This document shows positions 1 through 64,000 of a DNA stretch of 64,000 bases, piece after piece. This DNA is from Opitutia bacterium (GTDB lineage: Bacteria > Verrucomicrobiota > Verrucomicrobiia > Opitutales > Opitutaceae): NCBI GenBank assembly GCA_947474365.1, contig CANJIU010000026.1, forward strand, positions 1 through 64,000, read 5' to 3'. Position 1 is the stretch's first letter. Every line of letters begins with the position of its first letter. Under the pieces are notes generated by a model. It made no database searches. It was not told the DNA's origin and worked only from the letters and a program-made list of their open reading frames with translations. A program made the position numbers and the translations under genes.

Positions 1-91
1 CCAGCTGCGCCGCCTGCACCTCCCATGGCGCCTCAAGGCCCAATAGCTTTCCATAATGTGCGACCACCGTCTCGTCCTTGCTTGGTTTCAT
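1..91 (-). CDS. ISL3-like transposase, N-terminal fragment cut by window edge
   Basis: The minus strand reads MKPSKDETVVAHYGKLLGLE followed by APWEVQAAQL and runs off the left edge, so only the first 30 codons are visible. A short sequence with Tyr, Leu-Leu-Gly-Leu and Pro-Trp at these spacings is typical of the N-terminus of ISL3-family (IS204/IS1001/IS1096/IS1165) transposases, just before their zinc-binding region. The ATG at 91 has a GGGAGG directly upstream, a good ribosome site. The start overlaps the last codons of the dockerin-like gene by 4 nt, because this element has landed inside that gene. Family assignment rests on few residues. Confidence 0.7.
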   Translation of the reverse strand, partial: MKPSKDETVVAHYGKLLGLEAPWEVQAAQL

Positions 92-146
92 CCTCCCAGC
101 CTGCCTGCTCTCCCCGAATCCTTGCCACTAAGAAACCGGGAGAACC
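1..146 (-). mobile_element. Left part of an ISL3-like insertion sequence
   Basis: The transposase start lies about 55 nt inside a probable element end. On the minus strand the sequence GGTTCTCCCGGTTTCTTAG begins at 146. ISL3 ends usually begin GG(C/T)TCT and ISL3 elements usually duplicate 8 bp, often AT-rich. The 8 bp just outside (147-154, taatcgtt on the plus strand) would be that duplication. The other end is outside the window, so neither inverted repeat nor duplication can be confirmed. Confidence 0.55.
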
Positions 147-855
147 TAATCGTTCCGTCCTTGTCCAGGTCGGCGCTGTGCACGTTGCTGGTTGGAGTGA
201 CGGGAGTCCCGCTGGCTGAGGGTTCGAAACTCGTGGCAAAGGTATACGCGCCGGTACGGGTGCTTGAATTGCGTACATTATAAATTTGGACGACTTTCAG
301 CAGTTCATCCAATCGCAGCCGCATGTCCTTGTTTGCATCGGCGGTGTGAAACACGGCCTCGGAAAACGTCAGTGTGGTTTGAACGGGGCTCCCTTGCGCA
401 TCGGTTGCCACCGCGTTGTTCAAGAGAGCGTAGGCGGCAAAAGACTGCACGGTGGTTGCGCCATCGGCAGGGTCGGCGAGACCGGCGGCGTAGTTCAGTT
501 CGACGTCGAAGGTGATCGGGCTTGCGGGAGCCGTCGCATAGGAAAACTCCCACGAAGTCTTGTCGCCGACCAGTGGTTGGAAGGTGGGTCCGGTGGCGCC
601 CTTGAAGCTCCACTTGGTGCTGGAACCGCTTGGAATCGTCGGGGCCGCCAAGCGCACCCCGAAGCGACTCAGCGCGCCCGTATAGGTGACAGTTACCGTG
701 AGCTTGATTGAACCGGACGAGTCCGCGAGGTATTGATGGACGGGTGAGGCAAGGGCGATCTTGGTGATTACCGGAGCCGACACCGCTGCGACCAGCTGCG
801 GACGGCACGACAGCATCGCAAAAGCGGCGATCAAAATCAGAATGGGCGTTTTCAT
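88..855 (-). CDS. Secreted cohesin-like/dockerin-like protein, C-terminus truncated by IS
   Basis: A 255-aa predicted exported protein. The start at 855 (MKTPILILIAAF) gives a clean signal peptide ending near VAA; the frame is open further upstream but that would overlap the preceding gene. Residues about 25-165 form a beta-sandwich domain clearly related to the whole of the neighbouring upstream protein (shared SPITFDVELNY-type strand). Then comes an EF-hand/dockerin-like pair: first loop DANKDMRLRLDE followed by LLKVVQIYN, second loop DLDKDGTI. The second helix never appears: after DGTI the reading frame enters the insertion sequence and stops after 19 foreign residues. The protein is therefore probably a damaged dockerin-type module and its function may be lost. 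Confidence 0.75.
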   Translation of the reverse strand: MKTPILILIAAFAMLSCRPQLVAAVSAPVITKIALASPVHQYLADSSGSIKLTVTVTYTGALSRFGVRLAAPTIPSGSSTKWSFKGATGPTFQPLVGDKTSWEFSYATAPASPITFDVELNYAAGLADPADGATTVQSFAAYALLNNAVATDAQGSPVQTTLTFSEAVFHTADANKDMRLRLDELLKVVQIYNVRNSSTRTGAYTFATSFEPSASGTPVTPTSNVHSADLDKDGTIRFSRFLSGKDSGRAGRLGG

Positions 856-881
856 GACAAGGAGGGATTGAGGCCGGCAGA

Positions 882-1334
882 TCAGTTTTCGCGTGGTTTG
901 AGGCGGGCGGCCGTAGCATAAAACGAGAGGCGATTCGTTGCGACCGACTTGGATTCGCCGTTGGAGCAAACGAGCATCTCGGCGCTCACGCTTTGTCCGG
1001 CGGACAACCCGGCGGGGTAGCTCACGGTCAATTCGAATTTAGCGGGTGAGGCCGGAACGGATACAAAGGCCCACTCAAGTTTGCCGATCGCTCCGGGCGG
1101 TGGCGCGATCTCCGGTCGGCATGGCCCCGACGTGTCCACGAGTGACCAACCTGGCGGCAGCATGATTGACCAACCAATCGCTCCGGGCGCCTCCTCAAAG
1201 GAGGCGATGGCACGAATGGTCAAAGTGCCCCCGGCCTTCGCCAGGTGATTGCTGTTGGCGACGATTGCCGCCTGCTGGCCGTTGGCAATGAACGGCAGCA
1301 ACAAGAGGAACGATCCCAGCATTAACTGCTTCAT
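882..1334 (-). CDS. Secreted cohesin-like domain protein
   Basis: A 150-aa exported protein with signal peptide (MKQLMLGSFLLLLPFIANGQ). The mature part is a single beta-sandwich domain resembling the N-terminal domain of the gene that follows 26 nt downstream on the same strand; both carry an aromatic W/F strand, then a PASP-x-x-F-(E/D)-(L/V) strand, then YPAGL/YAAGL. Cohesins are beta-sandwich domains that bind dockerins, and the downstream protein carries dockerin-like EF-hands. A cohesin-like role is an inference from fold type and context, not from a recognised cohesin signature. The two genes look like one operon. Confidence 0.65.
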   Translation of the reverse strand: MKQLMLGSFLLLLPFIANGQQAAIVANSNHLAKAGGTLTIRAIASFEEAPGAIGWSIMLPPGWSLVDTSGPCRPEIAPPPGAIGKLEWAFVSVPASPAKFELTVSYPAGLSAGQSVSAEMLVCSNGESKSVATNRLSFYATAARLKPREN

Positions 1335-1762
1335 AGGTTGGTTGGTTTTATGTTTTCCCCGCTGCCCGATTTCATCCGTGAACTCCTGACCGACGACATC
1401 CGTGTCGCTTTCCTCCCATCATAGGAGTGGGATGCGACCGACCCATGCAGACTCGAATACAAGCGAATTGATCGACACATCGGGTCGGGGCCTTTAATTG
1501 AAATTTGGTCGCCGGGGTTCGCTCGACCAAACGAGACGACTGACGCTCCGGATCTTCCCGCATCTCGATCGAGGTGTTCCCCTCGGGAAAACGGGCGATG
1601 CGCTCCAATTTCGGCTATCCGAAATTCTAAACCGAAACGACACCACTCTCCCCGGGAATGCGTCAGTACCCGCCCGAATCTTGCGAGTCGCGGTTCCCTC
1701 GATCATGTCTGCGCTTGCGGTTGACGGCGCTTCGTGGCGCCGTGGCAGGATAATCTTTCCCC
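1335..1762. other. Non-coding stretch between divergent genes
   Basis: This 428-nt gap separates the minus-strand secreted pair from the plus-strand enolase-superfamily gene and should hold both promoters. Short open frames cross it but show no recognisable protein sequence. A small dyad is visible (TTGGTCG near 1505 pairing with CGACCAA near 1524). No riboswitch, RNA gene or repeat was recognised. Confidence 0.5.
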
Positions 1763-3043
1763 ATGTTCACCCCTCGTCGTTTTTCCTCGGTGCCCCGGCG
1801 CACGTTTCTCAAGAGCTCCGCCGCGCTGGCCCTGCTCGGCTCGACGCGCGGCGTCGCCTCGGCCGCCGGCGCGGGCAAGGCGCCGTCGTTCGAAGATCTC
1901 CAACGGATCATGGATGCACCAGTGCTGAGCCTCGAGTCGGTCAAGGCGCCGGTGAACGTCGCGTCGATTGAGTTGCTGAAGAACGGCAAGACCTACCTCG
2001 TCCGCGCGCGTTCGACCGACGGCGTGGAGGTCGTCACGGTGCCGAATCCCGCCAGCATGGCGAAGGCGTTTCCCATTTTTCTGGACTGGGCGGCGCCGCA
2101 GTTCCTGAAAAAAGACGCCCGCACCATCGAATCCGTGCAAAAGGAGGCGTACCGGGCTGAGAGTAACTACAAGATGCAGGGCCTGCTGTTCTGGGTGGCG
2201 ATGACCGCGGTCGAACAGGCGTTGTTGGAACTCATGGGCCAGACGGCCAAACGGCCCTTGGCCGATTTCTTCGGTGGCGCGCGTCGCCGCGACATTCCGG
2301 TCTACTATGCGAGCGGGAATCGGGGCAACACGCCGGAAAAGGAAATCGAATATCTCCAGTCGCTCGTCGGCAGTTCCGGCGTGCGCGCGATCAAGTTCCG
2401 GCTCGGTGGGCGGATGAGCCGCAACGCCGACTCGCTGCCCGGTCGCACCGAGGCTCTGATTCCGCTCGTGCGGAAGACGTTTGGCGACGCGATGACGCTC
2501 TACGCCGATGCGAACAGCTCCTACGACGCCAAGGAGGGTATTCGGATCGGACGCATGATGGAAGAGTACCGCTATGCGTTCTACGAGGAGCCGTGCGAAT
2601 TTGACGACCTGTGGAGCACGAAGCAGGTCGCCGATGCGCTCACCATCCCGATCGCGCTGGGCGAACAGGAGTTCAGCCTGCATCGTTGGCGGTGGTGCAT
2701 CGCGAACAGGGTGATGGACGTCGTGCAGCCGGATCTGCATTACGGCGGCGGCTTCATCCGGGCGACCAAGGTGGCACGGATGGCGGCGGCGGCTGGCATG
2801 AACCTGGTGCCGCACATGTCCGGCGGGGGACTGGGCTATCTCGATGTGGTCCAGTTCGCCGCGTTTACGCCGAACATCGGACCCTTTCAGGAATTCAAGG
2901 GCGATGCGAAGATCCCGGTTTCCTGCCCGACGTCGTCCCTAAAATGCGAAAACGGCATGGTGCGCTGTCCGACGGGACCTGGCTTCGGCGTGACGGTCGA
3001 TCCTGACTTTGTCCGCAAGGCGCAGGTGATGAAGTTGGGCTGA
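1763..3043 (+). CDS. Tat-exported enolase-superfamily (mandelate racemase/sugar acid dehydratase type) enzyme
   Basis: A 426-aa protein of the mandelate racemase/muconate lactonizing group. These enzymes abstract the proton alpha to a carboxylate of a sugar acid, with Mg2+ stabilising the enolate. Residues 12-27 hold a Tat signal (PRRTFLKS then a hydrophobic run). In the barrel, K211-F-R213 occupies the usual K-x-K position, D249 (YADAN), E275/E276 (YEEP) and E301 (GEQE) are the metal ligands, and H351 (VPHMSGG) is a likely acid/base. The exact substrate cannot be read from sequence; a dehydratase for a sugar acid from polysaccharide breakdown is likely. Export of such an enzyme is uncommon. 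A dispersed palindromic repeat follows the stop. Confidence 0.9.
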   Translation: MFTPRRFSSVPRRTFLKSSAALALLGSTRGVASAAGAGKAPSFEDLQRIMDAPVLSLESVKAPVNVASIELLKNGKTYLVRARSTDGVEVVTVPNPASMAKAFPIFLDWAAPQFLKKDARTIESVQKEAYRAESNYKMQGLLFWVAMTAVEQALLELMGQTAKRPLADFFGGARRRDIPVYYASGNRGNTPEKEIEYLQSLVGSSGVRAIKFRLGGRMSRNADSLPGRTEALIPLVRKTFGDAMTLYADANSSYDAKEGIRIGRMMEEYRYAFYEEPCEFDDLWSTKQVADALTIPIALGEQEFSLHRWRWCIANRVMDVVQPDLHYGGGFIRATKVARMAAAAGMNLVPHMSGGGLGYLDVVQFAAFTPNIGPFQEFKGDAKIPVSCPTSSLKCENGMVRCPTGPGFGVTVDPDFVRKAQVMKLG

Positions 3044-3070
3044 GGCGCGACGATTTTTCGCGATTCCAAT

Positions 3071-3098
3071 CCACGCGACGAGGGCGTCGCGTCCCCAG
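3071..3098 (-). repeat. Dispersed palindromic repeat, copy A
   Basis: The minus-strand sequence from 3098 to 3071 begins CTGGGGACGCGACGCCC and continues CGTCGCGTGG. It matches the 28-nt core of copy B at 48344-48371 at 27 of 28 positions. Here the second arm of the hairpin is degraded, keeping only gcga and cgtcgcg. It sits between two convergent genes. Confidence 0.75.
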
Positions 3099-3182
3099 AG
3101 TCGGAAAGTCGGGTTCTGCCGCCACGCAACGTGACGCTCAGTTTTGCTCGCAGCTCTCGACTTTGCGCTCTCCGCTTTTGCC

Positions 3183-4325
3183 TCAGCGTGCTTTCGCCAT
3201 CCACGCCCCGGCCTCGCGGTTGGCGCGGGTGATGGCGGCGATGGCCTCGGCGTCGGGTTTTTCGTCGGCGTCACGCAGCGCCCGTTTGCGGGTTTCGTTG
3301 CGGAGGTACGCGCCGCAGAGGTGGTAGCCGACACAGCCGGGCACCTCGCGCAGCCGTCCGAGCGTCTCGACATAGCCGGCGCCATCATGCCGCTGGGAGC
3401 CGTTGGGGAAGCGAATGCTGCTCGCGTGATCCGCGACGAGAACGGGCTTGCCGGTCTTCGTGTGCCAGTGCGTGAGGTTTTTCGCGACGGGTTCGGGCTT
3501 GGCGAAATGTTGAAACGTCAGCGCGTCGACGAACGGACGTGCCGCCTCGACGACTTCATCCGCAATGGGACGGGCCGCCTCGTAGCGGTCGCCGAGGATG
3601 AGATGGTTGCGGTCGTAGCGCCGAATCGCGTCGTGCGTGACACGATAGTAGGTCGTCGCGAGTTCGAAAAGTTCACGACGGCCGGTCTCCGTCTTGAGTT
3701 TCTCCGGATCGAAGAGCGGGCCTCTCCACGTCGTGAACTGCGTCGTGTGAATCCACGTCGGGCAATCGAGATAGAAATAGCCGATCAACTTGGGATCATC
3801 CGCCATGCGGGCGCAGTTTTCCCTCGCCACGTAGTCACACCACTCGGCGAACTCCGGGCTCGCGAATGTCGGATACCGCGTCTCCGCCTCCCATTGGTGG
3901 AAGTCGGCGAACGGCAGTTGGTGGCAGTAGGGCAGATCCAGCCACTGGTATTCCTCGAACGTGAATGGGCGCGAGTGGCGATGATTGGTCGGGCCGCGAC
4001 TGACCACCTCCTGAGACCAGCCGACGCTGTTGAATCCCCACGCCCGAAGATCGGGCGCGACGGACTCCTTCAGCCAGCGCTCCATCGAATTGCCATACTT
4101 GCGAGCCCAGAGATCACCGTTGGCGGCATAGCGCAACGGGGAGGGATCGATGTGGTTCAGGCCGATCGAAAAAAACGGCTCGCCGGTCGGCGTGATGAAC
4201 CACGAGCGGCCGCCGCGTTGGCCGAGGGTGAAAAAGCGTGTGGTCGGAGCGGCGGCCCCGGCGCCGCGGAACGTGGTGGCGGCGGCCGCGGCGGCCAGCG
4301 ACGTCAGGAAATGGCGACGATTCAT
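3183..4325 (-). CDS. Exported glycoside-hydrolase-like TIM-barrel protein
   Basis: A 380-aa protein starting at 4325 (MNRRHFLTSLAAAAAATTF), which gives a Tat-like signal; the longer frame would run into the upstream DUF1501 gene. The mature part resembles clan-A TIM-barrel enzymes such as agarase-like glycosidases: FITPTGEPFFSIGLNH near the start, WGFNSVGWSQE on an early strand, then YFYLDCP and HNLILGDR-type strands (here NHLILGDRYE). An acidic residue at the end of a barrel strand fits a retaining glycosidase, but the family number is uncertain. It is the third gene of a run with the PSD1 cytochrome and DUF1501 proteins (16 nt from DUF1501), suggesting a coordinated polysaccharide function. 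Confidence 0.75.
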   Translation of the reverse strand: MNRRHFLTSLAAAAAATTFRGAGAAAPTTRFFTLGQRGGRSWFITPTGEPFFSIGLNHIDPSPLRYAANGDLWARKYGNSMERWLKESVAPDLRAWGFNSVGWSQEVVSRGPTNHRHSRPFTFEEYQWLDLPYCHQLPFADFHQWEAETRYPTFASPEFAEWCDYVARENCARMADDPKLIGYFYLDCPTWIHTTQFTTWRGPLFDPEKLKTETGRRELFELATTYYRVTHDAIRRYDRNHLILGDRYEAARPIADEVVEAARPFVDALTFQHFAKPEPVAKNLTHWHTKTGKPVLVADHASSIRFPNGSQRHDGAGYVETLGRLREVPGCVGYHLCGAYLRNETRKRALRDADEKPDAEAIAAITRANREAGAWMAKAR

Positions 4326-4341
4326 GGGGCAGCGTGCGAGC

Positions 4342-5775
4342 TCACGCCAGCATCCCCGGCACCAGTTTCCCGTGGACGTCGGTGAGCCGGTAGTCGCGAC
4401 CCTGAAAGCGAAACGTGAGTCGCGTGTGATCAAAGCCAAGAAGGTGGAGCATTGTGGCATTGAGGTCGTGCACGTGCACAGGATCGCGCACGACGTTGAA
4501 GCCGATGTCATCCGTCTCGCCGTGGATGTGCCCGCGTTTCACGCCGCCTCCGGCGAACCACATGCTATAGCAGCGATTGTGGTGATCGCGGCCGTCGTTG
4601 CCGCCCTGGACCATCGGCGTGCGGCCGAATTCTCCTCCCCATACGACGAGCGTGTCGTCGAGCAGGCCGCGCTGCTTGAGATCCTTCACGAGGGCGGCGC
4701 TGGCGCGATCGGTTTCCTCGGTGTTCTTCTTGATCGCCTTGGTGAGGTCGCCGTGTTGGTCCCAGGCCTCGTGGAAGAGCTGCACGAAACGCACGCCGCG
4801 CTCGATCAGGCGCCGCGCCAGCAGGCAATTCCGGGCGTAGTTGGCCTTTTTCACGTCGGTGATGCCGTAGAGTTCGAGGATGTGGGCGGGCTCCTGCGAA
4901 AGATCCATCAGCTCGGGCGCACTGGTTTGGAGCTGATACGCCATCTCGTAGGCTTGAATCCGCGCCGCGATCTCCGGATCACCGGCATCCGCGAGCGCGA
5001 GGTCGTTGAGTTGATGCAACGTGTCGAGCGAGGAGCGCTGCGCCTTGGCATCGATTCCCTTGGGGTTCGAAAGATAGAGCACCGGATCGCCGCTGCTGCG
5101 GAACGGGATGCCGCCGTAGAGCGTGGGCAGAAAGCCGCAGCCGTAGTTGCTCGCGCCGCCGCTGGTGCCCTTCGCGCTCGTGAGCACGACGTAGCCGGGC
5201 AGCTCCGCACTCTCGCTGCCGAGGCCGTACAGCGACCACGCGCCGAAGCTGGGGCGGCCGAATTGCTGCGAGCCGGTGTTCATCAGAATTTGCGCGGGTG
5301 CGTGATTGACGGCATCGGTCTGCATCGAGCGCACGAGACAGATGTCGTCGGCGATTTCCGAAATGTTGGGCAGCAATTCGCTCAGCTCCATGCCGCACTG
5401 GCCGCGCGGGGCGAATTTGTATTTCGGTCCAAGCAGCGCGGAGTTGGGTTTGATGAACGCGGCGCGGTAGTCCTTCAGCAGTTCGGGCGGCGGCAGCTGG
5501 CCGTCGCGCTTGGTGAGCTCCGGCTTGGGGTCGAAGAGTTCGAGCGAACTCGGGGCACCGGCCTGGAACATGTAGATCACGCGTTTCGCCTTCGCGGGAA
5601 AATGCGGGGCCTTGGGCGCGAGCGGATTCGAGGAAACCTTGGCTGCGGCGGAGGCCTCGCGGGGGAGCAGGGCGTTAAGCGCGATTCCAGCAAGGCCGAC
5701 GCCGCAGTCGCGCAGGAACCAGCGGCGGGTGAGCTGTCGGGCTTGGGCGAGACGAAATTCTTCGGCGAGGTTCAT
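4342..5775 (-). CDS. DUF1501 family Tat-exported protein
   Basis: A 477-aa member of DUF1501, a sulfatase/alkaline-phosphatase-like fold common in Planctomycetes and Verrucomicrobia. The N-terminus carries a Tat signal (TRRWFLRDCGVGLAG). Visible family marks are KRVIYMFQAGAPSSLELFDP, SELLPNISEIADDICLVRSM, the GGEFGRTPMVQ motif and DHHNRCYSMWFAGGG. The family is almost always encoded beside a PSCyt1/PSD1 cytochrome protein, as here: the upstream gene ends only 3 nt before this start. Its biochemical activity is not established. Confidence 0.93.
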   Translation of the reverse strand: MNLAEEFRLAQARQLTRRWFLRDCGVGLAGIALNALLPREASAAAKVSSNPLAPKAPHFPAKAKRVIYMFQAGAPSSLELFDPKPELTKRDGQLPPPELLKDYRAAFIKPNSALLGPKYKFAPRGQCGMELSELLPNISEIADDICLVRSMQTDAVNHAPAQILMNTGSQQFGRPSFGAWSLYGLGSESAELPGYVVLTSAKGTSGGASNYGCGFLPTLYGGIPFRSSGDPVLYLSNPKGIDAKAQRSSLDTLHQLNDLALADAGDPEIAARIQAYEMAYQLQTSAPELMDLSQEPAHILELYGITDVKKANYARNCLLARRLIERGVRFVQLFHEAWDQHGDLTKAIKKNTEETDRASAALVKDLKQRGLLDDTLVVWGGEFGRTPMVQGGNDGRDHHNRCYSMWFAGGGVKRGHIHGETDDIGFNVVRDPVHVHDLNATMLHLLGFDHTRLTFRFQGRDYRLTDVHGKLVPGMLA

Positions 5776-5778
5776 GGA

Positions 5779-8700
5779 TCAGTTCTTGGTCAGGGTTTCG
5801 TCGAGATTGAGCAGCACGCGGCCGACGAGCGTCCAGGCGGCGAGGTCGACCGGCGTGGCGTCGGCCGGGAGATCGATGGACTTGGTCATGTCGGAAAACG
5901 CGATTTCGGAGGCCTTGAGTTCGCCTTTGCGCAGACGCTCCCGGGAATCGGCGAGCAGGCGGAGCACGCTGTCTCGTTCGGGCGATCGTGGGGCGCGCGA
6001 GGTACAGAGGCGGTAGGCAAGGGTGGCACGCTCGGGATCGGTCGCGCCGCCCTCGCGCCAGACGCGGAGCGCGAAGGCCTGCGCCGCCTCAACGAAGATC
6101 GGCTCGTTGAGACCGGTGAGGGCGGCGAGAGGGGTGTTGGATCGCACGCGGCGCACGCAGGCAAAGTCGCCGTTGGGCGCGTCGAACGCACTGAGCATCG
6201 GATCCGGCATCGAGCGCTTGCGGAACAGATAGAGGCTGCGGCGATAGCGATCCAGGCCCTGTGGTACATTCCAATAGGTGACTTTGAAATAATTGTAGGA
6301 GAGGACGTTTTCCGGGACGGGGGGAAACACACTCGGGCCGCCGATCTGGTGGTGGATAAGTCCGGCGGCCGAGAGGGCGATGTCTCGTACGACCTCGGCG
6401 TCGGCGCGAAAGCGCGGACCGCGGGCGAGAAATTGGTTGCGCGGGTCGCGCTCCAATTGTTCCGGCGTGGCGCGGGACGATTGCTGATACGTGCGACTCG
6501 TGACGATCGTCCGCACGAGGCGCTTCTGGCTCCAGCCGTGCTCCATGAAATCAACGGCCAGCCAGTCGAGCAGTTCCTGATGCGTCGGTACGGGCGAACG
6601 CGTACCGAAGTCCTCAGGTGACTCGACGAATCCGGCTCCGAAGATCGACTGCCAGACGCGGTTCACGGCAACGCGCGCGGTGAGGGGAGAGCGACGGTCG
6701 GCGATCCAGCGGGCGAAAGTGAGACGATCGACCGGCGCGCCCTCCGGCAACGGGTGCAAGGCGGCCGGCACGTGCGGCGCCACCGGTTGCAACGGCTTGT
6801 CCCACGCGCCCCGGTCGAGCTTGCGCGTGGTGCGGGCATCAGGGGCGGTGCGTTCGGCGAGATGCATCACCGAGGTCGGGGCGACGGGATGGGTCTTCCA
6901 AAGGTTCTCGGCCTCCGTGTTGTATTTCTTGAGTTCAGGGCTGGCGGCGCGCCATGCCGCGAAAATGGCTTCGCGCTGCCGTGGGGTGCGTTCCTCGTCC
7001 GGAATGTCGAGGGCCTGGACTGCGGCGTAGTCGATCGGCACCGCCTTCGGGTCGGGCGCGGTGGTGAGCGAGAAGCGGCACCGGCCCAGCATGGTGTTGT
7101 GGCGGCCGTTGTCGTCGCCGCTGTGATGATAGCGCAGGCTGAACTTCAATTTCGTGCCGGCGGGAAATTGCAGCGGTTGATCAAACTGCACCACGGCGAC
7201 CGAACTGGTGTTGCGTCGGCCCGGGCCGCGATCGGCGCGCCAGGCAGTGTCGTTGTTGCCGTCGATCAGGTAGGCGACAGGACCGCAGATGCGTCGGTTC
7301 TCCTTGTCGAACGCGGCCTCCCACTCGCGTTCGAGTCCACGGGTGGCTTCCGCGAAATCGGCTGTCGCGTTCTTCAGGGCAATTTTCTCCCACTTGGTGC
7401 TGCCGGGCACCTGCGACGCCACCTCAAGCTCGGAGACGGCCCACGTTCCATATTTGCTCCGGCCCGGTCCTCCGAAGGGCAGGTCGTCGTGACAAAGAGC
7501 CTCGAGTTGCAGGCCCGTCGCGCCCTCGAGGTTGGGAGTGGTGATGACGTAGATGTCGCCCTTCGTGCTCGGATGGCCCTCGGTTAGAATCGATTGGTCG
7601 GCCAATTGCACCGGGTGATTCAGGCCGCTGACACTGCCGAGATCGGTTGCAGCCAGGGGCGTCCAGGCGATGCGCTGCTTCTGCACAGATTCGGCCCAGG
7701 CTGAAAGTTTCTCTTCCCACTTCGGTTGGGCTTTTTTCAGGCGCTCGTCGGCGGCGTGGAGATCCTTGGCGATTTTCTCGATCTGTTTCTGCTGGTCGCT
7801 CGTGTAGACCCACGATTGGGCTTCGTAGGTGTTGTTGAGGAACGCGAAGACGCCGAAATACTCGTCGTTCGTGATGGGATCGAATTTGTGCGAGTGGCAT
7901 TGCGCGCACTGCAACGTGAGGCCGAGGGCGGCCTTGCCGATGCAATCGAGGCGGTCGAACATTCCCTCGATCCGAAACTGTTCCGGCACGATCGCTCCCT
8001 CCTCGTTGATCATGCCGTTGCGCAGGAATCCGGTGGCGATCACCTGTTGCAGGGTGCGGTTGGGCAGCAGGTCGCCGGCGATTTGTTCGATGAGAAACTG
8101 ATCGTAAGGCAGGTCCTTGTTGAACGCGTTGATCACCCAGTCGCGCCACGTCCATTGTTCGCGGGGCAGGTCCTTTTCGAATCCGTTGCTGTCGGCGTAG
8201 CGTGCGGCGTCGAGCCAGACCCGCGCCCAGCGTTCACCGAAACGCTCCGAGGCCATCAACTGGGTGACGAGGTTGTCGACGGCGGCGCGGAGATCGTTCT
8301 TCGCCGCGACGCTGAAGGCGTCGACATCAGCCGGGGACGGCGGGAGGCCGGTGAGATCCAGAAACAACCGACGGCAGAGGGTGGCCGCGTCGGCGGGCGC
8401 GGAAGGTTTGAGCCCCGCGGCGCGCACCTTCGGAGCGACAAAGGCGTCGATCGGGTGGACTTTTGGGTCGGCAGGCAACGCCGCCTTTACGGGTGCCGCG
8501 AACGCCCAATGCGGTGCATAGGGCGCACCGTCGGCGATCCAGCGGCGGAGGATTTCCTTCTGCGCGGCGGTGAGCGACTTCTTCTCGTCTGGCGGAGGCA
8601 TCATCTCCTCTTTGTCCGTGGAGTGGATGCGCGCGATGAGTTCACTGTCCGCCGGTTTGCCCGCGATGATCGCGGGGACGTCGGAGCGGCCGCCCTTCAG

Positions 8701-8949
8701 CGCGCCGTCCCGGGTGTCGAGACGCAAGCCGGCCTTGCGATCCTTCTGATCCGGGCCGTGACAGTGGAAACAGTTTTCAGAAAGGATTGGTTGCACTTCC
8801 CGGGCGAAGTCGACGGCGGCGCGGGAAGACACACTGAACATCATCAACGGCACCACGATGGCGGCGACGCGGCGAAGGATCGGAAGTGGAGAAGGGAGGG
8901 CGGACACGGGGGAGGCGACGGGAAGCCGGAGCGGAAAATGGGGAATCAC
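5779..8949 (-). CDS. PSCyt1/PSD1 (DUF1549/DUF1553) cytochrome c-type protein
   Basis: A large exported protein of 1056 aa when started at GTG 8949, which has GGGAG nine bases upstream and yields a signal peptide (LRRVAAIVVPLMMFSVSSRAA). A longer in-frame start at 9123 would overlap the upstream esterase. The order is: planctomycete cytochrome domain with C-x-x-C-H (NCFHCHGPD), DUF1549 (LDLTGLPPSPADVDAF, ERFGERWARVWLDAARYADS), a second C-x-x-C-H (QCAQCHSH), a central beta-sandwich, and DUF1553 (RVWQSIFGAGFVESPEDFG). Two haem sites are predicted. These proteins are thought to act in periplasmic redox or polymer breakdown with DUF1501 partners; the exact reaction is unknown. Confidence 0.93.
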   Translation of the reverse strand: MIPHFPLRLPVASPVSALPSPLPILRRVAAIVVPLMMFSVSSRAAVDFAREVQPILSENCFHCHGPDQKDRKAGLRLDTRDGALKGGRSDVPAIIAGKPADSELIARIHSTDKEEMMPPPDEKKSLTAAQKEILRRWIADGAPYAPHWAFAAPVKAALPADPKVHPIDAFVAPKVRAAGLKPSAPADAATLCRRLFLDLTGLPPSPADVDAFSVAAKNDLRAAVDNLVTQLMASERFGERWARVWLDAARYADSNGFEKDLPREQWTWRDWVINAFNKDLPYDQFLIEQIAGDLLPNRTLQQVIATGFLRNGMINEEGAIVPEQFRIEGMFDRLDCIGKAALGLTLQCAQCHSHKFDPITNDEYFGVFAFLNNTYEAQSWVYTSDQQKQIEKIAKDLHAADERLKKAQPKWEEKLSAWAESVQKQRIAWTPLAATDLGSVSGLNHPVQLADQSILTEGHPSTKGDIYVITTPNLEGATGLQLEALCHDDLPFGGPGRSKYGTWAVSELEVASQVPGSTKWEKIALKNATADFAEATRGLEREWEAAFDKENRRICGPVAYLIDGNNDTAWRADRGPGRRNTSSVAVVQFDQPLQFPAGTKLKFSLRYHHSGDDNGRHNTMLGRCRFSLTTAPDPKAVPIDYAAVQALDIPDEERTPRQREAIFAAWRAASPELKKYNTEAENLWKTHPVAPTSVMHLAERTAPDARTTRKLDRGAWDKPLQPVAPHVPAALHPLPEGAPVDRLTFARWIADRRSPLTARVAVNRVWQSIFGAGFVESPEDFGTRSPVPTHQELLDWLAVDFMEHGWSQKRLVRTIVTSRTYQQSSRATPEQLERDPRNQFLARGPRFRADAEVVRDIALSAAGLIHHQIGGPSVFPPVPENVLSYNYFKVTYWNVPQGLDRYRRSLYLFRKRSMPDPMLSAFDAPNGDFACVRRVRSNTPLAALTGLNEPIFVEAAQAFALRVWREGGATDPERATLAYRLCTSRAPRSPERDSVLRLLADSRERLRKGELKASEIAFSDMTKSIDLPADATPVDLAAWTLVGRVLLNLDETLTKN

Positions 8950-9029
8950 GGACACTCCCGATAGAGAACCACGGTCCGCTGCAGTGCGAACCGTTTTTCT
9001 CCACAGCGCGATCGTGGCGAGAGTGCGCG

Positions 9030-10175
9030 CTAACGATTTGCCGGCTGAAACAGCCGCGGCAGGAAATCCACGAGGTAGCCGCGCCAGACCGGCCAGGTGT
9101 GGGCGCCCGGTGTGAGATACCACTCATGGGTCACACCGGCGCCCTTGAGGCGAGCGACAAACTCTTCGTTGCGGGTGTGCAAGCTGTCATCCCGACCGCA
9201 GGCGATCCAGAGCAGGCGGAGTTTGGCGTTGGCGGCGGCGGGAGCCGACAGGAATGATTGAGTGACGGCGTCGTCAGGCAATCCGCCACTGAACGACCCG
9301 ACCCACGAAAAACGATCGAGGTTGCCGAGACCGACAGTAAGCGACTGGGCTCCACCCATGCTGAGCCCAACGATGCCCCGGTGTGCGGCGTCGCGCTCGA
9401 CGCGATAGGTGGACTCGACGAGCGGCAACGCGTCGTCAAAAAGTTCCTGACGAAAAGCCGGCATGGCGGTGCTCCGGGCATTGGGATCACGCATGGCGGC
9501 CGGTGTGAGCGGATGCCCGTTGAGCATCACGACGATCATCGGCCGGGCCTTTCCTGCGGCGATGAGATTATCGAGGATCCAGTGCGCGTGGCCATAGGCG
9601 ACCCAGGTCTGCTGATTGTCGCCCGAACCGTGTTGCAGCACGAGGAGGGGGAACTTGCGCTCCCCGGTCTTTTCGTAGCCGGGAGGAGTGTACACCCACA
9701 GCTCGCGCGGACGGCCGAGTGCCTTGGACAAGTAACTGTGCTGGTGCACGGTACCGTGCGGGACGTCTTGAAAATCCCACGGCAGGGGCGGCGCACCGAC
9801 CACGTGAAGGACGCTACGGCGCGGTTCGCGCATCGGTTTGAGCGACGGATTGCCGGGGTCGATCATCTGAATGCCGTCGACGACGAAACTGTATTCCCAA
9901 ACGCCCGCCGGGATCGCGGCGGCGGTTCCAGTCCACACGCCGTTCTCCCCGCGCGTGAGTGGCAACGGCTCACTTGCCCACAGGCCCTGGACGACAACTT
10001 TCTTCGCGTTGGGAGCGTTCAAGCGAAACGTCACGTTCCGGTCCGAGTTGATTTCCGGCGAGAGAACGGCGTTTGCACCGTCTGGCGGGCGGGCAGGAGG
10101 AGTCTGCGCCTGGGGCGACGAAACCGCGAGGACTGCCAGAAGGGCGAATCCGGTCATGAGGCGTGGCGTGATCAT
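9030..10175 (-). CDS. Secreted feruloyl-esterase-like hydrolase with N-terminal E-set domain
   Basis: A 381-aa protein (start ATG 10175; ATG 10157 is also possible) with a signal peptide ending near SPQAQ. Residues about 35-125 form an E-set/CBM48-like domain (VTFRLNAPNAKKVVVQGLW, IPAGVWEYSFVVDG). The rest is an esterase-D/CE1 alpha/beta hydrolase: LWVYTPPGYE, nucleophile elbow GLSMGG, and catalytic His in TPGAHTWPVW. This arrangement matches the XynZ-type feruloyl or acetyl esterases that remove side groups from hemicellulose. It lies 80 nt upstream of the PSD1 gene on the same strand and may be the first gene of that run. It faces the PQQ-propeller gene across a 159-nt divergent promoter region. 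Confidence 0.88.
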   Translation of the reverse strand: MITPRLMTGFALLAVLAVSSPQAQTPPARPPDGANAVLSPEINSDRNVTFRLNAPNAKKVVVQGLWASEPLPLTRGENGVWTGTAAAIPAGVWEYSFVVDGIQMIDPGNPSLKPMREPRRSVLHVVGAPPLPWDFQDVPHGTVHQHSYLSKALGRPRELWVYTPPGYEKTGERKFPLLVLQHGSGDNQQTWVAYGHAHWILDNLIAAGKARPMIVVMLNGHPLTPAAMRDPNARSTAMPAFRQELFDDALPLVESTYRVERDAAHRGIVGLSMGGAQSLTVGLGNLDRFSWVGSFSGGLPDDAVTQSFLSAPAAANAKLRLLWIACGRDDSLHTRNEEFVARLKGAGVTHEWYLTPGAHTWPVWRGYLVDFLPRLFQPANR

Positions 10176-10334
10176 GGGGCTGAAGGGTTGGTAGGCTGGC
10201 CGGGTGTGATCTGACTGGAAGCGATGCCGATGACGAGCCCGCCGTTTTTCAGATCGGGGAGGTCTCCGACTAACCGGTTCTGTTTTCAGTTCGCACCCTG
10301 GCGCAACTTCCACTCGGCTGGAATTCCCTCCCCA

Positions 10335-11585
10335 ATGAAATTCTGTTTTCCGGCCGTCCCGCCGCGCTTTCGCTCCGCCCTTTTCCTGTCGTTTGCGCTG
10401 GCGCAACTCGGCTCTGCGGCCGACTGGCCCTGTTGGCGCGGTGCGCGGGGCGACGGGGTCTGCGACGAACCGAATGTCCCGCTCAAATGGAGCAAGACGG
10501 AGAACATCGCCTGGACCGCCGCGATTCCGGGGAAGGGGCACAGTTCGCCGATTGTGTTTGGCGACCGCGTTTTCGTCACGACTTGCCTCGAGGCGGAGGA
10601 CAAGCACGTGCTCGTCTGCCTGGATCGCCGCACGGGAAAAATGCTCTGGGAGCAGAGTGCCCCTTCGAAGCTGCAGGACCGAATTCACAAATTGAACAGT
10701 CACGCCAGCTCGACGCCCGCCACCGATGGCCGGCATGTGTGGGTGAGTTTTCTGGATCAGTCGGATATGACCATCATCGGTTATGACGTGCGCGACGGAA
10801 AGCAGGTCTGGAAGACGGTCCCTGGCAAGATGCTCAGCCGACACGGCTACTGCAGTTCGGTCGTTCCCTACAAGGACACGATCATCATCAACAGCGATCA
10901 GGATGCCGACGGCTACATCTTTGCGTTGGACGGCGCCACCGGTCGCGAACGCTGGCGGACCGACCGACCCAACCGCACGCGTTCGTATTGCGCCCCGATT
11001 ATCATCGAGGTGAACGGCCGGAAGCAGCTGGTGCTGTCCGGAAGTTTGTCCGTCGCGGCTTATGATCCGGACAACGGTAAGCTCATCTGGATTATTGACG
11101 GTCCGACCGAGCAATTCGTGTCGAGCCCGATCTACCTCGATGACCTCGTGTTCATGACCTACGGCTTCCCGAAGCGTGGCATCTGTGCGATTGATCCGCG
11201 CGGAGAAGGCAATGTCACCAAGACACACTTGATCTTCAACCTCGAGCAGAGCAGCCGCGGCGGTTACGTGCCTTCGCCGGTGGCGTACGGCAAGCTGGCC
11301 TTTGTAGTGAACGACGAAGGCATCGGCAGCTGCGCCGATCCGCGCACCGGCCGCGAAATCTGGCTGGAGCGACTGGGGCGCCACCACAGCGCAAGCCCGG
11401 TCATCGCGGGCGGCAACGTGTACTACCTCGACGACAATGGAAAGTGCTGGGTGGTGAAGGCGCAGGATAAATATGAACTGGTTGGCGTGAACGACCTTGC
11501 CGACGAGACGCGCGGATCGCCGGCGATTTCCCGTGGGCAGATCTTTATTCGCGGGAGCAAGCAGCTCTACTGCATCGGCCGGTAG
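10335..11585 (+). CDS. Exported PQQ-type beta-propeller protein
   Basis: A 416-aa protein; ATG 10335 gives a signal peptide (FRSALFLSFALAQLGSAA) and a mature start DWPCWRG, the usual opening of this family. The repeats follow the pattern V-x-C-L-D-x-x-T-G-K-x-L-W-E, seen at VCLDRRTGKMLWE, YDVRDGKQVWK, FALDGATGRERWR and YDPDNGKLIWI, giving a seven- or eight-bladed propeller. Whether it binds PQQ is not evident: many verrucomicrobial and planctomycete members are outer-membrane or periplasmic scaffold proteins. The next gene starts 56 nt downstream and may share a transcript. Confidence 0.9.
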   Translation: MKFCFPAVPPRFRSALFLSFALAQLGSAADWPCWRGARGDGVCDEPNVPLKWSKTENIAWTAAIPGKGHSSPIVFGDRVFVTTCLEAEDKHVLVCLDRRTGKMLWEQSAPSKLQDRIHKLNSHASSTPATDGRHVWVSFLDQSDMTIIGYDVRDGKQVWKTVPGKMLSRHGYCSSVVPYKDTIIINSDQDADGYIFALDGATGRERWRTDRPNRTRSYCAPIIIEVNGRKQLVLSGSLSVAAYDPDNGKLIWIIDGPTEQFVSSPIYLDDLVFMTYGFPKRGICAIDPRGEGNVTKTHLIFNLEQSSRGGYVPSPVAYGKLAFVVNDEGIGSCADPRTGREIWLERLGRHHSASPVIAGGNVYYLDDNGKCWVVKAQDKYELVGVNDLADETRGSPAISRGQIFIRGSKQLYCIGR

Positions 11586-11641
11586 CGGGATCGCCGGCTG
11601 TAACACTTTGAGACCAGACTTCTCCAACGAATAACCCTCCC

Positions 11642-12658
11642 ATGTTCCCCAAAATCATCGTTCGCCTCGCGCTGCTCCCGTTTTTCGTGGCAGCGGTCAG
11701 TTCGCCCGCGGCACGCGCGCAGGCGGGTGCGCCGTTCGTGCCGGCGCCCATGTTGCCAGGAGGCATTGTGCTGCCGCTCTATCCGTCCGATTCTCCGCTC
11801 CTGAAGCGCGAACGGCTGCACGAAGAGGAAAAGTACAACACGACCAGCGGCGGTGTCGCCGGTGGGGCGAGAGTCCAGAGCGTGATCAATATTCACAATC
11901 CGTCGATCGAGGTGCACCTCGCGGGAGGGCGCGCCAGCAACGGCGCGGCGGTCATCATCGCTCCCGGTGGCGGACATCGGATCCTCTGGGTCGGCCCCGA
12001 AGGCGGCGATTTCGCGTCCTTCTTTGCCAACTACGGGGTGTCGACCGTTATCTTGCGGAACCGTCTTCGGGTGGACGGTTACGAGCCGACCACCGACGCA
12101 GTGAACGACGCGTTTCAGGCGATCCGCCTTGTGCGGGCCAATGTGGCGAAATGGAAGCTCGATCCGGCGAAGATTGGCATCGTCGGATTTTCCGCCGGCG
12201 CAGAACTGGCGGCGCCCGCGGCGCTCTTCTTCGAAGAGTTTGCGCGGAAAAACGACAACGCGGCTGATCCGCTGGCCAAGGTGTCGCCGCGTCCGGATTT
12301 CATCGGGCTGATTTATCCCGGGCCGACGCCCTTTGCCAAGGGAGCCACGCCGGCGATTCCGCCCAACGTGCCGCCTGCGTTTATCGCGTCGGCAGGTGCG
12401 GGCGATCGGGTGCATGCGGTTTGGGCAAACGAGTATTTCACGCCGATGCTGGTTGCGGGGGTGCCCAACGTGGAGATGCACATCTACGGCAACGGCGGGC
12501 ACGGGGGCGGGATGAAGTTTCGCGACGGAATTCCCTTCGGCACCTGGCACGAGCGCTTTGTCGAGTGGTTCCGCGACCTCGGCTTCATGGACAAACCGGG
12601 CACGGTCACGAAAGCCGCGAAGGACGTGGCGGCGTTTGCCACCAAGGGCGGAAAGTGA
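11642..12658 (+). CDS. Secreted alpha/beta hydrolase, acetyl-xylan-esterase/BD-FAE type
   Basis: A 338-aa protein with signal peptide (VRLALLPFFVAAVSSPAARA). Features of the hydrolase fold: an oxyanion strand ending AAVIIAPGGGHR, a helix-strand FFANYGVSTVILRNRL, nucleophile elbow GFSAG at about residue 182, an Asp in the ASAGAGDRVH strand, and a His in NGGHGGGMKF. This form is common among esterases that deacetylate hemicellulose. It follows the PQQ-propeller gene on the same strand. The actual ester substrate is not known. Confidence 0.88.
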   Translation: MFPKIIVRLALLPFFVAAVSSPAARAQAGAPFVPAPMLPGGIVLPLYPSDSPLLKRERLHEEEKYNTTSGGVAGGARVQSVINIHNPSIEVHLAGGRASNGAAVIIAPGGGHRILWVGPEGGDFASFFANYGVSTVILRNRLRVDGYEPTTDAVNDAFQAIRLVRANVAKWKLDPAKIGIVGFSAGAELAAPAALFFEEFARKNDNAADPLAKVSPRPDFIGLIYPGPTPFAKGATPAIPPNVPPAFIASAGAGDRVHAVWANEYFTPMLVAGVPNVEMHIYGNGGHGGGMKFRDGIPFGTWHERFVEWFRDLGFMDKPGTVTKAAKDVAAFATKGGK

Positions 12659-12763
12659 GCGACGACGGTCTGTGTTGGGAGAGTCGGTCGCGGATGTAGT
12701 TAGGACCTTGACTACTGGGATGACTTATCGCGTAGCCGGAGGTCGCGTCCAACGTCTCTTCTG

Positions 12764-13506
12764 AACGTGGCGCCGGAGTGGGTTTATGTTGCGGGGGGCC
12801 AAAGGTCATGATGTCGGAGCGCATCACTCCGACCCGAAAGAAACAGAAGCCGGCCTATCCCCATTATTTCAGTCCGCGCTATCAGGAAATTCTGCACCAC
12901 ACCGTGCGGTCGTTTCCAGATTACATCGCTCGCCTGCCGGCGGACCGGAAGAACCGAATCATTTTCATTCAGGTCGCTGAAGGTTCAACCGGCGACGGGC
13001 AACCCTGCAAAGGCTTGCCGAGGGCGTAACTGTCGATTGGCGGTAGCGGCGGATTGACGACGTGCAGGTCGGCTTCACCTGACCGCGCCGTAACCGGTGC
13101 GGTTGGGAACCCTCAATCGAGAGATGCGCCCGCTTGCCGATCGAGCGGAAATACGAGTTCGCTGAGCACGCGTGAAATCTGTACCGCGAGAGACGTGGGC
13201 ATTCTACCAGTCGGTTTTTCAACGGGCCGACGGCTCGTTGAAAATCCCGCTGCTCGTCAACGGCGATGCGACTACGCCGGATGGATTCTTTGCCGAACCA
13301 GTGGTCGCGTACGGCGTGAAGCGGTGCGTCGTCTACCTGGATGCGGGGCAGGGTAGTTGGGAACTGGTCTACCGCACGTTGGTGGGCGACCTGTTTCGGA
13401 CGATGAGGTCTGGGATCATCGTCTGCTCAGTGCAGGAGACCTCACACTGCGCCACGCAGGCGGAGCCGGCACGATCTTCCACCTGCTCGGGTTGGAACGT
13501 CAGTGA
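12764..13506 (+). pseudogene. Decayed glycan-enzyme-like gene
   Basis: Pieces of one protein lie in order but in different frames. From 12764, one frame has NVAPEWVYV; 12817-13020 reads RKKQKPAYPHYFSPRYQEIL and later IIFIQVAEGSTGDGQP; after a stretch with several stops (13030-13160), 13180-13395 reads ETWAFYQSVFQRADGSLKIP and YGVKRCVVYLDAGQGSW; 13402-13506 in a third frame reads EVWDHRLLSAGDLTLRHAGG and ends IFHLLGLERQ before TGA. At least two frameshifts plus stop codons separate the blocks. Phrases such as VQ(V/S)AEGSTGDGQ occur in large secreted TIM-barrel glycosidase-like proteins of this lineage, but the family is not certain. Much of the N-terminal half is missing. Confidence 0.7.
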
Positions 13507-13568
13507 AGTGCGTTCGCATTCGGTTGCGCCCTTTGGTTTGCCGCGAGCCGGAGGTTTCGTAGTTTCGA

Positions 13569-15257
13569 ATGATACGCCAACCCCTCATGAAGATTTTTTT
13601 CCGCGGATTGTACGCTCGTTTCGTCGCTGTCATCGCATTGCTTTCATTTTTCACGCTAGGCGTGGCGCAGGCCGCGCCAGTGCGCACGCCGGAGGTGGCA
13701 TTCGCTATTCCCACCTTCAACTGCCTGGGCCTCTACTGGTCGCCCCCCGGTGGCTCCGCCGAGAAATCCGTGCTCGTGCGTTACCGGCCCGTGGGCACGA
13801 CGGCTTGGCGCGAGGCGTTGCCGATGCGGTACAATCCGATTCCCAACACCGACGAGGCTCTGACCGACTACCGCGGCAGCGTCGTGCATCTCGCCGCTGG
13901 GACCCGTTACGAAATCGAACTGACGCTCGCCGGCACCGCGACGAAGACGACCCTTACCGCCACGACGTGGCGCGAGGATTTCCCGACTGGCGAAGTCGTG
14001 CGCGTGCCCGGAGGTGACGCGCCGCTGGCGATCACGCAGTCGGGAACGCCTGGCGCTTATCGGGTCTATGACGGCCGAGGCGCGACGATCGACGTTCGGC
14101 ATCAACACGACGTATGCATCACGATCGACGCTTCGTATGTGATCGTGCGCGGGTTCAAGCTGAAGGGTGCGGGCTCGGTCAACAATGCCAGCACGAAGCC
14201 GATTGGGGCAATCGTTGTCGGCGGTGGGAATCACATCGTCATCGAAGACTGCGACGTTTCCGACTGGGGCCGCCTCAATCCCAAGACCGGGTTTGGCTTT
14301 GATTACGAGTCGGCGATCTATTCGCGCAGCGCGGCTGTCTCTCAGTTGGTCGTGCAACGCTGCAAGCTGCACCATCCGACCTGGGATGGCAGCAACTGGT
14401 ACGAGCCGAAATATCCGACCCACTCGATGGGGCCGCAGGCGATCAGCCTGTTCAACACCGGTGGCAACCACGTCATCCGCTTCAACGAATGCGCCTCGGA
14501 TATGGATCACATGTTCAATGATGTCATCGGCGGCGGTAGCAACGGGAGTTTTCGCGGCGCTCCTGGTCCGGACTCCGACATTCACGGCAATATCGTCAGC
14601 CACTGCTGGGACGACGGCCTTGAGGTGGAGGGCGGCAACCGCAATACCCGCATCTGGAACAACTACATTGCGCAAACGATGATGGGGATCGGAAATGCCG
14701 CGACTTCGATCGGACCGCTCTACATCTGGCGAAACGTAATTGTGCGCAGCCAGTCGCAGCCGAATGCCGGCGGCGGAAATTTTGTAAAGATGGGCTTTGC
14801 CGGCGGGGAGGAATGGATGACCGGGCACATGTATCTCTTCCATAACACCGTCTTTCGCGCTGACGAATGGCTGCCCACCGGCGGCCTCGGCGGCACGCGG
14901 ATCGTCAAGCACACGATCTCGCGCAACAACATCCTCCACGTGCGCGGCGCCGACAACTACAGCCTGAGCAACAACCGGCTGAATATCGACAACAGCTACG
15001 ATTACGATCTGTTCAACGGCCGGATCCCGCCGGACGTCGAGGCGCACGGGGTCCGAGGTGAGCCGGTGTACGAGCCGGGCGCTGGATTCGATTCGGTCAC
15101 GCAGACCGGAAAATTTCAGCTGGCCGCCAACAGCCCGGGAGTCGCGGCCGGTGAAGTCATTCCCAATTTCAGCACCGATTTTTCCGGCCAGGCGCCGGAC
15201 ATCGGGGCGCATTCGCGCGGTGCGCTGCCGCTGCGATTCGGCGTGAAGGCGCAGTGA
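13569..15257 (+). CDS. Secreted right-handed beta-helix protein
   Basis: A 562-aa exported protein; the N-terminus has a hydrophobic signal (FVAVIALLSFFTLGVAQAA); ATG 13587 is an alternative start. Residues about 40-125 resemble a fibronectin type III-like domain (LVRYRPVGTTAWREA). From about 150 a parallel beta-helix follows, with rungs such as YVIVRGFKLKGAG, HIVIEDCDVSDWG, VVQRCKLHHPTW, HVIRFNECASDMDH and IHGNIVSHCWDDGLEVEGG. Polysaccharide lyases and pectinase-like enzymes use this fold. A conserved acidic patch (CWDDGLEVE) could be catalytic or metal-binding. It lies just behind the decayed glycan-enzyme pseudogene. Confidence 0.85.
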   Translation: MIRQPLMKIFFRGLYARFVAVIALLSFFTLGVAQAAPVRTPEVAFAIPTFNCLGLYWSPPGGSAEKSVLVRYRPVGTTAWREALPMRYNPIPNTDEALTDYRGSVVHLAAGTRYEIELTLAGTATKTTLTATTWREDFPTGEVVRVPGGDAPLAITQSGTPGAYRVYDGRGATIDVRHQHDVCITIDASYVIVRGFKLKGAGSVNNASTKPIGAIVVGGGNHIVIEDCDVSDWGRLNPKTGFGFDYESAIYSRSAAVSQLVVQRCKLHHPTWDGSNWYEPKYPTHSMGPQAISLFNTGGNHVIRFNECASDMDHMFNDVIGGGSNGSFRGAPGPDSDIHGNIVSHCWDDGLEVEGGNRNTRIWNNYIAQTMMGIGNAATSIGPLYIWRNVIVRSQSQPNAGGGNFVKMGFAGGEEWMTGHMYLFHNTVFRADEWLPTGGLGGTRIVKHTISRNNILHVRGADNYSLSNNRLNIDNSYDYDLFNGRIPPDVEAHGVRGEPVYEPGAGFDSVTQTGKFQLAANSPGVAAGEVIPNFSTDFSGQAPDIGAHSRGALPLRFGVKAQ

Positions 15258-15329
15258 GTCCGATTGAAGCTGGCTTTATGCCCTTGCCATGCAGGCGCTC
15301 CACGGACCAACACTCGCGGACTTTTTTTC

Positions 15330-15890
15330 ATGCTGTCCCACCGAATCAATCCCGACCTCGAACTCCGGATGCTGCAGCCGTCGGACGCCGCGGCACATTT
15401 TGCGCTGGTCGATGCCAACCGTGCGTTCCTCCGTGAGTGGCTGGCGTGGGTGGACGGTACGGTCAAAGTGGCCGACTCGGAAAAATTTATCGCCGGGGCG
15501 CTCCGTGATTTCCGGGAAACCCGTGCGTTTTCCTCGGGGATTTGGTGGCAGGGCCGGTTGGTCGGTGTGATTGGCCACAATCATATCGACTGGTCGGCGC
15601 GAATTTCAAATCCCGGTTGGTGGCTCGTGCCCGAGGCGCAGGGCAGGGGCATCATGACCCAGTGCTGTCAGGCCTTTTTTGCCAATGCGTTCACGCAGTT
15701 GAAAGTGGGCCGCATCGTGGTCGGGGTGGCGACGGGCAATCTGCGCGGCCAGGCGATCGTGAAGCGGCTGGGGTTTGTCCCGCTGCGCGTTCTAAAGAAT
15801 GCGGAGTGGCTGAACGGGCGTACGGTGGATCATTTTATTTCCAGCCTGCTCCCTTCTCCGGCCGGCGTCAGCGCTGTGCCAATTCGCTGA
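15330..15890 (+). CDS. GNAT N-acetyltransferase, RimL/RimJ type
   Basis: A 186-aa acetyltransferase starting at ATG 15330. N-terminal pattern LELRMLQPSDAAAHFALVDANRAFL and LREWLAWVDG are typical of the RimJ/RimL group that acetylate protein N-termini or small amines. The acetyl-CoA loop is in VPEAQGRGIMTQCC (Q/R-x-x-G-x-G/A), followed by RIVVGVATGNLRGQAIVKRLGF. It converges with, and overlaps by 23 nt, the redoxin gene on the other strand. Confidence 0.9.
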   Translation: MLSHRINPDLELRMLQPSDAAAHFALVDANRAFLREWLAWVDGTVKVADSEKFIAGALRDFRETRAFSSGIWWQGRLVGVIGHNHIDWSARISNPGWWLVPEAQGRGIMTQCCQAFFANAFTQLKVGRIVVGVATGNLRGQAIVKRLGFVPLRVLKNAEWLNGRTVDHFISSLLPSPAGVSAVPIR

Positions 15891-16413
15891 TCTTTTCGGC
15901 CAGCTTTTCGAAGGACAGGCGGTCGCTATTGTTTTTCCCGACATGCCGGAAAATTTCCCGGCCGTCCCGATCGAGCAAAATGGTCGCGGGAAAGTGGACG
16001 ACCTGCCCATGGAAGTGGTAACCGTCGGGCACGGCGAACGCCTTCGCCAGCGCCGCGTCCGGATCGCGGAAAATTGGATGTTGTGCGAGTTCGTCCGCCG
16101 GTAATTTTTTCGCCCACGAGGAGATTTCCGCTTCCGTATCCGGTTTGATGAAGACTTGGACGACGCCCGGCAGCGTGGATGATTTGGTGAAGTAGTCTCG
16201 CGTGTGGCGCAGGCAGTACGGACACTCAGTCTTCAGCAGGAAATGGAGCGCGACATATTTTCCCCGGACCGAGGCGAGAGCGAAGGTCGATTCATCCGTG
16301 GCGGATTTCAGGGTGAAATCAGACGGATTTCCCGCCCGCAGTGGGGAAATCGAGGTTAATGCCGCGAAAACGAGGACGAGCCGGACGAGTAGACGGGGAA
16401 ATTCTTTTTTCAT
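15868..16413 (-). CDS. Exported redoxin (AhpC/TSA-like thiol protein)
   Basis: A 181-aa protein with a signal peptide (LLVRLVLVFAALTSISPLRA) and one thioredoxin-fold domain. The redox motif is C-P-Y-C (KTECPYCLRHTRDYF), and the rest follows the AhpC/TSA order: FTLKSATDESTFALASVRGK, then VVQVFIKPD, and the cis-Pro strand HFPATILLDRDGREIFRHVG. It likely protects or reduces periplasmic proteins. The CPYC spacing differs from the single-Cys peroxiredoxin pattern, so an oxidoreductase role is preferred over peroxidase. Confidence 0.85.
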   Translation of the reverse strand: MKKEFPRLLVRLVLVFAALTSISPLRAGNPSDFTLKSATDESTFALASVRGKYVALHFLLKTECPYCLRHTRDYFTKSSTLPGVVQVFIKPDTEAEISSWAKKLPADELAQHPIFRDPDAALAKAFAVPDGYHFHGQVVHFPATILLDRDGREIFRHVGKNNSDRLSFEKLAEKISELAQR

Positions 16414-16569
16414 GGATTAAAAGGAAGAGGACGAAACTGAGAGTGCCGGCGGTCGCGATTTATTCCGGCATTTTGGATGGAGTGCGAGGTTAAGCCAGGG
16501 ATCGAAACCGTGCCGAAGCGATCGGGTTTCGCGCTTGGCGATCTGGTCGGGGCGCGATACGGAATTTTG

Positions 16570-17205
16570 ATGATTTCCGTGTGGACGCGCGTTTGCCTGG
16601 TTGCCGTGAGCCTGCTCCTTGTGGATCTCGCCGCGCTCTTTGCCGCCCAACCGAACGAGCGTTTTGTGGCGGGAGAAATCCTCGTGTCCGAAGTCGTGGG
16701 GCGTTTGGGAGTGACTTCAGGAGAAATCATTGACCGGCCGATCGCTACCGGGACGGCGTTGGCGCAGGGGGTGACGTTGACGACGGGAGCGAAATCGCGG
16801 GCGAAGTTCGAGTTTTTTGACGGCACGACCGTGAAGGCGGCGCAAGAAACGGAGTGGGGCGTGGTTGAATTCACCGTCGATCCCTCGGCTCCTATTCCGG
16901 AAAAGGGCTCCCTCGACGTGCGGTCCCTGGCACGGACGAAGTTGCGTTTTGAGAAAGGGGAAATCGAACTCAAGGTGATGCCGCTGGATTTCCAGCGCGG
17001 CGCGCGATTTCAAGTCGAGACCCCGGCGGGAATCGTCTCGATTCGAGGAACGACGTTCCGACTGCGGCTGCTGCCGGCGGGCGACGCGTTCAACGAGTTT
17101 TCGGTCATCGTGACCGAGGGCATGGTCGTTTTCTTCACCAAGGATGGAAAGGTGGTCGAGTACGTGTCGCCCAATCGCCCCTACACGGTGAGAATTCCGC
17201 GTTAA
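16570..17205 (+). CDS. Exported FecR-domain protein
   Basis: A 211-aa protein from ATG 16570, with a hydrophobic N-terminal segment (VCLVAVSLLLVDLAALFAA) acting as signal or anchor. The body is a FecR-type beta domain: GTALAQGVTLTTGAKSRAKF, FFDGTTVKAAQETEW and FQVETPAGIVSIRGTTFRLR are its standard strands. FecR domains often sit with ECF sigma factors as anti-sigma sensors, but no sigma factor is near, so a stand-alone envelope role is more likely. Confidence 0.85.
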   Translation: MISVWTRVCLVAVSLLLVDLAALFAAQPNERFVAGEILVSEVVGRLGVTSGEIIDRPIATGTALAQGVTLTTGAKSRAKFEFFDGTTVKAAQETEWGVVEFTVDPSAPIPEKGSLDVRSLARTKLRFEKGEIELKVMPLDFQRGARFQVETPAGIVSIRGTTFRLRLLPAGDAFNEFSVIVTEGMVVFFTKDGKVVEYVSPNRPYTVRIPR

Positions 17206-17216
17206 CCGAATTCGAC

Positions 17217-18278
17217 TCAGTCGTAAAACAGCACGCACACGCACGAATTCACGGGTGCGGTGTGCTCCGTCGCGGTGAGCCGTCCGGTGGCGGGGTCGAC
17301 GGAGAAGACCGTCAGGAGGGCGGTGTCCTGATGAGCGCAGACGAGCCATCGGCCGTCGGGAGAGAGTGCGAAGTTCCGTGGATTCTTGCCGCTGGATTTC
17401 ACGGTTTCAACCGGCTGGGCGCTCAAACGTCCGGTGGCGGGGTCAATCGCAAAGACCGCGATGCTGTCGTGACCGCGATTGGAGCCGTAGAGGAATTTCC
17501 CGTTCGGATGGACCCGGATTTCGGCAGTGGTATTGGCGGCGGTGAAGTCGCTGGGCAGCGTTGAGACGGATTGAAGCGGTGTCAGGGCGCCGTTCTGTGC
17601 CTCGTAGCGGTAGGCCGCGATGGTGTTGTTGAGTTCGTTGATCGCGTAGGCAAATTTGTCGTCTGCCCCGAATTTGAAATGCCGCGGACCGGCGCCCGGC
17701 TCGGTCGCGACTAAGCCTGGCTGACCGGGCGTGAGTTTTGCCGCCGCGGAGTCCATCGCATAGCTGAAGATCCGGTCGACGCCGAGGTCGGCTACGATCA
17801 CGAAACGATTGTCGGGCGAGGGCGTGACCGAATGCACGTGCGGCTTGTCCTGGCGTTTTGGATCTTTGCCGCTGCCCTGATGCGGATAGGAAGTTGGCAG
17901 CCCTAGGGTGCCGTCGGAATGGATCGGGAGAATCGCGACAAAGCCGTCGCGATAGTTGGCGGCGAGCAGGGCTCGGCCGGTCGCATCGACCGCAAGATGG
18001 CTCGGCGGATTGGCCGCTGCGGCGGGCATGGCGGGAAGTGCCGCGAGTTTTCCGCTCTCGGGGTCGACGCTAAAACCAATCGCCTGCGCCTCGGAAGGAT
18101 GCAGCGTGTACAGAAACCGCCGGTCAGGCGAGAGCGTGACCCACGCCGGATCGACGGCCTCGGCGACGAGCGTCGGAGTGCTTAGCGCGCCGGTGTCATC
18201 GTCGAGTCGCGTGGCGTAGATGCCCTTGCTGCCGCCGCGGGTATAGGTGCCGAGATAAATCAGATGGGAAGATGCCAT
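17217..18278 (-). CDS. Lactonase-family seven-bladed propeller (6-phosphogluconolactonase-like)
   Basis: A 353-aa protein from ATG 18278 (MASSHLIYLGTYT). It matches the Pgl-type lactonase family: opening YLGTYTRGGSKGIYATRLD, repeats such as PAWVTLSPDRRFLYTLHP, SHLAVDATGRALLAANYRDG, HVHSVTPSPDNRFVIVADLG, GPRHFKFGADDKFAYAINEL and PRNFALSPDGRWLVCAHQD. Pgl hydrolyses 6-phosphogluconolactone, but many members act on other lactones. No signal peptide is evident, so a cytoplasmic role is likely. Confidence 0.88.
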   Translation of the reverse strand: MASSHLIYLGTYTRGGSKGIYATRLDDDTGALSTPTLVAEAVDPAWVTLSPDRRFLYTLHPSEAQAIGFSVDPESGKLAALPAMPAAAANPPSHLAVDATGRALLAANYRDGFVAILPIHSDGTLGLPTSYPHQGSGKDPKRQDKPHVHSVTPSPDNRFVIVADLGVDRIFSYAMDSAAAKLTPGQPGLVATEPGAGPRHFKFGADDKFAYAINELNNTIAAYRYEAQNGALTPLQSVSTLPSDFTAANTTAEIRVHPNGKFLYGSNRGHDSIAVFAIDPATGRLSAQPVETVKSSGKNPRNFALSPDGRWLVCAHQDTALLTVFSVDPATGRLTATEHTAPVNSCVCVLFYD

Positions 18279-18368
18279 GACCAAAGTGAAATTCTGCAGG
18301 AGGAAGACTCCCAGCCAGCGTACGATTCCGGTGCTCGGAGGGTGGGCTGGGAGACGTCGCATCCGGGT

Positions 18369-19013
18369 TCAGGTGTTCTCGGACGGAATCGTTGGGTTTG
18401 AGTGGGCGCCGGTTCCGTGTTGGATGGAGACCGGCGCGCCGGCGAGCGCATCCTTGAAGTGCCGGCGGCACATCGCGACGTAGCGATCGTTGCCGCCGAT
18501 CTCGACCTGGGCGCCCTCCTTGACCGCATGGCCCTGCTTGTCCACGCGGAGATTCATCGTGGCCTTGCGACCGCAATGGCAGATCGTCTTTAGCTCGGTG
18601 AAATCGTCGGCGATGCCGAGCAGGGTCGCGCTGCCGGGGAAGAGTTTGCCCTGAAAATCGGTGCGAAGACCGTAGCACAAGACCGGGATGTCGAGGGTGT
18701 CGGCTACGTCGGTCAGCTGCCAGACCTGCTCCGGGGAGAGGAATTGGGCTTCGTCGACCAGCACACACGACACCTTAGACGTGGTGTGTTCGGTGCGGAC
18801 GCGCTTCAGGATGTTGTCGGTGGCGGTAAGTGAAATGGCTCCGGAACGCAGGCCGATGCGCGATTCGATCCGGCCGGTCCCGAAGCGGGTGTCGATCGCT
18901 GGGATGAAAAGGAGCGTCCGCATGCCGCGTTCGCGGTAATTGTAGCTGGATTGGAGCAGGACGGTGCTCTTGCCGGCGTTCATCGCTGCGTAGTAAAAGT
19001 AAACCTTGGCCAT
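18369..19013 (-). CDS. tdk: Thymidine kinase, type II
   Basis: A 214-aa enzyme that phosphorylates thymidine with ATP in nucleotide salvage. The start at 19013 gives [16 protein letters not shown], with the P-loop AAMNAGKST. Other marks match the E. coli enzyme closely: [44 protein letters not shown]; the Cys and His residues of the last two supply the zinc site. It is about the usual length, with a short extra C-terminal tail. It diverges from the hydrolase gene at 19164. Confidence 0.96.
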
Positions 19014-19163
19014 GAAGGCGGCAGTGTGGGACCCGCCGGACAAAAATCCAGACTCCGTATGCCAGAATCGGACGGTATCCGTTCTTCGCCGTCGCCTGCG
19101 CAGGAGACGTGCGTCTGGTTTTTGTTTGCGTCTGGGTTGGACACGCCGCGAACGTGGGGCATC

Positions 19164-19973
19164 GTGCGACTGCGAACTCTGATCTTCCTGGCGGGCGTTT
19201 TGGCGGGTTTGACCAACAGCGGCGGGGCCGCGAATGTGGGCACACCCGCGGAGGCGCAGCTGTCGAAATGGAACGGATTTGATCGACTCGATTTCACGGT
19301 GGCGGACCGACCGTGCTTGGTGATTGTGCCGGCAAAGCGGGCGGCAGGCAACCCGTGGATTTGGCGCACGGAATTTTTCGGCCACGAGCCGCAGGCGGAC
19401 CTCGCGCTGCTCGAGCGCGGTTGGCACGTCGCTTACATGGATGCGAAAAACATGTACGGCGCACCGAAGGCGATGGCGCTGTTCGGCCAGTTTTACGCGC
19501 ATGTGGTGGTGCGTTTCGGTCTCTCGCAGCGCGTAGTGCTTGAGGGCTTCAGCCGGGGCGGGCTGTATGCGTTCAATTTTGCGGCGGCGCATCCCGCGCG
19601 TGTGGCCGCGCTCTATCTCGACGCCCCGGTGCTCGACATCCGCAGCTGGCCGGGTGGCAATCGGAAATCCAAGGAATGGACCGAGTGTCTCGAAGCCTAT
19701 CGGCTGACGGAGGAGTCGCTGGTGAAATTTCGCGGCAACCCGATCGACCGTGCCGCCACGGTGGCTGGCGGCAAGGTTCCGATTCTCTCGGTGTGCGGTG
19801 ACGCGGACAAGGTCGTGCCCTTTGCGGAAAACACCGGAATTTTGGAAAAACGCTATCGTGAGGCCGGCGGGACGATCGAAATCATCCTCAAGCCCGGCGT
19901 GGATCACCATCCGCACAGCCTGAAGGACCCGACGCCGATCGTGGATTTCCTGCTGAAGTATGCGAAATTCTAA
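19164..19973 (+). CDS. Exported alpha/beta hydrolase
   Basis: About 269 aa when started at GTG 19164, which gives a signal peptide ([20 protein letters not shown]); an in-frame ATG at 19059 is an alternative without that signal at the N-terminus. The fold shows [20 protein letters not shown], nucleophile elbow GFSRGG, an aspartate in [11 protein letters not shown], and a His in GVDHHPHSL. Hydrolases of this sort remove esters from small molecules or glycans; the substrate is not known. The N-terminus lies opposite the tdk gene. Confidence 0.82.
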
Positions 19974-19997
19974 ATCCGGCAGCGGCGCGCCGGGCGC

Positions 19998-21317
19998 TTA
20001 CGTCGCCTCGTTCTCGTGCGTGCGTTCCGGCAGCCACCAGGAGGCAAGTGCGGCGGCCATGGCGATGCTGCTCACCCATAGGAGCGCCCCGCGGAAGTCA
20101 TCGACGGGGGCGACGAGGCCGAACACGATGGATGCAACAGCGGCGGCGATGCGACCGATGTTGTAACAGAAACCGGCGCCCGTCGTGCGGAGGAGCGTTG
20201 GGAACAATGGCGGCAGATACATCGTGAACAGACCGAAGACGCCGCCGAAAAAGCCACCGATCGGCAACCAGAACCAGGCGAGCGCGCCGAACCCGCGCGG
20301 CACGATGTAGGAGCCGAAGATTCCGGCGGCGAGACCGATGAACATCACCACGATCGCTCGCCGGTTGCCGAGCTTGATGGCGAGCCATCCCGCACCGAAA
20401 TTGCCGACAACCGAGGCGGCGTTGAATGCGAAGAACGCCGCGGAAACAAGTCCGGTGATATCCGCCGCCGGAGTCTGGGCGTCGGTGAGGACCTTGCGCA
20501 GATGCTGCGTTTGCCAGAAGAGAAAAAGCCACCACGCAGACAGGCCGAGGGCGCAGACGAGGGTGGTGCGAAGTGTGGTCGGCCATACGGAGCCTTGGAA
20601 GAGGGCGAGCGCGCCGGGCTTTTTTTCCACGGTGTGGCCGGCCTGTTGCCACGTGTCGGGTTCGGGGACGTGTTTGCGGATCCAGAAAACCAGCAAGGCG
20701 GGCAGGACGCCGATGAGAAAAACCCAGCGCTCGGAACCGGCCGGCAGATAGGTCATCAGCAGGCCGACGAAAATGGCGCCGCCGAGGACGCCGACGTTAA
20801 CGCCGGTTTGCAGGGCGGCCGCCATCCACGGTCGCCAGGCCTTGGGCCACGTCTCGGAAAGAAGCGAGGCTCCGACGGCCCATTCTCCGCCGATGCCGAG
20901 CGCGGCGATGAAGCGGAAAATCATCAGTTGCCACCACGTTTGGGCGAAACTGCAGAGTCCGGTGCACAGGGCGTAGGTGATGATTGTCAGCGTGAGGGCG
21001 CGGCTGCGGCCGAGGAGATCGCCCAGGCGGCCAAAGAACGCGCCGCCCAGTGCCCAACCGACCAGGAACGCGGCTTGGATGTAGGCCTTCTTCTCGTTGA
21101 CCGCGGGGTTTGAGGCATCGGTTGTCTGCAGGAGCTGCATCACCAGCGGGCCGGCAACGAGCGTGTAGAGATGGAGCTCCAGTCCGTCAAAGGTCCAGCC
21201 GAGCCAGGCCGCGATGCCCGACTTCCATTGCTGCGGTGACAATTCGCGGAGTGTGGCGGCTTCGCGGACCGGCGCGGACGACGGCATCGACGGGGTGGAG
21301 GGAGTACGGTGCGACAT
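19998..21317 (-). CDS. MFS transporter
   Basis: A 439-aa major facilitator with about twelve membrane helices. The signature after helix 2 is GRLGDLLGRSRAL, and helix 4-5 has FRFIAALGIGGEWAVGASLLSE, the GEW form found in sugar/acid and aromatic-acid symporter groups. The opening SGIAAWLGWTFDGLELHLY (D/E in helix 1) is typical of proton-linked carboxylate transporters. Substrate not identified; a carboxylic acid such as a sugar acid or aromatic acid is plausible, given the esterases in this window. Confidence 0.9.
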   Translation of the reverse strand: MSHRTPSTPSMPSSAPVREAATLRELSPQQWKSGIAAWLGWTFDGLELHLYTLVAGPLVMQLLQTTDASNPAVNEKKAYIQAAFLVGWALGGAFFGRLGDLLGRSRALTLTIITYALCTGLCSFAQTWWQLMIFRFIAALGIGGEWAVGASLLSETWPKAWRPWMAAALQTGVNVGVLGGAIFVGLLMTYLPAGSERWVFLIGVLPALLVFWIRKHVPEPDTWQQAGHTVEKKPGALALFQGSVWPTTLRTTLVCALGLSAWWLFLFWQTQHLRKVLTDAQTPAADITGLVSAAFFAFNAASVVGNFGAGWLAIKLGNRRAIVVMFIGLAAGIFGSYIVPRGFGALAWFWLPIGGFFGGVFGLFTMYLPPLFPTLLRTTGAGFCYNIGRIAAAVASIVFGLVAPVDDFRGALLWVSSIAMAAALASWWLPERTHENEAT

Positions 21318-21399
21318 GGGGCGGCGAAAGTGCGACAGCGAGCACGGGCGCGCTCAAGCGAAATGGACAAGGCCAAAAAACAGTTTGGCCGCGTCTACT

Positions 21400-21978
21400 T
21401 CAGCCGACACAGGCGCGGTGTCGGACGCATGTCACGAGGTGGTCGTTCACCATCCCGTTCGCCTGCATGAATGCGTAGCAAATCGTCGTTCCAACAAATT
21501 TGAAACCGCGCTTCAGTAGGTCCCGGCTGAGCGCATCGCTCTCGGTCGAGCGGGTTGGGATGTCCTTCATCGAGCGGGGATGATTAACGATGGGCCGGCC
21601 GCCGACGAACGCCCAGAGGTAGCGATCAAAGCTGCCGAACTCGCGTTGTACGGCGAGAAACGCCTTCGCGTTGGTGATGGTGGCGGCGATCTTCAGCCGG
21701 TTTCGCACGATGCCAGGGTCGGCGAGTAGGGCGGCGACTTTGGTGGCCCCGTAGCGCGCGATCTTTTCCACGTCGAATTGATCGAAGGCGCGGCGGTAAT
21801 TTTCCCGCTTCGCCAGGACGGTCGACCAGCTCAGTCCCGCCTGCGCTCCCTCCAGAATCAGTAGTTCGAACAGCGCGCGGTCGTCGTGCAGCGGCACACC
21901 CCACTCGGCGTCGTGATAGGCGATGTCGAGGGGCTTGGTCGGCCAGGTGCAACGGTGGGTAGAGGTGGGGGCGGGCAT
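21400..21978 (-). CDS. tag: DNA-3-methyladenine glycosylase I
   Basis: A 192-aa DNA repair glycosylase that removes 3-methyladenine. ATG 21978 (MPAPTSTHRCTW) was chosen, giving the usual N-terminus. Family marks: RCTW near the start, IAYHDAEWGVPLHDDRALFE, LEGAQAGLSWSTVLAKRENYR, and the C-terminal FKFVGTTICYAFMQANGMVNDH. The Cys and His residues at the two ends form the known Tag zinc snap. No base-use oddity seen. Confidence 0.95.
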   Translation of the reverse strand: MPAPTSTHRCTWPTKPLDIAYHDAEWGVPLHDDRALFELLILEGAQAGLSWSTVLAKRENYRRAFDQFDVEKIARYGATKVAALLADPGIVRNRLKIAATITNAKAFLAVQREFGSFDRYLWAFVGGRPIVNHPRSMKDIPTRSTESDALSRDLLKRGFKFVGTTICYAFMQANGMVNDHLVTCVRHRACVG

Positions 21979-22198
21979 GGCTGGAGGCGGACGCGGGCTT
22001 CTTATTGATAAGCGGAGCCGCAACCGGCGGCGGTTTCAAGTCTCCCTTCTGGATCACTCAAGCGGTTGCGGCAAACCGCTCCGCCCTGCGCTCGCGGTCG
22101 CCCGGGATGGCATTATGAACTCGCCTGTCGGCGCCGCTCCTTCGCATGTTTTTGTCCCTCCGGTCCGCGCCCGTGCGCTGACAAATTGCGTTCACCCC

Positions 22199-24373
22199 AT
22201 GAAAGCTCTCGCGCGTTTGCTTCTCCGTCTTTGCTTTGGCTTCCGGGCCCATGGCACCGGTTCGCTGAACACTCCCGGTCCGGTCCTGCTCGTGCCCAAC
22301 CACGTCTCGTGGATCGACTGGCTCTTCGTCGGTATTTTATTGGATGACGATTGGCGCTTCGTCACATCGGGCGTCACGGCCAACACCAGTTGGCTCCATG
22401 GCCTGATGATGCGGAATCGCCACACGTTTCCCGTCGATCCGACGTCGCCCTATGCCGTTCGGGAAATGGCTGATTTTCTCAACGCGGGCGGCCGGCTGGT
22501 ACTATTTGCCGAGGGAAGGATTTCAACGACTGGCAGTCTGATGAAGCTTTTCGACGGCACCGGCTTTTTGATCCGACAGAGCCGGGCCCGGGTCATCACC
22601 TGCTACTTGCGTGGCGCGAACCGACTCCGCTGGACGCGGCACTCGGGTTGGAAAAAATGGTGGCCGCGCGTCTCCGCCCACTTCAGCGAGGCGCTCACGG
22701 CGCCGGCGTTTGCCCACCTGTCGCATTCACTCGCCCGTGAGAAGACCACCGGCTGGCTGCGCGATCAGATGATCGCCCAGCAATTTGCCGTCGATCTCGC
22801 GCACGGACCGCAGACCGTCCTGGCTGCCGTGGCGGAGACCGCCGCTTCCAGTCCTGGTCGCGCGGCGCTCGAGGACATCACGTTCACCGAACTCACCTAC
22901 CGGCGTGTCCTCGTCGGCACCGAGGTCCTCGCGAGTGTCTGGCGCCACACGCTGGATGCGGCGGAGGACAAACGCGTCGGGCTCATCCTGCCGAATGTCA
23001 ATGCCCTCCCGCTCACGCTCCTGAGCCTCTGGGCGACGGGCCGCGTGCCCGTGCTGCTCAATTTTTCGAGTGGAATCCCGACGATGCTCACGTGTGCCCG
23101 GCTCGCCGGCCTGCGGACAATTCTCACCTCCCGGACCTTCCTGGCGAAGGCCAAGCTCGATCTGGCGCCGCTCGCCGCCGCCGGCCTCCGCATTCTGTTT
23201 CTTGAGGACATCCGGCCGACGATTTCCGCCGTCACCAAGCTCGGCGCGCTTTTGCGCCATACCTTCGCCCCCGGAGGAAACTTCCACGACACGGTCACAT
23301 GTCTCCGATCTTCCGATACCGCCGTTGTCCTCTTCACCAGCGGCTCCGAAGGGGTGCCCAAGGGCGTCGAGCTCACCCACGGCAATCTGCTCGCCAACAT
23401 CCGGCAGGCCAGCGCGGTGATCGATCTCACGGACCACGACCGCTTTTTCAACTCGCTGCCGCTCTTCCACAGTTTCGGACTGGCTGCCGGCACGCTTTTC
23501 CCGCTGGTCCGCGGCTGCTACGTCTTCCTGTACCCGTCTCCGCTTCACTACCGCATCGTACCCACGATGGTCTACGACCGTCGCTGTACCCTGCTGATGG
23601 GGACCAACACGTTTCTCAACGGCTATGCGCGCAAGGCCCACCCCTACGATTTCACGACGTTGCGCTATCTGGTGGCCGGGGCGGAAAAGGTGCAGACCGC
23701 CACTTTTGAGACTTGGACGCGCAAGTTTGGGATTCGCATTCTCGAGGGCTACGGCGCCACCGAGTGCAGCCCTATCATCGCGGTCAACACGCTCATGGCG
23801 CCTTCCGTTGGCACCGCCGGCCGGTTTCTCCCTGGGATCGAGTGGAAGCTCGAGCCGGTCGAGGGCGTTTCCGAGGGTGGCCGGCTTCTGGTGCGCGGCC
23901 CCAATATCATGAAGGGCTATCTCAACGCTGACGCCCATGCACGCTTCGCCGCGCTTGGCGGCTGGTATGACACGGGCGACATCGTGCACGTTGACGACGA
24001 CGGCTTTGTCCACATCCGCGGCCGGCTGAAGCGCTTCGCGAAGATCAGCGGCGAGATGGTCAGTCTCACCGCCGTCGAGGATGCGCTTGCGGGCGCGTTC
24101 CCGCAATTTGGACCGCGTTGTACGGTGGCGGTCATCGCACGCCCGGATGAAGACAAGGGCGAGGCGCTGATTGCCGTGACCAACGACGCGCGCGTGCAGC
24201 TGGCGGATGTCCGGGCTGCGATTCGCGCCAAGGGTCTCGGCAACCTCGCCGTTCCGCGCGCGCTCCGGTTTGTGCAGTCGATGCCGAAGCTCGGCACCGG
24301 CAAGGCCGACTATCGCGCCCTGCAGCAATTGCTGGCGGAGGAAGATGCTCGAACCCAGGCCGCGACCAAATAA
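22199..24373 (+). CDS. aas: Aas-like bifunctional acyltransferase/acyl-ACP synthetase
   Basis: A 724-aa protein from ATG 22199 (E. coli Aas is 719 aa); ATG 22115 would add 28 residues. Residues 1-190: PlsC-type acyltransferase with VPNHVSWIDW (the H-x4-D motif) and LFAEGRISTTG. Residues about 220-724: AMP-binding domain with VLFTSGSEGVPKGVELTHGN (P-loop), EGYGATECSP and YDTGDIVHVDDDGFVHIRGR, ending SMPKLGTGKADYRAL with catalytic Lys. Aas reacylates lysophosphatidylethanolamine at the membrane, activating fatty acid on acyl carrier protein. No separate LplT-like transporter is next to it. Confidence 0.92.
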   Translation: MKALARLLLRLCFGFRAHGTGSLNTPGPVLLVPNHVSWIDWLFVGILLDDDWRFVTSGVTANTSWLHGLMMRNRHTFPVDPTSPYAVREMADFLNAGGRLVLFAEGRISTTGSLMKLFDGTGFLIRQSRARVITCYLRGANRLRWTRHSGWKKWWPRVSAHFSEALTAPAFAHLSHSLAREKTTGWLRDQMIAQQFAVDLAHGPQTVLAAVAETAASSPGRAALEDITFTELTYRRVLVGTEVLASVWRHTLDAAEDKRVGLILPNVNALPLTLLSLWATGRVPVLLNFSSGIPTMLTCARLAGLRTILTSRTFLAKAKLDLAPLAAAGLRILFLEDIRPTISAVTKLGALLRHTFAPGGNFHDTVTCLRSSDTAVVLFTSGSEGVPKGVELTHGNLLANIRQASAVIDLTDHDRFFNSLPLFHSFGLAAGTLFPLVRGCYVFLYPSPLHYRIVPTMVYDRRCTLLMGTNTFLNGYARKAHPYDFTTLRYLVAGAEKVQTATFETWTRKFGIRILEGYGATECSPIIAVNTLMAPSVGTAGRFLPGIEWKLEPVEGVSEGGRLLVRGPNIMKGYLNADAHARFAALGGWYDTGDIVHVDDDGFVHIRGRLKRFAKISGEMVSLTAVEDALAGAFPQFGPRCTVAVIARPDEDKGEALIAVTNDARVQLADVRAAIRAKGLGNLAVPRALRFVQSMPKLGTGKADYRALQQLLAEEDARTQAATK

Positions 24374-24462
24374 AGCCGTGCTGATGCCTCCGTCGCTGTT
24401 TCACCGTCGCGTGCGGCATTGTCTTCCGGCAAATGCGCGATCAATGGATCGCTGCAACCACG

Positions 24463-24783
24463 ATGTTTTCCGCCGCCAAAGACCGCATGACCAGCGCCGC
24501 TGCCAGGGCTTTTCTTGAGTCGCGCATCAAGGCCTACGGGCGGATCGAGGAGTTCACGATCGATTCCAAGCGGCGGCGCATCGAACTGGTGTGCCTGCTT
24601 ACGGGGGAGGTCAGCCCGATCGGGATCACGGTCGCCCGCTACGAAATCGAACAGAAGCACGGAAAGGTCTTCCTCCTGGTCATCGAAAGCGCGGCGTCGC
24701 GTCCGTGGCTGGAGGCCGTGATGCGCGACCATCTGCATGGCCGGAAGTTTGAATTGCCGGGCTGGGCCGCGACGATGTTGTGA
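24463..24783 (+). CDS. Conserved-looking small protein of unknown function
   Basis: A 106-aa protein (ATG 24463; ATG 24433 adds ten residues). No family recognised. It is mixed alpha/beta: a helix (SAAARAFLESRIKAYGRIE), then strands IEEFTIDSKRRRIELVCLLTG and IGITVARYEIEQKHGKVFL. A well-formed domain with no signal peptide or membrane helix, so probably cytoplasmic. It lies just after the aas-like gene in the same direction and may be cotranscribed. Confidence 0.65.
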   Translation: MFSAAKDRMTSAAARAFLESRIKAYGRIEEFTIDSKRRRIELVCLLTGEVSPIGITVARYEIEQKHGKVFLLVIESAASRPWLEAVMRDHLHGRKFELPGWAATML

Positions 24784-24817
24784 ACCGCGCGGCCGCGGCC
24801 CCGAGCGTTGCGGGCGC

Positions 24818-25813
24818 TCACCCAGCGAGAATTTTTTCGATCTGGACCAGTTCGTCGCTCGTGAATGGAGCGGCCTGCAAGGCTCCGATGTTTTCCTCGA
24901 TCTGCGACGGCTTGCTCGCCCCGATGAGCGCCGAGGTGATGCCCGGGGTGCGCAACACCCAGGCGAGCGACATCTGCGCGAGGCTCTGACCACGGGCGCG
25001 GGCAAGGACATCGAGTTGGCGGATTTTATCCAGCTTCTCCGGTGTGATGTGCTCCGGCTTCAAGAAGCGCGGGTCATGGGCAGCGCGGGAGTCGGCCGGG
25101 ATGCCGCCGAGGTAACGGTTGGTCAGGAGTCCTTGGGCGAGGGGGCAAAACGCGATTCCACCGATACCCTCGTCCTGCAGCACGCGGGTGAGGCCGCGCT
25201 CGATCCAACGCTCGAACAGGTGAAATTTAGGCTGGTGGATGAGGCATGGGGTGCCGAACTCGCGCAGGAGCTTGGAGGCCCGGACGGTTTGTTCGGCCGA
25301 ATAGTTGGAAAGTCCGACGTACAAGGCCTTGCCGGAGCGGACGGCTTGGGCAAGCGCACCCATTGTTTCTTCTAACGGGGTCTCGGGATCCGGTCGGTGC
25401 GAGTAGAAAATATCGACGTAATCGAGGCGCATCCGTCGCAGGCTCTGGTCGAGCGAACTCAGCAGGTATTTCCGGGAACCCCAGTCGCCATAGGGACCGG
25501 GCCACATCGTGTAGCCGGCTTTGGTGGAGATAATCAATTCGTCGCGATGGGCGGCGAGATCGGCGTGCAGAATCCGACCGAAGGCTTCCTCGGCGGAGCC
25601 CGGCGGCGGCCCGTAATTATTGGCGAGGTCGAAGTGCGTGATGCCGAGGTCGAACGAGCGCAGAACGAGCGCACGACTGTTGGCGGGATCCCCGACGCTG
25701 CCGAAATTATGCCAGAATCCGAGGGAGATGGCCGGGAGCTTGAGGCCGCTGCGGCCGCAGCGGCGGTAGAGGGCGGGATTTTCGTAGCGTGAGGGGGAGG
25801 GCGTGTGCGGCAT
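24818..25813 (-). CDS. Aldo/keto reductase (YghZ/MgrA type)
   Basis: A 331-aa NADPH-dependent carbonyl reductase. Start at 25813 (MPHTPSPSRYENPALYRRCG). Catalytic tetrad: Asp and Tyr in FDLANNYGPPPG, Lys in IISTKAG, His in IFYSHRPDP. The end reads GITSALIGASKPSQIEEN, the NADPH-binding tail of AKR14/YghZ-like enzymes, which reduce L-glyceraldehyde 3-phosphate and methylglyoxal. Full-length, no signal peptide. Confidence 0.93.
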   Translation of the reverse strand: MPHTPSPSRYENPALYRRCGRSGLKLPAISLGFWHNFGSVGDPANSRALVLRSFDLGITHFDLANNYGPPPGSAEEAFGRILHADLAAHRDELIISTKAGYTMWPGPYGDWGSRKYLLSSLDQSLRRMRLDYVDIFYSHRPDPETPLEETMGALAQAVRSGKALYVGLSNYSAEQTVRASKLLREFGTPCLIHQPKFHLFERWIERGLTRVLQDEGIGGIAFCPLAQGLLTNRYLGGIPADSRAAHDPRFLKPEHITPEKLDKIRQLDVLARARGQSLAQMSLAWVLRTPGITSALIGASKPSQIEENIGALQAAPFTSDELVQIEKILAG

Positions 25814-25863
25814 GGCGAAGAGGAAAGGAGATTGAATGCCGCCGAAGGCTCGCGCTCCGAGCA

Positions 25864-25898
25864 TAAAAAACCCGCCGTTGAACCGGCGGGTCGTTTTT
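25864..25898 (-). terminator. Rho-independent terminator after hpf
   Basis: An 8-bp perfect stem (acccgccg at 25870-25877 with cggcgggt at 25884-25891) and a six-base loop. Read on the minus strand it is followed by TTTTTT, so it ends the hpf transcript. The plus-strand side also has a short T run, so it may work both ways. Confidence 0.88.
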
Positions 25899-25920
25899 AC
25901 GAGAAAAGGGATGGGCGCAC

Positions 25921-26295
25921 TTACGCGAACGCTTTCGGGATCTCGGCGTCGATTTCGACGGGATGCGGATGGTTGCGTTTTACGCGGTGCAGCTGGTGGC
26001 GTCGCTGGAGCATGCGGTCGAGTTTGTCGATCAGCATGGAGACTGCCTTGTGACATTCATCGGCCTCGACGGCCGCGTTCATATCAGGGCCATGGATCTG
26101 GATGTGGCCCTTGGCCTTAAACTGGATACCGACCGCCGGATTGCGGTCGCACTCCAGCTCAACGCGTACTCTTACGATGCGTTCCTCATGACGAAACAGT
26201 CGCTCGGCTTTCTCACGGACGAACGTCTTGAGAGACGGGGTCAGTTCGAGGTGAATGCCGGATACGATTAGTTCGTGGGTGTTTTGGCTGTTCAT
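25921..26295 (-). CDS. hpf: Ribosome hibernation factor, short HPF/RaiA form
   Basis: A 124-aa protein that binds the 30S subunit and silences ribosomes in slow growth. ATG 26295 is chosen because of GGAG nine bases upstream. Family marks: ELIVSGIHLELTPSLKTFVR, a beta strand RVRVELECDRN, and AVEADECHKAVSMLIDKLDR. It ends about 30 residues after that helix and lacks the long-form dimerisation domain. A strong terminator follows. Confidence 0.93.
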   Translation of the reverse strand: MNSQNTHELIVSGIHLELTPSLKTFVREKAERLFRHEERIVRVRVELECDRNPAVGIQFKAKGHIQIHGPDMNAAVEADECHKAVSMLIDKLDRMLQRRHQLHRVKRNHPHPVEIDAEIPKAFA

Positions 26296-26380
26296 GTTTC
26301 TCCGTGTTGTTGCGGGTGACGCAAAACGGGGCAGTAGCCCGATCTTGCGAAGAAAGGATCCCCTGTCTTTGTGACTCGAC

Positions 26381-27208
26381 GTGTCATCGCTAAGCGAAGC
26401 GCTCCAAACAATCTCGGCCGTCATCATAACGGGCGGATCTTCCGGTATTGGAAAATCATTCATTGAGCTGATAGCGAAGCTGAAGCCGAAACTGGTGATT
26501 TGCAACCTCTCGCGTCGTCCGCCGCAAAAAAATATCTCTCCGGATGACGGAGTTATTTTGAACCATTTTGGCTGCGATCTGTCCCGGGCGGACGATCTTG
26601 TACGGGCGGCGGAGGAGGTGACCGCTTTTTTGGAGGGTCGGGTGCCCACGGGTGGGATTCTGCTCATCAACAACAGTGGTATCGGCGCATTTGGGCGGTT
26701 TCCTGAACCCAATGTTGCCCGGCAACTTGAGATGATCGACCTCAACGTCCGCGCCGTTGTGCATTTGACCGGGCTTCTGCTTCCCCTGCTGCGATCGCGC
26801 GGCGGCGTCATCATGAATATCGCCTCAACCGTGGCCTTTCAGCCCACCCCGTTCGCCGCGACCTACGGTGCGAGCAAGGCGTTCGTCCTGCATTGGTCGC
26901 TCGCCCTCAACGAGGAGTTGCGGGGTAGCGGTCTCCGGGCGATGGCGGTCTGCCCGGGTACAACGACGACCGAGTTTTTCCACAACGCCGGCGTCGGACC
27001 GGGAGCGACGTTGGCGTCGATGAGCATGACCAGCGACGATGTGGCAGAGCGCGCATTGCGGGCAATGGCGGAGGGGCAGCCGATGGAGGTTCCGGGCTGG
27101 AAAAACAAGGTCTATACTTTTTTTGGATCCAAGCTTCCCAAACCATTGGTGACGCGCATCGCGGCCCGCGTCCTCGCGTCGATCCGCCTCAAACGTCCTG
27201 CGCCGTGA
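26381..27208 (+). CDS. Short-chain dehydrogenase/reductase
   Basis: A 275-aa SDR. The start is GTG 26381; an in-frame stop at 26372 excludes an upstream start. Motifs: cofactor loop TGGSSGIG, INNSG after strand four, Ser in NIAST, and the active-site YGASK. The profile resembles DltE/YqjQ-like or ketoacyl-reductase-like SDRs acting on lipids. It overlaps the pseudouridine synthase start by four bases (GTGA), so the two are translationally coupled. Confidence 0.9.
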   Translation: MSSLSEALQTISAVIITGGSSGIGKSFIELIAKLKPKLVICNLSRRPPQKNISPDDGVILNHFGCDLSRADDLVRAAEEVTAFLEGRVPTGGILLINNSGIGAFGRFPEPNVARQLEMIDLNVRAVVHLTGLLLPLLRSRGGVIMNIASTVAFQPTPFAATYGASKAFVLHWSLALNEELRGSGLRAMAVCPGTTTTEFFHNAGVGPGATLASMSMTSDDVAERALRAMAEGQPMEVPGWKNKVYTFFGSKLPKPLVTRIAARVLASIRLKRPAP

Positions 27209-28089
27209 ATCATTCCAAGTCAGACCCGAAAGTGCCGGTCGAAGTGCCCGACGACGGCTCGGCGGTCAGGACTGTGCCGGACGATCTTTATTCGCGGCGC
27301 GCTTGCGCGTGGCCGCGCCGGGAGCGGAAGCAAGGCCCGGTCAGGATGATCGCGCCCGAAGAAGTGCCGGGTTGGATTGTGTTCGAGGATGAGCGTTTGC
27401 TGGTCGTCAACAAACCAGGCGACGTCGTCTGCCATCCCTCGAAGGCCGGACCTTGGTCGAGTCTGGTGGGTGCCCTGCGCGAATACGCCAAACTGCCCAC
27501 GGTGCACCTGGTGTTTCGGCTCGATCGCGAGACGAGCGGCGTGATCGTGTTGGCTAAAGACGCCGGCATGGCGAGCCGTCTTCAAGTGGCGATGCAGGAG
27601 CGAAAGGTCGGCAAGTCCTACCTCGCGATTCTCACTGGAATCATGGCGGCTCCGGTTTCGGTGGATCAACCGCTCGGTGACGACGTTCACAGTCCCGTCT
27701 TTTTGAAATCAGCCGTGGTGGGCGCGGGCGAAGGGCAGGGGGCGGTGACGCATTTCACGCCGCTGGCCACGGGCGGTGGATTCACGCTGGCGCGGGTCGT
27801 GACTGAGACCGGCCGCAAACACCAGATTAGGGCGCACGCCCAATGGCTCGGACATTCGCTGGTGGGTGACAAAATCTATGGCCCTGATGCGCGGCTCTAT
27901 CTTGATTTTGTCGACCACGGCTGGACGGACGCCCTCGCGGAGCGACTCCTGCTTCCGCGGCAGGCGTTGCATTGTGCGGCGATTGATTTTCGGCCGGCCG
28001 GAGTCCCTCTCTTGTTCTCGGCGCTGCTGCCGGCGGACCTGCGGGGATTTTGTGCCACCCATGGGTTGGTGGTGCCGTCGGGGGAGTAG
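27205..28089 (+). CDS. RluA-family pseudouridine synthase
   Basis: A 294-aa RNA pseudouridine synthase of the RluA/RluC/RluD group. Visible motifs: VVNKPGDVVCHPS, FRLDRETSGVIVLAKD with the catalytic Asp, and GRKHQIRAHAQWLGHSLVGDKIYG. It begins with GTG at 27205, inside the end of the SDR gene. The N-terminal 50 residues are charged and not an S4 domain, so the target RNA (23S rRNA, 16S rRNA or tRNA) is undecided. Confidence 0.92.
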   Translation: MNHSKSDPKVPVEVPDDGSAVRTVPDDLYSRRACAWPRRERKQGPVRMIAPEEVPGWIVFEDERLLVVNKPGDVVCHPSKAGPWSSLVGALREYAKLPTVHLVFRLDRETSGVIVLAKDAGMASRLQVAMQERKVGKSYLAILTGIMAAPVSVDQPLGDDVHSPVFLKSAVVGAGEGQGAVTHFTPLATGGGFTLARVVTETGRKHQIRAHAQWLGHSLVGDKIYGPDARLYLDFVDHGWTDALAERLLLPRQALHCAAIDFRPAGVPLLFSALLPADLRGFCATHGLVVPSGE

Positions 28090-28158
28090 TGGCCCGACTG
28101 GCAATATGAGTGTGGTGGTGTTTCTATTGTCTCACGCTCTTCGATTCATCGCGGCGGA

Positions 28159-29301
28159 TCAGTTTTTGCTGCCGAGCGCGGTGCGCAGCACGGGTTCCAG
28201 CAGATCGGCCTGACGCGCGAATCCCATGTCGTTGGGATGCGACCCATCAGTAGCCCCTTCCGCGTCGTGACCGAGCAGGTCGTCGCCCCCGAGATAATAG
28301 AGACCCTTGATGCCTTCGCTCTGGAGCGTGGCAAAACACTCGCGCAATGCGGCATGGTTGTCGGTGTGGTGTTGGTTGCGGGCGGGGAGAATCCAGGAAT
28401 TGGTGTTGCGGCGGTCCTCGACGAGCACGATCGGCGTGCCGGGCCGGGCGGCGCGGAGTTGGTGCACGAGGGGGATGCACTTCAGGCGGACGTCCGCGGC
28501 CCCCATGTTCGGAAGGCAGTCAATGACATAGACCGCCGCGTCGATTTTTATGAGGAGTTCACCCACGGCCTGATCCATCCGGCCGTTGCCGGAGAATCCC
28601 AGATTGATCACGGGCCGATCAAAACGGCGGCCCAGAATGGCCGTATGCACCATTCCAGGACGCGAAGCGCTGGCCCCGTGGGTGATGGAGGTCCCGTAAA
28701 ACACAATGGGTTTCTCGGTCCGCGGTGCGAGCCGCTCGAATTTGGCTCCCGGCGGAACTCCAATCGAAAGCTCTTCGACGCCATTGTAGAGTGGGAGGTA
28801 GGCCGCGAACTCGCGAAATCCCGGGGCCAGGCCGCCGATTATTTCCTGCCGGACCGCCTTTTTTTCTGGTTTGGTGACACCGACCCAACGCCATTTCCCT
28901 GCTTCGTCCCGCGCGTAGAGATCGATGCCGCTGGCGCCGATTCGCGTCATGTTGGCGGACGCCAGGTTCTCCTTGTTGAGGGTGTAGTTTGCCCAGATCA
29001 TCTTCGCGTCGGTCTTGAAGCGCACCATCATGCCGGCACTGTCGCGGCTCAGGTTCCAGACGGCGTCCGTTACCTTGCCCTGCGCGACCGACGGAAAACG
29101 ATCGAACCAACGGATGCGTTCCATGTCGCCGAACGCTCGTCCTTCCACGCCCCATTGGGTTACGTCGTGCCACTTCAGTTCCGGCTCGACCGCTTTCTTG
29201 GCTGCCGCCGGCGGGTTGGCGGGTGCGGCCGCATGGATCCGGATTGTGACAGCGGCGAGGATCAGCGGGAGGAGGGCAAGGCGGAGTTTTGGAAGGGGCA
29301 T
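28159..29301 (-). CDS. Exported SGNH/GDSL hydrolase
   Basis: A 380-aa protein with signal peptide (LALLPLILAAVTIRIHAAAP). An N-terminal beta-sandwich (residues about 45-180, AGMMVRFKTDAKMIWANYT) precedes the SGNH domain: block I FYGTSITHGAS with catalytic Ser, Gly in FSGNGRMDQ, Asn in DCLPNMG, and block V DGSHPND with Asp and His. Related proteins act as carbohydrate acetylesterases, which fits the esterases in this window. Confidence 0.9.
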   Translation of the reverse strand: MPLPKLRLALLPLILAAVTIRIHAAAPANPPAAAKKAVEPELKWHDVTQWGVEGRAFGDMERIRWFDRFPSVAQGKVTDAVWNLSRDSAGMMVRFKTDAKMIWANYTLNKENLASANMTRIGASGIDLYARDEAGKWRWVGVTKPEKKAVRQEIIGGLAPGFREFAAYLPLYNGVEELSIGVPPGAKFERLAPRTEKPIVFYGTSITHGASASRPGMVHTAILGRRFDRPVINLGFSGNGRMDQAVGELLIKIDAAVYVIDCLPNMGAADVRLKCIPLVHQLRAARPGTPIVLVEDRRNTNSWILPARNQHHTDNHAALRECFATLQSEGIKGLYYLGGDDLLGHDAEGATDGSHPNDMGFARQADLLEPVLRTALGSKN

Positions 29302-29517
29302 GGATCGGACGCTCGCATTCCTGGACGCGGTGCGTCAAGCGAGCGGCGTCCGGTCTGATAAAACCCATTGCCCTGTGCGAGAATCCGTGCGGTGCTTGGA
29401 AAGACCTCGTGGGCTGGGGCGGCGTGACGCAGGGGGGGCGATCATTCGGTTCCCCTTTGTGTCGGCAAAACCGGCCCACGACCTTTCCTGAAGTCAAGTT
29501 CCCCACCTCCTCCTGAA

Positions 29518-30159
29518 ATGATCAATAAAATGAAATACTCCGTTCTGCTTCTCACGGCTGTGTTAGTTGGTGCAGCCCAGCTTCCCGCCCAGACCGCCGA
29601 CAAGAAACAGCCGGCCGCGAAACAACCGCCGCCGCCGCCTTTGCCGGGTGCCGGGACGGGTGGCACGACACCGCATGCGACGATCAGTGCGGCGATCGGG
29701 CCGAATCGTCGGGAGGGCGGCATGATTACGATCTCCTATGGCCGCCCTTACGCGGTCCATCCGCGCAAGGGCGGTGAGCCGCGCAAGATCTGGGGCGGGC
29801 TTGTTCCCTATGGCAAGGCCGACCGGCTCGGGGCCGACGAGGCGACGCTGTTCGTCAATGAATATGCGATCGAAGTCGCCGGTACCACCATTCCGGCCGG
29901 GGCATATACGCTCTACATCATCCCGTCTGAAACGGGCACGTCGAAGCTGGCGTTCAGCAAGCATATTGGGAAATGGGGTGTTCCGGTGGATGAAACGAAC
30001 GACTTGGTCCGCGTGGACTTGAAGCGTGATTCGCTCCCGGAAACGGTCAATCAGCTGACGTTGCAAATCGAAAACGTGCCGGCTGGAAGCATGAATGGTG
30101 TTTTGAAGATCAAATGGGAGAAAACGCAGTTTTCCCTGCCGTTTGTCCTGAAAAAATAG
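29518..30159 (+). CDS. Exported DUF2911 protein
   Basis: A 213-aa secreted protein (signal KYSVLLLTAVLVGAAQLPAQ). After a Pro-rich linker comes a DUF2911 domain: ITISYGRPYAVHPRK, LVPYGKADRLGADEATLFV and IPAGAYTLYIIPS. DUF2911 is widespread in Bacteroidota and Verrucomicrobiota; its role is unknown. The hairpin at 30192 follows its stop. Confidence 0.9.
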   Translation: MINKMKYSVLLLTAVLVGAAQLPAQTADKKQPAAKQPPPPPLPGAGTGGTTPHATISAAIGPNRREGGMITISYGRPYAVHPRKGGEPRKIWGGLVPYGKADRLGADEATLFVNEYAIEVAGTTIPAGAYTLYIIPSETGTSKLAFSKHIGKWGVPVDETNDLVRVDLKRDSLPETVNQLTLQIENVPAGSMNGVLKIKWEKTQFSLPFVLKK

Positions 30160-30191
30160 GACGAAGCAGAAGCGTTGGTCTAAGAAGCGTG

Positions 30192-30219
30192 GACTGCGGC
30201 GGCGACGGTCGTCGCAGTC
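30192..30219 (+). terminator. Hairpin after DUF2911 gene
   Basis: GACTGCGGCG (30192-30201) can pair with CGTCGCAGTC (30210-30219) if one G-U pair is allowed. No T run follows, so this is a weaker, possibly Rho-assisted end or just a dyad. Confidence 0.4.
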
Positions 30220-30378
30220 TGGTTCGCGGCCATGGTTCCGCTAGCCCTCGCACTCGGGCGTTCCGAATTGAAGTGTGTGTGTGGGCGAAGGCCGTTGCCG
30301 GGTATTTTGCGAATTGCTCGTTTGGCAAACACGCTTGACGCGCCCCGCGAAACGTCGAGGCTCCCGCTTCCGATTTTC

Positions 30379-30453
30379 GCCCTCATCGTCTATCGGTTAG
30401 GACAGGAGATTCTCAATCTTCAAAGCCGGGTTCGATTCCCGGTGGGGGCGCCA
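30379..30453 (+). tRNA. tRNA-Glu, anticodon CUC
   Basis: A complete cloverleaf: acceptor GCCCTCA pairs with TGGGGGC; D stem GTCT/GGAC; anticodon stem GGAGA/TCTTC with loop TTCTCAA giving anticodon CTC; T arm CCGGG-TTCGATT-CCCGG; discriminator G; CCA encoded at 30451-30453. It reads GAG codons. Confidence 0.96.
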
Positions 30454-30842
30454 ATTTTACCAGAAGGGCTTTAGGGGTAATCCAAAAGGGACCAGCGGCC
30501 AATTTCTCGGTGTTTTTGGCCTTTCATCGGGCGGCCGGGGTGTTTCGGTATTAAACAGCCGGGCAAGGAACCATGGCGTCACCGTTAACCTGCGTGCAAA
30601 GGACGCTCGCGTCACGATTACGTCGGATCGGATTCGAGCCAGAACGAGGAGCGCCGATTGTCGCACTTTCTCTCGTTTGGCTGTTCCGTTTTTGTCACGT
30701 TGAGTTTTTGCGCGCCATTGCGCAGGGAGATGAATGTCAAAGACTCAGATTTTGGGAGAGCCAACCCGGCCGGTCAGTCCGCGGACGGTTTGCTCAAGCC
30801 CTCGACTTTAGAGCAAATCGCTAAAGCTTGCGCCGTTCCTTC
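30454..30842. other. Non-coding stretch after tRNA-Glu
   Basis: About 390 nt between tRNA-Glu and the stop of the minus-strand gene at 30843. No gene family, clear terminator, integrase or duplicated tRNA end was seen. Short open frames across it carry no recognisable motif. Confidence 0.5.
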
Positions 30843-32648
30843 TTACGGCAGCATTTTTTCAATAATCGGCTGCCAGAGATCGGTGCCGTTAATGCTGAGG
30901 ATCTTTTCGGCAGGGAATGGCGCTGAGCCATCAAGTTTGAGGATCTTGCCGTTGGCGAGGTCGAGGCCGATCATCATGGAGTGATCGCTGTCGCCAACCT
31001 GAATTTCCGCGGTGTTCGCGTTGTAGGTAAACCTGCGGGTTAGCTCGGAAAACTTCCGGGCGAATATGGCGAATGAGGTGTCGTCAGTAGCGGTTGCGGT
31101 TTCGGCCACGAAGGCGACGAGTCCCTGGCCGGGATGTGCACCCATACCGTGTTCGACCGTTATCCGTGCGGCTTTATGGGCATCACCATCGCGGATCAGA
31201 TTCACTTCGAGGCGGGTGCCGTTGACCCACGCTTTGCGTGCTTCGAGTATGCGCAGACCAAGGACAACCCCGTTCTTGCGGATAAGAACGATCTTTTCCG
31301 GGGGAATCGGTCCGGTCGGCGCGATCGAGCCATCGGCGAAGCAGACGGTGGCGTCAGACGGGAAAACCCAATGCGACCAGAGCCCGCGTAATTCCGGCAC
31401 GGGGCGAAGGTGCTTGGGCCGTTCGGTGTCGTCGGCCGCCATGAGCAGCACGCGGTCCTTGTTCTGCACTGAACCTAGGGTGGGGCGGAGGTGCAGGGTT
31501 TTGCTGTGACCGTTGCTATCGGGTTCCTTGGAAACCCCGTACGGGTCGTTGCGGCCGTCCATCACATAATAAACCATCGGCGTCCGACGGTCGTCGGTGA
31601 ATTGCATGGCGAAGATCTTGTCGTCATAGGCCTTGCTCGCGCCGCACGTGCCGATGCAATAGTCCTTGGTCACCCAGTTCGTGGCTGTCTGTCCCAGCCC
31701 TTGGCCCCAGCGCTGGATCACGGCGCGAGGTAAGGTGGCGCGGACGGCGTCGGTCCATTCCTTCGGGGCTTTCCAGTCGCGGGAGGTGCTTTCGGCGGCG
31801 AGGACTTCGGGTTTGGCCGATGGCAGCCAGCCATTGGAGGCAAGTTGGGCGTCCAAGGACCCAATTCCGAGCAGGTAGTTGTAATCACGGCTGTGGGAAC
31901 CGCCGAGGCGCTGGGCGGACTCGAACCAGTTGGCCGCCACCTCGGTCCAAAGAATCTGCAGGATCGCACGGCCCAATTCCTGGTCGCGGGGTTCCTTGGA
32001 CAGCCGGACCAGCTGAATAGCACAATCCATGTCCACGCCCGTATAGGTGGTACTGTTGTATTCCGTGACCCCGTTTTGCTTCGTATAGGCGAACCATTCC
32101 CTCAGGTTGGCTCGGCCCCGGTCCGACAGTTCAGGCTGGTTCAGATACTGCCCCAGCAGCACCAGGTTCGACGCCTTCATCAGGAAAATATTTGTGTAGC
32201 TCGGGAGTACCTTCTGCTCTTGGGCGCCCAGGGCTGCGTCCCGCATCATTGGGCGGAAGGCCGCCTCGTTGTCGGCATTGAGGCGCCCGGGATGCCCCAG
32301 AGAAAGTGCCATTGCGTTCTGGCAGACGAACTGCACGGCATTGCGATCCTTGACCTCCGGCTGGCCTCGATACCAGCGGAAGTTGCCGAAGGTCGGGTTG
32401 CCCGCGCGGAGTTCTTGCTGCTCGCGCAGGGTGCGGATGGCCCTGCCGATATTCTCCTGGCGGTCCCCGGCCACCGCTGCCTCGAGAATATACTTCATCA
32501 ACTCGCGGGCCCCCAAACGATCATCGGCCTTTTCGATGCGGACGAACATCGCGTGTAGGCTCTTGGCCTGGTCAGGGGTGGGCTCGGCGCAAGCGAGAAT
32601 GACGACCGACAGGAAGCAAGCCAAGGTCGCTAGACGGGCGCGGAACAT
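30843..32648 (-). CDS. Large secreted protein of unknown function
   Basis: A 601-aa exported protein (signal ARLATLACFLSVVILACA). The N-terminal two thirds is helix-rich and repeats an (alpha/alpha) pattern (LYNQPEL-like helices, WEVAANWFESAQRLGG-type spans), while the last third is strand-rich. This order resembles alginate/heparin lyase-like (alpha/alpha)6-barrel plus beta-sandwich enzymes, but no catalytic motif is recognised. HSRDYNYLLGIG and CGASKAYDDKIFAMQF are distinctive strings that a search could use. No family was recognised; an enzyme acting on glycan is a guess from fold order and neighbours. Confidence 0.7.
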   Translation of the reverse strand: MFRARLATLACFLSVVILACAEPTPDQAKSLHAMFVRIEKADDRLGARELMKYILEAAVAGDRQENIGRAIRTLREQQELRAGNPTFGNFRWYRGQPEVKDRNAVQFVCQNAMALSLGHPGRLNADNEAAFRPMMRDAALGAQEQKVLPSYTNIFLMKASNLVLLGQYLNQPELSDRGRANLREWFAYTKQNGVTEYNSTTYTGVDMDCAIQLVRLSKEPRDQELGRAILQILWTEVAANWFESAQRLGGSHSRDYNYLLGIGSLDAQLASNGWLPSAKPEVLAAESTSRDWKAPKEWTDAVRATLPRAVIQRWGQGLGQTATNWVTKDYCIGTCGASKAYDDKIFAMQFTDDRRTPMVYYVMDGRNDPYGVSKEPDSNGHSKTLHLRPTLGSVQNKDRVLLMAADDTERPKHLRPVPELRGLWSHWVFPSDATVCFADGSIAPTGPIPPEKIVLIRKNGVVLGLRILEARKAWVNGTRLEVNLIRDGDAHKAARITVEHGMGAHPGQGLVAFVAETATATDDTSFAIFARKFSELTRRFTYNANTAEIQVGDSDHSMMIGLDLANGKILKLDGSAPFPAEKILSINGTDLWQPIIEKMLP

Positions 32649-32801
32649 CTTCCCTCCACCGTATCACCAGCCGAACCGAATTGAAGCTGAATCTTGGCCT
32701 CCTTTGCGGGCACAGTGCGTTTCTTGCCTGTTTCCGCTGCGGGATGTCATCGCGCTTGCTTCGTGGCGCGCGAATTTTACGGTGGGCGGTCTCTCCCCAA
32801 T

Positions 32802-33647
32802 ATGAGCTCTCGCTTCCTCTTCCGTCTTGCCTTCATTGCGGCCGCGCTCGTCGCGCTGCCCCTCGCCCGCGCGGCGAAAAACAAGGATGCCACCGGTCCC
32901 AAGCTGGGCCTGCAATCCTGGACCTGCCGCAATATGAAATTCGACGAGGTCGTCGCGTTTGCGGTCAAGCACGGCGTCACTCAAATCGAGTTCATCAAAG
33001 CGCACATGGATCCCGCTGCGCCGAAGGAGGAGACGCTCCGGAAAAAGGCGATTCTCGACCAGAACGGCCTCACCGCTTACTCGTTTGGCGTCAATGCCAC
33101 CTCGATGGACAAGGAAGCGAACCGCGTGCTCTTTGAGTTCGCGAAGCTCATGGGGATGAAGGTTATCATCGTTGAACCGAAAAACCTCGCCGAGTGGGAC
33201 AATCTTGAGGCGCTGGTGAAGGAGTACGACATCAAGCTGGCGATCCACAACCACGGTACCGGCACGATGTACGGCGACCCGGCCACGGTGAAGAAGGTGC
33301 TGGCAGCCCGGGACAATCGGATTGGGGTTTGCCTCGACATCGGTTGGGTGACGGCGGCGGGTTTTGATGCCGCGGAAGTCTTCCGCAGTTACGGCGACCG
33401 GGTTTACGACATGCACTTCAAGGACAAGGTCATCGAGAAGGATGCGGCGGGCAAAGCCACCCCGGTCGACACGGAGATCGGCAAAGGCAAGGCCAACTAT
33501 GCGGGGCTCTTTGCCGAGATTAAGAAGAGCAAGTGGAGTGGCGTGCTGGCAATCGAGACCGACCACAAGGGCTTTGCGGAGAATCCGAACCGGCTGGTCT
33601 CGGAGGCGAAGACGTTTTTTACCGCGAGCGTTCACAACAAGAAGTGA
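32802..33647 (+). CDS. Exported sugar phosphate isomerase/epimerase-type TIM barrel
   Basis: A 281-aa protein from ATG 32802 with signal peptide (LFRLAFIAAALVALPLARAA). It has the xylose-isomerase-like AP-endonuclease-2 barrel: KLGLQSWTCRNM, metal-ligand strands with KVIIVEP, LAIHNHGTG, GVCLDIGW, VYDMHFKD, and AIETDH. These enzymes isomerise or epimerise sugars with a divalent metal. A secreted form is common in sulfatase-rich clusters. Confidence 0.9.
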   Translation: MSSRFLFRLAFIAAALVALPLARAAKNKDATGPKLGLQSWTCRNMKFDEVVAFAVKHGVTQIEFIKAHMDPAAPKEETLRKKAILDQNGLTAYSFGVNATSMDKEANRVLFEFAKLMGMKVIIVEPKNLAEWDNLEALVKEYDIKLAIHNHGTGTMYGDPATVKKVLAARDNRIGVCLDIGWVTAAGFDAAEVFRSYGDRVYDMHFKDKVIEKDAAGKATPVDTEIGKGKANYAGLFAEIKKSKWSGVLAIETDHKGFAENPNRLVSEAKTFFTASVHNKK

Positions 33648-33684
33648 CGCTGCGTTTACTTTTCGACGGACGGTCGCGGTCGGT

Positions 33685-33709
33685 GCGGAAAAAATCGCCC
33701 ATTTTCCGC
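33685..33709 (+). terminator. Possible terminator after isomerase gene
   Basis: GCGGAAAA (33685-33692) pairs with TTTTCCGC (33702-33709) over a nine-base loop. It lies 38 nt after the stop. No T tract follows, so it is a weak call. Confidence 0.35.
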
Positions 33710-33872
33710 GTGCAGTGAATCCATCGTGCTGATCGCGGCGTCTTTCCGGAGGATCCGCGTGTCCTTGCGTCCGCTTTTTTAGAATGACAGACAAGAGCAG
33801 CGTTATTTAAGGCCTCTGATCTTTCTTTTGCTCCGGCCTCTGACCGGAGGTTGGGAATTTTTTCGTTACCTC

Positions 33873-35429
33873 ATGAAACTTATCCTCCCGTTTGTGTTTG
33901 CCGCAGCCGCGGCGTGCGCGGCCGCACCTCGCCAGCCAAACATCGTCTTCATCTTTTCCGACGACCATGCTTACCAGGCGATTAGCGCCTATGGGGAAGA
34001 GCGCAAACTGCTCGCGACGCCAAACATCGATCGAATCGGGCAGGGTGGTGTACGTTTCGACCGATGCCTCGTGACGAATTCGATTTGCGGGCCGGCGCGT
34101 GCGACGATTCTCACGGGAAAGTACAGCCATCTGAACGGCTTTCCCAACAACTCCAACTCAACCTTCGACGGCGCGCAGACGACGTTTCCGAAGCTGATGC
34201 AAAAAGCCGGGTACCAGACGGCGATCGTGGGGAAATGGCATCTGGGGTCGGATCCGACCGGTTTCGATTTCTGGCAGATTTTGCCCGGGCAGGGCATTTA
34301 CTACAACCCGCCGATGATCAAGATGGGCACCCAGGTCAAGGTGCCTGGCTACGTCACCGACATCATCACGGATGTCTCGCTCGATTGGCTGCAGAAACGC
34401 GACAAGTCGAAACCCTTCCTGATAATGATGCAGCACAAGGCGCCGCATCGTGAGTGGGCGCCGGCGCTCCGGCATCTTGATGCCGACAAGGATCGCGTTT
34501 ACGCCGAGCCGTCCACGTTGTTCGACGATTACTCCGGGCGAGGCCTCGCCGAGCATGACCAGGACATGACGATCGAAAAGACGTTTACCGACCGCGATGC
34601 CAAGCTGAGCCCGCCGCCGGGAATGACACCCGAGCAACTGAAGATCTGGGAGGCCTACTACGAGCCGCGGAACGCGAAATTCCGGGCCGCGAATCTCAAG
34701 GGCAAGGATCTCGTCCGCTGGCGCTATCAACGGTACATGCACGACTATCTCGCGACCGTCCGCGCCGTCGACGAGAGCGTTGGCCGGATGCTCGATTACC
34801 TCGACAAGGAAGGGCTCGCTGAAAACACCCTGATTGTTTATGCGAGCGACCAGGGGTTCTATCTCGGTGAGCACGGCTGGTTCGACAAGCGTTGGATTTT
34901 CGAGGAATCGGTGCGGACTCCGTTCTTGGTTCGTTGGCCCGGCGTGACGAAGCCCGGCACGGTCAACACCGACCTGGTTTCGAATTTGGATTTCGGCGAA
35001 ACGTTCCTCGCTGCGGCCGGCCTGCCGGTTCCGGCAGAGATGCAGGGGCGCAGCCTCGTTCCGATCCTGCGTGGCCAACGCCCGGCGGACTGGCGCACCG
35101 CGTTTTATTATCAGTATTTCGAGTACCCGACGCCGCATCACGTGCGCCCTCATTACGGGGTGGTCACCGACCGCTACAAGTTGGTGCGATTCTACGGGAC
35201 GAAAGAGGATTATTGGGAGCTTTTCGATCGGCAGAAGGATCCAAAGGAATTGCGCAGCGTCTATGCGGATCCGGCCTACGCACCGACCGTCGCCGAACTG
35301 GAGAAGGAACTGACGCGGCTTCGCAAGGAACTGAAGGTGCCGGATGAAATTCCGGCGCGTTTCTTTGGCAACCAGGGCGTCGAAGGTGGCGGTCAGAGGA
35401 AGAAGAAGCAGGCGAAACAGAACGATTGA
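33873..35429 (+). CDS. Sulfatase, formylglycine type
   Basis: A 518-aa exported sulfatase (start ATG 33873, signal LPFVFAAAAACAA). Metal-site opening IVFIFSDDHAYQ; the formylglycine precursor Cys is in NSICGPARATILTGKY (C-x-P-x-R). Other marks: VGKWHLGSDP, MMQHKAPHREWAP, and IVYASDQGFYLGEHGWFDKR. It removes sulfate from a carbohydrate. The next gene is another sulfatase, starting 41 nt downstream; both are likely one operon with the TIM-barrel isomerase further upstream. An anaerobic or aerobic formylglycine-generating enzyme must be encoded elsewhere. Confidence 0.94.
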   Translation: MKLILPFVFAAAAACAAAPRQPNIVFIFSDDHAYQAISAYGEERKLLATPNIDRIGQGGVRFDRCLVTNSICGPARATILTGKYSHLNGFPNNSNSTFDGAQTTFPKLMQKAGYQTAIVGKWHLGSDPTGFDFWQILPGQGIYYNPPMIKMGTQVKVPGYVTDIITDVSLDWLQKRDKSKPFLIMMQHKAPHREWAPALRHLDADKDRVYAEPSTLFDDYSGRGLAEHDQDMTIEKTFTDRDAKLSPPPGMTPEQLKIWEAYYEPRNAKFRAANLKGKDLVRWRYQRYMHDYLATVRAVDESVGRMLDYLDKEGLAENTLIVYASDQGFYLGEHGWFDKRWIFEESVRTPFLVRWPGVTKPGTVNTDLVSNLDFGETFLAAAGLPVPAEMQGRSLVPILRGQRPADWRTAFYYQYFEYPTPHHVRPHYGVVTDRYKLVRFYGTKEDYWELFDRQKDPKELRSVYADPAYAPTVAELEKELTRLRKELKVPDEIPARFFGNQGVEGGGQRKKKQAKQND

Positions 35430-35470
35430 TCCCTAATCGTGCGCCGGATTCCAGGTGCTCACCCCTCCCC

Positions 35471-36940
35471 ATGAAAACCCACAGGACCTTTCTCGCCGTT
35501 TTCCTTGCATTGACGGCGTCGCTTTTTGCGGCCGGAACAGCAAAGAAGCCCAACGTTCTCTTCATTGCGGTCGATGACATGAACAACGACCTGGGCTGCT
35601 ACGGCAGTCCGCTCGTGAAATCGCCGAACATCGACCGACTCGCCGCGCGGGGCGTCCGGTTTGATCGCGCGTACTGCCAATTCCCGCTGTGCAGCCCGAG
35701 TCGCTCGTCAATCATGACCGGGTTGCGGCCCGATCAAACGCGTGTCTTTGACCTACAGTACCATTTTCGGACGGGTCTGCCCGACGTGGTGACCTTGCCG
35801 CAACTGTTCATGCGCAGCGGCTATTTCGCGGCGCGCGTCGGCAAAATCTACCACTATGGCAACCCGGGGGACATTGGGACGAGTGGGTTGGACGACCCGG
35901 TGTCGTGGAAGGAATTCGTCAACCCGGCGGGCCGCGACAAGACCACCCTGGAGTCGGACATTATCAATTATACGCCGCAGCGGGGCCTTGGTTCGGCCAT
36001 GGCGTTTTTGTCGGACAAGACCGGCCGCGACGAGGATCACACCGACGGCAAGGTTGCCACCGAGGCGATCAAGCTGCTCGAGAAACACAAGGAAGAGCCG
36101 TTCTTCCTCGCCGTCGGTTTCTACAAGCCGCACACGCCGTACGTGGCGCCGCGGAAGTACTTTGACCTCTATCCGTTGGAAAAAATGGAAGTGCCGGTAA
36201 TGCCTGCGAATTATGCAAAGACGGTACCGGAGGCAGCACTCTATTCGACCCGACCCTGGCCGCTTTTTGGGGTGACCCAACAGCAGGCGCGGGAAGTAAA
36301 ACAGGGTTACTACGCGGCGATTTCCTTCGTCGACGCGCAGATCGGCCGGGTGATTGACGCGCTTGATCGGTTGGGGCTGCGCGACAACACGGTGATCGTT
36401 TTTTGGAGCGATCACGGCTACTCGTTGGGGACGCACGGGCTGTGGATGAAGCAGAACTGCTTTGAGGACGCGGCTCGGGTGCCCTTCATCGTCGCCGGAC
36501 CGGGCGTGAAGGCGGGCGGGGTTTCGCCCCGCATGGTTGAGTTGATCGACGTTTACCCGACGCTGGCAGATCTGGCCGGGTTGGCGCTGCCCACGAAATT
36601 GCCGGGTGCCTCCCTGCGCCCACTGCTGGCGAAGCCTGAGGCGGAGTGGAACCGGCCGGCGTTCACCCAGGTGGAGCGCGGTGGATTTCCCGGACGCAGC
36701 GTGCGTACTCCCCGCTGGCGCTACACGGAATGGGATGATGGCAAACAGGGCTCAGAACTTTATGACGAACAGAAGGACCCCGGCGAAATGAAGAATCTTG
36801 CCGGAGATTCGAGCTATGCGGCCACGATTTCAGAACTGAAGTTGCTCGTGAAGGCCAACTGGCCCGAACGAGTGACGGGCGGCAAGGCCGAGGCGGTTAC
36901 GAAGAAGGCGACGCGGAAGGAAAAAAAGAAGGCAGAGTAG
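35471..36940 (+). CDS. Sulfatase, iduronate-2-sulfatase-like
   Basis: A 489-aa exported sulfatase (ATG 35471; signal FLAVFLALTASLFAAG). Marks: VLFIAVDDMNNDLGCYG, formylglycine site PLCSPSRSSIMTG (C-S-P-S-R), GFYKPHTPYVAPRKYFD and FWSDHGYSLGTHGLW. The pattern of this group (LQYHFRTGLPDVVTLPQ) is like iduronate-2-sulfatases, which act on uronic acid 2-sulfate. Ends in a Lys/Glu-rich tail. It converges with a third sulfatase. Confidence 0.93.
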   Translation: MKTHRTFLAVFLALTASLFAAGTAKKPNVLFIAVDDMNNDLGCYGSPLVKSPNIDRLAARGVRFDRAYCQFPLCSPSRSSIMTGLRPDQTRVFDLQYHFRTGLPDVVTLPQLFMRSGYFAARVGKIYHYGNPGDIGTSGLDDPVSWKEFVNPAGRDKTTLESDIINYTPQRGLGSAMAFLSDKTGRDEDHTDGKVATEAIKLLEKHKEEPFFLAVGFYKPHTPYVAPRKYFDLYPLEKMEVPVMPANYAKTVPEAALYSTRPWPLFGVTQQQAREVKQGYYAAISFVDAQIGRVIDALDRLGLRDNTVIVFWSDHGYSLGTHGLWMKQNCFEDAARVPFIVAGPGVKAGGVSPRMVELIDVYPTLADLAGLALPTKLPGASLRPLLAKPEAEWNRPAFTQVERGGFPGRSVRTPRWRYTEWDDGKQGSELYDEQKDPGEMKNLAGDSSYAATISELKLLVKANWPERVTGGKAEAVTKKATRKEKKKAE

Positions 36941-36982
36941 GTCGTTCCGACTTCTTTTGCCTGATGCGCGAATGCCCCAGTG

Positions 36983-37014
36983 CCGGCACCGGTTGTTGAA
37001 ACCAACCGTGCCGG
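36983..37014. terminator. Hairpin between convergent sulfatase genes
   Basis: CCGGCACCGGTTG (36983-36995) pairs with CCAACCGTGCCGG (37002-37014), with one bulge, over a short loop. It lies between the stops of two genes that run toward each other, so it may end both transcripts. No T run on either side. Confidence 0.5.
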
Positions 37015-37033
37015 GCGACTACGGACAATGCGT

Positions 37034-38857
37034 TTACTTCTCGATCAGGTGCTTTGCGGCGAGGGCGACGTAGTTTTCCCCCCGTGATTCCGATTTTTCC
37101 GCGGCCTTGAACAACGGCTGGAACGATGCCGGTCGATTGGGCAGATAAGTGAGGTAATTCAAAGCTTCGAGACGAAGTTCGGGGCGTTGATCCTTGCCGA
37201 GTGCTGCGGCCAGCACGGGCCACGCTGCTTCCGTGTTGCCCAGTCGGCCGGTCGCGTAGGCTGCTGCGATGCGGACTGAGCCGATCGGGTCCCGCAACAG
37301 GGGTGTGAGGTCAGAGAGTGCGGACTTTGACGCGTTCAAGGCGGAAATCGCACCCCAGAACCGGATTGTCGGCAACGGATCGCCCATGGCGGCTTTGAGT
37401 TCGGCAGCTTTCGGGGAGTCGCCGAGTTGCAGCCGGTCGACGATTTCGATGATGCGGGCGAGCGGATAGTCACGGTCATTGCGGCTGAATTCGGTCGGTG
37501 ACTTCTCTCCGCAGAGGTCGCGGAGGATCGGCTCCGGCATGAACCCCGTGTCGCGAATGCGCAGGAGATGCGCGTTATTGGCGGCGCGCATCCGCTCAAG
37601 CCTGGCCCGATGGGACGGGTCGGTGGCAAGATTGCGGACATTGTCGGGGTCGGAGGCACAGTCGAACAACTGCTCCGCCGGTTTGGGCTCGAAGAATGAG
37701 CGTTGGACCGCGGTGAGTTTTCCCTCGCCGCGTAGCCGGTCCCACTCCCGAGTTGACGACATCTTCCACAGATAGTTGACGTGCTGCATGATCGGGACGT
37801 CGGGCCGGTAGTTGCGGATGTAGCGCCAGCGACCGTCCGTGACTGCGCGAGAAAAGTCATAGCGTTCATCCATGCGGCCCCGGAAATTGTAGGTGAATTC
37901 CGGGGCGGCGCCGCGGGCCGGGCCGGCGAAGGCGCGGCCTTGGAAATAATCCGGAGCCTTCACGCCCGCGAGACTCAGTACGGTCGGGGCGAGATCCACC
38001 CAGTTGAAGAGTTCCTTGGTGCTTGAGCCGGCAGGCAGGGGGAACAGGTATTGGAATTTCTTCGGAAACCGAATCATGAACGACGGATGGGTGCCGTTTT
38101 CGAAGAGGAACCGTTTGCTGCGGGGGAGCACGCCGCCGTGGTCCGAGTAGTAGAAGATGATCGTATCGTCGGAGAGCCCGTCCGCTTCGAGTTCCGCGAG
38201 GACCTCGCCGATTTGGCGATCGGCCTCTGAAACCCGATCGTAATACTGCGCAATGTCCGCGCGAACTTCAGGGGTGTCGGGCAAATAGGCGGGGACGCGG
38301 ACTTTCGTGGCGTCGGTTTTGATCGCCATACGCTTGTGGAGCGAACTCTCGTGGCTTGCGGTGGTATTGAAGACGCTGAAGAACGGCTGTCCGGCCTTGC
38401 GGTTGCGCCAGTGCGCCTGATTGCCGTTTTGATCCCACGTGCCGGATAGGACCTCGGCATTGTAGTCGGTCTTGGCGTGATTGGAGGTGAAATAGCCGGC
38501 GTCGCGCAGGTAGGCGGGAAAGTACCGCATCCAGGAAGGCATGGGAACGTTGCTGCGCATGTGTTGCGTGCCGAGCGCAGGCGCAAACATCCCGGTGATG
38601 ATGCTCGCGCGGGTCGGGGCGCAGACGGCGGACGTGGAGTAGGCGCGTTCAAAGAGGATGCCCTCCTTTGCGAGGCGGTCGAAGTTCGGCGTGCGGGCGA
38701 GCGGGTCACCGTAGGCGCTGACGTAATTGTAGGTGTTATCTTCGGCCACGACCCAAAGAATGTTGGGACGGGCACCGCCTGGCGCCGGTTGGGCGTGGGC
38801 CGAAAAACCGGCCAAAAGGACCAGCGTCGCGATGAGTCGAAATGAATGACGGTTCAT
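37034..38857 (-). CDS. Sulfatase with C-terminal HEAT-like repeats
   Basis: A 607-aa exported sulfatase (start 38857, signal LIATLVLLAGFSAHA). Opening ILWVVAEDNTYNYVSAYG; formylglycine site SAVCAPTRASIITG (C-A-P-T-R); a metal-loop FYYSDHGGVLPRSKR. From about residue 480 come HEAT-type alpha repeats (ALNASKSALSDLTPLLRD, RIAAAYATGRLGNTEAAWPV, RLEALNYLTYLPN), which are rare on sulfatases and suggest partner binding. Divergent from the small gene at 39107; a 10-bp inverted repeat lies between. Confidence 0.92.
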   Translation of the reverse strand: MNRHSFRLIATLVLLAGFSAHAQPAPGGARPNILWVVAEDNTYNYVSAYGDPLARTPNFDRLAKEGILFERAYSTSAVCAPTRASIITGMFAPALGTQHMRSNVPMPSWMRYFPAYLRDAGYFTSNHAKTDYNAEVLSGTWDQNGNQAHWRNRKAGQPFFSVFNTTASHESSLHKRMAIKTDATKVRVPAYLPDTPEVRADIAQYYDRVSEADRQIGEVLAELEADGLSDDTIIFYYSDHGGVLPRSKRFLFENGTHPSFMIRFPKKFQYLFPLPAGSSTKELFNWVDLAPTVLSLAGVKAPDYFQGRAFAGPARGAAPEFTYNFRGRMDERYDFSRAVTDGRWRYIRNYRPDVPIMQHVNYLWKMSSTREWDRLRGEGKLTAVQRSFFEPKPAEQLFDCASDPDNVRNLATDPSHRARLERMRAANNAHLLRIRDTGFMPEPILRDLCGEKSPTEFSRNDRDYPLARIIEIVDRLQLGDSPKAAELKAAMGDPLPTIRFWGAISALNASKSALSDLTPLLRDPIGSVRIAAAYATGRLGNTEAAWPVLAAALGKDQRPELRLEALNYLTYLPNRPASFQPLFKAAEKSESRGENYVALAAKHLIEK

Positions 38858-38920
38858 GGAGGTCGAGGTTTTGAGGCGGGCGCCGAAGGGAGGCGACTCG
38901 GTTGGACATTTCGCCAGCAG

Positions 38921-38976
38921 ATCGCACCGAAGGTCAAGCGGGGTCCCACCGTTTGAAGGAGAGTCGTCGGTGCGAT
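38921..38976. promoter_or_regulatory. Perfect 10-bp inverted repeat in divergent promoter region
   Basis: ATCGCACCGA at 38921-38930 and TCGGTGCGAT at 38967-38976 are exact inverted copies, 36 bp apart, in the 249-nt gap between the minus-strand sulfatase and the plus-strand gene at 39107. It could be a two-site operator or a folded RNA leader. No promoter element stands out. Confidence 0.4.
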
Positions 38977-39106
38977 GATCCGAAAAAAAATTGCCAACTT
39001 GCTGCCAAATCGAATCAGCGGGCCCCGTGCGAAATCCGCGGCTTGTTTTTCGCGGTGCAAGTGACGATTTGGTCACATCGACTCGCTCAGCCGTCCCATC
39101 ACCCAG

Positions 39107-39361
39107 ATGAAAACCCTCGATCCCGTCATCGACCGTCAGTTTCCGCTAATCTCCAAAATTGTTGCTGATGAAACGTGGCTGGAGGGCGAGCGACGCGGAC
39201 GTGCGGTCGAGGCCCGGGATCCGGTGGTGCAGGAGAAGGTTTGCGAAATCATCCTGCGCATGGGGGCAGAGATGAGGGATTATGTATTGCGCGAGTTGGC
39301 GGCGGAGCGGGAGGCCCGTCTGGGTCGGAGCGACCAGCCGGCCCGGGCGGAGGCGGCTTGA
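39107..39361 (+). CDS. Small cytoplasmic protein of unknown function
   Basis: An 84-aa protein, helical throughout (LISKIVADETWLEGERRGR, VCEIILRMGAEMRDYVLREL). No signal peptide. It ends in an Ala-rich tail. Looks like a real gene because its amino-acid use is balanced and charged; family not recognised. Confidence 0.6.
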   Translation: MKTLDPVIDRQFPLISKIVADETWLEGERRGRAVEARDPVVQEKVCEIILRMGAEMRDYVLRELAAEREARLGRSDQPARAEAA

Positions 39362-39512
39362 GTTTGGTGCCTTCAGGACCGTAGCTTCAGCCGCGGCGCT
39401 CAAGGAGCGATGTGCTTTTTCCGTGACGTAGCGTGGTGTCCGCCCGTCTACTGGAGAAACTAGTTCCCTTTCGCCGTGGAATTCTCCGCGGGTCGGGCGG
39501 GAATTCCATTCC

Positions 39513-41675
39513 ATGAAGTCCTCGTTTCCCACTTTGCCTGAGTTAGACCGCCGTATGATGCTCAAGTGGGTGGCGGTCGCCGGTGCGGCGTGGGTCTGTC
39601 CTTTCCGCCTGCCGGCCCAGTCAAACCGGCCGTCCGCGTCGTCGGTGCGCGCAATCACCGATTACCTGGAATCATTGGCCCGGCCGGACGGGGGGTACGC
39701 GTGGGCCGATCAGGAAATCTCCCATCTTACGCCGACGTTTGGCGTGATTGGAGCGTATCGGACGCTGCAGGAGGCTCCCCCGCGCCGAGAAACGCTGGTG
39801 GAATACGTTCGGACGCATCATCCGCGGGAGATTAAGAAATTGGAGCAAGAGCGCCGGATTTTCGAATGGCAGCAAATTCAGGGGCTCGCGTGGCTCGGGG
39901 CGGATGTCAGCGAGTTCCGACCGAGAATTGCAGCATTCACCAAGCCGCTCGGCTACCTGAAGCAGTACGAACAGCACGGCTATCCGATCTTTCAGTCCGA
40001 GCTTGGCGTCGTGATGTCGCATGCGCTGCTTGGCCTGCCAACGGAGGGAATCGCAGATGCGTTTGGTTCGTACCTTGCGGCGCGGCGCCGTGCCAACGGC
40101 AGTTTCAACAACACGCCCGCGTCCGACGGCGGCGATGGCCACGTGATGAACACGCTGTGGGGCTTGCAGGCGTCACAGGTCCTTGGACGTGCAATCCCTC
40201 GGCCGGACGAGCTCGTGGCATGGCTGCAGGGCTGTCAGTTGGCGAATGGCGGCTTCACCTTTGCGCCGAAGCCGGAATTTGCGGGGGTGGATGACGTCGT
40301 CTACGTGCGCGCCGCCCTGCGGGCGTTGAAACTTTTGGGGACGGGTCCGGGGAAACGAGATGCGTGCATCTCGTACCTTCATTCGCTGGCCAATGCGGAC
40401 GGCGGCTTCAGTGACCGGCCCGGCTGGCTGAGCAACGCGACGGCAACGTTCTACGCACTCGACGCCTTGGACTTGCTGGGGGCGCTCGATACGCTGGGTG
40501 CCGTGAAGCGCCGGCCACTGCGGCCGCGGGCGAAGCTGCCCTCGGATCTCAAGATCTTCACCATCCAGATCGAATCGCACGGCACGGGCAGCCCCGCTGA
40601 GGCGGTGGATCTTGCGCGCAGTCTGAAAATCGATCTGTGGGGGACGAAAAATGCCAAGCCCGGATGGGTCCCGCGCGCGAGGGCCATCGCCACGCAGCAG
40701 CGCGTCCCGGTGACGTTTTTTCCGGCCAACGAAGAATATGGCACGTGGGTCGATGTGCCCGGACTCGGCACCTACAGTCATACGAGCGACCTCGTGGCGC
40801 CGGGTGATACCGACATCGGCCCGCCGCTCGGCGTGCGCGGTGAATCCTCGCCGCCGGTTTCGTGGCAGGATTTTCGGACACGTCGCCTTGATGCGTTGCA
40901 GAAGGGGCAGGGCAGGTTGCTCTGGCAATTCGGGGAAAACGAGGAACTCGTTCGCATGTTGCTCGACGATTCGGTGGAACGCGGCGGTTTCGCCATGATC
41001 AGTACGTACCATTTCGGAAATCCGGACTTCATGAACACGGAGCCGTTTCTCAACCGCTGGCGTGGGCGGATTCCGTTTATCGGACTGCAGGATTCACATG
41101 GCCCGGAATCCTGGTGGTTTTCGGATCAGACGACGGGCTTTCGGACCCTGTTTCTCGCGACGGAGCCGACGTGGGCGGGGTGGTTGAACGCGTTGAAACA
41201 GAATTGGACCGTGGCGGTACGTCGCGATGGGTGGACCAAGGGCCGGACCTGGATGCACAGCGGTTCCGACGAGGTGCGCGATCTGGTGCGCGCGCGGGAG
41301 CGCGAGTGGCGCTGGTGGGACAATCCGGCGATCTCCCGTCCGATGGTCTCAATCGTGCCGTTGACCGCCGCGGATGAATTCGAGGCCGGCCGGCCCGAGA
41401 CCGGGATCAAATTGCGGGTGCGTTGCGCCTGGGAGAATACGCCTCAAGGGCTCCTCAAGACGCCGATCTCGGAGTTGGTGAAATTGACGCTGGACGGTCG
41501 CGAGGTCGCGCCAGTGTTGGAGTCGCGAAAACGCCCTAACGGATTGTTCGAGGAGCACCATCATCATTATTCGCTCTCCGCCGATGAAGCGCGCAGGAGG
41601 CACACGGCAACCGCGACGGTGCGGATGATCGATTCCAAGCAGGAGATCTCCCGGACCGTGGAGTTCGGTGGCTAA
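39513..41675 (+). CDS. Exported fusion: cyclase/prenyltransferase-like repeats plus PHP-like domain
   Basis: A 720-aa protein. Start 39513; residues 1-40 have an N-terminal Tat-like patch (DRRMMLKWVAVAGAAWVC). Residues 45-335 are an alpha/alpha-barrel of squalene-cyclase/prenyltransferase repeats, each with a G-G-(Y/F) turn: RPDGGYAWAD, RANGSFNNTP, LANGGFTFAP, NADGGFSDRP. Residues about 345-600 resemble a PHP phosphoesterase barrel: SHGTGSPAEAVDLARSLKID and FIGLQDSHGPESWW. In that domain the first motif is E-S-H instead of H-x-H, and the usual T-D-H reads T-K-N, so catalysis may be changed. Residues 610-720 form a beta domain (VKLTLDGREVAPV). The next gene is a TonB receptor. Confidence 0.75.
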   Translation: MKSSFPTLPELDRRMMLKWVAVAGAAWVCPFRLPAQSNRPSASSVRAITDYLESLARPDGGYAWADQEISHLTPTFGVIGAYRTLQEAPPRRETLVEYVRTHHPREIKKLEQERRIFEWQQIQGLAWLGADVSEFRPRIAAFTKPLGYLKQYEQHGYPIFQSELGVVMSHALLGLPTEGIADAFGSYLAARRRANGSFNNTPASDGGDGHVMNTLWGLQASQVLGRAIPRPDELVAWLQGCQLANGGFTFAPKPEFAGVDDVVYVRAALRALKLLGTGPGKRDACISYLHSLANADGGFSDRPGWLSNATATFYALDALDLLGALDTLGAVKRRPLRPRAKLPSDLKIFTIQIESHGTGSPAEAVDLARSLKIDLWGTKNAKPGWVPRARAIATQQRVPVTFFPANEEYGTWVDVPGLGTYSHTSDLVAPGDTDIGPPLGVRGESSPPVSWQDFRTRRLDALQKGQGRLLWQFGENEELVRMLLDDSVERGGFAMISTYHFGNPDFMNTEPFLNRWRGRIPFIGLQDSHGPESWWFSDQTTGFRTLFLATEPTWAGWLNALKQNWTVAVRRDGWTKGRTWMHSGSDEVRDLVRAREREWRWWDNPAISRPMVSIVPLTAADEFEAGRPETGIKLRVRCAWENTPQGLLKTPISELVKLTLDGREVAPVLESRKRPNGLFEEHHHHYSLSADEARRRHTATATVRMIDSKQEISRTVEFGG

Positions 41676-41762
41676 ACGGTGTCGGTTTCTTGACCCGGGA
41701 GACCACGATTAATTCCGGGGCTGCGCGTTTGACCTCGTACGGACCTGTCCTGACGATGCTCT

Positions 41763-44687
41763 ATGAAATCCCTTTTTCGTTTCCGCGGCTCCGTCCACGC
41801 TGCGTTGATAGTGGCCGCGGTGTTGTTTTCTTCCGACTTGTTTGCCCAGGCCGTGGCGCCTCCGTCGAAGTCGCCGGTTTTGCCGACGACGGGCGAAACG
41901 GTCACGCTCTCTCCGTTTGAGGTGCGCGCCGAGGACGACAGCGGGTACCAGGCGATGAACACGACCTCGGGCAGTCGGCTGGCGACGAGCCTGAAGGACA
42001 CGGCGGCTTCGATTTCGCCTTTCACGCCCGAGTTTCTTTCCGACATCGCCGCGACCAACGTCCAGGACATGCTGGCCTACGCCGCGAATGCCGAGCTGAA
42101 TGCAGGAGACTCCGAGGGATCCGGTTTCAACAACCCGCGCGACTTTAGCTCCGCCGGTGGCGAGCCGTTTCGCATCCGTGGCATTCCGGGTGGCGTGTCG
42201 ACGGACTACGTCGAGAACGCCTCACCCCAGGATCTCTACAACATCGAGCGGGCCGAAGTCGCGAGCGGACCCAATTCCATCCTCTTCGGTTCCGGTGATG
42301 CCGGAGGACTCGTCTCACTCACCTCGAAAAAAGCCGGTGTCTCACGGAATAAGTTCTCCGGCCAGGCGGTGTTCGGATCCGGCGCCTATCAGCGTTATTC
42401 GGCCGATCTCAATTACGTCCTGATCCCGAAGACGCTGGCGGTGCGCTTTAACGGTCTTTACCAGAATGCGAAGAGCTGGCGGACCTATGAATTCAACGAT
42501 GCCAAGCGCGCTGCGGGCTCCGTGACCTACAAGCCGTTTCGGAACACGTCCGTCTCGTTCAACTACGAGAAGGGGCTGACCGAAAACAGCGTCGGCCTGA
42601 AATGGAACACGACGGATCAGGTCACCCGTTGGATTGCGGCCGGTCGTCCTGTGACCGACGCGACTGCCGCCAACACCGCTCTGGGCATTTCCAATCTCGG
42701 CGCGAATCAGCGGTTCACCTATTTCACGCAGGACGGAGTCGTCTCCAATCTGCGGAACGAGAATCGTACCAACATTGCCCCTGGCACCGCCGACACGCTG
42801 CTGCCGCAGTCTATTTTCCCCTACAGCGTCAACTGGGCCGGCCCGAACACGAAACTCTGGCGCGACTTCGACAACTACCAACTTTCGATCGAGCAGCGGC
42901 TGTCGGACACGCTGACGATCCAGGGCGTCTACCTCAAGAACACGACCGACGCCCGGGCGCGGTCCTTTGTCTACAACGGAAACACGATGGATTTCCTGGG
43001 CGACCCGAATCTCACGATTCCCGCCCAAAACGGTACGGGCACGGTGGCGAATCCGCGCGCGAAGCAGCTCTACCTTGAGAGCAACCAGCTCGACGACCGG
43101 ACCTTCACGGAGAACGAAATCAAGCGCGTCACCGTCGCGTACGAGCTCAAGTTGGGAAAGTGGTTTGGCAACCACCGGATGGCAGGCCTCTACGAGAACG
43201 CAGTGAAGAACACGCACACGCAGGCACGCCGAGAAATCCTCGTCGACCAGAACAACCGCCCCGTGGCCAATGTCGCTGATCCGGCCAACGCCCAGAATCT
43301 GCTCTACCGCCGGACTTATATCACAGAGGGCGATTTTTCCACCTACGCGCTCACCGGGCTCTACACGCCGATCGCGCCGTTCAGCTACAATGGCCTCACG
43401 CTCAGCCCGCGCCTCATCAACACGGGCGCGCAGGACTCGGTCAAGGACACGAAGAGCTGGATGTATGCGCTCCAGACATCCTGGCTCGATAATCGCCTGG
43501 CGACCACGTTGGGCTATCGCAAGGACGACATCGTTTACCTGGACAACACGGCGGAGCGGATCACCAATGCCGCCGACCCACGAATTACGTCGGGGCAGAA
43601 CGTGCTCAACGAGCTGGCGGCGGTGCCGACGTTTGACCGCCACGTCGTTCATCCGCACACGCTCACCGCCGGCGGAGTAATCCACGTGACGAAGCGGTTC
43701 TCCGTTTTCTACAACCATTCGACCAACGTGGGCGCGCCGCGCTTCAACCGCAGTCTGCTGCCGAACGGCGAGATTCCCGGCACGCCGAAGGGCGAGGGCA
43801 AGGATTTCGGCGTGATGATCGATCTGCTGGGCGACGACCGCTATTTCGCGCGCATCACGTACTTTGAGACCGCGCAAATCGGGGACGCCGCGGTGTCGCC
43901 GAGCGGAGCGGTGCTCGATGCCGCCGCGCTCGGTCGCTCGCAGGTCAAGACGATCCTCGCGGCGTTGCGGGATGCGGGTCGGATCACATCGGCCCAATAC
44001 GATGCCGGCACGTTCAACTGGAACGCGGCGACCATCGACACCGCCAGCAAGGGCGTCGAACTCGAGTTGATCGCGAATCCCTCCCGCAATTGGACGGTGC
44101 GCGCGAACTATTCGCACTCGTCACGTGACCGGGAGAACTTTTTCGCCGAGGGCTATGCCTATTACGCGAAAAAATTCCCCGAATGGCGTGGCCTCGCGCA
44201 GGGCAACGCGGCGCTGCTTGCCACCATCGAGGCGCAGATGACCCAGATTCAACAAAACGAACTCGACGGTCGCGCGGTCGCGCAGGAGCAGGGCTTCGGT
44301 TCGATTCCCCACAAGGCGACCATGACGACTCGCTACAAATTTGACAGCGGCGGCTTCATGGGCGATCAGCTCAAGGGACTTTACGTCGGCAGCGGGGTGC
44401 GTTTCCAGTCGGGCACGTTCAGCCAGACCGACACGCGCGCGGCGAGCGCCGGCGGAACGGGCAAGGACTACTTCACGAAAGCCACGCTCTTCACAGACGC
44501 GTTCGTCGGATATCGATTCAAACTGCCGTGGCACAAGATGCCGGTGGGCGTGCAGGTCAACGGGCGGAATATCTTCAACTCCGACCGCGACAGCCTCGCG
44601 CGTTACAACGCTGACTTCTCCGGCGCACGTCGCATCTATCTGCGCGAACCGCGCAGTTGGAAACTGACGTTTTCGGCGGACTATTGA
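41763..44687 (+). CDS. TonB-dependent outer-membrane receptor
   Basis: A 974-aa receptor with signal peptide (VHAALIVAAVLFSSDLFAQ). The N-terminal pattern ETVTLSPFEVRAEDDSGYQA (TonB-box-like region, then plug) is that of the large Opitutaceae receptors. Plug strands: NVQDMLAYAANAEL, FRIRGIPGGVSTDYVENAS, NILFGSGDAGGLVSLTSKK-type strand (here PNSILFGSGDAGGLVSLTSK). A 22-strand barrel follows, ending LREPRSWKLTFSADY with terminal aromatic. It likely imports an oligosaccharide or its product; the nearby sulfatases and the fusion protein fit. It converges with the peptidase gene, 10 nt apart. Confidence 0.93.
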   Translation: MKSLFRFRGSVHAALIVAAVLFSSDLFAQAVAPPSKSPVLPTTGETVTLSPFEVRAEDDSGYQAMNTTSGSRLATSLKDTAASISPFTPEFLSDIAATNVQDMLAYAANAELNAGDSEGSGFNNPRDFSSAGGEPFRIRGIPGGVSTDYVENASPQDLYNIERAEVASGPNSILFGSGDAGGLVSLTSKKAGVSRNKFSGQAVFGSGAYQRYSADLNYVLIPKTLAVRFNGLYQNAKSWRTYEFNDAKRAAGSVTYKPFRNTSVSFNYEKGLTENSVGLKWNTTDQVTRWIAAGRPVTDATAANTALGISNLGANQRFTYFTQDGVVSNLRNENRTNIAPGTADTLLPQSIFPYSVNWAGPNTKLWRDFDNYQLSIEQRLSDTLTIQGVYLKNTTDARARSFVYNGNTMDFLGDPNLTIPAQNGTGTVANPRAKQLYLESNQLDDRTFTENEIKRVTVAYELKLGKWFGNHRMAGLYENAVKNTHTQARREILVDQNNRPVANVADPANAQNLLYRRTYITEGDFSTYALTGLYTPIAPFSYNGLTLSPRLINTGAQDSVKDTKSWMYALQTSWLDNRLATTLGYRKDDIVYLDNTAERITNAADPRITSGQNVLNELAAVPTFDRHVVHPHTLTAGGVIHVTKRFSVFYNHSTNVGAPRFNRSLLPNGEIPGTPKGEGKDFGVMIDLLGDDRYFARITYFETAQIGDAAVSPSGAVLDAAALGRSQVKTILAALRDAGRITSAQYDAGTFNWNAATIDTASKGVELELIANPSRNWTVRANYSHSSRDRENFFAEGYAYYAKKFPEWRGLAQGNAALLATIEAQMTQIQQNELDGRAVAQEQGFGSIPHKATMTTRYKFDSGGFMGDQLKGLYVGSGVRFQSGTFSQTDTRAASAGGTGKDYFTKATLFTDAFVGYRFKLPWHKMPVGVQVNGRNIFNSDRDSLARYNADFSGARRIYLREPRSWKLTFSADY

Positions 44688-44697
44688 GCGGCGCCGG

Positions 44698-45927
44698 TCA
44701 GCGCGCCGCATCCGGCGCCAGGCGGTGATACTTTTCGAGGATCTCCCGCAGGCGCGGAATGGGCAGGGCGTCGACGACATGGTCATCGCGGCCCGTCATT
44801 TTTTCTCCGGCGACGAGGGCGTTGACGATGGCCTCCTCGACTGCCTCGACCGTGCTTTCGAAGAGCGGGCTCATCGCTTCGTTGGTCAGCGCCTGGAAGG
44901 TGGAAGGCGCGAATCCGATTTCACCTGACGCGGTCTCCCGGGCGGCCCCGCTGGCATTGGCCGTGGAAAACGCGATGAAAAGGTCGCCGGAGCCGTTGCC
45001 GGAGACGGCCCCGGTGCGGGCGAGGCCGAGGGATGCGCGCCGCGCCAGTCGTTTCAATTGATGCGGGAGCAAGGGCGCGTCGGTGGCGAGGGCGATGAGG
45101 ATTGAACCGGTTTCACCGACGCTGACCGCGGCGAGATTGGTCGAATCACTTCCGGCAAAACGGCGATGTCCGCCGCCGATTTCACGACCCACGGGCACGC
45201 CGGCGATGGTCAACTGACGGCGCACGCCGTGGTTGGCCTGCACGAGCACGCCGAGCGTGTAGCCGCCGAGATCGGCTCCGAGTCGGCGCGAAGCCGTGCC
45301 AATGCCGCCCTTGAATTCATAGCTCACCATGCCGGTGCCCCCGCCCACGCCGCCCTCGGCGACCGGGCCGCTCCGGGCCTCGTCGATGGCGCGAAACACA
45401 TGCTCGGGCTTCACGTGGAAACCGTTGATGTCGCTCAGCCAGCCGTCCCACGTTTCTGCGACCACCGGCAGGGACCACGAGACGTCTCCCAGGTCGCGGC
45501 CTGATTTTTGATTGCGCCACGCGATCACGGCGTCGCGGACGACGCCTACGCTGTGCGTGTTGGTGAACATCATTGGCCCTTCGAGAAAACCTGACTCCTC
45601 AATCCACGCGGTGCCGGTCATCTCCCCGTTGCCGTTGAGGGAGAAGGTCGCGGCGAAAACCGGCGGGGCGCCTGGGTTCTTGCCGCGGGGCAGGATTGCG
45701 GTGACGCCCGTGCGCACGGGACCGCGACCAACCGCCAGTTTCCCATCGCCGGAAATGAGGGTAACGTGGCCCACCTCCACGCCGGCGACGTCCGTGATCG
45801 CGTTGAGTGGTCCCGGAGTCCCTTCGAAAGGTACGCCGACCTCGCGCGCCCGGGATTTCGCGTGGCCAAACTGGGGTGCAAGGACGAACGCAACGACGGC
45901 GCAGCAGAAAAGGAAGCGGGACGGCAT
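44698..45927 (-). CDS. P1-family N-terminal nucleophile peptidase (DmpA-like)
   Basis: A 409-aa exported peptidase with signal peptide (LFCCAVVAFVLAPQFGHA). P1 family enzymes cut themselves to expose an N-terminal Ser and act as aminopeptidases or beta-aminopeptidases. Marks: NAITDVAGVEVGHVTLI, VRTGVTAILPRG, GGVGGGTGMVSYEFKGGIGT, and VGETGSILIALATDAPLLPH, where cleavage before the Ser of GSIL is expected. It lies 48 nt downstream of the serpin gene on the same strand, so an operon of peptidase and peptidase inhibitor is likely. Confidence 0.92.
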   Translation of the reverse strand: MPSRFLFCCAVVAFVLAPQFGHAKSRAREVGVPFEGTPGPLNAITDVAGVEVGHVTLISGDGKLAVGRGPVRTGVTAILPRGKNPGAPPVFAATFSLNGNGEMTGTAWIEESGFLEGPMMFTNTHSVGVVRDAVIAWRNQKSGRDLGDVSWSLPVVAETWDGWLSDINGFHVKPEHVFRAIDEARSGPVAEGGVGGGTGMVSYEFKGGIGTASRRLGADLGGYTLGVLVQANHGVRRQLTIAGVPVGREIGGGHRRFAGSDSTNLAAVSVGETGSILIALATDAPLLPHQLKRLARRASLGLARTGAVSGNGSGDLFIAFSTANASGAARETASGEIGFAPSTFQALTNEAMSPLFESTVEAVEEAIVNALVAGEKMTGRDDHVVDALPIPRLREILEKYHRLAPDAAR

Positions 45928-45975
45928 GGAGCCAGCGTGCCGCCGTCCCGGAGCGAGGCAATCCGTTCGCGCTGT

Positions 45976-48225
45976 TTACCGCGGGTCGTTGATCCGTCCG
46001 AAGAACAGGCACGTCCCGCTGGCGCGGTGCTGGATGGCGAAGAGAAACGGCCGGTCAACGCGGACCACGACGGGTTGGATGGCGACCGGAACGGCGATTG
46101 AGGTCACCGCCACAATGCCAATCGCGGTGGCCGCGGCAGCCTCGGTCCCTTCCTCGTCGAGGGCGACAAAGGTCTGGTGAAACACCTTGGAAATCGCGAG
46201 GTAGTCGTCGGGCCGGCGCGGTGCCATCCGGTCAAAATTTGCACTGCCCATCGGCTGGTCGAAGGCCTGGTTCATCCCGAGGGCTCGGAATGTGTCGGCG
46301 AGGGACATCGTGGTGGCGTCGGTCTTGAACTTCGGCAAATAAAGCACGACGTCGCGGCGTGCGGTGTCGCCCAGTTTGGCCCAGCGGGCGAAATGGCCCG
46401 ATGTCAGTCGTGCGGCGGTGGCATCGATGTTCACTCCCTCGTCGGGCAGTGCGATGACGAGTTGGAGCCCGCGACCGAGGTAGTCGAGTGTGACGACGGT
46501 CATTCCGTCCTCGACTGCGTAGCCGAGCAACCCCGTCAATTGCATCGTCGAAACCTCCGGACTGCTTGTCGGCGTCGGATGAAAGGCGCGCGGCGCCGTG
46601 CCGGACTTGGGAAACGGCGTATTCCACGGCGCCTTCAGGTACAGCGCATTGACGAGCACGAGCCGGGTATCTTCGGTCACTCCGCCTGTGGGTATGAGAT
46701 TTTGAATCTTCTGCCGCGTTTGATCTTCAACCCAGGTGTTGATGGTGACACGTGCGCGCTCCGGGTCGTTCGCGAAGTTCACGGCTTGGAGCGGAGCATC
46801 GAAACCGTCACGCATCAGAGTGAGAAACGAGTCGCGAAACGGATAGTTGGGCTGGCCGAACAGTCGGTTGGCCGCGTTCCACTCAATCGGATCGGTCTTG
46901 GTGCCGGCCCGCGTCCGCGCATCCGCGAGTGGTTTGGAGTCGACCGCGATTTGCTCCAGTCCGCGGCGTAACGCGGCGAAACCCAGCTGCACCGGCGTGG
47001 TATCGGCGGGAAGCCGCAGCACCCGGCCCATCTCCTCGCGCGTTCCGCCCTCGGCACCCGCGTAAGCCATCGCGAAGGCGCTCTCGATCGAATAGGGCGA
47101 GATGATCAGGTTCTTGCCGACCGTGGCTTTGGACAGCTCGCGGAAAAGATCGAGCCCGAGGCTGTTGGTCGCCTGAGCAGCGTCGAAATCACCCTGCAAG
47201 ACCTCGCTGATTTCCGCCAGCGCCGCGCCGCTTTGGCCGGCGGCACCGCGGACTTGCAGCGTGTACGAACCGGCGGGAAGCGTCACCACCATCGCGGCGT
47301 CGCTCGGGCTCGTGAGCGCAAAGGCCCCGACGGCGAACTGGGCGTCTTGCACGCGACCGGCCGCCTCGGCGCCGCCGGCCTGCCAGTCGTCGTTGGCGGC
47401 GATGCGGGTGTTGCCCGAGTAGAGTTCAATCGTCGGATCGCGCAACGTTCCCGCGACGCCGAATTGCGCCAGGGTCGCACCGATGCCGCGGAGCAGCAGG
47501 GTCACGTTGCCTTCGCCGGCGACGACGAAGCCGACGACCATCAATCCTTCCCCGGATTCCACGATGGCGCGCGACGACAAATTGACGAAGCGCGCATCGG
47601 TGGACGCCGGCGCGGAGGCGGCGTCGTAGAATTCGAGCAATGCGACACCCGAGGTGTTGGCAGTCGAGGTGCAATGGGCGGTAAACGTCCCGGCGGTCGC
47701 TTCGCCGAGGAGCGCGGCGTCCCCGGGAGTGCCCTGGCTGGCAGTCGTGAGCGGAAACGCGCCGACGTAGGCCGAGGCGGCGGTGGGTGCAGTGCCGGTC
47801 GTGGTTTGGGCGGCGAGTGATTCGCTGCGGAAAATCTCAAGCTTCGGGTCACGCAGGGCGTTGGTGACGCCAAAGCGCGTGAGACCGGGGCCGACGGCGC
47901 GCACGAGCATCGGAAGGGTGCCGGAACCCTGAACGACGGCGCCGGCAATCAGCGTGTTCGCGCCGCTGCCGGCCTTGGCCCGGATGGAAACATTGGTGAG
48001 GCGGGCGGTGCGGGCCGTCAGGCGTGCGCGGGAAAAATCGACGGTGGTTGAACCGTTCCAGGCGGCGTCGTTGATGATCGTCGCGACGGCCGGCGTGGCG
48101 GGGGACTGGGCGCGGAGCAGTGCGCCGGTGAAAGCGAAGGCGATCGCGAGGAAACGTCTCGCACGGCGGCACGCAGACGGAGGGGCTGAATGGCTTGGGG
48201 CAGATGACGGGAGGGAGAAGTACAT
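45976..48225 (-). CDS. Exported serpin fused to verrucomicrobial beta-sandwich repeats
   Basis: A 749-aa protein with signal peptide. Residues about 75-340 hold two beta-sandwich repeats (LTNVSIRAKAGSGANTLIAG, VRAVGPGLTRFGVTNALRDP; then VNLSSRAIVESGEGLMVVGF, LRGIGATLAQFGVAGTLRDP), a module common in Verrucomicrobiota. Residues 345-749 form a complete serpin: NLIISPYSIESAFAMAYAGA, VNALYLKAPWNTPF, VALDEEGTEAAAATA, VDRPFLFAIQ. The hinge GTEAAAATA is the sequence of an inhibitory serpin. Counting P15 Gly in the hinge, P1-P1' falls at V707-T708, which suggests elastase-like or chymotrypsin-like targets. Encoded with a DmpA-type peptidase. Confidence 0.93.
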   Translation of the reverse strand: MYFSLPSSAPSHSAPPSACRRARRFLAIAFAFTGALLRAQSPATPAVATIINDAAWNGSTTVDFSRARLTARTARLTNVSIRAKAGSGANTLIAGAVVQGSGTLPMLVRAVGPGLTRFGVTNALRDPKLEIFRSESLAAQTTTGTAPTAASAYVGAFPLTTASQGTPGDAALLGEATAGTFTAHCTSTANTSGVALLEFYDAASAPASTDARFVNLSSRAIVESGEGLMVVGFVVAGEGNVTLLLRGIGATLAQFGVAGTLRDPTIELYSGNTRIAANDDWQAGGAEAAGRVQDAQFAVGAFALTSPSDAAMVVTLPAGSYTLQVRGAAGQSGAALAEISEVLQGDFDAAQATNSLGLDLFRELSKATVGKNLIISPYSIESAFAMAYAGAEGGTREEMGRVLRLPADTTPVQLGFAALRRGLEQIAVDSKPLADARTRAGTKTDPIEWNAANRLFGQPNYPFRDSFLTLMRDGFDAPLQAVNFANDPERARVTINTWVEDQTRQKIQNLIPTGGVTEDTRLVLVNALYLKAPWNTPFPKSGTAPRAFHPTPTSSPEVSTMQLTGLLGYAVEDGMTVVTLDYLGRGLQLVIALPDEGVNIDATAARLTSGHFARWAKLGDTARRDVVLYLPKFKTDATTMSLADTFRALGMNQAFDQPMGSANFDRMAPRRPDDYLAISKVFHQTFVALDEEGTEAAAATAIGIVAVTSIAVPVAIQPVVVRVDRPFLFAIQHRASGTCLFFGRINDPR

Positions 48226-48343
48226 ACCTTTACAAGCGCAGACGGGAGGCGGATCAGCTCATCGATATTTCCCGCAATATGAACTTCAAGCGATGCAATT
48301 CTCCCTGCAGCCTTCGGAATGGGCGCATTTCAATTTCTGGACC

Positions 48344-48398
48344 CTGGGGACGCGACGCCCCCGTCGCGTGGTTCGAAACCGCGACCGGGGCGTCGCGG
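48344..48398 (+). repeat. Dispersed palindromic repeat, copy B (intact hairpin)
   Basis: CGCGACGCCCCCGTCGC (48351-48367) pairs with GCGACCGGGGCGTCGCG (48381-48397) at 16 of 17 positions, with an inner stem ggtt/aacc. The first 28 nt from 48344 match copy A at 27 positions. It lies between the divergent serpin and kinase genes. Confidence 0.75.
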
Positions 48399-48470
48399 CT
48401 CCAGCAGTTGCACGATGGTCATCGATGCATGTCTCGCCGGGCCAAAAAGCGGGATGCGCTCCTTCGAACT

Positions 48471-49463
48471 GTGAACCCTACCGATCTCATCGTTCAGCTT
48501 CGCTCCGCCGGACTGATTGGAAGCGATGACGTCCGTCTCTCCCCGCTCACCGGCGGCGTTTCGAGCGATATCTGGCTGGTCGAGTCCGCCGTGGGGCGAT
48601 GCGTCGTCAAATCTGCGCTGGCGCGTCTGCGGGTTCGCGACGAGTGGTTTGCCGACGTCTCGCGCAACGGCGTCGAGCAGGCGTATTTGTCCTATGCCGC
48701 GGGCGTCGTGCCCGGCGCGGTGCCGCGGGTGCTGGCCGCCGAACCGGCGTCGGGTTGGTTTGCGATGGAGTATTTGGGCGATGGCTTTTCCAACTGGAAA
48801 CAATCGCTCCTCCAGGGCGATGCTTCGCTACTCCCGGCGCAGCGCGCGGGCGACGTGCTCGGACGGCTGCATCGTGCGTCGTGGGGAGATCCGGTGGCGC
48901 GGGCGCAGTTCGCCACCTTGGGAAATTTCCACGCCTTGCGGATAGAGCCCTACCTGCTGACCACCGCCCGCCGCGTACCGGCGGCGACCGCCTTTCTCAC
49001 GACGGAGGCCGAGCGGCTCGCGGGCACGTCCCTCGCGCTCGTACACGGGGACTATTCGCCGAAAAACCTGCTCGTTTCTGCCGACCGGGTGGTCGTGCTC
49101 GACGCTGAGGTGGCCTGGTTCGGCGATCCCGCGTTCGATCTGGCGTTCATCCTGAATCACCTGCTGCTGAAGTCGCTCCTCCACCATCGGCAGCCTGAGC
49201 CGCTGCTCGAACTCGTGCCAACATTTTGGTCGGCTTATGGAGCCGCCCTTGGCGCAAATGCGGATGCCGAACTCGAACGTCGTTTCGTGCGACTGCTGCT
49301 CTGCTTGATGCTGGCGCGCGTGCATGGAAAATCACCGGTCGAATACCTGGCGGCGAAGCCGCAGGAATTCGTCACCCGATTCGTGCTCGAGCACCTGGCG
49401 AATCCGCCGTCGACTCTGCCCGATCTGGTCCGTGCCTGGCGGACCGCTCTTTTCCGACTATGA
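48471..49463 (+). CDS. Aminoglycoside-phosphotransferase-fold kinase
   Basis: A 330-aa kinase when started at GTG 48471; ATG 48429 is also possible. It has the APH/choline-kinase fold: ADP site WLVESAVGRCVVKSALARLR with Lys, then HGDYSPKNLL (catalytic Asp, metal Asn) and VVLDAEVAWFGDPAFDLAFI (second metal Asp). Such kinases phosphorylate hydroxyls of small molecules such as homoserine, fructosamine or methylthioribose; antibiotic resistance is only one use. The stop overlaps the start of the enolase-like gene (ATGA), so both are translated together. This is the context that suggests a metabolic role. Confidence 0.85.
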   Translation: MNPTDLIVQLRSAGLIGSDDVRLSPLTGGVSSDIWLVESAVGRCVVKSALARLRVRDEWFADVSRNGVEQAYLSYAAGVVPGAVPRVLAAEPASGWFAMEYLGDGFSNWKQSLLQGDASLLPAQRAGDVLGRLHRASWGDPVARAQFATLGNFHALRIEPYLLTTARRVPAATAFLTTEAERLAGTSLALVHGDYSPKNLLVSADRVVVLDAEVAWFGDPAFDLAFILNHLLLKSLLHHRQPEPLLELVPTFWSAYGAALGANADAELERRFVRLLLCLMLARVHGKSPVEYLAAKPQEFVTRFVLEHLANPPSTLPDLVRAWRTALFRL

Positions 49464-50758
49464 AGATTCAATCCGTTCACGCGTTGCAGATCTTTGACAG
49501 TCGGGGGCATCCCACGGTGGAAGCGATCGTCGAACTCGAAAACGGCGTACGTGGCCGCGGACTGGTTCCGTCCGGCGCATCAACGGGGAGCCATGAGGCG
49601 ATCGAATTGCGCGACGGCGATCCGGCGCGCTTTCGCGGCAAATCGGTTTTCCGGGCCGTCGCGCACGTCGACGGTGAGATCGCCCGCGCGGTCGTCGGTC
49701 GCGATGCTTTCGACCAGGCGGCAATCGACGACCGATTGGTCCGGCTCGACGGCACGTCCGACAAATCGCGCCTCGGCGCCAACGCCCTCCTGGGGGTTTC
49801 GATGGCGGTCGCCCAGGCTACGGCAGCGGCGCGGGCCGTTCCTCTCTACGAATCTCTCGGTGGCGGCGCGGGGACGTTGCTGCCTCTGCCCGAGATTCAG
49901 ATTTTCGGCGGCGGGAAACACGCCCATGGCCGGATCGACATTCAGGACTTCATGGTGATGGCGCTGCGGGCCCGGACCTACGAGGAGGCGTTGGAAGTGA
50001 CGTTCAATGTGTATCACGCCGCCGCGGATGTCATGCGCGGGCGGGGTGGCCTTGCCGGGGTGGCCGACGAGGGCGGGTACTGGCCCAACTTTGATCGCAA
50101 CGAAGACGTGTTCGAGGCGCTGCTCGCCGCGATCGTCCAGGCTGGATACACGCCCGGCCGGGAGGTCGGGCTGTCGCTCGACATCGCGGCGACGGATCTA
50201 TTCCGCGAGGGGCATTATGAGTTGGGCCGGGAAAAGCGGCGCTTCACCTCGGAGCAGTTTTCTGCGCTGCTGCTGGGCTGGATGGAGAAATACCCCATCG
50301 TTTCGATTGAGGATCCGATGGCGGAGGATGATTGGGACGGCTGGCGCCGGATGAACGTCGCGATTGGCCGCCGCTGCCAGCTCATCGGAGACGACCATTT
50401 CACCACGAATCTGGCGCGCATCGATCGCGGCATCGCCGCCGGCACGGCCAACGCGGTTTTGATCAAGCTCAACCAAATCGGCACGGTGACCGAGACCCTT
50501 CGCGCCATCCGACGCACCCAGGCGGCAGGCTGGCTGCCGGTCGTATCGGCCCGGTCGGGTGAAACGGAGGACGCGTTCATTGCGCATCTCGCGGTGGCCA
50601 CCAACGCCGGTCAGCTCAAGGTGGGCTCGTTCAGTCGCAGCGAACGGATGGCCAAGTGGAACGAGGTGCTCCGCATTCACCAGCACCTCGGCGCGCGCGC
50701 CCGGTTTGTCGGAGCGGGGATTTTTTCCGAACACGGCATCACGCTGCCATCGCGATAG
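49460..50758 (+). CDS. Divergent enolase-like enzyme
   Basis: A 432-aa homologue of enolase. Conserved: PSGAST with S38, E204 (DEGG), D241, E284, D311/D312 (GDDH) as metal ligands, and K336 and K387. Changed from true enolases: the GGEHA loop is GGKHA (K153), IQEF is IQDF (D163), and SHRSGET is SARSGET (A364 for the substrate His). These sites contact the substrate and its phosphate, so a substrate other than 2-phosphoglycerate is likely, or activity on it is weak. Normal length; ends without the usual acidic tail. It is coupled to the upstream kinase by ATGA. Confidence 0.88.
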   Translation: MKIQSVHALQIFDSRGHPTVEAIVELENGVRGRGLVPSGASTGSHEAIELRDGDPARFRGKSVFRAVAHVDGEIARAVVGRDAFDQAAIDDRLVRLDGTSDKSRLGANALLGVSMAVAQATAAARAVPLYESLGGGAGTLLPLPEIQIFGGGKHAHGRIDIQDFMVMALRARTYEEALEVTFNVYHAAADVMRGRGGLAGVADEGGYWPNFDRNEDVFEALLAAIVQAGYTPGREVGLSLDIAATDLFREGHYELGREKRRFTSEQFSALLLGWMEKYPIVSIEDPMAEDDWDGWRRMNVAIGRRCQLIGDDHFTTNLARIDRGIAAGTANAVLIKLNQIGTVTETLRAIRRTQAAGWLPVVSARSGETEDAFIAHLAVATNAGQLKVGSFSRSERMAKWNEVLRIHQHLGARARFVGAGIFSEHGITLPSR

Positions 50759-50770
50759 CAGCGTCCCGAC

Positions 50771-51607
50771 TCAGGGGCGCATCGTCTTCTGCAGCCAGGT
50801 CACGACCTTGTCCTTGAAGTCCGGTGCGAGCGGCGGCCAGGGCAACATGCCGTGCGGGCCGTCCTTGATCGTGAGCAATTCGGCGGGCACTCCAGCGGCG
50901 CGCAAACGGGAGAGCATGTCGACCGACTGCTGGTACGCGACGCTCTGGTCGGCCGTGCCATGCACGAGGAGAAAGGGCGGTAGGCCGCGCTTCACAAAAT
51001 TCATCGGCGAGGCATCGTACATCAGTTTCACCATCGTGTCGTCCTGCGTTTCCCGGCCGAAAAGTTTGTTGAAGGACGGAGTGACGCCTGCGCGGCGTTT
51101 GGCTTCGGCCGCGAAATCGAACACTCCGTAGAACGGCACAATGGCCGCGAGACGCGTTGATGCGTCGGCCCGCACCGCTGCCAATGCCACGAGGTGTCCG
51201 CCCGCCGACTCGCCCGACAAGGCGATGCGCTTGGGATCGACGTGATATTCCGCGGCGTGCGCCTTCACCCAGCGGATGGCGGTCTCGACATCCTCGACCT
51301 GCGCGGGATGGTTGAATTTGGGCGCGAGACGGTAGTTGATCGAAAACCAGGCAAACCCGGCGGCGGACAGCGGCTCGTGCAGGGGAGCCATGTAGCCTTT
51401 CTTGGGACCGCCGTCCTTGTCGCCGTTGGTCCAGCCGCCGCCGTGAACCAAAATCACCGCGGGAAACGGCCCCTTGCCGCTGGGCACGGAGGCATCGAGT
51501 CGGAGGCTGACACCGGCGGCCTGTCCGTATTCGATGTCTTTGACGAGTTCGGCGCGCAATGCGCCGACGGTCGCGACGGTCAGAAAGATGAGGAGGAGTT
51601 TGTTCAT
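50771..51607 (-). CDS. Secreted alpha/beta hydrolase, BD-FAE/esterase-lipase type
   Basis: A 278-aa protein from ATG 51607 (signal LLLIFLTVATVGALRA). Marks: VILVHGGGWTNGDKDGG (oxyanion), SINYRLAP, ALSGESAGGHLVALAA (nucleophile GESAGG), LLVHGTADQSVAY (Asp) and IKDGPHGM (His). Its closest kin are feruloyl-esterase-like and acetylxylan esterases. It converges with the enolase-like gene 12 nt apart. Confidence 0.93.
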   Translation of the reverse strand: MNKLLLIFLTVATVGALRAELVKDIEYGQAAGVSLRLDASVPSGKGPFPAVILVHGGGWTNGDKDGGPKKGYMAPLHEPLSAAGFAWFSINYRLAPKFNHPAQVEDVETAIRWVKAHAAEYHVDPKRIALSGESAGGHLVALAAVRADASTRLAAIVPFYGVFDFAAEAKRRAGVTPSFNKLFGRETQDDTMVKLMYDASPMNFVKRGLPPFLLVHGTADQSVAYQQSVDMLSRLRAAGVPAELLTIKDGPHGMLPWPPLAPDFKDKVVTWLQKTMRP

Positions 51608-51687
51608 CGGGAGGGAGTTAAGGGGTATGAATGCGGCAAGAGGAAGGGGAAGCAGGTCTGGTTTTTGGCCGAGACGCAGCGAGGGGA

Positions 51688-52077
51688 TTACCAAATTACC
51701 TCTACTTTGTAGCGATGGAAAGCGGCGTCGGAGGTCAGAATGGGAATGTCCAGGATTTGAGCTGTGGCGATGAGCAGGCGGTCAAACGGATCCTGATGGT
51801 GCGATGGCAAATCGGCACTGCGAAAGAGTGCTGCGTCCGAGATTGCATCGTAGGTGAGTTCCGATTGGCGGATGCGTTTGTGCAGGAAATCGCGGGGTGA
51901 TTCGCCATTGAGCGGGAGCTTTCCCGTCCGGTATTTGAGACAGATCTCCCAGGTCGAAACTTGGCTGAACAGGAACTGGTGATCGGTGGACTTGAGGAGA
52001 TTGCGCACCACCGGGGAAAGTCGTCCCGGATCGCCCCACATGAAAAGGGCAACGTTCGTGTCGAGGAGTGCCCTCAT
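51688..52077 (-). CDS. vapC: VapC-type PIN-domain toxin
   Basis: A 129-aa PIN-domain RNase of a type II toxin-antitoxin pair. Opening MRALLDTNVALFMWG has the first acidic residue (D of LLDTN), a second in VSTWEICLK (E), and a third in HQDPFDRLLIATAQ, then LTSDAAFHRY. The start overlaps the antitoxin stop (ATGA), the normal arrangement of this pair. Confidence 0.9.
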   Translation of the reverse strand: MRALLDTNVALFMWGDPGRLSPVVRNLLKSTDHQFLFSQVSTWEICLKYRTGKLPLNGESPRDFLHKRIRQSELTYDAISDAALFRSADLPSHHQDPFDRLLIATAQILDIPILTSDAAFHRYKVEVIW

Positions 52078-52340
52078 TCCGGCTGCTTGGTATCCACGCC
52101 GAAGAGCGCGGCAATGGAGGCATTGGTTGCTGGCGAGTCCCAATCGTCACGCCAAAGCACCCGGCCGACATCCTGTCCCATGCGGCGTTGGCGCACGGCC
52201 TTCGCTTTGGCTTTGGCCAAGGGACGTATTTCAGCAAACGGCTTGTTCCGATCGCACAGCAGCAGGGTCTCGCCGGCTTTCACGCGTTTCGCGTAGCGGG
52301 AAAGATGGGTCTTGGCCTCGTGGATGTTGATTTTGAGCAC
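52074..52340 (-). CDS. Phd/YefM-type antitoxin
   Basis: An 88-aa antitoxin that should bind the PIN toxin and the shared promoter. Start GTG 52340 gives VLKINIHEAKTHLSRYAKRV, the usual Phd N-terminus; a TTG at 52394 is a poor alternative. Marks: KAGETLLLCDRNKPFAEIRP. The C-terminal part (RRMGQDVGRVLWRDDWDSP) is the toxin-binding tail. Overlaps the toxin start by 4 nt. Confidence 0.88.
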   Translation of the reverse strand: MLKINIHEAKTHLSRYAKRVKAGETLLLCDRNKPFAEIRPLAKAKAKAVRQRRMGQDVGRVLWRDDWDSPATNASIAALFGVDTKQPE

Positions 52341-52394
52341 TGCGAGAGACTTAGGCTGGTCGCCAACTTGGTCAAGTAAGGGTGCAGCGCGCAA

Positions 52395-52426
52395 GAAAAA
52401 GCCCCGCGCCGGAATGGCGCGGGGCT
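52395..52426 (-). terminator. Rho-independent terminator after ppdK
   Basis: An 11-bp stem, AGCCCCGCGCC (52400-52410) with GGCGCGGGGCT (52416-52426), five-base loop, then TTTTT on the minus strand. It ends the ppdK transcript and separates it from the toxin-antitoxin operon. Confidence 0.9.
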
Positions 52427-52463
52427 GAAGGAGGAGAGCGATCTGGATCGCCGCCGGCCGAGC

Positions 52464-55250
52464 TTACTTCTTCGCGTCGGCCACCGCGGCCTGCGCCGCC
52501 GCGAGGCGGGCGACCGGCACGCGATAGGGCGAGCAGGAGACGTAGGTGAGCCCGATCTTGTGGCAGAACTTCACCGAATCCGGATCACCGCCGTGCTCGC
52601 CGCAGATGCCGAGCTTGATGTCAGGCCGCTTGCTGCGGCCCTTGGCGATCGCGATCTGCATCAACTGGCCGACGCCGGTCTGGTCGATCGAGGCGAACGG
52701 ATTCTTCTTCACGATTTCGCTCTCGGCGTAGGCCGGGAGGAACGAGCCCGAGTCGTCGCGGGACATGCCGAGGCAGGTCTGCGTCAGGTCGTTCGTGCCG
52801 AAGCTGAAGAACTCCGCCGTCTCGGCGATCTCGTCGGCGGTGAGGGCACCGCGCGGGACTTCGATCATCGTGCCGACGCTGTAGGCGATCTTGGTCTTCT
52901 TCTCGGCCTGGACGGCCTTGGCGACCTCGTGAACGAGCTCGACCTGGAGATCGAGTTCCTTCTTGAAGCCGACGAGCGGGATCATGATTTCGGGCTTCGC
53001 CTTGAAGCCGGCCTTGTTGGCGTCAGCGGCGGCCTCGAACACGGCGCGGGCCTGCATCGCGGTGATCTCCGGATAACGGATACCGAGGCGGCAGCCGCGG
53101 AAACCGAGCATCGGATTGAACTCATGCAGCTCGTGGACGCGCTTCATGATCTTGTCGACCGGGATGCCGAGTTTTTGTGCGAGATCAACCTGCTGCTCCT
53201 TCGCGTGCGGGAGGAACTCGTGCAACGGCGGATCGAGGAAACGAATCGTCGCCGGGTAGCCCTTGAGCGCCTTGAAGATTCCGAAGAAATCGTCGCGCTG
53301 GTAGGGGAGGAGCTTCGCGAGGGCGGTCTGGCGCGCCTCGAGCGAGTCGGCGAGGATCATCTCGCGCATCGCGTCGATGCGGTTGCCTTCGAAGAACATG
53401 TGCTCCGTGCGGGTGAGGCCGATACCGACGGCGCCGAACGCGATGGCGTTCTGCGTCTGCTCGGGAGTGTCGGCGTTGGTGCGGACGCTCAGCTTGGTGG
53501 CCTTTTCGCACCACTTCATCAGCTGGGCGTAGCTCTTGAACTTCTCGGTCGCCTGCGCGGCCTTGTCGTTGTGGAGCAGGCCGGCGATGATTTCGGACGG
53601 AGCGGTCTTGATCTGGCCGGCGTACACCGTGCCCGACGTCCCGTCGATCGAGAGGAAGTCGCCCTCGTTGAAGGTCTGGCCCGCGATGGTGGCGGTCTTC
53701 TTGTCGTAGTCGATCGAGACGCCGGCGGCGCCGCACACGCAGACCTTGCCCATCTGGCGGGCAACGAGTGCGGCGTGCGAGGAGACGCCCCCGCGTGCGG
53801 TGAGAATGCCCTCGGCGGCGATCATGCCGCGGAGATCTTCCGGCGAGGTCTCGACGCGGACGAGAAGAACCTTTTCGCCCCGGTCAGCGGCGGCGACCGA
53901 ACGCTCGGCGTTGAAATAGATCTTGCCGGTGGCGGCTCCGGGGCCGGCGGGAAGGCCGGTGGCGATCACGGTGGCCTTCTTGACCTCGCTGAGGTCGAAG
54001 ATCGGCGCGAGCAATTGCTCGAGCTGATCGGCCGGGTTGCGCATGATGGCGGTCTCCCAGGTGATCAGCTTCTCCTTCACCATATCGATGGAGAATTTCA
54101 GCGCGGCGGCGGCGGTGCGCTTGCCGTTGCGCGTCTGGAGCATGAACAGCTTGCCTTCCTGGATCGTGAACTCGATGTCCTGAACGTCCTTGAAGTGCTT
54201 CTCGAGCGTGGCGCGAACCTTGAGGAGTTCGGCATACGACTTCGGCATCTGGTCCTTGAGCTTGAGGACGGGCTCGGGGGTGCGGACGCCGGCGACGACG
54301 TCCTCGCCCTGCGCGTTGATGAGGAACTCACCGTAGAACTCGTTGACGCCGTTGGCGGGATTGCGTGTGAACGCGACGCCGGACCCGGACGTGTCGCCCG
54401 TGTTGCCGAACACCATCGCCTGCACGTTGACCGCGGTGCCCCATTCGGTGGGGATGTTGTACTTGCGGCGGTAGACGATCGCCCGGTCGTTCATCCAGGA
54501 ACCGAAGACCGCGCCGGCCGCGCCGCGCAGCTGGTCCCACGGATCGTTCGGGAAGGATTTGCCGGTGCGCTCCTTGACCAGCGCCTTGAAACGGACGACG
54601 AGCTCCTGCTGGTCCTGGGCGGTGAGCTTGGAGTCCTCGATGTCGGCGTGATATTTTTCGTGCTTGAAGGTATGGATGACCGTCTCGAACGGCTCGTGAT
54701 CCTCGCCTTCCTTCTTCTGCACGCCCATGACGACGTCGCCGTACATCTGGATGAACCGGCGGTAGCAGTCCCACGCGAAACGCTCGTTCTGCGTCGCCTT
54801 GACGAGGGCGAGCACGCTGTGGTCGTTGAGGCCGAGGTTGAGAATCGTGTCCATCATGCCGGGCATCGAGTCGCGGGCGCCCGAGCGGACGGCGACGAGG
54901 AGCGGCATGCCTTCGGTGGCGCCGAACTTCGTCCCCATGATCTTCTCCATGTTGACGACGCCCGCTTCCATCTGCGCCTGCAGGGAGGCCGGATAGGTGC
55001 GCTTGTTGGCGTAGTAATAGGTGCAGACCTCGGTCGTGATCGTGAAGCCCGGAGGAACCGGGAGACCGATGCGCGTCATCTCCGCGAGATTGGCGCCCTT
55101 GCCGCCGAGCAGCGGTTTCATCGAGCCGTCACCATCGGCGCGACCGGCGCCCCAGGTGTAGACGTATTTGGTGCCCTTGGAGGCGGAATTCTTGGCAGGC
55201 GAGGCTTTGGCCTTCGCGGCTGGTTTCTTGGCTTTGGATTTGGCGGCCAT
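52464..55250 (-). CDS. ppdK: Pyruvate, phosphate dikinase
   Basis: A 928-aa enzyme that interconverts pyruvate, ATP and phosphate with PEP, AMP and diphosphate. It is about 25 residues longer than usual because of a Lys/Ala-rich N-terminus ([18 protein letters not shown]) before YVYTWGAG. Marks: [40 protein letters not shown], the phospho-His motif [16 protein letters not shown], and the C-terminal active Cys in [10 protein letters not shown]. It has its own strong terminator. The enolase-like protein and this one both touch PEP chemistry, but they are 1.7 kb apart in different directions. Confidence 0.96.
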
Positions 55251-55404
55251 GGAGGGTGTTTGAGTTGAAAGACGAACGAAGCGCGGGCGCGCGAAAGGCG
55301 AGAGGCAATAGAATCGATGCCGGGCCTGTCAACGGTGCAGGCGTGGGAACCCAAAGAACCTGCGCCGAGAGACCTGTCGCGCCGGCTCCCGGCCCGGGGC
55401 AGCA

Positions 55405-55594
55405 GGCTTCCGACGGAAGCCGGGGCTGCGAATTCGGAGCTGTCTCTCAGCCCAGAGAATCAGTCGAGGTGGAGCGGCTTGACCTCGAGCCGCTCTGCGT
55501 GAGAGCAACCGGATCAAAGCGAGTTGTAGTCAACTCGCTCCACCCTTCAGTGGCTTCATTTTCAGTGGTGAAACGCGCACTTCGGAGTGAAGTG
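55405..55594. repeat. Cluster of four hairpins
   Basis: GGCTTCC-gac-GGAAGCC (55405-55421); GAGCGGCT with AGCCGCTC (55472-55495); GCGAGTTG-tagt-CAACTCGC (55519-55538); CACTTC-ggagt-GAAGTG (55578-55594). Each stem is 6-8 bp and exact. Dispersed REP-like sequence or a structured RNA are both possible. Confidence 0.6.
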
Positions 55595-55716
55595 ATAAGT
55601 AATGGCCAAGGAGGTCGACCTTCGCCGGGCTGGTCGCACTCGCCGTCCGGCTCTTCGGCAAGAACGGGAGCGCCCGAAACCCTACCGGCAGGTGGAAAAC
55701 GCCATCAAGGGACGCA

Positions 55717-55749
55717 GCATAGACATAGCATAGACATAGCATAGACATA
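55717..55749 (+). repeat. Three exact 11-bp tandem repeats
   Basis: The unit gcatagacata occurs three times in a row with no mismatch. Eleven bases is about one DNA turn, so a protein could bind all copies on one face. Confidence 0.9.
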
Positions 55750-56115
55750 GCTGGGAGCCGGCAGGACGGTCGCGCCCCGTCGATTCCAGTTGGTCTGGGG
55801 GCGAAAGGAGGGGCCGCGTCATGAAAAAACCGCACCGGGTAAATCCCCTAGAGAATGGCGCCGAAGTCGTCCCAATCTGGACCGTCCTGACCGGATCGGT
55901 CCGCTGAATGCGAGGCGGACGGGGGCAATCCGCGGAATGCGGTTTCGTTCAACAGGCAGACTCGGCCCCGTGACCGGTTGCGGGGCTATCCGTACTCGCC
56001 GTGCGGCGGTTCGGCCAGAACAGGGGGGCAAAACCCGGCCGGACGCCTGAACCCGTCTTCAGCTGCAGCAAGGCTGCTGCCCGGCAGTTACCGGTCAGCT
56101 GCCTGTCAGCAGGTA

Positions 56116-56214
56116 GCGGACAGCAACAACACAGGGAGCGGGCAGCAAGCCGGCAGCAACGCTGCAGCAAGCGGACAGCAAGCCCACAGCAAGCGGATAG
56201 CAAGCGCCCAGCAA
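56116..56214 (+). repeat. Degenerate 11-bp tandem array (consensus gcgnncagcaa)
   Basis: Nine units in strict 11-bp register: gcggacagcaa, one weak unit (caacacaggga), then gcgggcagcaa, gccggcagcaa, cgctgcagcaa, gcggacagcaa, gcccacagcaa, gcggatagcaa and gcgcccagcaa. The last six or so bases hold nearly constant while the first five vary, an iteron-like pattern. Confidence 0.85.
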
Positions 56215-56492
56215 CAACCCACCACTCCCGCGGCCATCAATGGCCGAACGGGTAGTATTCCCGTCGAGGTGACGCGCGAGAAACAAAGGGGCGCTGTGTC
56301 CTAAATACACTCGAAAGCGGAGGGGGAATTGGGACTGGTCCGTTTGTTTCTGCCATCTGTAAGGGGAGAGGGGATGTTTTACCGCGGCCAATTGCAATTC
56401 GAGTTGATGGTCGGTTGGGGCACGGACGGGGTCGCCCGGATATTTCATCCGTGGGATGAAGACTGGATGTGATTTCCGCTCAAGTTTTTTGT

Positions 56493-57130
56493 ATGAACAA
56501 TCCAACGACAGAAGCAACCGACGCCCGGTCTTCGGCAGACTTTCAGCAGGCTTCGGTCCATCCAGTTTCAAGACCTCGGTGTCCGAAAAGGCGTGGTCGA
56601 TTTTTCCAGAGGGACGCTGTCGAGCGACGGTGGGGCACTGCTGCTGCGCCAGATCGACGCCGGACTGGGTTTAAGGGGGCGGCTGGCGAGTTGCTTCCGC
56701 GACCGGCGCGATCGGTGTTTTGCCGATCATGCGATGCCGCAATTGCGGGCGCAGCGGATTCACGGGCTGGCGCTGGGTTATGAAGACTTCAACGATCACG
56801 AGCAATTGCGGCGCAACCCGGTGCTGGCGACGGCGTGCGACAAGGCCGATCCGCTGGGCGTGGACCGGTTCAACCCAGAGAATCGTGGCATCCCCCTCGC
56901 CGTGCCCGCGAGGTTGAACCGGCGGAGTTGTCCAACAACAAGGTGACGCGGTGTCACAAGCTGCCGCACGATCCGGCCAAGTTGGCGGCGTGTCTGTTGG
57001 AGATGGCCGCGCGTTGCCCGGCGCAGCACGCCAAGGAGGTGGTGATCGACCTGGATTGTAGTTGGATTGTGCGCGCGGCGAGATGGCGAACGCGCTCAAG
57101 CAGCAGGTGCTGGATTCGGAGGTCGGGAGG
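56493..57130 (+). pseudogene. IS1380-family transposase remnant
   Basis: Pieces of a DDE transposase in order but in four frames: N-terminus MNNPTTEATDARSSADFQQA (56493 on); IQFQDLGVRKGVVDF then SRGTLSSDGGALLLRQID and LALGYEDFNDHEQLRRNPV; ELSNNKVTRCHKLPHDPAKL and HAKEVVIDLD; then RGEMANALKQQ from the C-terminal half. The middle (about residues 150-330, holding catalytic acids) is deleted and the end is missing. It abuts the M48 gene. The element cannot move by itself. Confidence 0.85.
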
Positions 57131-57142
57131 AAAGGCGGCCCG

Positions 57143-57958
57143 CTATTTCAGGATGATCGGGCCGGTCTTGACCGCGCTCTTTTCCTGCTCCGCGAGGGCC
57201 TTGGGCATCGCATCCATCAGCTGGAGAATCCGTTCGGGGTGCGACGGGTGGGTGGAGAGGAATCCGGGTTGGATCGGGTCATTGGCGGTTTCCAGTTCCA
57301 GCGCCTCGAGGACCTTGACGGATTCCCTCGGGTCGTAGCCGGCACGGGCCATGTACATGAGCCCGACGTAGTCGGCCTCCTTTTCCTTGGCGCGATCAAA
57401 CGCAAAGCCGCTTATACCTGTCGTGAGTCCGTAGGCCGCGCTCAGGGCGTCCACGGTCAGCAGGGGAGCGCCGGCCGCCATGCCGCCGAGCATGCCCACG
57501 GTGCCGACGGTGGAGACGGCGAGTTCCCGGGAGAGTTTTTCATGGACATGCTTCGCTGTCACGTGGGCGATTTCGTGGGCGATGACGGATGCGAGCTGAT
57601 CGTCGTTTTTCACGATCTTGAAGAGCCCGGTGAAGACGCCGACCTTTCCGCCGGCCATCGCGAAGGCGTTGATCTGGGGGACGTCGAACACGACGAATTC
57701 CCAATCGGCGTCAGGCATGTCCCAGAACACCACCTTGGAGATGCGATCGCCCACGCGACGGAGTTGGTCGTTGCGGTCCTTGTCGCGCGACACCCGATGG
57801 CGGCGTTTCATGTCGTCGAACATCGTGATGCTCATCTTGGTGACCTCCTTGTCGTCGACGAGGTTCATGGCTTTGCGGCCGGTGACCGGGACTTCGTAGC
57901 ATCCGGCGAGCAGCAGGCCGAGGAGGGAAACGACGAGGAAACGGCGGGAGGCGTGCAT
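57143..57958 (-). CDS. M48-family lipoprotein metallopeptidase
   Basis: A 271-aa lipoprotein of the LoiP/BepA (Ste24/M48) group. ATG 57958 gives a signal with lipobox LLAGC (Cys20). Zinc motif HEIAHVTAKH (H-E-x-x-H) and the third ligand in EKEADYVGLMYM. It likely degrades or folds misfolded envelope proteins. The last residues (KSAVKTGPIILK) end just where the IS remnant starts, so the C-terminus may have been altered by that insertion. It diverges from the envelope operon. Confidence 0.92.
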   Translation of the reverse strand: MHASRRFLVVSLLGLLLAGCYEVPVTGRKAMNLVDDKEVTKMSITMFDDMKRRHRVSRDKDRNDQLRRVGDRISKVVFWDMPDADWEFVVFDVPQINAFAMAGGKVGVFTGLFKIVKNDDQLASVIAHEIAHVTAKHVHEKLSRELAVSTVGTVGMLGGMAAGAPLLTVDALSAAYGLTTGISGFAFDRAKEKEADYVGLMYMARAGYDPRESVKVLEALELETANDPIQPGFLSTHPSHPERILQLMDAMPKALAEQEKSAVKTGPIILK

Positions 57959-58205
57959 GACAAAGCGTGTGGCGAGGGAGTGGTTGGGAATCAAGATTTC
58001 ACCTTCCGGAGGCACAGGAGCGAGACTCGTCCTCCGACCAAATCGTTACCAAAAAGGTCTGGGAAGAAGGGAATGCCCTTTGCATTTTGGCACGATCCTC
58101 GCATTGTGGGCCCGGTTCGGGAATCGCCCCTGGTTCACCGAATGAACAACCAACGCATTTGTTCGTCTAACTGTTTCGTGTTAAAAACGTCTTCCCTGAA
58201 AAACC

Positions 58206-59918
58206 ATGGCTGAGGAACTTGAGTCTGGATCAACGAAGAAACGTCGCGTGATCCATTGGAATCCGGAGGCGGGGCGTGAACAGGTGCGCCGCCGTTGGAC
58301 GTGGAAACGCATCTTGGGCTGGGGCGTGGGCGGCACGTTTGGGCTGCTGATTGCCGCCGGGTTGGTGATACGCGGGATCAAGCTGGTGATGGGGCCGGAT
58401 GTTTTTCAGCCCAAGCCGGCGGTGGTGGCGGCGCCGGGGCAGACGGTGGAAGACGCGAATACGGCCTTTGTCAGTGTCTCGAAAGCGGAGCAGGCGCACG
58501 AAATGGCGGCGAAGGCGATTCGCGAGGTGCGGCGCATGCCCACGGACCATCCGGTGCAGCTGGAGCAGATGATCATGATGGAGAAAAATTTTCAGGAAGG
58601 CGAAATCCTGCTGAAGAAGCATGAGTACAGCCAATCGTTCGTGATCTTCGAAGGACTCAACAAGGACATGGACGCGTTTGTCAAAAACGTGAAAGCCAAG
58701 GGCGAGGCGCGGCAGTCGTACGATGCGATTCTGCTGCGGATTAAGGATCTTGAGCTGGCGCGTACGCTGTCGCCGGGGAGCCTGGAGGCGGCGTTTGAGG
58801 CGGCGGGTCAGGGCCGGCAATTGCTGACCGACGGGAATTTTACCGGCGCGAAGAAGGTGTTTGATCAGGGATTCGCGCAGCTCAAGAAGGCGGAGTTGGT
58901 GCTCGCCGATCATGTGAAGGAGAACCTGGTGGCGGGAGCCAAGGCGCTGTCGAAGGGTGACAAGGAGAGCGCCAAGAAGGCGTTTCAAGCCGCGCTGGAG
59001 AAGTCGCCCGGCAATGAAGCCGCCACCCAGGGGCTGAAGCGGGCTGAGAACATCGACCGGGTCTATGCGTTGCTGCAGCAGGGCGAGCGTTTGGAAAAAG
59101 AGGCCCAGTATGCCGAGGCGGCGGAGTCCTACAAAAAGGCATTTGCGCTCGATGCGTTTTCCGCGGCCGCGCAGGAAGGACAGTCCCGGGCCGCCCGGCT
59201 GGAGAAGGAAACGAAATTCGCGGTGGCGCGGGCGGCGGCGGACGCGGCGATCAAGGCGAAGGATTGGCCGAAAGCCATCACCGAGCTGCAGGGAGCGCTG
59301 AAGGTCTATCCGCAAAAGACTGACGTGCAGGCGATGCTGAAATCGGCCCGCGAAAACGCGCATAAGGAAGCGGTGCAGAAGGCGCTGGCCAAGGGTTTTG
59401 CCTACGAAAAGGCGTACCAATGGCGCGAGGCGCGCGATGCCTACCATGAGACGCTGCAACTGGAGCCCGATCAGTCCGACGCGAAGGAAGGTTACACCCG
59501 GGCTGGGACGGTGATTCGGGCGCTGCTGCAATATGAGAAGTTCATCGAGGCGGCGGAACAGCTCGCCAACAAGGCGGAGTTCCAGGCGGCGCTGCGGCGG
59601 TTCAACGAGGCGATGGCGGTCAAGCCGAGTTACCTCGAGTCCGGGGACCGCGTGCTGCAATTGCGGAATTTGCTCCAACAACAGAGCAAGCCGGTGGATG
59701 TAACGTTCAAGTCGGACGGCAACACGTGGGTTTCCATCACGAACTTCCGGACGCCGAGCAAATTTGAGAATTCGGTGATCAAGATTCTCCCGGGCGACTA
59801 CGAGGTGATCGGGCGCCGCAAGGGGTATCGCGACGTGAATATGCTCCTGCAAGTGCGGAACGGAACGCCTCCCCCGACTGTCACGGTGACGTGCAGTGTC
59901 TCGTCCGACCGCAGTTAA
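58206..59918 (+). CDS. Membrane-anchored TPR protein with C-terminal PEGA-like domain
   Basis: A 570-aa protein. Residues 1-40 are cytoplasmic and charged; one membrane helix follows (ILGWGVGGTFGLLIAAGLVI). The rest, outside the cytoplasm, is helical TPR: AKALSKGDKESAKKAFQAAL, EAAESYKKAFALDAFSAAA, WREARDAYHETLQLEPD, FQAALRRFNEAMAVKPSYLE. The last 80 residues are beta (KPVDVTFKSDGNTWVSI, ILPGDYEVIGRRKGYRD), like the PEGA domain. First gene of a four-gene run; it would organise the partners in the periplasm. Confidence 0.8.
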   Translation: MAEELESGSTKKRRVIHWNPEAGREQVRRRWTWKRILGWGVGGTFGLLIAAGLVIRGIKLVMGPDVFQPKPAVVAAPGQTVEDANTAFVSVSKAEQAHEMAAKAIREVRRMPTDHPVQLEQMIMMEKNFQEGEILLKKHEYSQSFVIFEGLNKDMDAFVKNVKAKGEARQSYDAILLRIKDLELARTLSPGSLEAAFEAAGQGRQLLTDGNFTGAKKVFDQGFAQLKKAELVLADHVKENLVAGAKALSKGDKESAKKAFQAALEKSPGNEAATQGLKRAENIDRVYALLQQGERLEKEAQYAEAAESYKKAFALDAFSAAAQEGQSRAARLEKETKFAVARAAADAAIKAKDWPKAITELQGALKVYPQKTDVQAMLKSARENAHKEAVQKALAKGFAYEKAYQWREARDAYHETLQLEPDQSDAKEGYTRAGTVIRALLQYEKFIEAAEQLANKAEFQAALRRFNEAMAVKPSYLESGDRVLQLRNLLQQQSKPVDVTFKSDGNTWVSITNFRTPSKFENSVIKILPGDYEVIGRRKGYRDVNMLLQVRNGTPPPTVTVTCSVSSDRS

Positions 59919-59922
59919 CCCC

Positions 59923-60759
59923 ATGACAAATTATTGTTTTATTCGCGCCGGGCGGCGGCTGGCCGTCGTTGCCTTCATGATGTCGAGTGTAGCCTGGAGT
60001 GCGGATGACCCGCGCGCGGGTTCGAATTCGACGCGAACGACGACGGTGCCGTCCGGGCAACGGGGCACTCCGTCGCGGGCGGGTGGGGGAAAAGGTCCGT
60101 TGCCAGACCCGGCTCTGCTCGATGGGTCGACCGTCCAGGCGGAGAAGAAGTCGGAGACCGGGATGATTGGGGATTTTGAACTTCCCGGTGATGACAACGC
60201 CAAGAGTGGCAAGGTGGGCGGTCCGCAAAAGCAGAACCAGGGTGCGGCCGGGGAGCAGGGGAAGAATTCTCCGATGGGAATGCCGCAGGGTGCGGGTGGC
60301 GCGCAGGATCAGCAGGCGAATCAACAGCAAGGTGGGGCCCAGGGTGGGGCGCAAGCCGGTACTCAGTCGCAAGCGGGCGCGCAGGCGGCCGGCGGAGGTG
60401 CCGAGGCGGGTGGTCCCCAGAATCCCGATGCAGCGGGGAAAGCGGTGGCCGGCGGCGGAGACCAGGGCGCACAGCCCAAGGGAATGCAGGTTGCCTCATT
60501 GGGTGGCGAGGCCTCGGGCGGCGGCGCGCAGGGCGATGCAGGCCTTGGCGAGAAGCCCAAGCAGGTCGCGCTCGGCGACTCCGCGATGAAAATTGAACAG
60601 TCGGCGACCGCCCCGGGTGTCGTCGGTGCGCAGCAACAGCAGGTGGCCGGGGCAACCCAGCAACACGAAAAAGGCACGGGCTCGGGAGGCAAGGGACCGG
60701 GAGGTGCTGCTGGCGGCAATCGCGTGGAAAAGGGACGGGCCATCCCGTCGGGTCTGTAA
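59923..60759 (+). CDS. Exported Gly/Gln/Ala-rich low-complexity protein
   Basis: A 278-aa protein from ATG 59923 with N-terminal signal (LAVVAFMMSSVAWSA). After residue 30 it is almost all Gly, Gln, Ala and charged residues (AQDQQANQQQGGAQGGAQ, GGKGPGGAAGGN). No fold is expected. Such spacers are common in surface proteins. It starts 4 nt after the TPR gene and belongs to the same transcript. Confidence 0.65.
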   Translation: MTNYCFIRAGRRLAVVAFMMSSVAWSADDPRAGSNSTRTTTVPSGQRGTPSRAGGGKGPLPDPALLDGSTVQAEKKSETGMIGDFELPGDDNAKSGKVGGPQKQNQGAAGEQGKNSPMGMPQGAGGAQDQQANQQQGGAQGGAQAGTQSQAGAQAAGGGAEAGGPQNPDAAGKAVAGGGDQGAQPKGMQVASLGGEASGGGAQGDAGLGEKPKQVALGDSAMKIEQSATAPGVVGAQQQQVAGATQQHEKGTGSGGKGPGGAAGGNRVEKGRAIPSGL

Positions 60760-60778
60760 TCGTTGAACCGCTGCTCCT

Positions 60779-61927
60779 GTGAACTATTTCCGTGTCATCC
60801 TGCCGGTCTTGGCGTTTGCGGCTTCGGCGCTGACGGCGTCGGCCTCAACAATCATCTATCCGGTCGATGCCATCGATGACTTGATGACGCTACCCGCCGA
60901 GGAATTCCGGGCGAAGTACGCGGGAATCAATATTACGGGACTCGGGCCGAGTGACGAAGGCTGGTATGTGCGGTATCGGCACGAGAACCTCACGTGTCTG
61001 TTCGGGCCGTTGGCGGAGCGGGAGGATGCGCGGAAACGGAAGTGGGAAATGGAAACGGTGCGCGACGCCGCCATTCGCAACCGCGCGACGCTCGCCAGCA
61101 GCCAAGTTGATTTTGTCCGGTTTACGTTTTCCGGCGTGATGGGGAAACGTGGCCAGGGTGGCGGAGGGGGAGGTACGGGTGGGATGGGCCGAATCTCGGC
61201 GGACGGCAAGAGCGGTCCCGATGGTGATCTCGACGGAGACGGAATTCCGAATGCGTTGGACGACGACATGGACGGCGATGGAATTCCCAACGACAAGGAT
61301 GACGACATCGACGGCGATGGGATTCCCAACGACAAGGATGACTATTCGTTCGGCAAGATGGACGATAAGATTCGCTCGGAGCTAGGGTTGCCATTGGCGG
61401 GCGACGGCGGCGATGGCAAGGATGGCAGCGGCAAGGACGGAACGGGAAAGGGCGGTGGTGGTAAGGACGGGAAGGGCCAAGGTGGCGACCAAAGTGGTGC
61501 GATCGCGGATGCGACGGCCAAGGGCAAAGACGGTCGCGGAGGTAATGGCGGCGCCGATGCCGGAAGCGACGGAGGCCAGGATGGCCAAGGCGGAGGCGGC
61601 GATGGCTCCAATCAACAAGCTGGCGGGAACCAGCGTGGTGGCCAACGACAGGTGGCCTCGAATCAACGTGGTTCGCAGGGTGGCCAACAAGGCGGTTCAT
61701 CGGGTCAACAAGGTGGGCAGTCTGGTCAGCAGGGCGGCCAGCAAGGCGGGCAGCAAGGCGGACAATCGGGTCAACAGGGCGGACAGTCTGGGCAGCAGGG
61801 TGGCCAGCAAGGTGGGCAGTCCGGTTCGTCTGGCGGACAATCGGGGTCGTCTTCAAGCAGCAGTGGCGGCGGCGGTAATCCGCTTTCCCTCATGAGCGCC
61901 CTTTTGAAGATGATTCTTGGAATCTGA
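60779..61927 (+). CDS. Exported protein with TSP3-type calcium repeats and Gly/Gln-rich tail
   Basis: A 382-aa protein from GTG 60779, with signal peptide (VILPVLAFAASALTASAS). Residues 20-125 are a small folded domain (VDAIDDLMTLPAEEFRAKYA). Residues 147-190 are three thrombospondin-3-type calcium repeats (DGDLDGDGIPNALDDD; DGDGIPNDKDDD twice), from a nearly exact 36-bp DNA repeat at 61227-61345. Residues 205-360 are Gly/Gln/Ser, with a run of SGQQGGQ units. The last 17 residues (NPLSLMSALLKMILGI) are hydrophobic. Likely surface-exposed; may serve as stalk. Its stop overlaps the next start. Confidence 0.75.
   Translation: MNYFRVILPVLAFAASALTASASTIIYPVDAIDDLMTLPAEEFRAKYAGINITGLGPSDEGWYVRYRHENLTCLFGPLAEREDARKRKWEMETVRDAAIRNRATLASSQVDFVRFTFSGVMGKRGQGGGGGGTGGMGRISADGKSGPDGDLDGDGIPNALDDDMDGDGIPNDKDDDIDGDGIPNDKDDYSFGKMDDKIRSELGLPLAGDGGDGKDGSGKDGTGKGGGGKDGKGQGGDQSGAIADATAKGKDGRGGNGGADAGSDGGQDGQGGGGDGSNQQAGGNQRGGQRQVASNQRGSQGGQQGGSSGQQGGQSGQQGGQQGGQQGGQSGQQGGQSGQQGGQQGGQSGSSGGQSGSSSSSSGGGGNPLSLMSALLKMILGI
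61227..61345 (+). repeat. 36-bp coding repeats (calcium-binding TSP3 units)
   Basis: Three copies of a unit built on gacggcgatggaattccc followed by aacgacaaggatgacgac. They are inside the TSP3-protein gene and are prone to copy-number change. Confidence 0.75.
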
Positions 61928-63309
61928 TGGATAGAGTGACGGCCAGCGGCCCGGGCAGCTGCGCTGCTTGCGCCCTGTGCGTTCGAATCTCCGGGGCCAG
62001 GTTTGCCGCGGTGCTGGCAGTGATCTTGATGTTGCCGGCCGGTGTGATTGCGGCGGAGAATTCTTCGGCAACTCAGGCGATGCAACTGGCCCGGGAAGGG
62101 GCGGCGGCCGCTGAGTTGAAGGACACGGCAACGTACCTCGCGAAGATGGAAGCTGCGGCGGCGCTGCGACCGGACTTTCCGAGGATCCTGGTGAATCTGG
62201 CCGCCGCGCAGCTTGCGTCCGAGCGCCCTGACGAGTCGATTGCGACGCTGGAGCGGCTTGCGGCGCTGGGAGTGAGTTCGCCAGTCGAAAAGTCGGAGGA
62301 CTTCGTGGCATTGCGTGCGCGCCGTGAGTTTCAAGCGGTCGTCAAGAAACTCGCCGCGAATCTTCATCCGAAGGGCGCGGGCGAAGTGGCCTTTTCCCTT
62401 CGTGAGGTCACGGGTCTGATTGAGGGCATCGCGTGGCGGGAGAAGAACGGGCAGTTCTTTTTTGGTGATGTCAATGGACGCGCGGTGTGGGTGCGGCAGG
62501 CCAAGGATGGAACTTTGCGGCGATTCACTCCGGAGGGAGATGAACTCCTCGGAGTTTTCGGCCTCGTGGTCGACGAGGCGGCCGGGGCGCTTTGGGCGGC
62601 GACGTCGGCGGTACCGGCCATGCGGGGCTTTACTCCGGATCAGGATGGCACGGCGGCGCTGGCCGAAATCGATCTGGAAACGGGTGCTGTTCGCCGGACG
62701 ATTCCGGTGGTGCGGCGTGTGGGTGATCAGCAGTCGCACGTGCTCGGGGATCTCGCGCTCGCGGCGGACGGCAGCGTGTTTGTGCCCGACAGTGGCGGAC
62801 CGGTGTTGTGGCGGCTACCGCCGGGTGGAAGTGCGCTCGAGTCATTTGTCGAAAGCGGTGAGTTTCTCTCTCTCCAGGGAATTGGGCTTCTGCCCGCAGG
62901 TGTTGCGTTGCTCTCTGATCACGCCAACGGACTGCTGCGGGTCGATTTGGTGAGCCATGAGGTGCGACGATTGGAGGCGCCGACGAACACCACCTTGATC
63001 GGTCTCGATGGGATGACGTTGGCGGGCGACGGCAGTGTGATCGCGGTGCAAAACGGTCTGAGGCCGAACCGTGTGCTTCGAATCGAGGTTGACGCTGCCG
63101 GCGAGACCATTTTGGCGGTGACCGTTCTGGAATCCGGCCACATCACGATGGCGGCTCCGTCGCTTGGCTGCATCGCGACCGGCGGTGATTTTTTTTGCGT
63201 CGGCAATGCCGGATGGACCCGCTTTGAAGACACCGGGGGGCAACCGTCCGCGCCGAGAGTGGTGCCGATATTTCGCACGGTCCTGCCCGGGAAAAAGAGC
63301 GGTAGGTAA
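61927..63309 (+). CDS. Exported TPR-like plus beta-propeller protein
   Basis: A 460-aa protein with a hydrophobic N-terminal signal (VLAVILMLPAGVIAAE). Residues 48-130 are helical TPR-like (ATQAMQLAREGAAAAELKDT, FPRILVNLAAAQLASERPDE). Residues 150-455 form an SMP-30/NHL-like propeller: EGIAWREKNGQFFFGDVNGR, HVLGDLALAADGSVFVPDSG, LIGLDGMTLAGDGSVIAVQN. Related proteins are lactonases or scaffold domains. TGATG joins it to the preceding gene, so the four genes (58206-63309) are one operon. Confidence 0.82.
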   Translation: MDRVTASGPGSCAACALCVRISGARFAAVLAVILMLPAGVIAAENSSATQAMQLAREGAAAAELKDTATYLAKMEAAAALRPDFPRILVNLAAAQLASERPDESIATLERLAALGVSSPVEKSEDFVALRARREFQAVVKKLAANLHPKGAGEVAFSLREVTGLIEGIAWREKNGQFFFGDVNGRAVWVRQAKDGTLRRFTPEGDELLGVFGLVVDEAAGALWAATSAVPAMRGFTPDQDGTAALAEIDLETGAVRRTIPVVRRVGDQQSHVLGDLALAADGSVFVPDSGGPVLWRLPPGGSALESFVESGEFLSLQGIGLLPAGVALLSDHANGLLRVDLVSHEVRRLEAPTNTTLIGLDGMTLAGDGSVIAVQNGLRPNRVLRIEVDAAGETILAVTVLESGHITMAAPSLGCIATGGDFFCVGNAGWTRFEDTGGQPSAPRVVPIFRTVLPGKKSGR

Positions 63310-63322
63310 TCGGTGTGTTCGC

Positions 63323-64000
63323 CTACAGGTCCTGCAGCGCGATGAACGCGCCGCCGTGGAGATAGCACACTGTGCGCATCAGGTTCGCGAAGCGCAGGCC
63401 GGTGTTCCCCATCGAGAATTGATAGCGAATCGTGGTGGGGAATCCGACGGCGTTGATGGTCACCCTTCGGCTACCGTTTTCGTCGGCGGGATTCAGCTCC
63501 TCGAGTCGACGCATCACCACATCGGCGGAATCGCTTGAGTTGAATTCATCCCCGAAAACAAAAATGCCCATTCTCATCTTGGGATTGTCCTTGTCGTAGA
63601 GAAACCGCATCGCGTTGTAAATTCCCGGCACGGGATTGCTGACGGTATCCTGATCGTAACGGCGGAGGATTCGCCTGATTGAATCTCGCGTATCGCGGTT
63701 ATCAGGCAACCAGCCACCGGAACCGGTTCCGCGGCGCCCGAGGACAAAGCGGCCGTCGCCATCGAGGAGCTGAATTCCGTCGACATTCGGGTAGACGTCG
63801 AGCACCGCCTCGATTGTGCGGATGGCGATCGGCCAGAGTCCGCCGTTGTTGGGGTCGCGCATCGAACCCGACGTGTCGATGACGAACGCGATGTAATTGT
63901 TTCCCACCGGCAGGCCGACGGGCGCCGGCTTCACGTCGGGCAGCACCATTTCGTAGTCCGGTTTCTTCTGCCGTGCGGCGATTTCCTTTTTCAGGTCGTC
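63323..64000 (-). CDS. VWA-domain protein, N-terminal part off the window edge
   Basis: The C-terminal 226 codons or so of a VWA protein; the frame is still open at 64000 (residues DDLKKEIAARQKKPDYEM before VLPD). The metal-ion site is FVIDTSGSMRD (D-x-S-x-S), with later strands TINAVGFPTT and MGIFVFGDEF. VWA proteins often pair with ExbB/TolQ-like motors or AAA+ partners; those would be beyond the edge. It converges with the envelope operon, 13 nt apart. Confidence 0.88.
   Translation of the reverse strand, partial: DDLKKEIAARQKKPDYEMVLPDVKPAPVGLPVGNNYIAFVIDTSGSMRDPNNGGLWPIAIRTIEAVLDVYPNVDGIQLLDGDGRFVLGRRGTGSGGWLPDNRDTRDSIRRILRRYDQDTVSNPVPGIYNAMRFLYDKDNPKMRMGIFVFGDEFNSSDSADVVMRRLEELNPADENGSRRVTINAVGFPTTIRYQFSMGNTGLRFANLMRTVCYLHGGAFIALQDL

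What the first reader, a model, noticed from the sequence alone, without database searches (positions are those of the whole stretch)
48471..50758. Coupled kinase and altered enolase: a candidate new pathway
An APH-fold kinase overlaps (ATGA) an enolase whose substrate-binding residues are changed (K153, D163, A364) while the catalytic Lys, Glu and metal ligands stay. The simplest reading is phosphorylation of a small hydroxy acid followed by water elimination, analogous to glycerate to phosphoglycerate to PEP. Enolase-like proteins with changed substrates are known from phosphinate natural product routes, so a non-glycolytic use has precedent.
Basis: partly seen in the sequence, partly recalled or inferred. 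Interest (0 to 1): 0.72.

Follow-up and report, generated by a model that had tools for sequence, protein, structure and literature searches.

The report
Kinase-paired enolase with altered pocket
A widespread gene pair, a small-molecule kinase plus a look-alike of the glycolytic enzyme enolase with a rebuilt active site, probably turns an unusual small hydroxy acid into phosphoenolpyruvate, and databases label it as ordinary enolase.

Summary
Confirmed and extended. The kinase (48471-49463, APH fold) and enolase homologue (49460-50758) overlap by ATGA; an ordinary eno lies elsewhere in the genome. The enolase belongs to a subfamily (90 distinct sequences seen; Verrucomicrobiota, Pseudomonadota, Bacteroidota, Actinomycetota, Planctomycetota, haloarchaea). 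Catalytic Lys345, Lys396, Glu211 and metal ligands are kept in 90 of 90, but Glu168->Asp, His373->Ala and Gly->Ala before DEGG are also fixed in 90 of 90, against 0 of 22 ordinary enolases. K153 is not diagnostic. The kinase lies in the same locus for 80 of 83 members and 0 of 22 ordinary enolases (many with short flanks); all 32 plasmid records with the kinase have an enolase homologue within 7 kb. In 26 of 96 loci (not deduplicated) a D-2-hydroxyacid dehydrogenase sits directly beside the pair, in 4 another keto-acid reductase; aldolases, acylpyruvase-like hydrolases, once a LarA racemase homologue and, in rhizobia, PEP carboxylase also occur. Best reading: a D-2-hydroxy acid is 2-O-phosphorylated, then beta-eliminated to PEP. 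The altered residues lie at the leaving-hydroxyl side, so the C3 group is probably not plain OH; methoxy is my unproven guess. Plain glycerate remains the main rival. No activity was measured.

The parts
48471..49463 (+). APH-fold small-molecule kinase (GTG start; in-frame ATG at 48429 possible); catalytic HGDxSPKN and LDxE motifs present
   Evidence: alignment with 25 relatives; model pLDDT 95.3; nearest entries 5-methylthioribose kinases
49460..50758 (+). enolase homologue of the 'SARS' subfamily, overlapping the kinase stop (ATGA)
   Evidence: model pLDDT 94.1; TM 0.95, 48% identity to PDB 5ohg enolase; one branch separates SARS from SHRS rows, SH-aLRT 100, quick method
49946..49948 (+). 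codon of D163 (ordinary enolase: Glu, yeast E168), taken to be a contact of the C3 hydroxyl of 2-phosphoglycerate
   Evidence: D in 90 of 90 SARS rows, E in 22 of 22 ordinary; [quoted passage not shown]
50063..50065 (+). codon of A202 (ordinary: Gly before DEGG)
   Evidence: A in 90 of 90, G in 22 of 22
50549..50551 (+). codon of A364 (ordinary: His, yeast H373), SHRS to SARS
   Evidence: A in 90 of 90 (the property by which the rows were sorted), H in 22 of 22
50621..50623 (+). codon of V388, beside catalytic K387 (ordinary KTG, here KVG)
   Evidence: V 87, I 3 of 90; ordinary T 21, A 1 of 22

Best explanation
The pair is a two-step catabolic module. The kinase transfers phosphate from ATP to the 2-hydroxyl of a small D-2-hydroxy acid, and the enolase homologue abstracts the C2 proton (K336, two Mg ions) and expels the C3 substituent with E204 as acid, giving phosphoenolpyruvate (or a close PEP analogue). 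The hydroxy acid is supplied by different upstream routes: reduction of a 3-substituted pyruvate by a D-2-hydroxyacid dehydrogenase or ApbA-type reductase, an acylpyruvase-type hydrolase, an aldolase, or a LarA-type racemase. Because the invariant changes lie at the C3-hydroxyl side of the 2-phosphoglycerate site while the phosphate, carboxylate and metal sites stay, the C3 group is probably not the plain OH of glycerate. My preferred, unproven candidate is a 3-O-methyl group (2-phospho-3-O-methylglycerate to PEP plus methanol). Shown here: subfamily, residues, pairing, context. Inferred: both reactions and the substrate.
For: Kinase in the locus for 80 of 83 distinct subfamily enolases, 0 of 22 ordinary ones. 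Reciprocal: 32 plasmid records match the kinase; 20 were read and all 20 have an enolase homologue near it, 12 are inferred from hit positions within 7 kb. Catalytic residues invariant in 90 of 90; E168D and G->A in 90 of 90 rows sorted by H373A, absent in 22 of 22 ordinary. One branch separates the types. D-2-hydroxyacid dehydrogenase directly beside the pair in 26 of 96 loci, ApbA reductase in 4, neither in 8 ordinary loci. LarA homologue in a same-strand run with kinase and enolase. PEP carboxylase next to reductase and kinase in four rhizobial loci. Sugar or sugar-acid contexts: DhnA aldolase, PfkB kinase and a sulfoquinovose-isomerase-like protein; galactonate dehydratase and an aldolase. 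In M. tuberculosis enolase the E163A mutant (same motif as D163) is non-functional. Ordinary eno found in 7 of 8 pair-bearing genomes, twice as fragments.
Against: No activity measured. The dehydrogenase is adjacent in a minority of loci, and many loci, the window's included, hold the pair alone. One of 83 members (L040) has 10 kb on each side without a kinase match. G002 (98% complete MAG) showed only the subfamily enolase. No methanol- or sulfite-specific gene is named in the 15 plasmid stretches that bear annotation (5 of the 20 read bear none), only generic alcohol dehydrogenases; PQQ alcohol dehydrogenase is over cut-off in 4 of 8 pair-bearing genomes, not the window's. E168D keeps the charge, so loss of 2-PG activity is not certain; one paper has this Glu touching the carboxylate; the role of H373 is recalled, not read. 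The PEP carboxylase link was seen only in four closely related rhizobial loci.
Confidence: 0.55

Rival explanations
1. Plain glycerate module: the kinase is a non-homologous D-glycerate 2-kinase and the enolase a co-regulated isoenzyme that makes PEP from 2-phosphoglycerate, as in the serine cycle or glucarate catabolism.
For: Hydroxypyruvate-reductase-like dehydrogenase + kinase + enolase + PEP carboxylase in Rhizobium is the order of the serine cycle (recalled); GarL-like aldolase near the pair in Verrucomicrobiota; LarA could racemise glycerate; TIGR01060 eno matches at 523.6 bits, over its cut-off of 300.
Against: It does not explain why residues at the C3-hydroxyl side are changed and fixed in 90 of 90, nor why every kinase looked at on plasmids has its own enolase homologue near (20 of 20 read, 12 more by position) although housekeeping eno would do the second step.
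Confidence: 0.28
2. 3-sulfolactate module: kinase makes 2-phospho-3-sulfolactate and the enolase expels sulfite to give PEP, the reverse of archaeal ComA.
For: One cluster (L031/L032) resembles sulfo-EMP (recalled): a protein with weak similarity to sulfoquinovose isomerase (109.8 bits, cut-off 700), PfkB kinase, DhnA/LsrF-type aldolase; tripartite tricarboxylate transporters near some pairs; a loop Arg is gained.
Against: Two acidic residues at the leaving-group site are kept (E204, D163), which should repel a sulfonate; no sulfite exporter or oxidase is named in the 15 annotated plasmid stretches; ring-cleavage clusters do not fit.
Confidence: 0.06
3. C3-branched substrate: water is lost, but from a 2-phospho-3-hydroxy acid with an extra group on C3, giving a PEP analogue.
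For: E->D and H->A would free space at C3; outside rhizobia no context seen demands PEP itself.
Against: A PEP analogue would need a dedicated downstream enzyme; the window locus and others carry the pair alone.
Confidence: 0.1
4. Biosynthetic role (phosphonate or phosphinate type).
For: A far more divergent enolase-kinase pair on two Enterobacter plasmids lies, in L109, in what looks like a biosynthetic cluster.
Against: That relative has lost the DEGG glutamate and SARS motif; SARS-type pairs sit with catabolic genes and transporters where context was annotated.
Confidence: 0.04

Closest known systems
Enolase / phosphopyruvate hydratase (EC 4.2.1.11; NCBIfam TIGR01060)
   Same: Fold (TM 0.95, 48% identity to PDB 5ohg), metal ligands, catalytic Lys and Glu, phosphate-site Arg and Ser
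   Different: E168->D, H373->A, G->A before DEGG, T->V/I after the catalytic Lys, loop Arg; found with a kinase; additional to an ordinary eno in 7 of 8 genomes
5-methylthioribose kinase (MtnK) and other APH-fold small-molecule kinases
   Same: Fold (TM over the query 0.85 to 9a5i, 0.82 to 2pun) and HGD / LDxE catalytic motifs
   Different: 15-18% identity; far below the MTRK cut-off (51.3 vs 275 bits); partner is an enolase homologue
Glycerate 2-kinase + enolase of the serine cycle / glucarate catabolism (recalled)
   Same: Order of chemistry: 2-keto acid reductase, 2-kinase, enolase, PEP carboxylase
   Different: Kinase of the APH fold; enolase with altered leaving-group side
ComA phosphosulfolactate synthase (recalled)
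   Same: Interconverts PEP and a 2-phospho-3-X-lactate
   Different: Different family and direction; no sulfonate evidence here

Membership tests
Enolase (phosphopyruvate hydratase) | Enolase N and C domains, full length | tested here: met
Enolase (phosphopyruvate hydratase) | Metal ligands and catalytic K345/K396/E211 | tested here: met
   90 of 90
Enolase (phosphopyruvate hydratase) | E168 and H373 at the C3-hydroxyl side | tested here: not met
   D and A in 90 of 90; E and H in 22 of 22 ordinary
Enolase (phosphopyruvate hydratase) | Turnover of 2-phosphoglycerate | not testable with these tools
   needs protein
APH-fold kinase superfamily | APH domain with HGDxxxxN and metal-binding Asp | tested here: met
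5-methylthioribose kinase | MTRK equivalog score | tested here: not met
   51.3 bits vs cut-off 275
Glycerate 2-kinase | Homology to known glycerate kinases | tested here: not met
   No glycerate-kinase family among the Pfam (E up to 0.001) or NCBIfam (E up to 0.1) matches; activity untested
Methylaspartate ammonia-lyase / MR-MLE branch of the enolase superfamily | Own curated scores as best match | tested here: not met
   MR_MLE_C 32.3 bits is over its cut-off 29.4 but far below Enolase_C 306.4; B_methylAsp_ase 21.5 vs cut-off 286.15

The most novel reading that the evidence does not exclude
An enolase that expels something other than water: the pair converts 3-O-methylglycerate, left over from O-methyl sugars or methoxylated aromatics (via 3-methoxypyruvate), through 2-phospho-3-O-methylglycerate to PEP plus methanol, an O-demethylation route that needs neither oxygenase nor methyltransferase.
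Probability: 0.2. Interest if true: 0.87.

Novelty: new variant of a known kind. Interest (0 to 1): 0.66.

Why it matters
NCBI's eno model accepts this protein (523.6 bits over a cut-off of 300), and deposited records call its relatives phosphopyruvate hydratase, so a separate catabolic pathway in several phyla may be hidden behind a glycolytic name. A two-gene module that delivers PEP from an unrecognised hydroxy acid would explain part of the fate of modified sugars or aromatics, and would show how enolase, thought nearly invariant in substrate, changed its leaving-group side. The proposal can be tested with two small proteins.

Tried and rejected
Considered and set aside: degraded or dead enolase (catalytic residues invariant in 90 of 90); chance neighbours; opposite-handed substrate (phosphate-site Arg and Ser and the base Lys unchanged; inference); methylthioribose kinase.

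Led nowhere: ten paper searches in the open-licence PMC library. Searches (methoxypyruvate and O-methylglycerate terms; gene-cluster terms) returned no papers; two papers, neither on this pair by title; others (20 listed of 264; 5 of 5; 12 of 21; 15 of 263; 25 of 67; 8 of 26) listed none whose title or abstract start describes the pair; unlisted papers were not seen. PQQ alcohol dehydrogenase as a methanol marker was not discriminating. The promoter scan found none, and its five terminator-like sites are within the genes. The phylum search found the kinase in 3 of 288 genomes including the window's; in the rows shown at most 7 first-look candidates per genome were scored, so this may be low. 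The models came without coordinates, so no pocket was measured.

Rows dropped or weak: two ordinary enolase rows (L011, L098) drop out of the tree because their translation held a stop, but are in the counts. The 96 loci are not deduplicated (for example two assemblies of one Rhodococcus strain) and include two Enterobacter loci and three without a detected kinase. Of the 22 ordinary enolases, 14 had about 1.5 kb of flank or less, and of the other 8 four had 0.2-2.1 kb upstream, so their zero is weaker evidence.

Full report
What is there. The window carries a kinase gene at 48471-49463 (GTG start; an in-frame ATG lies at 48429) and an enolase homologue at 49460-50758, overlapping by ATGA. Pfam gives APH (E 9.4e-14) and Enolase_C plus Enolase_N (E 2.6e-91 and 2.9e-50). 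The serpin gene upstream (45976-48225) and the alpha/beta hydrolase downstream (50771-51694) are both on the minus strand, so the pair stands alone here. The same genome has an ordinary eno on another contig (G000:C22).

A subfamily, not a single oddity. Collapsed to distinct sequences, 90 enolase homologues (the window's included) carry SARS where 22 ordinary enolases carry SHRS. In 90 of 90: D at window 163, A at 202, A at 364 (the sorting criterion), and unchanged S41, H154, Q162, E204, D241, E284, D311, K336, R365, S366, K387. In 22 of 22 ordinary rows: E, G and H at the three changed places. Position 388 is V or I in 90 of 90 and T or A in ordinary rows; an Arg in the loop between H154 and Q162 occurs in 89 of 90 and 0 of 22. 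In a quick maximum-likelihood tree of 111 rows a single branch with SH-aLRT 100 separates the two types; the changed columns were included, and a few rows are long. Rows come from Verrucomicrobiota, Pseudomonadota, Bacteroidota, Actinomycetota, Planctomycetota and haloarchaea.

The kinase goes with it. Of 83 distinct SARS rows examined, 80 have a homologue of the window kinase in the locus (E up to 1e-5), 61 of these within 150 bp upstream on the same strand; of the three without, two (L046, L063) are cut by the contig start and one (L040) has 10 kb on each side and none. Of 22 ordinary enolases none has it, though most had short flanks. In the other direction, 32 plasmid records match the kinase; 20 were read and all 20 hold an enolase homologue close by, 18 of SARS type and 2 of a divergent Enterobacter type (in L118 the enolase match is split in two pieces). 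For the other 12 an enolase match lies within 7 kb by coordinates; its type was not read. In the window's phylum the kinase was found in 3 of 288 genomes, and among near relatives 6 of 57 genomes, the window's included, hold a close homologue of the window enolase (70-100% identity). This patchiness suggests an accessory module passed between lineages (inference).

Neighbours. A D-2-hydroxyacid dehydrogenase lies within 300 bp on the same strand as kinase or enolase in 26 of 96 loci and an ApbA-type reductase in 4; neither does in 8 ordinary loci, one of which has a dehydrogenase further off. Against the Rhizobium protein it is 29-38% identical in the eight loci where it follows the enolase and 48-97% in those where it precedes kinase or enolase, which suggests repeated recruitment (inference). 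In Rhizobium CIAT894 PEP carboxylase, dehydrogenase and kinase stand in a row with gaps of 88 and 21 bp, near an HpaD-like ring-cleaving dioxygenase (272.3 bits, cut-off 321.4), cupin and FMN reductase; PEP carboxylase occurs in four rhizobial loci. Roseibium and Paracoccus loci follow the pair with an FAH-family hydrolase, SDRs and a sugar ABC transporter. The FAH protein of the Sphingobium locus scores best against 2,4-didehydro-3-deoxy-L-rhamnonate hydrolase (151.4 bits, cut-off 500). Five verrucomicrobial loci show a GarL/HpaI-like aldolase; two others a DhnA-type aldolase, Gfo/Idh oxidoreductase, sulfoquinovose-isomerase-like protein and PfkB kinase. Halomarina has galactonate dehydratase, an aldolase and a CtBP-like dehydrogenase on the other strand. 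A divergent opitutaceal pair follows a LarA-type racemase, a MobA-like protein and a dicarboxylate symporter in one same-strand run. The common denominator I see is a small 2-hydroxy acid; several loci (cation efflux, PPK2, SRP54-type or regulator neighbours) give no such hint.

Mechanism. One paper states that Glu166 and Glu207 interact with the hydroxyl of 2-phosphoglycerate (PMC4667285, passages seen); another that Glu211 (yeast) helps the hydroxide leave (PMC4450660, passages seen). In M. tuberculosis enolase alanine mutants of Glu163, Glu204, Lys335 and Asp241 were non-functional (PMC10619443, section 2.3 read, other passages seen); its primers place Glu163 in the DIQEF motif, that is at window D163. 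That paper also has Glu163 touching the carboxylate. The role of H373 near the hydroxyl is recalled, not read. The sites for phosphate, carboxylate, metals and proton abstraction are intact and the leaving-group side is changed, so I infer 2-O-phosphorylation followed by beta-elimination of a C3 group other than plain OH, yielding PEP. Methoxy is preferred because the acid E204 stays, a His and part of a Glu side chain are removed, and small hydrophobic residues (A202, V388) appear; it would also fit both sugar-derived and aromatic-derived contexts. No gene-level marker of methanol handling supports it, so it stays a guess.

Against. No activity was measured. Plain glycerate is not excluded. 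G002 shows only the subfamily enolase in a 98% complete MAG; in two of the seven other genomes the ordinary eno is fragmentary. Many loci give no context. The PEP carboxylase link rests on four close rhizobial loci.

Models. AlphaFold2 models are confident (enolase pLDDT 94.1; kinase 95.3). Nearest folds are enolases (5ohg, TM 0.95, 48% identity) and methylthioribose kinases (9a5i, TM 0.85, 18% identity).

Novelty. Known folds and likely a known type of chemistry, but a fixed subfamily with its own kinase that I did not find described in the listings of the ten paper searches made (open-licence PMC library only, lists capped).

Noticed in passing
window 52464-55250 (-): Pyruvate phosphate dikinase-like gene (PPDK_N, PEP-utilizers), a PEP-handling enzyme, 1.7 kb from the enolase homologue; possibly coincidence.
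   Followed up: partly
window 51688-52394 (-): PIN-domain protein with a Phd/YefM-like upstream partner (the latter at 23.5 bits, below the Pfam cut-off of 29.8): likely toxin-antitoxin pair.
   Followed up: partly
L109 8268-20006 and L125 6268-8825: Enterobacter plasmids carry a far more divergent enolase homologue (DEGG to EKGG in L109) divergently oriented to an APH kinase; in L109 with a U32 protein, 2-hydroxyacid dehydrogenase, aminotransferase, haem-oxygenase-like enzyme, M14-like peptidase and nucleotidyltransferase: looks like a biosynthetic cluster. In L125 the annotated kinase is shorter and overlaps an IS1 transposase gene.
   Followed up: partly
G002 (relative of the window's genome): Only the subfamily enolase was found in this 98% complete MAG, no ordinary eno; assembly gap or real loss.
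   Followed up: partly
L027, L048, L055, L063: MAG contigs titled Akkermansia muciniphila or Bordetella parapertussis look like environmental bins with doubtful species names.
   Followed up: no
L025, L026, L028 upstream of the pair: A gene scoring (L026 copy, 294.8 bits, cut-off 240) as subclass B3 metallo-beta-lactamase sits between the HpcH-type aldolase and the kinase in Verrucomicrobiota; its role here is unknown.
   Followed up: no
window 37034-39076 (-): Sulfatase with a C-terminal HEAT-repeat match.
   Followed up: no
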